The notes under the pieces: generated by a model | Told to the model about the DNA's origin: nothing | Database searches by the model: none | The model's input: the letters and a program-made list of their open reading frames with translations, nothing else | Source: Minisyncoccota bacterium | GTDB lineage: Bacteria > Patescibacteriota > Minisyncoccia > Phycocordibacterales > UBA9973 | Reading direction: 5' to 3' | Assembly: GCA_031291825.1 (NCBI GenBank) | Contig: JARLIG010000002.1 | Span: 1-32,996, forward strand | Length of the DNA: 32,996 nucleotides | Program-made: the position numbers and the translations under genes | In this document: in pieces, positions 1-32,996 of the stretch | Layout of the letters: every line of letters begins with the position of its first letter | Numbering within the stretch: the first letter of the stretch is position 1

Positions 1-348
1 CCAAAAATAACGACACTAAAAAATGCAGAAATTCTAGAAGTTAAGGGTGATAAATTTGTGGAGGGATTGATTTATGAAGACAAGATTACTAAAGTCCAAA
101 GAGAACTTAAAGTTTCGGGTATCTTTGTGGAAATTGGTCAAATTCCTAATACTGATTTTGCAAAAGGATTAGTACCACTCGACGAAATAGGAAGAATTAA
201 GATTGATGCTTGGTCACAAAAAACAGAATTCCTAGGCATCTGGGCCGCTGGAGATTGTACAAATGTCTTATATCATCAAAACAATATTGCAGCTGGTGAC
301 GCAGTCCGCGCGCTCGAAGATATTTACTTGGCAATTCATACTAAATAA
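1..348 (+). CDS. Thioredoxin reductase / AhpF-like FAD-dependent oxidoreductase, C-terminal part (truncated at window start)
   Basis: Frame open from base 1 to TAA at 346-348; motif GIWAAGDCTNVLYHQNNIAAGDAVRAL matches the C-terminal FAD-binding signature of the TrxB/AhpF family. Confidence 0.85.
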   Translation, partial: PKITTLKNAEILEVKGDKFVEGLIYEDKITKVQRELKVSGIFVEIGQIPNTDFAKGLVPLDEIGRIKIDAWSQKTEFLGIWAAGDCTNVLYHQNNIAAGDAVRALEDIYLAIHTK

Positions 349-352
349 TTCC

Positions 353-1372
353 TTAACTCGAAGGAACATATCCATAGACCATTTTTGAGATAGTGGCAAT
401 TGTCGCGGCTAGTGAGTTGAGATTTTTACCTCTGGTCATCACACAAAGCAAATAAGGACCTTGGTTGGCATAAACGATACCGCAGTCGTGTAATTCAACC
501 GAGGTAATTTGATCACCAGAACCTATAACCCTTTCTCCAAACTTATGGGCCACTACTGTCCCCGCTGGAAGACCAGCCAATAATCCATCAGAAAAAGTTG
601 CCTGACTTAAAATCGATAAAGCTTTTTCGGAACTAGCATCCGAAAGATATGTTCCGTTGTATAAAATTCTGAAAAAAAGCGAGAAATCCGCCGGTGAAAT
701 AGTATAAGGAGCGCCAGGAGCTGGAGCCTTTAAGCCTATTTCAGTATATATTTCACTTAGATAAGAGTTATCAATATGACTCAAAAGCAAATTCATCGCT
801 CCATTGTCAGAATTAACAATCATCTGATTAATAAGATCACTCACTAAATAAGTCTGCCCTACTACCAACTTGGAAGGGTCTTCAAAAGGTATTGATTCTA
901 GATTTTGTGCAATACTTGGGAAATATGTTAACTCCTGATTTAAAATTGATGGATCTGTGTCAGATTCTTTTAGATAGCCAATCATAATGACCACCTTGAG
1001 CATACTAGCTGGATCATATTGATTATCTGGATCAATCGTAAATAATCCTCCTTTTTTATAGTTTATGAAATAAACCGAAGTATCAGTAACTACATTTGCT
1101 TTTTTTTGACTTACAATATAAGACTCAATACTTTTCTGCAAAGCAACATAACCTGGCGTAGGAATATTGTCATCACTTCTATTTACCAATAGAAGTGGGT
1201 CGATAAATTTATATTGGTTCGTATCTTCGCGAAGAGAAGTAGTTGAAACAATTTCTGTCTTTGGTTTTAAGCAATAGCCAATCCCAAAACCCAACAAACC
1301 TCCCAGAAAAAGAAATCCAACTATTAACCATATATATTTTTGGGAAGATACCTTATTTTCTCTTTTAAACAT
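353..1372 (-). CDS. Membrane-anchored serine hydrolase, class A beta-lactamase fold
   Basis: N-terminal TM segment; SxxK (ASMLK), SDN (NSDNGAMN) and a KTG-equivalent (HKFGE) in the correct order. Confidence 0.8.
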   Translation of the reverse strand: MFKRENKVSSQKYIWLIVGFLFLGGLLGFGIGYCLKPKTEIVSTTSLREDTNQYKFIDPLLLVNRSDDNIPTPGYVALQKSIESYIVSQKKANVVTDTSVYFINYKKGGLFTIDPDNQYDPASMLKVVIMIGYLKESDTDPSILNQELTYFPSIAQNLESIPFEDPSKLVVGQTYLVSDLINQMIVNSDNGAMNLLLSHIDNSYLSEIYTEIGLKAPAPGAPYTISPADFSLFFRILYNGTYLSDASSEKALSILSQATFSDGLLAGLPAGTVVAHKFGERVIGSGDQITSVELHDCGIVYANQGPYLLCVMTRGKNLNSLAATIATISKMVYGYVPSS

Positions 1373-1437
1373 AACTGACGAAATTATACTATAAATAAAA
1401 TATTTACGGCAAGACTTAACTTCATCTTATAATAATG

Positions 1438-1524
1438 CGGATGCGGTGAGATTTGAACTCACGATTGAGTTTCCCCAATGCCGGTTTTCGAAACCGGTGC
1501 CTTCAACCACTCAGCCACGCATCC
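1438..1524 (-). tRNA. tRNA-Ser (CGA)
   Basis: Acceptor GGATGCG/CGCATCC, long variable arm, anticodon stem-loop CCGGT-TTCGAAA-ACCGG, T-loop TTCAAAT, discriminator G. Confidence 0.95.
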
Positions 1525-1542
1525 AACACAATGCTAATCCTG

Positions 1543-1614
1543 TGACCCTACTGGGAATCGCACCCAGATTACCGGCTTGAAAAGCCGATGTCCTAACTGT
1601 TAGACGATAGGGCC
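1543..1614 (-). tRNA. tRNA-Glu (UUC)
   Basis: Acceptor GGCCCTA/TAGGGTC, anticodon loop TTTTCAA, T-arm CTGGG-TGCGATT-CCCAG. Confidence 0.93.
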
Positions 1615-1702
1615 AAAAACTTAAATATCATACCATTTTTTCAAAAAATCGCAAAAATATAAGGGAGTAATGTGGAGTCACAATAAAAAAAAACAACGAA
1701 AG

Positions 1703-1741
1703 ACAGCCAGACATTTTTTCTCCTTTCGGATGTCTGGCTGT
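1703..1741 (-). terminator. Hairpin, probable Rho-independent terminator
   Basis: 12-bp perfect stem ACAGCCAGACAT / ATGTCTGGCTGT; on the minus strand followed by a T-rich tract (CTTTCGTTGTTTTTTTTTATTG). Confidence 0.6.
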
Positions 1742-1770
1742 TTGTTATGAGAGTTTGAGACTCTCGACTC

Positions 1771-2079
1771 TTAACTTTTATTGGCAAGTTTTTCTAACAC
1801 TCCGCCAACGACGAATTTAACTATCTCGTTTTCAGCGGGCGCAGAACTATCTCTGCATTCGGAAATCGCACCAAACACTCTAGACGGTGTTTTCAATGCA
1901 ATCCTGATTGGAGTAGAACAAGAAGAAATGTTGCGTTCCCAAATGAAACCATTTTCTTCCAAAAAGACTCTTCCGAGGTTGCTCTCAGCTAAAACAACTG
2001 AGCAACGTTTCTTTCGAAGAATAACAAGAACCATATTCCATGTTTTTCCTCCAATGAATTGCTCAAGTGTCTTTTGCAT
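1771..2079 (-). CDS. Hypothetical protein (102 aa)
   Basis: ORF with strong Shine-Dalgarno (AAGGAGAG) 5' of the ATG; followed by the hairpin at 1703-1741. No recognised homology. Confidence 0.5.
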   Translation of the reverse strand: MQKTLEQFIGGKTWNMVLVILRKKRCSVVLAESNLGRVFLEENGFIWERNISSCSTPIRIALKTPSRVFGAISECRDSSAPAENEIVKFVVGGVLEKLANKS

Positions 2080-2166
2080 TTTCTCTCTCCTTAAGATGAC
2101 GTTAAAAGAACTCGTACTATTTTATAAAAGCATATTATTTTTTATAAATCAATCTAAAAACACAAA

Positions 2167-2203
2167 ACCCCGCCAAGCAAGCCGAGGCTGTGCTTAAAAC
2201 GGG
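2167..2203 (-). terminator. Probable Rho-independent terminator
   Basis: Minus-strand compound stem ACCCCGTTTTAAGCACAGCCTCGGCTTGCTTGGCGGGGT followed by TTTTGTGTTTTT. Confidence 0.6.
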
Positions 2204-2209
2204 GTGATT

Positions 2210-2386
2210 TCACGACCGCTGCGTACCATCATCATCGATGACACGTGATTTTGATGACTCCTCCTCATTGCGCATCTCCGAGAGGCCCGCCTCCAACTTT
2301 ATCCGAAGTCGGGGCGAAACCAGAAGAAGAGCGAAAATACCTAGCGGAACAAAAACTGGCAAAGTGGCGAGAACAACTTCTGGCAT
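2210..2386 (-). CDS. Small hypothetical membrane protein (58 aa, MPEVVLATLPVFVPLGIFALLLVSPRLR...)
   Basis: Internal ATG at 2386 preceded by AAAGGAGACAAGAC (good SD); N-terminal hydrophobic segment. The longer ORF-track start (2527) is less likely. Confidence 0.55.
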   Translation of the reverse strand: MPEVVLATLPVFVPLGIFALLLVSPRLRIKLEAGLSEMRNEEESSKSRVIDDDGTQRS

Positions 2387-2403
2387 GTCTTGTCTCCTTT
2401 CTG

Positions 2404-2550
2404 TTAGTGAGTGATTTGGCGCGGACTCCTGATTTTCAGGGGCCCAAACTTGAAAATTGCACGAGATGCCAACCATGACAGACCCAAACCTATGCCAATG
2501 GACGCCAGTCCTGCAACAACCAAACACAAAACCTCTAAAGGCTTCGACAT
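2404..2550 (-). CDS. Small hypothetical membrane protein (48 aa, MSKPLEVLCLVVAGLASIGIGLGLSWLASRAIFKFGPLKIRSPRQITH), below the ORF-track cutoff
   Basis: ATG at 2550, stop at 2404-2406, SD AAAGGAG upstream, one hydrophobic helix; different frame from the overlapping ORF-track entry. Confidence 0.5.
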   Translation of the reverse strand: MSKPLEVLCLVVAGLASIGIGLGLSWLASRAIFKFGPLKIRSPRQITH

Positions 2551-2626
2551 TTCAAGGCTCCTTTCAAAAGCCCTACAAAAACTTACTCATATATATTCAA
2601 CCATTTTAAAATGTTTACGTCAATAA

Positions 2627-2657
2627 GTGGATAAACCTCCAGACGTTGGACGTCTGG
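2627..2657 (+). repeat. 31-nt interspersed repeat copy 1 with 8-bp palindrome CCAGACGT-TGG-ACGTCTGG
   Basis: GTGGATAAACCTCCAGACGTTGGACGTCTGG; exact reverse complement at 20737-20767. Confidence 0.9.
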
Positions 2658-2685
2658 GAATAATTCGCTATACTTCTTTGTATAA

Positions 2686-3267
2686 ATGAAAAAAATTCAA
2701 GAACTACAAGAGTTAAATAATAAATGGAAAGAAGAATGTGAGTGTGAACTCAAGAAAACAGCCACTCAAGCCGTCTTTGGAGTTGGCAGTGCCGATGCCG
2801 AAATTATTTTCATCGGCGAAGCTCCAGGAAAATCAGAAGACGCAAAAGGAGAGCCTTTTGTCGGAGCAGCAGGAAAATTTTTGAATGAAATGCTCGGACT
2901 GATAAATTTACAAAGAGAAGATATTTATATCACCAACATTGTAAAATATCGCCCACCCAACAATCGCGATCCTCTGCCAGAAGAAAAAAGTGCTTGTCGA
3001 GAATGGCTCTTGGAAGAGATAAAAATAATTTCACCGAAACTAATTATTTTTCTTGGACGCCATGCCATGAACAATTTCTTCCCCGACCAAAAAATATCCA
3101 ATGCGCATGGAAAGTTATTGATTAAAAAATTTAATGGTATTAGTACTAAATTCTTCTTCCCTCTTTATCACCCAGCTGCTGCTTTATACAACGGCTCGAT
3201 GCGTGAAGTATTGATTGAAGATTTTAAGAAAATTCCTAAAGTCCTAAAAGAAATTGAAAAACGCTAA
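2686..3267 (+). CDS. Uracil-DNA glycosylase, family 4 type
   Basis: [27 protein letters not shown] motif plus C-terminal [11 protein letters not shown]. Confidence 0.9.
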
Positions 3268-3294
3268 AGGGGGGTGTATACTTCCTCTCGTCAC

Positions 3295-4053
3295 ATGAAA
3301 AATTTTGATAAAACAAAGATAGTTATTTTGGCTGCCGGAAAAAGCACTAGAATGAAGTCAGATATTCCAAAAGCGTTAATGCCTTTAAACAATAAACCTT
3401 TTATAAAGCATATCTTAGACACTATAAAAAAAATCGACCCAAATATTGAGCCAATCATTGTTGTCGGACACAAAAAAGAAATGCTACAGAAAGTATTGGG
3501 TAAAGATTATACCTATGCCGAGCAACGTGAGCAACTCGGCACTGGACACGCAGTCTTAAGTGCTAAAAACACTATCACTACCCCACACGATATAGTGATA
3601 GTTTTAGCCGCCGACCAGCCAATGGTTTCCAAAGAAACACTTGAAGGTATTATCGAAAAACATGGAGAAAAAAAACCAACCATAACGATGGGTACCGTAA
3701 CCGTTCCAGATTTTGAAGACTGGCGAGCTGGATTAAACCATTTTGGAAGAATTATCCGAGGAAGTAATGGGTTGGTGAAAAAAATTATAGAATTCAAAGA
3801 TGCTACAGACGAAGAAAGGAAAATAAAAGAGTTGAACCCAGCTTTATATGCCTTTGACTCAATCTGGCTTTGGGAAAATATTGATAAATTAAAAAATAAA
3901 AATATTCAAGGAGAATATTATTTGACTGATTTAATCAAAATCGCTTTTGAGCAAAATAAAAAAATAGAAACAGTATCAATAACAAACATCATTGAAGCCT
4001 TGCAACCGAACACCAAAGAAGAGCTAGAAAATTTGGAAAAAATTACTTCATAA
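3295..4053 (+). CDS. Nucleotidyltransferase (GlmU N-terminal-like, sugar-phosphate / UDP-GlcNAc pyrophosphorylase type)
   Basis: VILAAGKSTRMKSDIPKALMPLNNKPFIKHIL and EQLGTGHAV; ATG at 3295 preferred over GTG at 3274. Confidence 0.88.
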   Translation: MKNFDKTKIVILAAGKSTRMKSDIPKALMPLNNKPFIKHILDTIKKIDPNIEPIIVVGHKKEMLQKVLGKDYTYAEQREQLGTGHAVLSAKNTITTPHDIVIVLAADQPMVSKETLEGIIEKHGEKKPTITMGTVTVPDFEDWRAGLNHFGRIIRGSNGLVKKIIEFKDATDEERKIKELNPALYAFDSIWLWENIDKLKNKNIQGEYYLTDLIKIAFEQNKKIETVSITNIIEALQPNTKEELENLEKITS

Positions 4054-4085
4054 ACAATTCACAAGAAAAGGATTATTGTAGATAT

Positions 4086-5303
4086 ATGAAAAATCCATAT
4101 CAAAATGCAATGGCACAGTTAGATAAAGCAGCTAAAATTAAAAATTTTAGCGGAGATTTTATTGCCCAAATTAAAAAGCCAGACCGAGATATTAGAGTTT
4201 CTATCCCAGTAAAAATGGACGATGGTTCTTTAAAAATATTCGAAGGATATAGAGTGGAACATAATAATGCTTTAGGACCTTATAAAGGCGGAATCCGATA
4301 CCATGCAGACACTGAAATAAATGAAGTAAAAGCACTCGCCTTTTGGATGACATTAAAATGCGCGGTAGCAGGAATCCCAATGGGTGGAGGCAAGGGTGGA
4401 ATCACGGTTGACCCAAAACAGTTATCTAAGGGAGAATTAGAGAGACTTTCCCGTGGATGGGTTAGTAAACTTTCCGATATTTTAGGTCCGCACAAAGACG
4501 TTCCTGCTCCAGACGTAAATACCACACCTGAAATAATGTCTTGGATGGTTGATGAATTTGAAAAGATCTCTGGAGATAAAACTGGAGCAACCTTTACGGG
4601 TAAGCCTCTAGAAAAAGGTGGCTCGCAAGGACGCGGAGAAGCCACTGGCCTCGGAGGATTTTACGTTTTCAATTCATTAAGGAAACAGCTTGGTCTGCCA
4701 GAAAAATGCACAGTTGTCATTCAGGGTTTCGGCAATGTTGGTGGAAATGCGGCACATATCTTTACTAAACATGGACATAAAGTTATAGCAGTATCTGACT
4801 CCCGAAGTGCAATCCTAAATAAAGATGGACTTGATTTGAAAAAAGTTGAAGCTCACAAAAAAAGCACTGGCGGTTTAAAAGATTTTCCTGGAGCACAAAA
4901 TATTACAAATGAAAAACTATTAGAACTCCCCTGCGACCTTCTAGTCCCAGCGGCTTTTGAAAATGTCATAACTGATAGGAACGCCGACAAGATAAAGGCT
5001 AAGGCGATTTTAGAGCTTGCCAATGGCCCTGTTACCGAAGAAGCAGATGATATTTTGTTTAAAAGGGGTATTCCGATTGTGCCAGATATTTTGGCCAATT
5101 CTGGAGGAGTGACCGTATCATGTTTTGAATGGGAACAAAATTTAAAAAACGAACACTGGACCGAAGAAGAAGTTTTGAATAAGCTTCTGCCGATGATGAA
5201 TGACGCCGCGCAGAGCATCTTTAAAAAAGCACGAGAAAATAAAACCTACCTCCGCATGGGCGCATTCATCCTAGCGCTTGAAAGAATACAAGCGAAGATG
5301 TAA
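4086..5303 (+). CDS. gdhA: Glu/Leu/Phe/Val dehydrogenase (glutamate dehydrogenase)
   Basis: GPYKGGIRYH, KCAVAGIPMGGGKGGI, VIQGFGNVGGNAA, ILANSGGVTVSCFEW motifs. Confidence 0.93.
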   Translation: MKNPYQNAMAQLDKAAKIKNFSGDFIAQIKKPDRDIRVSIPVKMDDGSLKIFEGYRVEHNNALGPYKGGIRYHADTEINEVKALAFWMTLKCAVAGIPMGGGKGGITVDPKQLSKGELERLSRGWVSKLSDILGPHKDVPAPDVNTTPEIMSWMVDEFEKISGDKTGATFTGKPLEKGGSQGRGEATGLGGFYVFNSLRKQLGLPEKCTVVIQGFGNVGGNAAHIFTKHGHKVIAVSDSRSAILNKDGLDLKKVEAHKKSTGGLKDFPGAQNITNEKLLELPCDLLVPAAFENVITDRNADKIKAKAILELANGPVTEEADDILFKRGIPIVPDILANSGGVTVSCFEWEQNLKNEHWTEEEVLNKLLPMMNDAAQSIFKKARENKTYLRMGAFILALERIQAKM

Positions 5304-5340
5304 TATATTAAAAAGCAGATTGGGTTCTGCCTTTTAGTTT

Positions 5341-5413
5341 GCGCGGTTAGCTCAGTTGGTAGAGCGACCCCTTGACGTGGGGTAGGTCACAGGTTCGAAT
5401 CCTGTATCGCGCA
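5341..5413 (+). tRNA. tRNA-Val (GAC)
   Basis: Acceptor GCGCGGT/ATCGCGC, anticodon stem-loop ACCCC-TTGACGT-GGGGT, T-arm ACAGG-TTCGAAT-CCTGT. Confidence 0.96.
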
Positions 5414-5424
5414 CAGCGAGATAA

Positions 5425-5446
5425 ATAGCTAAATTTATTTAGCTAT
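5425..5446. repeat. Perfect inverted repeat ATAGCTAAAT-TT-ATTTAGCTAT
   Basis: 10-bp stem directly after tRNA-Val. Confidence 0.7.
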
Positions 5447-5458
5447 GTCAGGGTTCGA

Positions 5459-5518
5459 AAGGAGTTTCGTTATAGTGAGCCTGTCGAACTATCGAAACTC
5501 ACCTGCCGATGTAATCGG
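5459..5518. repeat. Palindromic element inserted in a duplicated tRNA-Val 3' end
   Basis: GAGTTTCG-TTATAGT...ACTAT-CGAAACTC palindrome; flanks GGGTTCGA and CGAATCCTGTATCGCA reconstitute the tRNA-Val T-loop/acceptor sequence. Confidence 0.65.
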
Positions 5519-5585
5519 CGAATCCTGTATCGCACAAAAGAAAACAAAATTATTCCTGACCACAAGACCCCTGACCACAACATTT

Positions 5586-6737
5586 ATGAGAATTTTAAGT
5601 ATTGAAACAAGCTGTGATGACACAGGTATAAGCATACTAGAAGCTACTGGAGGCGTCACAAACGCTTCTTTTAAAGTATTGGCGGATAATGTCTCTTCAC
5701 AAATTGCTATCCACATTCCCTATGGTGGAGTCTTCCCTGCACTGGCCAAAAGAGAACATATAAAGAATTTACCTGTCGTTTTAGAAAAAACACTAAAAGA
5801 AGCCAAGCTAGATAAAAAGAAAAAACCAGTAGATCTTATTGCGGTCACTTCCGGACCAGGTTTAGAACCAGCTTTGTGGACTGGTATTGTTTTTGCAAGG
5901 GAGTTAGCAAAAAAATGGAAAGTTCCAATCGTGCCAGTGAATCACATGGAAGGTCACGTAGTTTCAGTGTTTGGAACCAAGAAAGGAAAGTTTAAAATTT
6001 CAAAGAATAAAAATCCAACGTTGGCGCTTTTGGTTTCCGGAGGACACACCGAACTGGTCTTGATAAAAAAACCAATGAGCTACGAAATCATTGGGCAAAC
6101 AGTAGACGATGCTGTCGGTGAGGCTTTCGATAAAGTTGCAAGGATGCTCGGGCTTCCCTATCCCGGCGGACCAGAAATTTCTAAGATGGCTGAAGTGGAA
6201 AGAGGTAGAGAAAACGAATCCTTGCGGGGTCCTAATTTTTCTGCTGAAAAATTTAGTCAGTCCTCAGGCCGTCGCCTTGCGGAGTCCCCTCAAAGCTTAT
6301 TTTCTTTTTCTTTGCCGCGCCCAATGCTTCACACTAAAAATTTTGACTTCTCATATTCTGGTTTAAAAACCGCCGTGCTTTATTTAATAAGAGATATGGG
6401 TGGACTGGAAAAAATAAACGAAGAAACAAAAAGAAAAATCGCCCTGGAATTTGAAAATGCCGCAATTGACTGCTTGGTTTATAAAACATCCAAAGCAATC
6501 GAAAAATACAGTGTACAAACACTCATTGTCGCTGGTGGCGTCTCAGCCAATAAGCACCTACAAAGTGAAATAAAAAAAGTAACTGGCAAAAAAATAAAAC
6601 TTCTTTTACCGCCAAGAGATCTGACTGGAGACAATGCTCTGATGATTGGCATTTCTGGATATTTAAACTTCATAAAAAACAAGAAGAAGGTTCCTCGCCC
6701 AAGCAGTATTAAGGCCGATGGTAACTTACGTCTTTAA
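5586..6737 (+). CDS. tsaD: tRNA N6-adenosine threonylcarbamoyltransferase TsaD
   Basis: MRILSIETSCDDTGISI start, VNHMEGHV, GLPYPGGPEISK, FDFSYSGLKTAVL, VAGGVSANK. ORF-track start at 5445 lies in repeat sequence. Confidence 0.95.
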   Translation: MRILSIETSCDDTGISILEATGGVTNASFKVLADNVSSQIAIHIPYGGVFPALAKREHIKNLPVVLEKTLKEAKLDKKKKPVDLIAVTSGPGLEPALWTGIVFARELAKKWKVPIVPVNHMEGHVVSVFGTKKGKFKISKNKNPTLALLVSGGHTELVLIKKPMSYEIIGQTVDDAVGEAFDKVARMLGLPYPGGPEISKMAEVERGRENESLRGPNFSAEKFSQSSGRRLAESPQSLFSFSLPRPMLHTKNFDFSYSGLKTAVLYLIRDMGGLEKINEETKRKIALEFENAAIDCLVYKTSKAIEKYSVQTLIVAGGVSANKHLQSEIKKVTGKKIKLLLPPRDLTGDNALMIGISGYLNFIKNKKKVPRPSSIKADGNLRL

Positions 6738-6753
6738 GTCCGACCCAAATCGA

Positions 6754-6774
6754 ACTCCGACACAAGGTCGGAGT
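6754..6774. repeat. Hairpin ACTCCGAC-ACAAG-GTCGGAGT
   Basis: 8-bp perfect stem in the tsaD-valS gap; no T-run follows. Confidence 0.6.
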
Positions 6775-6808
6775 AGAAAAGACCGATAATATATGATATT
6801 ATTGGCTC

Positions 6809-8977
6809 ATGTCCACCATTAACGAAAAACTCCTTAAACCCTACGACGCGAAAGCAACCGAAAATAGAATCTATAAGCTTTGGGAAGAGTCGGAGTTTTT
6901 TAACCCAGATGTATGTATTGAAAAAGGAGTGACAAAAGCTGACGCCGAATCTTTCTCAATAGTTCTTCCTCCTCCAAATGTAACTGGCAATCTACACACA
7001 GGACATGCTCTCATGCTTGTCATTCAAGATATTATGATTCGTTATGCCCGCATGCAAGGTAAAAAAACTCTCTGGGTGCCTGGCACAGACCATGCCGCTA
7101 TCGCCACCCAATCAAAAGTAGAAAAATTGTTGGAAAAAGAAGGTATCCGAAAAAATGATATTGGACGAGAAGAATTTTTAAAACGTGTAGAAAAATTTGC
7201 GCAAGATTCTCACGACACCATAGTGAATCAAGCAAAAAAAATGGGCGCTTCTTTGGATTGGTCTCGTGAAGCTTTTACTTTGGATGAAAAAAGAAATTTA
7301 GCCGTCAGAACAGCATTCACTCAAATGTATAAAGATGAACTCATTTATCGTGGCAACAGAATGGTCAATTGGGACCCAAAAGGACAAACGGTGATTTCTG
7401 ATGATGAAATCATCTACGAAGAACGTAAGGGAAAATTTTATACCTTTAAATACGGACCTTTTGAAATTGGTACAGCTAGACCTGAAACAAAATTTGGTGA
7501 CAAATATGTGGTAATGCATCCGGATGATAAAAGATATGCAAGTTGGAAACATGGCGATAAAATAAAACTTGAATGGATAAATGGCCCCATTGAGGCTACT
7601 ATTATCAAAGACCCGATGATTGATATGGGATTCGGTACAGGTGTGATGACTATCACTCCTTGGCATTCACATGAAGATTTTGCTCTGGCAGAAAAATATA
7701 AATTAGACAAAGAACAAATTATTGATAAATTCGGAAAATTGCTTCCAATTGCAGCCGAATTTGTGGGAATGAAAATTACCGACGCGCGGGAAAAAATTGT
7801 TGAGAAATTAAAAGAAAAAGAGTTGCTTGTTTCAGTTGATGAAAACTACGTAAATAGAATTGCCACAGCAGAAAGGAGTGGTGGAATTATTGAACCACAA
7901 ATAATGCTTCAATGGTTTATCGATGTAAACAAAAAAATTCCTACCCGTGAAAATAAATCTCTAAAAGATTTAATGCTGGAACCCGTGCGAGATGAAAAAA
8001 TAAAAATTATTCCAAATCATTTCGAAAAAGTTTATTTTAATTGGATTGAAAATTTACACGACTGGTGTATCTCCCGTCAGATATGGTACGGGCATAGAAT
8101 TCCTGTATGGTATAAAGATAAAGAAATTTATTCTGGAATAGAAGCTCCCAAGGGAGCAGGCTGGACTCAAGACGAAGATACCCTAGACACTTGGTTTTCT
8201 TCAGGACTTTGGACTTTTTCTACCCTCGGATGGCCAGAAAAAACGAAAGACCTAGAAACCTATCATCCAACATCTGTGTTGGAAACTGGACATGATATCT
8301 TGTTTTTTTGGATTGCTCGAATGATTCTGATGTCTCAATACCTCATAGGTGAAATACCATTCAAAAATGTTTACTTACACGGCATGGTTCGCACCGCTGA
8401 CGGCAAAAAGATGTCCAAATCTTTAGGCGATAAAGCAATTGACCCACTAGATATTATTGCTAAATATGGAAACGATGCACTGCGTATGGCAATGGTTGTC
8501 GGCAATACACCTGGAAATGATCTAAAATTAAATGAAAACGATATTCGTGGTTATGGAAAATTTACCAATAAAGTTTGGAATGCTTCACGTTTTGTTTTAG
8601 AACAAACAAAAGATTTAGATATTAAAAATCTACCAAAACTAGACGAAGAAGATGCTCTCTCTGAGAGAGAACTGGTTGATTTACTGAAAGAAGTTTCAAA
8701 GGAAATGGAAGAGTTTAGATTTTCACTTGTTGCCGAAAAACTTTACCATTATTTCTGGCACACCTTTGCAGATGTCATCATCGAACGCTCTAAGAAAAAA
8801 ATAATTGAGAGTGAATTGCAAAACGGTAATGCTGATTCAGCTAAAGCATTAATTTATACACAATTAACTACCCTTTTACGCGCCCTGCATCCTTTTATTC
8901 CTTTCGTCACAGAAGAAATTTGGTCGATGATGCCAGATACAAATAATCTTTTGATGGTTGAAAAATGGCCTTCCTAA
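6809..8977 (+). CDS. valS: Valyl-tRNA synthetase (722 aa, no C-terminal coiled coil)
   Basis: PPPNVTGNLHTGHAL, CISRQIWYGHRIPVWY, KKMSKSLGDKAIDPL. Confidence 0.96.
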   Translation: MSTINEKLLKPYDAKATENRIYKLWEESEFFNPDVCIEKGVTKADAESFSIVLPPPNVTGNLHTGHALMLVIQDIMIRYARMQGKKTLWVPGTDHAAIATQSKVEKLLEKEGIRKNDIGREEFLKRVEKFAQDSHDTIVNQAKKMGASLDWSREAFTLDEKRNLAVRTAFTQMYKDELIYRGNRMVNWDPKGQTVISDDEIIYEERKGKFYTFKYGPFEIGTARPETKFGDKYVVMHPDDKRYASWKHGDKIKLEWINGPIEATIIKDPMIDMGFGTGVMTITPWHSHEDFALAEKYKLDKEQIIDKFGKLLPIAAEFVGMKITDAREKIVEKLKEKELLVSVDENYVNRIATAERSGGIIEPQIMLQWFIDVNKKIPTRENKSLKDLMLEPVRDEKIKIIPNHFEKVYFNWIENLHDWCISRQIWYGHRIPVWYKDKEIYSGIEAPKGAGWTQDEDTLDTWFSSGLWTFSTLGWPEKTKDLETYHPTSVLETGHDILFFWIARMILMSQYLIGEIPFKNVYLHGMVRTADGKKMSKSLGDKAIDPLDIIAKYGNDALRMAMVVGNTPGNDLKLNENDIRGYGKFTNKVWNASRFVLEQTKDLDIKNLPKLDEEDALSERELVDLLKEVSKEMEEFRFSLVAEKLYHYFWHTFADVIIERSKKKIIESELQNGNADSAKALIYTQLTTLLRALHPFIPFVTEEIWSMMPDTNNLLMVEKWPS

Positions 8978-9672
8978 TAAACAATCCACAAATTTTAGTT
9001 TTTTCACTTCTTGGAGGACTAGTACCTTCCCTTTTTTGGTTGTGGTTCTGGCTCCGAGAAGAAGAAGGTTCAGAGCCAAATTCCCTACTAGCAATAGTAT
9101 TTTTTATGGGCATGATATCAGTGATAGTCGTTTTACCCATAGAACAATTAATAAAATCAACTATCGGTTCTAGTACTGAACAAGTTATATTATGGGCAAG
9201 CGCAGAAGAACTGGTAAAATACCTAGCTGTCTTGGTTATACTTTACAAGACAGATAATGCGCCTAAACCGATAGACTGGCCAATTTATATGATTACGGCA
9301 GCTTTAGGCTTTGCGGCGTTAGAAAATACCTTATTTTTAATAAAACCACTCTCAATTGCGGGGGCTACACCAGCCATATTGGCCGCTACTTCATTGGGAC
9401 AACTTAGATTTTTAGGTGCCAACCTACTACATACGGTGACTAGTGGAACAATAGGCATAGCAATAGGAGTTTCATTTTTTATGGGAAAGCTAGAGAAAAA
9501 ATGGTTCCTTTTTATCAGTTTTATAATTGCTATTGCCTTGCATAGTGCCTTTAATTTTTTTATAATTAAAAACAATGGAAGTGAGTTGGAAGTATTTGCA
9601 TTTCTATGGGTCGTCACAATTATTGTTATGTTACTTTTTGAAAAAGTTAGAAGAATGAGCGGAATAGATTAA
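8965..9672 (+). CDS. PrsW-like intramembrane metalloprotease (CPBP/PrsW superfamily)
   Basis: Multi-TM; EELVKY, ALENTLF, HTVTSGTIG and ALHSAFNFF motifs; overlaps the valS 3' end by 13 nt. Confidence 0.82.
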   Translation: MAFLINNPQILVFSLLGGLVPSLFWLWFWLREEEGSEPNSLLAIVFFMGMISVIVVLPIEQLIKSTIGSSTEQVILWASAEELVKYLAVLVILYKTDNAPKPIDWPIYMITAALGFAALENTLFLIKPLSIAGATPAILAATSLGQLRFLGANLLHTVTSGTIGIAIGVSFFMGKLEKKWFLFISFIIAIALHSAFNFFIIKNNGSELEVFAFLWVVTIIVMLLFEKVRRMSGID

Positions 9673-9707
9673 TAGTGAGTATTTCATTTATCAACTAAAA
9701 AAATTTT

Positions 9708-10193
9708 ATGGAAAATAAAAAAAGAAGTTTTTTTGAGAGATTAACAGGCAGTATGAGCGCAGAAGAAGAACCAGTAGAAACAAAAAAAGATTATTTATCA
9801 AGAGGAATAAAGAATGGCAGCGATAAAAAAAATGATACCAACTGGATGGAAGAAGAAAATGAAGAAGCAGAATTATCAATAGATGTTTACCAAACACCAA
9901 CTGATATTGTCGTCCAAACTATGGTTGCAGGTGTTAGACCAGAAGATTTGGAAATATCTGTTTCTCGAGATGTAGTCACTATCCGCGGAGAAAGAGAAGA
10001 ATCTCGAACAATTGATGAAGATAATTATTTCACCAAAGAACTTTATTGGGGTAAATTTTCCCGTACTATCTCCCTACCGGCCGAAGTAGAACCAGAGGAA
10101 GTAGAAGCCACAGAAAAACATGGCTTATTGACTGTCAAAATCAAGAAAGTTGATAAAGAGAAAAAGAGTAGTATTAAAGTTAAATCTATCTAG
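9708..10193 (+). CDS. Hsp20/alpha-crystallin family small heat-shock protein
   Basis: Alpha-crystallin domain: VYQTPTDIVVQTMVAGVRPEDLEISVSRDVVTIRGERE...GKFSRTISLPAEVEPEEVEATEKHGLLTVKIKK. Confidence 0.93.
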   Translation: MENKKRSFFERLTGSMSAEEEPVETKKDYLSRGIKNGSDKKNDTNWMEEENEEAELSIDVYQTPTDIVVQTMVAGVRPEDLEISVSRDVVTIRGEREESRTIDEDNYFTKELYWGKFSRTISLPAEVEPEEVEATEKHGLLTVKIKKVDKEKKSSIKVKSI

Positions 10194-10218
10194 AACGAAA
10201 ACTAACACAAACAAAAAA

Positions 10219-10249
10219 ACACTCCGATTTATGTCGGAGTGTTTTTTTG
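10219..10249 (+). terminator. Rho-independent terminator (probably bidirectional)
   Basis: ACACTCCGA-TTTATG-TCGGAGTGT followed by TTTTTTT (A-run on the 5' side). Confidence 0.85.
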
Positions 10250-10255
10250 TTTGTG

Positions 10256-10327
10256 TGCCTAGGGGGTGAATCGCACACCCGACCTGTCCCTCTTCAGGGG
10301 AACGCTCTACTACTGAGCTACCTAGGC
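10256..10327 (-). tRNA. tRNA-Phe (GAA)
   Basis: Acceptor GCCTAGG/CCTAGGC, anticodon loop CTGAAGA, T-arm GGGTG-TGCGATT-CACCC. Confidence 0.93.
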
Positions 10328-10358
10328 AAATATTTTTCAAAAATCTTAAAAAGAATTA

Positions 10359-10601
10359 TTATTGGTTGGGGTTTATTGTTTGCTCGACCCCAGATACTGA
10401 ATTATATAAATTCATTATTTTGTTAATGTAGGGTTGAAGAAAATAAAATGCGCCGATCGACGCTCCGATGATAATCAACCAATAAACAACACTCATAATT
10501 TGACCCCAAACCATGGAGCGCTTCATTGAACGCAATATCTTATTATTCTCGTATTCCAGAGAATAAATGTTCTCCAGCAGTTTTTTGGATTCAGGATCCA
10601 T
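10359..10601 (-). CDS. Small membrane protein of unknown function (80 aa)
   Basis: Coiled-coil-like N-terminus and one long TM helix (MSVVYWLIIIGASIGAFYFL). Confidence 0.6.
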   Translation of the reverse strand: MDPESKKLLENIYSLEYENNKILRSMKRSMVWGQIMSVVYWLIIIGASIGAFYFLQPYINKIMNLYNSVSGVEQTINPNQ

Positions 10602-10642
10602 GGCTATAATTTAGCACAATATTTTGAAAAATAAAAGGGGGG

Positions 10643-11305
10643 TTATTTTACTTGGTTTAATTTACGATCTTTTTTATTTATATACATTTCATCGTCCGCT
10701 TCCTTGATTATCATCTCGGGAGTTTTATTTTTATCATCTTTTCTAAATATTGCATAGCCCATAGAAGCTTCTATTTTTATCCCATCTTTTGTAAATAAAT
10801 CCTCATTAACTTCTCGTTTTTTTCTTTCAAAAAGTGCTTTCAATTCTTGATCAGAAACATCTTTTTCACTTTCAATGGGTAATACTATGACAAATTCATC
10901 ACCGCCATATCTATAAACACGATCAATCTCTTTTCTCTTTAAAATCTCATACAATCTTTCACCAAAAAGCACTAAGGCTTGATCTCCCGCTTGATGACCA
11001 AAATTATCATTAATTTCTTTAAACCCATCGAGGTCTAAAAAAATAACCATAAAACCAACCCTATTGGATGGGGGTCTTTTTCCACCTTCTAGGATTCTTA
11101 ACCCATTTAACTCATTAATTAATTCATTTAATCTTGGTTCTAGTAATTCGGACTTAAAAGCCCCCGTTAAAAAATCAAGTTTTGAGTTTCTCTTTTCTTG
11201 CTCATGTTTTTCGTTATTCAGCGCAATTTTGTTTAATGGTGGTGGTGGACCTTTTCTTTTTGGCTTTGGCCATATTTTTTGGGATTGTGGTTGTGATTCT
11301 TGCAT
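10643..11305 (-). CDS. Soluble GGDEF-domain protein (putative diguanylate cyclase)
   Basis: FLDLDGFKEINDNFGHQAGDQAL and YRYGGDEFVIVLP; start at 11305 because the longer ORF runs into tRNA-Arg. Confidence 0.88.
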   Translation of the reverse strand: MQESQPQSQKIWPKPKRKGPPPPLNKIALNNEKHEQEKRNSKLDFLTGAFKSELLEPRLNELINELNGLRILEGGKRPPSNRVGFMVIFLDLDGFKEINDNFGHQAGDQALVLFGERLYEILKRKEIDRVYRYGGDEFVIVLPIESEKDVSDQELKALFERKKREVNEDLFTKDGIKIEASMGYAIFRKDDKNKTPEMIIKEADDEMYINKKDRKLNQVK

Positions 11306-11320
11306 AATAATATTTTTTTG

Positions 11321-11392
11321 TGCCCTCGGTGCGAATCGAACGTACATCTATTCCTTAGGACGGAACTGTTCTATCCATTGAACTACGAGGGC
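11321..11392 (-). tRNA. tRNA-Arg (CCU)
   Basis: Acceptor GCCCTCG/CGAGGGC, anticodon loop GTCCTAA, T-loop TTCGATT. Confidence 0.94.
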
Positions 11393-11421
11393 GTATTCAC
11401 GAATAGTATCTTAGAAATAGA

Positions 11422-11667
11422 CTAAAGTCCAAGTAGCTTAGCTAATTTTGGCTTATCAAAACCGACAGTAAGCGTATCGCCGATAATTATAACTGGCACA
11501 CCCATTTGCCCACTCTTTGAGACCATCTCCTTTCTTTTTTCCATATCACTCGCCACATCGTATTCTGTATAGGCAACATTATTCTCCTTAAAATAATCCT
11601 TAGCCATATGGCAGAAATGACATGATGGGGTTGAATAAATTTTTACTTCTTGTGTCGTACTTGGCAT
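11422..11667 (-). CDS. Glutaredoxin-family protein
   Basis: IYSTPSCHFCHMAKDYF (CxxC), MGVPVIIIGD (cis-Pro). Confidence 0.88.
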   Translation of the reverse strand: MPSTTQEVKIYSTPSCHFCHMAKDYFKENNVAYTEYDVASDMEKRKEMVSKSGQMGVPVIIIGDTLTVGFDKPKLAKLLGL

Positions 11668-11749
11668 AAATTTTTATATATTATTTTCTAATTCTTATAT
11701 TATATCATACTTGTCAACCATGCCAAATAAGGCTATATTTTATCAATAT

Positions 11750-11820
11750 GCGGGATTAGTTTAGTGGTAGAATGCGACCTTCCCAAGGTTGAAACGCGAG
11801 TTCGATTCTCGCATCCCGCA
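11750..11820 (+). tRNA. tRNA-Gly (CCC)
   Basis: Acceptor GCGGGAT/ATCCCGC, anticodon loop TTCCCAA, T-loop TTCGATT. Confidence 0.96.
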
Positions 11821-11832
11821 CAAAATAATTTT

Positions 11833-14244
11833 TTACTTACCTCCAAGCGCCATGATAATCTTGATAACTGTATCAGGATTAAGCGACATACTTTCGATAC
11901 CTTCCGCTACGAGGAATTTTGCAAAATCTGGGTAATCGGATGGAGCCTGACCGCAAATTCCGATATATTTATTTTTTTCTTTACACTTGTGAATGATTTC
12001 AGCAATCAGTTTTTTCACTGCTTCGTTATTTTCGTTGGCAATGTGAGTGACAATTCCAGAATCTCGATCAAGTCCGAGCGTCAGCTGAGTTAAATCATTT
12101 GAACCGATAGACATACCATCAAAAACTTCAAGGAATTGGTCTGCTAAAAGAATATTGGAAGGAATTTCGCACATCACGTAAATTTTTAAGGTACTATCTT
12201 TTGCTCTATCAAGACCATGCTCTTTCATGACATCTATAACCTGCTTCCCTTCTTCTGGTGTACGACAAAATGGAATCATTGGGACGACATTGGTAAAACC
12301 CATATCCTCGCGAACTTTTTTCATCGCCTTACACTCTAGCGCGAAAGCATCTTTGAATTTTGGGTCATAATAACGAGACGCCCCACGCCAGCCCAGCATT
12401 GGATTTTCTTCGTGTGGTTCATATAAGTCTCCACCAAGTAATGTACGATATTCGTTTGTTTTGAAATCAGAGAAACGAATAATAACTGGATGCGGATAAA
12501 ACGTTGCAGCAATTTTGGCAACTCCCAGCGCCAACTCATCGACATAAAACTGCGCTTTATCTTTATAAAGAGGAGTTAAGCGGTCAATATCTTTTAGTAG
12601 TTTAGTGATGTAAGGAGTCTTTTTGCCAGACTTTAACATTTTGTAGTTAAGCAAAGCGTTTGGATGAAAACGAACATGCGACATGATAATAAATTCAAGT
12701 CTGCCCAAGCCCACACCTTGCACAGGCAAATAATAGTTCTTAAACGCTTCGTCGGGTGAACCGATATTGACCATTATCTTGGTTGCTGGAGTTGGTATCT
12801 TATCTAAGTGATGTTCTTCTATTTCAAACGGTAAAATTCCTTCATAAACATTTCCAACTTTTCCAGAAGCGTCTACGGTCACCTCCTTTCCATTTTTTAA
12901 TACTTTCGTGGCATTATCAGAACCGACGATACAAGGAATGCCAAGTTCGCGAGAGACAATCGCGGCATGAGAAGTTCGTCCGCCTTTATCGGTGACAATC
13001 GCGCTCGCAATTTTCATAATTGGCTCCCAGTCTGGGTCAGTAATTTCTGTTACCAACACTTCCCCTTTCTTGAAAGAAGAAATTTGTTTAGCATTGTGTA
13101 AAACTCTGACTTTTCCTGCACCAATTCTTGCACCCACTGCAATACCTTCAACTAAAATTTTGCTAGTCTTTTTTAATTTATATTCACGCAATACATTCTT
13201 GTCTTGCACAGAAGCAACTGTTTCTGGACGAGCCTGAACGATAAACAATTCTCCAGTTTTACCATCTTTAGCCCATTCAATATCCATCGGCTGATAGTGT
13301 CCATCTTTTTTGGAAAAATATTTTTCAATTTGATAACACCACTTGGAAAGCTTTATAACTTCTTCATCAGTTAAAGCAAATTTCTGTTGTTCTGCTGGAG
13401 AAACTTTTTCTGTCTTGGTGCCATTTTTAGCATAAACAAGTTTGATATTTTTCTGACCTATATTTTTCGCAATAATTGGATACTTCACTCCGTTATCTAA
13501 TGAAGGCTTAAAAATAATAAATTCATCTGGAATGACTTCTCCCTGCACAATGAACTCACCTAAACCGTAAATACTATTTATTATAATGACTTTATCAAAA
13601 CCTGTTTCAGTATCAATTGTAAAAGCTACACCAGAAGAAGCTTTGTCTGAGCGAACCATGCATTGAATACCGACGGATAATGCAACATCAAAATGTGAGA
13701 AACCTTTGTCTTGTCGGTAAGAGATAGCTCGATCGGTAAAAAGCGAAGCGATACATTTTTTCGTGGCAACCAAGACATTTGCAATACCAGAAACATTTAA
13801 AAACGTTTCCTGCTCACCAGCGAATGATGCGCCCGGAAGGTCTTCAGCTGTTGCCGAAGAGCGCACAGCCACATCTCTGTTTTTTCCATATTTTTTCTCT
13901 AAGTCTGCATAAGCTTTGGTAATTACCTGATTTAAATCTTCAGGCAAATCAGACTTAAGAATCGCTTCGCGAACTTTTCTTCCATGAGCTTGAAGATTGT
14001 GAATATCTTTTGTATTTAAATCAGCAAGAATTCCTTTGATTTTTTCATCTAATCCAGTTTGTTTGAAAAAATGACGATAAGCGTCAGCAGTCAAAGCAAA
14101 ACCGTCAGGAACATTTACTCCAAGTGGCACAAGGTTAGAAAACATTTCTCCTAATGCTGCATTTTTACCGCCAACCGATGGAACATCCTCGATACGAACC
14201 TCATTGAACCACTTAACAAAATCTCCTGTTTTTTCTTCTGACAT
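11833..14244 (-). CDS. ppsA: Phosphoenolpyruvate synthase
   Basis: VPSVGGKNAALGEM, AVRSSATAEDLPGASFAGEQETFLNV, KGGRTSHAAIVSRELGIPCIVG, SIGSNDLTQLTLGLDRDSG. Confidence 0.95.
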   Translation of the reverse strand: MSEEKTGDFVKWFNEVRIEDVPSVGGKNAALGEMFSNLVPLGVNVPDGFALTADAYRHFFKQTGLDEKIKGILADLNTKDIHNLQAHGRKVREAILKSDLPEDLNQVITKAYADLEKKYGKNRDVAVRSSATAEDLPGASFAGEQETFLNVSGIANVLVATKKCIASLFTDRAISYRQDKGFSHFDVALSVGIQCMVRSDKASSGVAFTIDTETGFDKVIIINSIYGLGEFIVQGEVIPDEFIIFKPSLDNGVKYPIIAKNIGQKNIKLVYAKNGTKTEKVSPAEQQKFALTDEEVIKLSKWCYQIEKYFSKKDGHYQPMDIEWAKDGKTGELFIVQARPETVASVQDKNVLREYKLKKTSKILVEGIAVGARIGAGKVRVLHNAKQISSFKKGEVLVTEITDPDWEPIMKIASAIVTDKGGRTSHAAIVSRELGIPCIVGSDNATKVLKNGKEVTVDASGKVGNVYEGILPFEIEEHHLDKIPTPATKIMVNIGSPDEAFKNYYLPVQGVGLGRLEFIIMSHVRFHPNALLNYKMLKSGKKTPYITKLLKDIDRLTPLYKDKAQFYVDELALGVAKIAATFYPHPVIIRFSDFKTNEYRTLLGGDLYEPHEENPMLGWRGASRYYDPKFKDAFALECKAMKKVREDMGFTNVVPMIPFCRTPEEGKQVIDVMKEHGLDRAKDSTLKIYVMCEIPSNILLADQFLEVFDGMSIGSNDLTQLTLGLDRDSGIVTHIANENNEAVKKLIAEIIHKCKEKNKYIGICGQAPSDYPDFAKFLVAEGIESMSLNPDTVIKIIMALGGK

Positions 14245-14283
14245 AAATAATTTTCGACCCATGCTTTTAACATGAGTAATTTA

Positions 14284-15504
14284 TTAATAATTAGTAATTT
14301 TTTCTAACCTAGCATATTTTACCATTCTTTCTGGTTTTATGGGAGAACCAGCCTTCATTCCAAAACAATTAAATGCAAAAGCAAGGTCTGCAATAAAATC
14401 ATCGTTTGTTTCTCCGCTTCTATGAGACACAATAAGCTCAATATTGTTTTCGCGCGCTAATTGCATCGTTTCCAACGTTTCAGTCAGTGTGCCGATTTGA
14501 TTTGGTTTAATTATCATCGCATTAATACTGCCTTCTTTTATCGCTTCTTTGAGAAGTAAGACATTGGTGACAGTTAAATCGTCTCCAACCACAAAAAGAT
14601 TTTTATTACTATCTTTCAATTGCTTAAAATCACTAAAACTTTCCTCATCGAATGGGTCTTCAATAGAAAGTAAATTAAATTCTTTAATTAGAGATTTATA
14701 AATATCCATCAGTTCATATTTGGAAATTTCTTTATCTTCAACTTTATATTTACCATCTTTGTAAAAAGAAGAAGAAGCCACATCAAGAGCTAATCGCACC
14801 TTCCCTTCCAAATTATTTTCTTTAATTGCCTCTGTTAAATACAAAAGCGGTTTTCTGATATCAGAAATTTGTGGAGCATAACCACCTTCATCCCCTAAAA
14901 CTAGCGAAGCTTCGCCTAATTCTTTGCCGATAATTTCTTTCAGAGATTTTTGAATTTTAATTCCAATTTCCACTGCTTCTTTTATATTTTCTGTATCCGG
15001 CACGACATGGTATTCCTGAAAAGCTAAATCATTTTTAGCGTGTTTTCCTCCATTAATCAAATTCATGTACAAATAAGGAACTTTTCGAGAAGGTTTAATC
15101 TCTGCCAGTGTTCGCAAATGTTCATATGTTTCTATACCTTGAGCAAGGGCCGCAACCTTGGCACAAGCGATAGAAACTCCAATCATTGAATTTCCACCTA
15201 AGTTATCTTTATTGTCCGTACCATCTAACTTAATCATAATTCTATCTATTTCTTTTTGATTCAAAACATCTTTACCGACTAAAGCTCCTGCAATAATTTT
15301 ATTTACTTTTTCAATTGCGTTGTTTACTCCTTTTCCGTCAGCGTCGCGCAACTCATGCGCTTCATGAGCGCCAGTAGAAGCGCCAGACGGCACAGAAAAA
15401 CTATCAGAAACATCTCCAACCCAAACTGTAACTTTGAGTGTTGGATTACCACGTGAATCTTTTATTTCTTCGGCTAAAATTTTACTAATAGAGTATTTTT
15501 CCAT
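14284..15504 (-). CDS. eno: Enolase
   Basis: EIKDSRGNPTLKV, VPSGASTGAHEA, LSIEDPFDEES, VSHRSGETNDDFIADLA. Confidence 0.96.
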   Translation of the reverse strand: MEKYSISKILAEEIKDSRGNPTLKVTVWVGDVSDSFSVPSGASTGAHEAHELRDADGKGVNNAIEKVNKIIAGALVGKDVLNQKEIDRIMIKLDGTDNKDNLGGNSMIGVSIACAKVAALAQGIETYEHLRTLAEIKPSRKVPYLYMNLINGGKHAKNDLAFQEYHVVPDTENIKEAVEIGIKIQKSLKEIIGKELGEASLVLGDEGGYAPQISDIRKPLLYLTEAIKENNLEGKVRLALDVASSSFYKDGKYKVEDKEISKYELMDIYKSLIKEFNLLSIEDPFDEESFSDFKQLKDSNKNLFVVGDDLTVTNVLLLKEAIKEGSINAMIIKPNQIGTLTETLETMQLARENNIELIVSHRSGETNDDFIADLAFAFNCFGMKAGSPIKPERMVKYARLEKITNY

Positions 15505-15548
15505 TACGCTTTTAATTTTACCATATTTTTGCTACCATTAAAACAAAT

Positions 15549-16679
15549 ATGAAAGATACCCTAATTAGTGTCCGAAACCGCGCATTGCGGACAGTTTATA
15601 AGTGGATTTTAAAACCCATTCTTTTCCAGTTCGACGCAGAATTGATCCATGATTCGTTTATTAAAATAGGACAAACTATCGGAAAATCTGTTATTACACG
15701 AAAGATATCAAGCTTTTTCTGTAATTACAAAGAATCTTCTTTGGAACAAAATATTGCAAGTCTAAATTTTGTAAATCCACTAGGACTTGCAGCTGGCTTC
15801 GACTATGAAGGAAGATTAACGGAAACCATGCCTGAAATAGGTTTTGGTTTTGAAACTATCGGAACAATTACCAATTATCCTTATGGGGGGAATATTAAAC
15901 CTCGGCTAGGCAGACTACCTAAGTCGCGCTCACTTTTAGTTAATAAGGGGTTTAAAAATCTTGGCATCCATAAAACTTTAGAAAACCTTGTTGGGAAAAA
16001 ATTTAAAATCCCAGTCGGATTAAGTATTGGTGTTACTAATACTTCTTCCCTTTCCAATCAAAAAGAAGCAATTTTAGACATTGTAAATGCATTTAAAGTA
16101 GCCGAAAATTATAAAATTCCTTTTAGCTATTATGAATTAAATATTAGCTGTCCAAATTTACAAACTAGTGTTGAATTTTATTCAGCAACCAATCTAGAAG
16201 AACTTTTAAGTGCCGTAACAAAAAACAAATTAAGTAAACCATTATTTATAAAAATGCCCATAGATAAAACAGATACCGAGGTATTAGAAATGCTAGAAGT
16301 TATTTTAAAATATGGAGTTACTGGTGTAATTTTCGGAAATTTACAAAAAAATAAACAAGACCCAACACTAGACCCTAAAGAAGTAGCTCTGTTTTCCAAA
16401 GGAAACTTTAGCGGAAAACCAACTGAAAAAAGATCTAATGAGTTAATTTCTCTTACTTACAAAACATGTGGCGGTAAAATCATAATAATTGGCTGTGGTG
16501 GAGTATTTAATGCAGATGATGCTTACAAGAAGATAAAGCTCGGAGCCAGCCTCGTACAGCTTATAACGGGCATGATATTTGAAGGTCCACAAGTAATCAG
16601 CGACATAAATCTCGGCCTCGTAAAACTCCTCAAAAAAGACAGCTATAAAAATATCTCCGAAGCAATTGGAAAAGACTAA
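15549..16679 (+). CDS. pyrD: Dihydroorotate dehydrogenase, class-2-like
   Basis: NPLGLAAGFDYEG, KPRLGRLPKSRSLLVNKGFKNLG, ELNISCPN, GCGGVFNADDAYKKIKLGASLVQLITGMIFEGP. Confidence 0.9.
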   Translation: MKDTLISVRNRALRTVYKWILKPILFQFDAELIHDSFIKIGQTIGKSVITRKISSFFCNYKESSLEQNIASLNFVNPLGLAAGFDYEGRLTETMPEIGFGFETIGTITNYPYGGNIKPRLGRLPKSRSLLVNKGFKNLGIHKTLENLVGKKFKIPVGLSIGVTNTSSLSNQKEAILDIVNAFKVAENYKIPFSYYELNISCPNLQTSVEFYSATNLEELLSAVTKNKLSKPLFIKMPIDKTDTEVLEMLEVILKYGVTGVIFGNLQKNKQDPTLDPKEVALFSKGNFSGKPTEKRSNELISLTYKTCGGKIIIIGCGGVFNADDAYKKIKLGASLVQLITGMIFEGPQVISDINLGLVKLLKKDSYKNISEAIGKD

Positions 16680-16686
16680 TTAAATA

Positions 16687-17613
16687 TTAGTTTTGCTGAT
16701 TCAAAACCTCTCTGGTCTTTGGCCCCACCTGTCCATACCCAGCAATACCAGGTTTAGCAATTTTATGTTTGACTTGAAAAACTTCTACTGCCTTCAGAGT
16801 GATTGCACCAAATTGACTATCTTGTTTAAGATTTAAGAATTTTTGAAGTTCTTTTACTTCATTCCCCCTAGAACCTAACTTTAGTAACTTAGTGAATTTA
16901 AATTTAGTTGTTTGTGATGAAGGTGTTTGTGTTAAGTTTGTTGAAATTGTTGTAATATTATTAACACAAGATTCCCCCGTTGTGGTACTAAAACCAGTAG
17001 TTCTATTGTCACAGCCAGAAAGATTTGCGGGAGGCGGAGTTGTTGGAGCAACTGTTGGCAGTAGCGGAGTTGTGGGAATAATAGCTGGAATAACCATAGC
17101 TGGTGTAGTAGTTGGTGGAACATAAGTTAACTGCCCTCCACCACTGCCTTGAGGAGATCTAAGTGACATGGGACGCCAGTCTGTTTCAACATCACAATTA
17201 GCACAATCAAAAGAAATGCGTCCCGCAGTAGTGTCAGCATCTCCAATTATACCAGTAAATTTACCCGAACTATTTATTTCTGCCCCAGAGAAATTAATCC
17301 AACCCACATTCTGACCCCAAGCGTAACCCGAGAGATTTCCACTACCATCGTTAACTACTCCACCCATGTTTGGATTTAAGTTAATCCACCCATAGGTTTG
17401 AGACCAGATGTTTCCAGTAAGACCAGCATCAGTGACCGTTACATCATTATTGGCAGTAAAGTTTATCCAGGCCAAATTTTCTCCCCAGGCTAGGTTGTGA
17501 GTAGGATCTATGGTGCCATTGGTTGTGGAAGCAGAAACGAAAAAAGGAAATAAAAATATAATGAAAAATATTATATAAACACTATATTTCTGTTTTTGAT
17601 TAATCATAAACAA
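16687..17613 (-). CDS. Secreted protein with GWINF-type repeats and a C-terminal peptidoglycan-binding domain
   Basis: Signal peptide; AWGENLAWINF / IWSQTYGWINL / AWGQNVGWINF repeats; Pro/Thr linker; LKLGSRGNEVKELQKFLN...FGAITLKAVEVFQVKH. Confidence 0.82.
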   Translation of the reverse strand: MFMINQKQKYSVYIIFFIIFLFPFFVSASTTNGTIDPTHNLAWGENLAWINFTANNDVTVTDAGLTGNIWSQTYGWINLNPNMGGVVNDGSGNLSGYAWGQNVGWINFSGAEINSSGKFTGIIGDADTTAGRISFDCANCDVETDWRPMSLRSPQGSGGGQLTYVPPTTTPAMVIPAIIPTTPLLPTVAPTTPPPANLSGCDNRTTGFSTTTGESCVNNITTISTNLTQTPSSQTTKFKFTKLLKLGSRGNEVKELQKFLNLKQDSQFGAITLKAVEVFQVKHKIAKPGIAGYGQVGPKTREVLNQQN

Positions 17614-17679
17614 TAAAAATCAATTTATTACTACTCTGTATTATTGTGTTTCCGTAATTCCATGCGACTAAAACCATAT

Positions 17680-20643
17680 TTAATAGCTTTGACAACTAAA
17701 ATTTACCACATCCCCACTTACTGTTGTCCCTGATAGTGTTGCTGTGGATGTTGTTGAAGCAGATTGGTGAATAACATCTGCTGGAGTGGTTAAGTCGTTT
17801 GCTGTACAAGACCAGCCGTTGGGAACGGTGCCAGAAAGTCCTGTTGCTCCATTGAAAGTTAAAGCCACAGTGCAAGTTCCTGTTGTACCTGAAGCATAAC
17901 TTCCGGCCTTTGCGCCACCTGTAGCTGAAGTAGCTGAACATCCTGACATGGTAAATAATGTTCCTAGGTCTACTCCCATGTTGTTCTGAAAAGAACTTGC
18001 TGTAACTGTTCCGAGCAAATCTACTGATCCAGTACCATTACCAGTCAAATCATTACCAGTGATGGTTGCACTCGTAAGTGTCTTACTGGTATTTATATAT
18101 AACCCATATTTTTGATAATTACTTCCTGTATCATCATAGGCGCGATTACCTTCAATGATAATATCGCTTATGTTGCTATCTATAGAAATTCCAGCTTGTC
18201 TATATGCTGTTCCAGTTGTAAGTCCATTATCAGTTAAAATGTTATTAGCTATAATTACATTACTAGCAGGATTTTCAAATGCAATTCCTGGACCTCCATT
18301 ATTAGATATAGTATTTCCATTTATGTTTACACCACTCATTGCCGTTCCAGTTGTTTTACCATAAATACCGATTCCACACCCAGAACATAATTGTCCATTG
18401 CCGACAGTTTTATTTATAACATTTCCACTAATAGTTAAATTGGCTTTTAATGTTCCAGAAGGAGCTGCTCCAGAATAATCAACTAAAACACCACCTGCTG
18501 TAGCAGAGATATAATTTCCTGCGATAACTGACTGAACTCCAGCACCAGAATTAAGAGTTCCACCATCTTGATTGATTCCATACCATGCTTGACTATTTCC
18601 ATTTCCAGTAATTGTATTACCTGTAATAGTCATTCCTATGCTACCAGAATTTCCTATCCCTCCTGTTGGCGTTCCATCAGATGAAGTGCTTAAAGAACCT
18701 TCAATAATCGTGTTACCTGTTACTGTTGCCGAACCTACTAATGTTGATGAACTTTGAGCTTCTAAAAATATTCCATAGTGAGCTGGATTGACAATGTAAT
18801 TATTAGAAAGAACATAACCCTCTTTGTTGCTTCCCGAAACACCTTCACCGATACCATTACCTCCAGCACCATTCACCGCAAGACGACCACAATTATAAAG
18901 CATATTATTTGTAACAATTGAACCCATAGCTCCATCTGTTGCAACACAAGTTGCTGGAGAATTTATTATTTCCATGTGGTCAACTACGGATTCTTGTGAA
19001 CTTTGAAATAAAATTGCTTTTGCACTTACTGAATAAGTTGCATCAGTTGCAGCTGTTAGGTCAATAGTAAAATCACGCCATTGATTATTTATTAGCGTTA
19101 CAAGTTTAGGATATACACCCCCATTAGTCACAAAAGCTCCATTTGTCATATCAGAAGTTGAAATCCATTTCACAATAGATTTTCCAGCACCAAGACCAAC
19201 AAAACTGACATTGTTGTCTACAATTATAGAACTACTAATAACACACATTCCTAAGGGAAATGTTACAACCCCACCACCAGTTGTAGAAACTGTGGAAGCT
19301 ACCGCTGCTGTGTCAGTGGCTTGAATAGCTGCTGTATCGTCAGTGCCAAAAGTCGCCATAGCAGTACCAGCGGAATTGGCGTATATCATATTGGTATTCA
19401 AAGTCGCATTACCACCAGATACACTAATAATTGTGGTATTTATAGGATTAACAAAAGTAACGCTGGTACTAGGAGAGCCGCTCATTAGATATTTACTTAA
19501 TTGAACCCCACTAGAAGCTCCAGTATAAACAGCGGTAAATCCATCTTGAACAAGCGTTCCAGGTGCTATGGTTGAACCTACAACTTGTTGTCCAACAAAG
19601 ATACCAGTTCCATTAGGCAGACCACTTACAAAATTAGAATAAGTTGCTGCAGTCTTTGTTACTGATGTTCCAGCATAAATTGTGATAAGTTTTCCAATAT
19701 CTTTTCCTGTAAATTGATAAGAAGCACTTGAAATTACGGGGCTACCAGATGTAGTTGTAATATCAGTAAGAGTTTGACCATCACATTTTGCTCCATAATT
19801 AGTAACATACAATCTTGGTAATCCTTGAAGGTTTGCCAAGGCTGCCTGTGCCGAAGTTGCGCCTGTGCCACCACCAGATATATTAAGAAGATTGCCAGGT
19901 CCATAACTACCACCTGAAATTGTCATATCTCCACTTCCAAGAATAGAATTTCCATTAATGGTCTTAATATTAGTTCCAGAAGTAAGTGCATCCTGTTTTA
20001 AAGCCAATTGATCATACAAAAGTTTAGCGGAAGGATATTGAGTGTCTGTGGAAGAACTAGAGATAGAAGTAACTTTGCTGGCAGAATCTTCTGGAACATA
20101 GCCAATGTTAGTATTTAAGGTATTCCAATTAGCTGTTGTTTGTCCAGGAGCATCTATGTTAGCAATGATCGTATTACCAACTACTTCTGAAATTCCTCCG
20201 AGGGTTCCAGCTACTGAAAGTACCCAAGTATCTCCTTTTTTTACAGACCCATCATCAGCAGAGCCTCCAGTGGAGGGAAAAATATTACTGGAAGCATCAT
20301 AAGCACCTCGATAATTCAAAAGTCCAGACACCAAACTATCGGCATAATCTTTAACAGCTTTGACACTGGGATATTTAGTATCAGAAGTACCGTCAGCAAT
20401 TACACTAGTGGATTTATTTATCGTATCTTCTTTCCCAGCTATGGCTGCTGCTACATCCGATGCTCCGTAAAGTTGTACAGTACAATCAGGATCAGATGGA
20501 AGACAATTAGGGGTTAAGGTTTGACCTGGGATATATAATGGAGATGCATAGATAACACCACCTCCACAAAAAATCAAGAAAAAAACAAAAGTTAATTGTA
20601 TAAAAGAGTGAAAATTAGAAGTATGAAATATTTTTTTACTCAT
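17680..20643 (-). CDS. Large secreted beta-helix surface protein with phage-tail-fibre-like N-terminal segments
   Basis: N-terminal TM/signal; LTPNCLPSDPDCTV; GTSDTKYPSVKAVKDYAD; GGGTGATSAQAALANLQGLPR; repeated ITGNTI / ISGNVI / INGNTISNN beta-helix coils. Confidence 0.85.
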   Translation of the reverse strand: MSKKIFHTSNFHSFIQLTFVFFLIFCGGGVIYASPLYIPGQTLTPNCLPSDPDCTVQLYGASDVAAAIAGKEDTINKSTSVIADGTSDTKYPSVKAVKDYADSLVSGLLNYRGAYDASSNIFPSTGGSADDGSVKKGDTWVLSVAGTLGGISEVVGNTIIANIDAPGQTTANWNTLNTNIGYVPEDSASKVTSISSSSTDTQYPSAKLLYDQLALKQDALTSGTNIKTINGNSILGSGDMTISGGSYGPGNLLNISGGGTGATSAQAALANLQGLPRLYVTNYGAKCDGQTLTDITTTSGSPVISSASYQFTGKDIGKLITIYAGTSVTKTAATYSNFVSGLPNGTGIFVGQQVVGSTIAPGTLVQDGFTAVYTGASSGVQLSKYLMSGSPSTSVTFVNPINTTIISVSGGNATLNTNMIYANSAGTAMATFGTDDTAAIQATDTAAVASTVSTTGGGVVTFPLGMCVISSSIIVDNNVSFVGLGAGKSIVKWISTSDMTNGAFVTNGGVYPKLVTLINNQWRDFTIDLTAATDATYSVSAKAILFQSSQESVVDHMEIINSPATCVATDGAMGSIVTNNMLYNCGRLAVNGAGGNGIGEGVSGSNKEGYVLSNNYIVNPAHYGIFLEAQSSSTLVGSATVTGNTIIEGSLSTSSDGTPTGGIGNSGSIGMTITGNTITGNGNSQAWYGINQDGGTLNSGAGVQSVIAGNYISATAGGVLVDYSGAAPSGTLKANLTISGNVINKTVGNGQLCSGCGIGIYGKTTGTAMSGVNINGNTISNNGGPGIAFENPASNVIIANNILTDNGLTTGTAYRQAGISIDSNISDIIIEGNRAYDDTGSNYQKYGLYINTSKTLTSATITGNDLTGNGTGSVDLLGTVTASSFQNNMGVDLGTLFTMSGCSATSATGGAKAGSYASGTTGTCTVALTFNGATGLSGTVPNGWSCTANDLTTPADVIHQSASTTSTATLSGTTVSGDVVNFSCQSY

Positions 20644-20736
20644 ATTAGAAATTAACTATTTTAATAGTAACTTTGTTCATCATACTCCCTCATCAGAACT
20701 TTAGCAAATGGAAATTGATATAAATAGAAAGTAGCT

Positions 20737-20767
20737 CCAGACGTTGGACGTCTGGAGGTTTATCCAC
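20737..20767 (-). repeat. 31-nt interspersed repeat copy 2 (inverted relative to 2627-2657)
   Basis: CCAGACGTTGGACGTCTGGAGGTTTATCCAC, exact reverse complement of copy 1; ends 2 nt from the glycerate kinase stop codon. Confidence 0.9.
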
Positions 20768-20769
20768 AC

Positions 20770-22119
20770 TTAGTTTTTAGTCAGTAAAATCATCAAATCG
20801 GAAACATTGGCACCAGTGGGGCCGGTCATGATTATGTCCCCTGTTTTTTGGAAGAAATCATAGGAATCAAAACGAGTGGCGTAATCGTTCACGTCCAAAC
20901 CGAACTTAACTATTTTTTCCATCGTACTTTTATCCACAATCGCTCCAGCCGCATCGCTATTATCCATCCCGTCAGAACCAAATGAAATGAAAACAGAATC
21001 GTCTTTTACAAGTTTCATTTTAACTGCTTCAAGTCCCATATGTAAATTTCTGCCACCCTTGCCAGCATTTTTAGGAACAACAACGCGTGGTTCACCTGCA
21101 GCTAAGGTCACAGACGTTGGACGTCCGCCCTGCTGACGTACAACGTCTCCAGGCGCAGAGACGTTGTACACCTGCTTTAGCAGATGTCCAACGTCTGAAA
21201 CGTTTCCAAAAATTTTCTCAAGCGCCTTATCCACTTCATCATAAAGTTCAGTTGAAACAATATTAACTTTCAATCCAAGTTCTTCAGACTTTTTTTCCAT
21301 CGCCTCCACAGCAGTTTTATTGGAAACTAAAACAAAATTGTGAACCTTTTCAAAATATTTATCTTCTTTAGGCGTCTCAATTAAATCAAATTCCCCTAAA
21401 TTATTTTCTGCGATAATTTTCTCCACATCAGACACTGTCGTATCGTCTTTATAAGTTGCCCCAGAGGCAACGTTTTTAAATATATTCCCTGGCACGTCGG
21501 AAAAGATAAGCCCAACCACAGTCGCTGGATAAGCAATTTTTGCCAGTCCTCCGCCTTTCAAAAGAGACAAGTGTTTTCTGATCGTATTCATCTCCGAAAT
21601 TGTGCCCCCAGTTTTTAAAAATTCATCGTAAAGCTTGGCGCCTTGTATATATTCACTTTCTGGATAACAAAGAAGAGCTGAGCCACCCCCAGAAACAAGC
21701 ACAATGATTAAATCTTCCTCGGTAGAATCCTTAATTATTTCATATATTTTTTTCCCAGCCACCACATTTGCATCAGTGGCCCTCGGATGTGTGCCTGCAA
21801 AAGTTTCAATATATTTGCATTCAACTTTTTCCAAGCCGATAACTGCGCCAGAAGTAATCTTGTCTCCTAAAATTTTCTCCAAAGCTAAAGCAGCCTGGCA
21901 AGATGACTTTCCAAAACCAACAACCTTTATTTTTTTAAATTTTGCTAAATCAAAATCTTCTCCTTGAATAGAAAGTTTTTCTCCGCTAAGAACGACCAAA
22001 GATGCGATAACATTTTCCGTCTTTATAGCGTCCAACCCAGACTCTATTATTTCTAACGCTATTTTACGGTTTAGAGTTATAGCCAAGGTATCCCAATTTT
22101 TAATCCAGTGTCCATCCAT
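20770..22119 (-). CDS. Glycerate kinase (DUF4147/MOFRL type, putative glycerate 2-kinase)
   Basis: VVGFGKSSCQAALALEKIL, VSGGGSALLCYP, MNTIRKHLSLLKGGGLAKIAYPA, GKGGRNLHMGLEA, SFGSDGMDNSDAAGA, DSYDFFQKTGDIIMTGPTGANVSDL. Confidence 0.93.
   Translation of the reverse strand: MDGHWIKNWDTLAITLNRKIALEIIESGLDAIKTENVIASLVVLSGEKLSIQGEDFDLAKFKKIKVVGFGKSSCQAALALEKILGDKITSGAVIGLEKVECKYIETFAGTHPRATDANVVAGKKIYEIIKDSTEEDLIIVLVSGGGSALLCYPESEYIQGAKLYDEFLKTGGTISEMNTIRKHLSLLKGGGLAKIAYPATVVGLIFSDVPGNIFKNVASGATYKDDTTVSDVEKIIAENNLGEFDLIETPKEDKYFEKVHNFVLVSNKTAVEAMEKKSEELGLKVNIVSTELYDEVDKALEKIFGNVSDVGHLLKQVYNVSAPGDVVRQQGGRPTSVTLAAGEPRVVVPKNAGKGGRNLHMGLEAVKMKLVKDDSVFISFGSDGMDNSDAAGAIVDKSTMEKIVKFGLDVNDYATRFDSYDFFQKTGDIIMTGPTGANVSDLMILLTKN
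21111..21197 (-). repeat. 87-nt nested palindromic element, in frame inside glycerate kinase
   Basis: CAGACGTTGGAC...GTCCAACGTCTG outer arms (12 bp), GTACAACGTCTC...GAGACGTTGTAC inner arms (12 bp); 29 codons; outer arm shares CAGACGTTGGACGTC with the intergenic repeats. Confidence 0.85.
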
Positions 22120-22120
22120 A

Positions 22121-23074
22121 TTATTTAACTAAATTGATTGGTGCACCCGAGATAAAATTCTTTATATTATCTACCGACGTCTGCATAATCCGCAACTCCG
22201 CTTCTTTTGTATTGAAGGCTATGTGTGGAGTCATTACGACGTTTGGCATATCGAGCATCGGGATAGTGTCTCCTTTTTTAATTAATCTTTCTCCCTCTAA
22301 GACATCTAGTCCAGCGCCAGCAATTGTTCCATTTTTCAAACTAGAAATTAACGCTTCACTATCCACCAACTCTCCACGCGCAGTGTTTATCAAATATGCA
22401 CCTTTTTTAAATAAAGAAATATTTTCTTTATTAATTAAATGATGATTTTCTTTGGTGTAGGGAGCATGCAATGTGACAATGTCAGCTTGCGCTAAAATAT
22501 CTGGCAAATTTCCATAAGTAAAATTATTTTCTTTGGCAAAGGCTAAATCAGGGTACATATCATAAGCTACGACATTCATACCAAAACCACGCGCAATGTG
22601 AATAACATTCTTTCCAATTTTTCCAGTTCCAATCACGCCAAGTGTTTTTCCACTCAAATCAAAACCTTTAGAATTTGCAGGAACAGTATAATCACCATTT
22701 TCTTTTAAACCCAAAGTAGCTTCGCGAACCTTCCTCGACAAAGTTAAAATCAAAGCAAAAGTAAATTCTGCTACCGTCTCTGAACCATAGGCTGGAACAT
22801 TGCAAATTTTTATATTTTTAGTATGCGCATAAGCTACATCAATATGGTCAAAACCAGTCGAACGTGTGACGATTGCTTTTAAATTCGGCAAGAAATCAAT
22901 CACATTTTTAGTTATCATCGAATTGGTAAAAATACAAACGATATCAGCATCTTTGGCCTCAGCAATATTGCTTTCACTTAATTTTTCTTCGGAGAGAGTT
23001 ATATCTATGCCAGCTAAAAGTTCTAAAAAAATAGCTTGTTCCGATTTTGGAACCTCAAAAAGTATTATTTTCAT
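22121..23074 (-). CDS. D-isomer-specific 2-hydroxyacid dehydrogenase
   Basis: RSTGFDHIDVAYA, GKTLGVIGTGKIGKNVIHIARGFGMNVVAYD, LINTARGELVDSEALI, GAGLDVLEGE, MTPHIAFNTKEA. Confidence 0.93.
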   Translation of the reverse strand: MKIILFEVPKSEQAIFLELLAGIDITLSEEKLSESNIAEAKDADIVCIFTNSMITKNVIDFLPNLKAIVTRSTGFDHIDVAYAHTKNIKICNVPAYGSETVAEFTFALILTLSRKVREATLGLKENGDYTVPANSKGFDLSGKTLGVIGTGKIGKNVIHIARGFGMNVVAYDMYPDLAFAKENNFTYGNLPDILAQADIVTLHAPYTKENHHLINKENISLFKKGAYLINTARGELVDSEALISSLKNGTIAGAGLDVLEGERLIKKGDTIPMLDMPNVVMTPHIAFNTKEAELRIMQTSVDNIKNFISGAPINLVK

Positions 23075-23097
23075 AAATTTATTATACTCCCGATATT

Positions 23098-23472
23098 TTA
23101 TTTAAACAAATTCTTGAAAAAACCGACAAATCCTGAAGGAGTAGGAGGCGGAGTCGAGGTTGCGGCATTGTTATCTAAAACCACAATTTCACTTTCGCCT
23201 GCTTTCGCTAAACCGAAGTTTTCTCGGAAAATTTCTTCTTTGCCTTGGTCAGTGTTTAAATTATTTATATCAGCTGTTAATTTTTCCTTTTGCTGGTTGA
23301 GCGCGGTGATTTGATTCTGCACGACTTGTTTGTTCTTCGCGGTTTCCTCCATTTTGTTCCATAGACCCCAGATGTTCCAAGCAAAAAACACAATCAAAAT
23401 TCCCAAGCATATCAAAAATGGTTTTGATTGAAACATATTTCGCCAGACCCGCTTTCGTTGAAAATTTCTCAT
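23098..23472 (-). CDS. Septum formation initiator (FtsB/DivIC)-like protein
   Basis: Single TM followed by a coiled coil (NKQVVQNQITALNQQKEKLTADINNLNTDQGKEEIFRENFGLAKAGESEIVVL). Confidence 0.78.
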   Translation of the reverse strand: MRNFQRKRVWRNMFQSKPFLICLGILIVFFAWNIWGLWNKMEETAKNKQVVQNQITALNQQKEKLTADINNLNTDQGKEEIFRENFGLAKAGESEIVVLDNNAATSTPPPTPSGFVGFFKNLFK

Positions 23473-23491
23473 ATTGTGATATATTAAGTAT

Positions 23492-23605
23492 ATGCTTTTT
23501 AATAAAAAACATCAAAAGAAAATACAAATTATCTGGATGGTACTAAGTATTTTAATGGTACTCGGAATGATTTTGCTTTATATTCCTAGCTTTAGACCTC
23601 AATAG
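23492..23605 (+). CDS. 37-aa putative membrane microprotein MLFNKKHQKKIQIIWMVLSILMVLGMILLYIPSFRPQ
   Basis: ATG...TAG filling the gap between divergent/convergent neighbours; Lys-rich N-terminus plus one TM helix. Confidence 0.5.
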   Translation: MLFNKKHQKKIQIIWMVLSILMVLGMILLYIPSFRPQ

Positions 23606-23608
23606 TCT

Positions 23609-25435
23609 TTACTGACTGTCAGTACGCATCATTTTTAGAAAAACGTCTTGGGAGATATTGACTCTACCACGTTCTTTCATTTTCTTTTTACCTTTTTTCT
23701 GCTTCTCGCGTAGTTTCATTTTTCGCGTAATATCGCCGCCATACATATGCTGGGTAACATCTTTTTTCATTCCAGACTTAGTGCGAGAAGAAATAATACG
23801 TCCTAAAGCTTGACCTTGAATTTTCAAAGTAAACATCTGACGAGGCAATAAGCTGTCTAATTTTATCACGGCTTTTTCGGCTTCAACCTCAGCTCGTTTT
23901 TTAGAAATGACCCTAGAGAATGCTGGCACTACTTCATCGGCCACGAGCAAATCCAGCCTTGTGACAAATGCTTCGCGCATCTCACCGATTTCATAAGAAA
24001 TAGAAGCATAGCCAGAAGAAGTGCTTTTTAATTCATCAAAGAAATTACGCATTAACTCACGCAAGGGCATTTTGACGGAAATTGTAGAACGATTATCACC
24101 AAAATTTTCAGTATCACCCACTTCCCCTTCGTGGTCAAACAATAGTTGCATAATATTGCCGACATATTGAACTGGAGTAATAATTTTCAAATTCACCCAA
24201 GGTTCAAAAACATTCTCAATCAGTCCATCGTCTGGAAAAAAATAAGGAGAGTAAACTTTTATTTTTTTACCAGCTTGCCCTGAACCAACTGAAGGGTTCT
24301 TAAGAATCACTTCATAAGTAATAGACGGTGTCGTGATAACCAGCTCTAAATTAAATTCTCGCTTCAATCTTTCGGTAATAATCTCCAAGTGAAGCATTCC
24401 CAAAAATCCGCAGCGAAATCCTCTACCGAGCGAACCGCTGGATTCTTCTTCATAAGAAAAAGCTGAATCGGAAAGTTTTAGTTTTCCCAAAGAAAGTTTC
24501 AACTCCGCAAAGTCGTCTGCGTTTTCTGGAAAAACAGAAGCCCAAACGACTGGCAACGGTTGCATGTATCCTTCGAAGGCTGGCAGTGGATTCTTGAACA
24601 TCGTAATCGTGTCACCGACAGAAGCGATACCAGGCTTTTTTATTCCAGTCACAATATAGCCAGTGTCTCCGGGAGAAAGAAAATCTCTAGGAGTTTCTTC
24701 CGGAGAAAAAGTGCCAACTTCGAGTGCAATAAATTTTTCACCAGAAACGGCAAACAAAAGATTGTCACCTTTGGCTACCTTACCATCAAAAACTCGCACA
24801 AAAACTATCACTCCACGATGATTGGAATATTTAAAATCAAAAACTAAGGCGCGCAAATCACTTTCTCCTTTATAGGTTTCCGTCGGAGCTGGAATGCGTT
24901 TGATAACTTCTTGTAAAAGACTTTCGACTCCCTCACCAGTTCGCCCAGAAACCAAAATTATTTCTTCTTGTTTACAATTTAAAAGCTTTACGACTTCTTC
25001 TTGAATTTCTGAGACTCTAGCTAAAGGAGAATCAATCTTAGAAAGCACTGGAATAATTTTTAGGCCTCCTGCGCGCGCCATAGCTAAGGTCGTCAGCGTT
25101 TGCGCCTGTACGCCTTGGGTTGAATCCACTAGTAAGATGGAACCCTCTACAGCCTTTAAGGCGCGCGAAACTTCATAGGAAAAGTCGATATGTCCTGGGG
25201 TGTCAATTAAGTTTAAAATAAAATTCTGACCTTCATACTTGTATTCCATACGAACGGGCTGCATCTTAATCGTGATTCCCCGCTCACGTTCAATATCCAT
25301 CGAGTCCAACACTTGGTCACGCATCTTACGAGTCTCAATCGTGTGAGTAATTTCAAGCATTCTATCTGCCAAAGTACTTTTACCGTGGTCAATGTGGGCT
25401 ATGATTGAAAAATTTCTAATGTGTTTTAAATCCAT
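23609..25435 (-). CDS. lepA: Elongation factor 4 (LepA)
   Basis: NFSIIAHIDHGKSTLADRML, DSMDIERERGITIK, DTPGHIDFSYEVSR, C-terminal YGGDITRKMKLREKQKKGKKKMK. Confidence 0.97.
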   Translation of the reverse strand: MDLKHIRNFSIIAHIDHGKSTLADRMLEITHTIETRKMRDQVLDSMDIERERGITIKMQPVRMEYKYEGQNFILNLIDTPGHIDFSYEVSRALKAVEGSILLVDSTQGVQAQTLTTLAMARAGGLKIIPVLSKIDSPLARVSEIQEEVVKLLNCKQEEIILVSGRTGEGVESLLQEVIKRIPAPTETYKGESDLRALVFDFKYSNHRGVIVFVRVFDGKVAKGDNLLFAVSGEKFIALEVGTFSPEETPRDFLSPGDTGYIVTGIKKPGIASVGDTITMFKNPLPAFEGYMQPLPVVWASVFPENADDFAELKLSLGKLKLSDSAFSYEEESSGSLGRGFRCGFLGMLHLEIITERLKREFNLELVITTPSITYEVILKNPSVGSGQAGKKIKVYSPYFFPDDGLIENVFEPWVNLKIITPVQYVGNIMQLLFDHEGEVGDTENFGDNRSTISVKMPLRELMRNFFDELKSTSSGYASISYEIGEMREAFVTRLDLLVADEVVPAFSRVISKKRAEVEAEKAVIKLDSLLPRQMFTLKIQGQALGRIISSRTKSGMKKDVTQHMYGGDITRKMKLREKQKKGKKKMKERGRVNISQDVFLKMMRTDSQ

Positions 25436-25441
25436 AAAATA

Positions 25442-27202
25442 TTATTCTAAAAATCCACCAGTCTGATGATTCCACAAACTTGCATACATACCCTTTTTTT
25501 CTAAAAGTTCTTTGTGATTTCCTTCTTCCACAATAATCCCCTTATCCAAAACAACAATTCTATCCATCTTTTGAATAGTGGAAAGTCTATGAGCTATCAC
25601 GATAGTGGTCTTGCCTTTCATCAACTCGGTAAAAGCATCCTGAATATAATGTTCACTAATACTATCAAGAGAACTCGTAGCCTCATCGAGCATAAGTATT
25701 GGAGAATCTTTCAACATTGCGCGAGCAATCGCTACTCTTTGTCTTTCCCCGCCCGAGAGTTTTATCCCACGCTCGCCGACCAAGGTATCATAACCTTGTG
25801 GTAATTTTGAGATAAATTCATCAGCGTGAGCTTTTTTAGCAACTTCAAAAATTTCCGCTTTCGTTGCATTCGGCTTACTATATGAAATATTTTCCCTTAT
25901 TGTCCTGTGAAATAATATTGACTCTTGCGGAACATAGGAGATTACCGAACGTAAAGTGTTTTGAGTCACATTTTTTATGTCTTGACCATCAATCAATATA
26001 CTGCCGTTGGTTATATCAGAAAAACGAAGAAGTAGCTTGGTAATAGTTGTTTTACCAGCGCCAGAATATCCCACTAATCCAATACGTTCTCCAGAATTAA
26101 TTTTTAAATTAAAATTTTTCAACACGGAAACTCCATTTTTATAATCAAAAGAAACATTCTGAAACAGAATATTTCCTTCGGACATTTTTGAAATCTCTGG
26201 TTCTTTTGGATCTAAAATATCAATAGGTGTATCAAAAATATCAACGACTTCTTGCATGTCGGTCATTGCTTTCATTGCTCTAGTAAATGACCTGCCTAGA
26301 TTCCATAAAATATCAAATAAACTAAACATATAACTTTGAATTAAAACAAACATTCCGATTGATATCTTTCCCATGTACCAAAAATGGATGTCTAGAAAAA
26401 GCACAAAAATCTGCAATACGGCAATCATTACGCCTTGCAGAAGATTTTGTAAATTACCAAAATACCAAGCTCTCCTCCTTTTTATTTCTTCGTCGGTGGT
26501 AATTGATTCAAAATTTTTCTCTTCTTTCTCATCACTACTAAATATCTTAACGTTTAAAATATTAGAAACAACATCAGCAAACCGACCAGTAACTAGTGAA
26601 TCAGCTGCAGCCTCTGTCGCATCATATAACATTTTTCTTCTGACAAATAAAACTGTCATAAAGACATACAACATAGACCATCCTAAAAATATCCATGCAA
26701 GAATGGGAATTTTTATAAACAAAACAATTAAAATACCAAGGAGAATTACAAAAGAAAACCAGATTTGAAAACTTATAATATCTGCAAGTGTTTCAAACTG
26801 TTTTGAAAAACGCCTAGATTTGGCAATCAAGCTTCCGGAAAAATTATTAGAAAAAAAACGATAGGAGTGCTCTAGCAACCTTTCAAAAGTAAAATCGTAA
26901 AGCTCTTTCATAATTTTACTTTCAAAAAAAGAAACTGCATAATCCCCCGCTCGATATCCAGCAATCTGCACTACCACGATAGCTGAAACCACCACGAATA
27001 AATACATCACTTTATTTAAAATGATATATCTGGCCAAACCAGAAGAGAATAAATCTATAATTGATTTAAAAACTAAAGGCTTGAGGATGTTGTCAAAAAC
27101 TGCCCCTACAGCATAAGCAAACAACATTAAGCTAAAAGATAGCCAATGTTTTTTAATATGCGGCCACAAATAATGAAAAATTCTTGAAAAACTAACTTTC
27201 AT
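25442..27202 (-). CDS. ABC transporter, fused permease and ATP-binding protein
   Basis: Six-TM N-terminal region; Walker A GYSGAGKTT, signature LSGGERQRVAIARAML, Walker B ILMLDEATSSLD, H-loop IAHRLST. Confidence 0.94.
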   Translation of the reverse strand: MKVSFSRIFHYLWPHIKKHWLSFSLMLFAYAVGAVFDNILKPLVFKSIIDLFSSGLARYIILNKVMYLFVVVSAIVVVQIAGYRAGDYAVSFFESKIMKELYDFTFERLLEHSYRFFSNNFSGSLIAKSRRFSKQFETLADIISFQIWFSFVILLGILIVLFIKIPILAWIFLGWSMLYVFMTVLFVRRKMLYDATEAAADSLVTGRFADVVSNILNVKIFSSDEKEEKNFESITTDEEIKRRRAWYFGNLQNLLQGVMIAVLQIFVLFLDIHFWYMGKISIGMFVLIQSYMFSLFDILWNLGRSFTRAMKAMTDMQEVVDIFDTPIDILDPKEPEISKMSEGNILFQNVSFDYKNGVSVLKNFNLKINSGERIGLVGYSGAGKTTITKLLLRFSDITNGSILIDGQDIKNVTQNTLRSVISYVPQESILFHRTIRENISYSKPNATKAEIFEVAKKAHADEFISKLPQGYDTLVGERGIKLSGGERQRVAIARAMLKDSPILMLDEATSSLDSISEHYIQDAFTELMKGKTTIVIAHRLSTIQKMDRIVVLDKGIIVEEGNHKELLEKKGMYASLWNHQTGGFLE

Positions 27203-27232
27203 AGAAACACTATAACAGAAAATAGTCAGATT

Positions 27233-28912
27233 TTAAAGCTCTTCTTGGATTGGAGCAACAATTTTAGCTTTCCAAAATTTACTAGCCAGAGTTTCCATCA
27301 AATCTTTCAATTCTTGATTCTTGAGTAAATATAAGACGACGACAGCCGCTAATATACCTAGGGTTCCAGAAATTAAAGATTGCATAAAGATACCTATAAA
27401 TCTGGTTGTGTCAAAGACAGAAGAAAGAGCATTCAAACTAAGAAAAGTAACTAAACCTAGAAAAAATGACGCGCCTAAACTTTGAAAAAAAGTCTTGGCA
27501 ATATATGGCTCACCGGGCATAAAATCTATCTTGACGAAAATCCAATGTAGAATAAAATTCAGGGTCGTGCCGGCAGAATAAGCAAGTGGCAACATCAAAA
27601 CCTCCGTTCCGGGAATATCATTAACTTTTAGAAGTGATTCTATAAAGTAACGAAACATTGAAACATTTTCAAATATTTTCATAAATGCAAAAGCAAGAAT
27701 AATAATCAAAACGGAACAAATAAAATTTAGTATCAAAGGACGCGTAGTCTCTCCTTTGGCGTAATAAGCTCGAGAGACAAGCGAAATCATTCCTTGACCT
27801 AAAACAGAAACAGAAAAAATTGCCAAACAAGCGGCTGCTAGACGAGTATCATTCCAAGAAAAATAACCCGTACCGAGCACAACACGTACGATTTGGGCTC
27901 GTAAAACAATAAAAAGAAAGGTAGCAGGTATGGACCAAAATACTATCGCTCTAGAGGCAGAAGTTAGGTGTTGTTTAAAGTGGTCATTTCTCCCTTCAGA
28001 AACAGAACGAGCCATTGTCGGAAAAGCTGCCACTGCATAAGAAACACCGACAATTGCCGCAGGAACAGATTGCAAATTAAAAGAGAAATTAAAAATTGAA
28101 ATCGAACCAGCAGCTAAAAATGAAGCAAAAGAAGTCATGCCTATTTCTGCCACATTGTTAAAGGCAAGCCCTAGGGTTCTTGGCAATGAAGTCAAAGCTA
28201 CTTTTCCTATCTCTTTAAAATTAATAGAGAAAGAAAATCTAGGAGTAAAACCACAGTAATGTGAGGCCACCGCTTGTATTCCAAAATGCGCCAAAGCTCC
28301 CAGGATAACACCATAAACTAAACCAGAAATACCAAAGATGGGATAAAAAAATACTGCTCCAATAATAATACCGACATTGTAAAAAATTGGGCTCAACGAG
28401 AAAACAAAAAATCTATGGAAAAGTTGAGTGATTGTCCCAAAAAGATTTGAAAGACCAAGTAAAATTGGAGAAAGCAACATTATTCTGGCAAGTAAAACTA
28501 CTTTTGCTTGATAAAATGGAGTGAAGCCTGGAGCAATAAAAAATACCAAATGTGGCATCAATAAAAAAAGTATTAATGCCACCACCACCATCCCACCAAA
28601 AAATACAGTAAAGACATCGCCGAGAAATTTTTCTGCTTCCTTGGTCACTTTACCATGAGACATTTTGGCCGAAATAAAAGGAATCAGGACAGTGATGGAA
28701 GCAAGAGAAGCAATACAGACAAAGATAAGGTCTGGCACACGAAAGGCCGCATAATAAGCATCCAGTTGCGGTGAAGGACCGATAAAATGCGCAATAGACC
28801 TATCACGAAAAAGAGCTAAAATCTGGGAAAGTAAAGTAAGACAACCCAAAAGAAGTGCCGCCTGATTCACGCTTCCAGACTCCTTGTTAAAAATTCTAAA
28901 AATCTTATCCAT
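27233..28912 (-). CDS. murJ: Lipid II flippase MurJ/MviN family
   Basis: Polytopic; LTLLSQILALFRDRSIAHFIG, RVPDLIF, YNVGIIIGA, RAYYAKGETTRPLI. Confidence 0.9.
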   Translation of the reverse strand: MDKIFRIFNKESGSVNQAALLLGCLTLLSQILALFRDRSIAHFIGPSPQLDAYYAAFRVPDLIFVCIASLASITVLIPFISAKMSHGKVTKEAEKFLGDVFTVFFGGMVVVALILFLLMPHLVFFIAPGFTPFYQAKVVLLARIMLLSPILLGLSNLFGTITQLFHRFFVFSLSPIFYNVGIIIGAVFFYPIFGISGLVYGVILGALAHFGIQAVASHYCGFTPRFSFSINFKEIGKVALTSLPRTLGLAFNNVAEIGMTSFASFLAAGSISIFNFSFNLQSVPAAIVGVSYAVAAFPTMARSVSEGRNDHFKQHLTSASRAIVFWSIPATFLFIVLRAQIVRVVLGTGYFSWNDTRLAAACLAIFSVSVLGQGMISLVSRAYYAKGETTRPLILNFICSVLIIILAFAFMKIFENVSMFRYFIESLLKVNDIPGTEVLMLPLAYSAGTTLNFILHWIFVKIDFMPGEPYIAKTFFQSLGASFFLGLVTFLSLNALSSVFDTTRFIGIFMQSLISGTLGILAAVVVLYLLKNQELKDLMETLASKFWKAKIVAPIQEEL

Positions 28913-29006
28913 CTCCGTGCAAAATTAATTAATAAACTTGGCGTAATAAACTATCAAATAATATCATATTATTGTGAATTTTGTACGGAGACACTATGTT
29001 ATCTAT

Positions 29007-31160
29007 TTATTTTTTAGTCTTACTAGCAGAAGAAGGAGTGGTAGAAGTGGAAGTAGTTTGAGTTGTGGCTGGTGATGTTGAAGACACAGGGTTGTTTAAT
29101 GAATTTACATATTGTATCAAGTTGCTATCAGAAGGAGACAAGGCAAGAGCGGATTGCGCATAAGAAAGCGCCTGGCTATTGTTTCCTTGACTCTTAGCAA
29201 TTTGCGAAAGAGTAACCAAGGCATCAACATAATCTGGCTTAAGAGTTAGTGCTTGATTAGCATAAGTTTGAGCACCCGAGACATCTCCATTAATGAAAGA
29301 AACACCAGCAAGAGAAAGTTCAAGACCTGGATTTAACGGGTTTAAGCTAGAAGCAGTTTGATAAGCCTTGATAGCACTATCATAAGCATCCTTTCCACTA
29401 AGACTTCCTGCTGTTTGATAGACAGAACCGAGCAACTGATAGTTCAAGTAGTTTTGAGGGTCATATTGAATAGCCAACTGTGTACCATTGACAGCGTTAG
29501 TAAAGGCGGTTTGTATATTTGTCTTATCTGAGTCTGACAAGTTAGAACCTTTATTCGCGATAATACTTAGTTTTACAAGCTGTATTTGTGAATAAGTGCG
29601 TAAATATAAATCATTTGAGTATAAGGACAAAGCCGTAACGATAGAATTCTCAGCAACGGGTTCAGTTTGAGCATTAATTGCTTTGTTGAAATATGACACA
29701 GAAACAAAACGTTCTATGTAGGTAAATGCAGTAGAGACCGAAAGCACGACAAGAAGAATAATCACTAAAATAGAGAAGAAACTTTTTCTGTGGTCATTTA
29801 AAAAGGACATTGATACTTCCTTGTTTGAACTAGACGTGACTAGCCCAATGAATATCCCCGTGAAAGCAAAAGAAATTAAGAATATAACTGCGCCAGTAAA
29901 ATAAAAGAATGAGGAAATAAACAAGTATAGAGATAACACAAAGAATGCCATCATTTCCCAGTTAGTCTCATTTTTTATACTGGAAAAAACTGACTTCACT
30001 CCCATTATTAAAAAAAGAACAAAGAAAAGAATCCAAGACAAGGCACCTAGTAAGCCAATAGTCGAAACAAAAGTAGTCCATAATCCAGAACCTGAGTTAA
30101 ATGAAGTATCCCAAAATTGAGTATTGTTTACAACGGCCGGTTTATACATTGACCAAGCTTCTCCAAATCTATTTGGACCAAGACCTAGCACAGGATGCTT
30201 AAGAAGTACTCCTTTGGTAATAGACATTGTAGCTCCAAAAGAAGGGCCAACTTCCGTATTGGAAATATTGAGATGATTTGGTATAAAACTTCCAACAAAT
30301 GGACCTGAGATAAAGAAAAGCAAAGCTATAATCATCACCACAAAGGAGGTAAGAGGAAAATTCTTTTTTCTTTTTTCAGAATCTTCTCCTTCCCCTCGGT
30401 GAATGGAAACTTTATAAACAAAAATAATCAAACTAGAAATTCCGAGAAGTATCCAAACTAGTGTGAAGTTTACAGAAGCTGCCAATAAAATTGACAGTAA
30501 AATGAAGATTTGAAGAAATACTTTTTCTACTTTAGAAATAGGGAAAAATTCAACAACTAAAAGAAACATCAGTCCAGAAAAACCAGCAAATAATCCAAGT
30601 GCGTTCCATGAACCCAAAATGTTTCCAGTCTTATCAGCTAAGATGCCCAACGAAAATACTTTATCAAGGACAAAAGCAAGCTTTGAGGTAGAACCAAAAA
30701 TTGGAAGAATAAATAAACGAAAACCTTGGAAAAGCAGAACAAAAGCTGATGCTAATATTGAACCAAGTAAAACCATTTTTGCATGTTTCGGTGTGCGGAA
30801 AACAACAGCTGACATAAACAGCAGAATAAAGCTTGCAAAAATAAACCAAAAACTTCCGACGTCAAACATGGAACCAAATAAAGATGATTCACGACTTACA
30901 GAAAAAAGAGCCGACAAAAAAGTAATAAGGACAACAATAGCGCCAGCACCTATTAAACGAGATTTAGGAAAAACTATCTTACCGTCAACAAATCTGGCTA
31001 TCGCCCAAAAAATGATACAAGCAGTAAGCCCAGTGACAAGAAGCAAGCCCTTTGAAGCCTCAACGGGAAAATTGGTAAAGGGTAAACAAAAAATTGGTAA
31101 TAGAATTATTACTAAAAAAAGTGATAAAAATGAAAGTCTATCAAATATATTTGTACGCAT
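29007..31160 (-). CDS. O-antigen ligase/Wzy-type membrane protein with C-terminal TPR repeats
   Basis: Multi-TM N-terminus with HPVLGLGPNRFGEAW; C-terminal TPR (AIKAYQTASSLNPLNPGLELSLAGVSFINGDVSGAQTYANQALTLKPDY); start MRTN at 31160 preferred. Confidence 0.85.
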   Translation of the reverse strand: MRTNIFDRLSFLSLFLVIILLPIFCLPFTNFPVEASKGLLLVTGLTACIIFWAIARFVDGKIVFPKSRLIGAGAIVVLITFLSALFSVSRESSLFGSMFDVGSFWFIFASFILLFMSAVVFRTPKHAKMVLLGSILASAFVLLFQGFRLFILPIFGSTSKLAFVLDKVFSLGILADKTGNILGSWNALGLFAGFSGLMFLLVVEFFPISKVEKVFLQIFILLSILLAASVNFTLVWILLGISSLIIFVYKVSIHRGEGEDSEKRKKNFPLTSFVVMIIALLFFISGPFVGSFIPNHLNISNTEVGPSFGATMSITKGVLLKHPVLGLGPNRFGEAWSMYKPAVVNNTQFWDTSFNSGSGLWTTFVSTIGLLGALSWILFFVLFLIMGVKSVFSSIKNETNWEMMAFFVLSLYLFISSFFYFTGAVIFLISFAFTGIFIGLVTSSSNKEVSMSFLNDHRKSFFSILVIILLVVLSVSTAFTYIERFVSVSYFNKAINAQTEPVAENSIVTALSLYSNDLYLRTYSQIQLVKLSIIANKGSNLSDSDKTNIQTAFTNAVNGTQLAIQYDPQNYLNYQLLGSVYQTAGSLSGKDAYDSAIKAYQTASSLNPLNPGLELSLAGVSFINGDVSGAQTYANQALTLKPDYVDALVTLSQIAKSQGNNSQALSYAQSALALSPSDSNLIQYVNSLNNPVSSTSPATTQTTSTSTTPSSASKTKK

Positions 31161-31205
31161 GCAACACATTATACTATATACTCTTTACGATACGCAACCA
31201 AAGAC

Positions 31206-32996
31206 TTATAAAACTATGTTAATAAGTCTATTTTTAACGTAGATAATTTTCTTTATCTCTGCTCCAAGTAGATATTTCAAGATGTTTTCATTTTCTATTG
31301 CTTGTTTTTTAATTTTTTCTTCAGCTTCATTTAAAAAAACCATCATCTCTGCTCGAACCCTCCCATTTATTTGTATTACGATTTTGATTTCTTCATCTTC
31401 CATTAAACTTTCATCTGACTTAGGCCAGCCAGAAAGACTAATGGATTTCTTTTCATCTAAAGCATTCCAAAGTTCTTCTGTCACGTGCGGAGCAAATGGC
31501 GAAAGAATTTGCAGGAATTTTTTATAATCTTCTTTTGAGATATATTCTGCCTTATCCATCTCTGTCACTAGTATCATCATCGAAGAAATCGCTGTATTGA
31601 AACGCATTTCTTCAATATCTTCAGAAACTTTTTTAATGGTCTTGTTAAGCAATTTCGCTAAAGAATAATTCTTGGACTTTCCTCCAGCCTCTGGCTGGAA
31701 CCTTCCGTCTGCAGAATTACTCTTTAGCTTCATTGAAGAATTCTTCGGTTTCAAAACTTTCTCCCCTATCCGCCAAACTTTTTCAATAAATCTTCGAGAG
31801 CCAATAATACTTTCCGTAGACCAAGCCACCGATTGATTAAATGGACCCATAAACATTTCGTAAACACGCAAAGTGTCTGCGCCGTAAGTTTTTACAATAT
31901 CGTCTGGATTGATGACATTGCCGAGTGATTTAGACATTTTTACTCCCCCTTCGCCTAAAATCATTCCGTGGGAAGTTCGTTTCTTGTAAGGTTCACTAGT
32001 CGGCACAAGTTTCAAATCATATAAAAATTTATGCCAGAAACGAGAATACAAAAGGTGCAACGTGGTGTGTTCGTTTCCACCGTTATACCAATCTACTGGT
32101 GTCCAATATTTTAAATTCTTCTTACTGGCAAAAGCTGTTTTATTTTTTGGGTCAGTGTAACGCAAATAATACCAACTAGAGCCAGCCCAGTTTGGCATCG
32201 TATCAGTTTCCCTTTTAGCCGGCCCTTTACATTTTGGACATTTGGTATCAACCCAAGCCTTGATATTAGCGAGTGGAGATTCTCCGCTGTCCGTCGGCTG
32301 ATAGTTTTTTACTTTCGGAAGTTCTATTGGCAAATCTTTTTCTGGCACTGGAACAATTCCACATTTACCGCAATGCACGACTGGTATCGGCTCTCCCCAA
32401 TAACGCTGACGTGAAAAAACCCAATCACGAAGTTTGAATTTAGTAATCTTTTTTCCAAAATCTTCAAAACCTGCTTTTTTATAATTCTCAACAATTGGCA
32501 ATTTAAATTTTTCAGCAAATTCTAGATCGCGCTTATCATCAGCTGGCACCGCCATAATTGCTCCTGTGCCATAAGTCGCCAGCACATAGTCCGCGATCCA
32601 AACAGGAATTTCCTCTTTGGTTGCTGGATTGATAGCTTTTACGCCTTTCAACTCCACACCAGTTTTTGTTTTATCTTCGGCTGTGCGTTCAATGTCTGTT
32701 TTATTTTTTACTTCTTTGATATATTTTTCAACTTCATTCCAATTTGTAATTTGTAATTTTAACTCTGCAACTAATTTATGTTCTGGCGCCAGCACCAAAT
32801 ATGTCGCTCCAAAAATAGTATCTGGACGAGTGGTAAAAACCTTGATCGTTGCCGAGCCTGTATGCTTTCCCCCAGACGTGGGGCGGGGGGGGGGGGGGCG
32901 CCGGCCCCCCCCGGGGGGTTGGAACACGCTGTGATGTCCCTGATCATTCCACTTACAAAATAATTTAGGCCCGCTTTTAATTTGGCCAAAATACAC
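31206..32996 (-). CDS. leuS: Leucyl-tRNA synthetase, C-terminal part (runs off window; sequence beyond about 32870 is suspect)
   Basis: IKVFTTRPDTIFGATYLVLAPEH, FKLRDWVFSRQRYWGEPIP, KMSKSLGNVINPDDIV, LSGWPKSDE. Confidence 0.92.
   Translation of the reverse strand: MYFGQIKSGPKLFCKWNDQGHHSVFQPPGGGRRPPPPRPTSGGKHTGSATIKVFTTRPDTIFGATYLVLAPEHKLVAELKLQITNWNEVEKYIKEVKNKTDIERTAEDKTKTGVELKGVKAINPATKEEIPVWIADYVLATYGTGAIMAVPADDKRDLEFAEKFKLPIVENYKKAGFEDFGKKITKFKLRDWVFSRQRYWGEPIPVVHCGKCGIVPVPEKDLPIELPKVKNYQPTDSGESPLANIKAWVDTKCPKCKGPAKRETDTMPNWAGSSWYYLRYTDPKNKTAFASKKNLKYWTPVDWYNGGNEHTTLHLLYSRFWHKFLYDLKLVPTSEPYKKRTSHGMILGEGGVKMSKSLGNVINPDDIVKTYGADTLRVYEMFMGPFNQSVAWSTESIIGSRRFIEKVWRIGEKVLKPKNSSMKLKSNSADGRFQPEAGGKSKNYSLAKLLNKTIKKVSEDIEEMRFNTAISSMMILVTEMDKAEYISKEDYKKFLQILSPFAPHVTEELWNALDEKKSISLSGWPKSDESLMEDEEIKIVIQINGRVRAEMMVFLNEAEEKIKKQAIENENILKYLLGAEIKKIIYVKNRLINIVL

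Follow-up and report, generated by a model that had tools for sequence, protein, structure and literature searches.

The palindromic insert in the kinase gene

The window analysed in this work, a stretch of 32,996 nucleotides, comes from an uncultured bacterium of the Patescibacteria whose genome (698 kb in 17 contigs, here G000) groups with Candidatus Nomurabacteria; all the genomes considered are metagenome assemblies. The minus strand at 20770-22119 encodes a 449-residue protein of the glycerate kinase family (DUF4147 and MOFRL), assigned by Pfam and by its solved-structure relatives, of which 1X3L and 2B8N are the nearest both by sequence and by fold. At 21111-21197 this gene contains an 87-nt compound palindrome. 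The perfect 12-bp outer arms (21111-21122 and 21186-21197) and the equally perfect 12-bp inner arms (21138-21149 and 21158-21169) which a first-pass annotation had described are both present. That annotation took the segment for a single element, and the nested palindrome does exist, but the 87 nt are made of two tandem REPIN-like hairpins, GACGTTGGAC...GTACAACGTC at 21113-21147 and GACGTTGTAC...GTCCAACGTC at 21160-21195 (both given on the plus strand), which can also pair with each other and each of which is a copy of a repeat spread through the genome, not something unique. The fold predicted for the mRNA strand has an energy of -55.2 kcal/mol. Perfect GC-containing 12-bp inverted-repeat seeds occur six times in the window and not once in any of 20 shuffles. 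A strong perfect inverted repeat of the terminator type was also seen beside a tRNA gene at 10205-10256, and an Rfam scan of the window returned tRNAs only.

The palindromic segment is open in frame, as had been claimed, and translates as SDVGHLLKQVYNVSAPGDVVRQQGGRPTS, residues 308-336 of the minus-strand reading frame. Its 29 codons run from 21198 down to 21112, so the DNA palindrome is offset by one base relative to the codons. The family motifs on both sides are intact, with DUF4147 at residues 21-241 and MOFRL at 337-441 (Pfam). While 29 codons are indeed encoded by the insert, the net gain over orthologues is 25 residues: the distance between the fixed motifs that flank it is exactly 22 residues in most of about 105 homologues and 47 in the kinase of the window, with values of 21-33 in some homologues, mostly distant ones. 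In the AlphaFold model built on 50 homologues (mean pLDDT 89.6), which was used in place of a single-sequence model with a mean pLDDT of 41.8, the sole stretch with pLDDT below 50 is residues 308-331, within the insert and between a helix and a strand. This fits an insert in a tolerated surface loop that is predicted to be disordered, and the kinase probably bears it at little or no cost.

The arm of the palindrome is shared with intergenic repeats, recurring at 2641 and 20739, and eight near-matches to it lie in the window against 0.79 expected. One intergenic single copy, CAGACGTTGGACGTCTG with the conserved tag GAGGTTTATCCAC, is situated directly downstream of the kinase gene (20738-20767, plus strand). 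In the other (2627-2656, plus strand) the tag is inversely oriented (GTGGATAAACCTCCAGACGTTGGACGTCTG); the earlier position for this repeat, 2627, is a start that takes in the conserved tag GTGGATAA. The tag, TTATCCAC (20760-20767 and 2627-2634), resembles the DnaA-box consensus.

A repeat family in the genome and recurrent inserts in the same loops

The first-pass annotation had proposed a search of the host genome for further copies, and many were found. The family has the consensus GACGTTG(G/T)AC...GT(C/A)CAACGTC, and its decamer GACGTTGKAC occurs 89 times in the 698 kb, compared with a single occurrence of the reversed control; they form 31 strict paired hairpins. The copies, examined in the stretches around them, are found in some 50 places; at least two (C4:42045 and C12:85497) look like chance decamers, and we therefore speak of about 48. 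As some of them lie at or near contig ends (C3:114, C3:15890, C4:63 and C17:211354), the assembly was probably broken at these repeats, so that the number of copies counted is a minimum. The paired stems covary among copies, with 26 double-change cells against 10.4 in shuffled data and none of 500 shuffles as high. At C11:7172 and C12:73755 one element is nested within another copy, which is how mobile elements would be expected to behave. In one subtype the tag GAGGKTTATCCAC lies on one side; the tag TTATCCAC was counted 18 times in 8.4 kb around elements and 11 times in 137 kb elsewhere, a 27-fold enrichment beside elements, and in genic copies it is also translated (LSTD, VDNP).

Most copies in this genome are extragenic and 11 of the roughly 48 are in genes. 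ORF mapping and NCBIfam show these 11 to be in frame and assign them to ten genes, of which nine can be recognised as housekeeping genes: AtpD, AtpG, GuaA, PurH (with two copies), PurD, MnmA, MurE, NifS and the glycerate kinase. The tenth encodes an FtsQ-like protein, named from its sequence without a family match. Gaps appear at the inserts when the proteins are aligned to sequences of solved structure, and the net addition relative to orthologues is about 9-25 residues.

Is the segment perhaps a native functional part of the kinase that is palindromic by chance? The open frame and the intact motifs on both sides would agree with this, but the 29 residues are absent from most kinase orthologues, four other species have unrelated palindromes instead and the segment is predicted to be disordered. 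The orthologue comparison thus refutes this explanation, and we give it practically no weight. The earlier suggestion that an in-frame palindromic element has become a segment of a protein is, in turn, supported by the empty orthologues, by the genome-wide repeat and by the other in-frame copies in conserved genes. Neither of the outcomes that the annotation had named as refuting it was observed: the 29 residues are missing from orthologues, and further copies are plentiful.

Kinase inserts of at least eight residues were found at the same spot in five orthologues from Nomurabacteria, all five palindromic and unrelated in sequence; the least pronounced is that of locus L103, which consists of two short palindromes in tandem. 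On a kinase tree calculated without the insert columns the insert label needs five changes and 0% of bootstrap trees allow one, although the strongly supported branches alone force only two. The same pattern was observed in TopA, where two species with 79% identical proteins have unrelated elements at one and the same residue, GACGTT in one species and AAAGACGG in the other, and in MurE, where unrelated palindromes occupy the same place in different species. For PurH, GuaA and NifS, the inserts found in different genomes belong to the same family and their positions coincide or nearly so; shared ancestry is possible there. The lepA gene of the window (elongation factor 4; 23609-25435, minus strand) has no inserts, whereas other Nomurabacteria orthologues have palindromic inserts after residues 66, 188 and 394 and at other sites. 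The site after residue 66, in the G domain, is filled in 16 of 27 orthologues by highly variable inserts and there are about four further sites; 13 of 32 LepA inserts are palindromic beyond p=0.05 relative to windows of the same gene, and the rest are not.

The strict GACGTT hairpin was found in two of 384 genomes drawn across the phylum and the GACGTT hairpin in nine of 149 relatives, the host genome included in both cases; a search of viral contigs gave no match to the strict hairpin. In a modest sample, coding DNA mainly from Nomurabacteria (0.61 Mb) contained 17 strong coding palindromes, compared with five in that of other Patescibacteria (0.48 Mb). Among the sequences compared, L102 (JAMPXW010000004.1) is labelled Burkholderiales and groups within Nomurabacteria, which points to a mislabelled or contaminated assembly.

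RAYT genes and the origin of the palindromes

What could move these palindromes? The host genome has a single Y1_Tnp (Y1/RAYT-like) gene, at C12:73076-73738 and coding for 221 residues, with one element directly upstream and another directly downstream. Its Pfam Y1_Tnp match (26.4 bits) is above the 23-bit cut-off and the HUH motif is present as NPNHFH; the sole NCBIfam match is to REP_Tyr_transpos, at 30 bits and below the curated cut-off of 80. Of 80 relatives, 57 have RAYT homologues. A first strict screen of RAYT flanks (arms of at least 11) gave 10/32; with a lower threshold, equal for controls, a palindrome was found within 70 bp upstream of 25 of 33 RAYT homologues and of 10 of 410 control genes. 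Matching palindromes, that is both flanks sharing an 8-mer, were present at 13 of the 33 and at none of the 410. The RAYT-flank palindromes also match 25 sites in the loci of other species, compared with 0 for the reversed control; among these sites are the L103 kinase insert and several L113 elements, of which one lies in LepA. RAYTs with a common palindrome are more alike (0.66 vs 0.33, p=1e-6). The enrichment at RAYT flanks and the matches at sites of other species lead us to regard the palindromes as substrates of RAYTs, for which the evidence is strong though circumstantial. Several genomes with GACGTT elements, such as G047, have RAYTs, but the full GACGTTGGAC hairpin was found beside a RAYT in the host genome alone.

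We consider it likely that the 87-nt element is a tandem pair of miniature mobile elements of the REP/REPIN type that belong to a RAYT system, inserted in frame in a loop of the kinase and translated as a disordered surface loop; both the mobility and the translation are deduced from sequence. According to this model, the RAYT would recognise the folded single-stranded palindrome, cut beside it and then copy or insert it elsewhere. Most insertions into genes would be purged, and what survives would be insertions in exposed loops that, by their length and frame, leave the gene open. Such purging would let unrelated families converge, in different species, on the same loops of the kinase, TopA and MurE. 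The best reading of the whole is a lineage rich in RAYT systems that have time and again added palindromes to the same exposed loops.

It may also be that the palindromes are MITE-like non-autonomous elements moved by another recombinase or by replication slippage, with the RAYT genes merely further targets of insertion. This is rather unlikely, but two observations speak for it: in several genomes no RAYT is flanked by exactly the family found in genes (AAAGACGG in G003, GACGTT in G047), and no transposase is known for intragenic CGTC REPs, including Rickettsia RPE-4 and RPE-6 (PMC3733652). Insertion targets alone would not account for the tight, two-sided matching palindromes at 13/33 RAYT genes against 0/410 controls, for the way in which palindrome likeness co-varies with RAYT relatedness, or for the fact that the single RAYT of the host genome is flanked by the element.

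The flanks of the copies raise a different question. No target-site rule could be derived from them, and the outer flanks of copies in relatives (L241-L254 and L032-L041) are complementary at positions d3-d6 in 56/84 cases against 0.26 expected, while these bases, 3-6 outside the conserved core, vary in sequence from copy to copy. This suggests either palindromic targets or growth of the stem into the flank. The latter is what would be seen if the palindromes were made locally by hairpin-templated (template-switch) replication copying without transposition, and some inserts, among them a perfect 46-bp palindrome in G003, do look freshly made. However, a local origin cannot account for one sequence found dozens of times at unrelated places in a genome, nor for the presence of the G003 palindrome in six genes, and one copy was found inserted inside another; we therefore disfavour this origin and think it very improbable. 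Still harder to credit is an accumulation through competence of DNA-uptake signal sequences of the Neisseria/Haemophilus type. The repeats are short, frequent, partly intragenic and often in inverted pairs, which would fit, but they are inserted segments missing from orthologues and not substitutions in existing sequence, their number is about 50 and not about 1000, and they are linked to a transposase gene. We also considered integron attC sites, since GTTGGAC fits GTTRRRY, and rejected them: no integron integrase was found in the genome, the sole match being below the cut-off and of a kind that appears in all 14 control genomes as well.

Known systems and the palindromes within genes

The elements resemble the described REP/REPIN-RAYT systems, which likewise have short palindromes, inverted doublets able to form hairpins, many copies and lineage-specific sequence (PMC3116915, PMC3733652, PMC8266576), as well as a RAYT gene flanked by its own palindrome. 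There are differences: the flanks here have no conserved GTAG, the tetranucleotide (GTAG or GTGG-like) that stands next to the hairpin and defines described REPs, one subtype having the TTATCCAC tag instead, and the host phylum is not covered in the papers cited. Described REPs are mainly extragenic, whereas the genic share here is 6/6 for the AAAGACGG family of G003 (six places), 7/10 for the GACGTT copies of G047 and 11/~48 for the host genome. IS200/IS605 elements also have a Y1 HUH transposase bounded by palindromes; the elements here, in contrast, are short and without a gene, with a single RAYT locus in the host genome. CGTC-tagged REPs are defined by an unpaired CGTC tag and a stem starting with AT (PMC3733652), while CGTC lies here within the paired arms.

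The annotation that preceded this work had compared the insert to the palindromic elements (RPEs) of Rickettsia. The analogy holds for the way it works but not as membership; the host does not belong to the Rickettsiales. In-frame palindromes in conserved genes and different elements at the same orthologue site are common to our case and to RPE and Wolbachia WPE (PMC2229807, PMC3767692); the loops there are solvent-exposed, and here AlphaFold predicts a disordered loop. The units here are 39-57 nt, compared with a stated length of 100-150 nt for RPEs; the hosts are unrelated, and a candidate transposase with matching palindromes is found here, with none known for RPE. Similar too are the intragenic GTAG/CGTC REPs of Opitutus terrae, R. 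conorii and Xanthomonas recB, in which REPs or their dimers code for 20-30 residues in housekeeping genes, recB also providing an example of different REPs at a shared site (PMC3733652). They differ from the present elements, which recur as unrelated palindromes in the same loop of several proteins and match a RAYT flank for at least one insert (that of the L103 kinase).

Genic REPs and RAYT-REP units are thus on record, as is the occupation of one site by different REPs (PMC3733652, PMC3116915, PMC8266576, PMC2229807, PMC3767692), and a 2025 REP survey dealt with intergenic regions only (PMC12306157). In the collection of papers searched, nothing relevant was found on palindromes in Nomurabacteria, Parcubacteria and Patescibacteria, which is no proof of absence. 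The novelty lies in the lineage and the scale, in the connection between coding palindromes and a transposase, and in the convergence on the same loops. The coding palindromes of Rickettsia have been known for more than 20 years and pose two questions, namely by what agent they move and whether the different elements seen at a single site point to hotspots or to one ancient diverged insert (PMC3767692). With unrelated palindromes in the same loops, mostly empty orthologues and matches to transposase genes, both questions become testable in a different phylum. Many annotated proteins of this lineage would also carry segments of mobile DNA, which matters for phylogenetics, structure prediction and the annotation of reduced genomes.

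Could the palindromes even have adapted to life within genes? The typical GACGTT unit of relatives measures 39 nt (13 codons), and 12 of 14 in-gene copies there encode DVGRPxxGRPTS or a close variant. One frame is used by 20 of the 25 clear in-gene GACGTT copies (p=2e-6); this preference may result from selection after insertion or from a target rule. As a tentative idea, RAYT-linked palindromes in Candidatus Nomurabacteria might have become a stop-free 39-nt unit with one preferred frame (DVGRPxxGRPTS) that spreads through the loops of housekeeping enzymes. If so, coding palindromes linked to RAYTs would be a standing supply of loop variation in proteins. The minor frame (TLDxRxxDVQR) is seen in NifS of L086, L250 and L035, where a GACGTT element lies at the same site, perhaps by shared ancestry or by a repeated hit.
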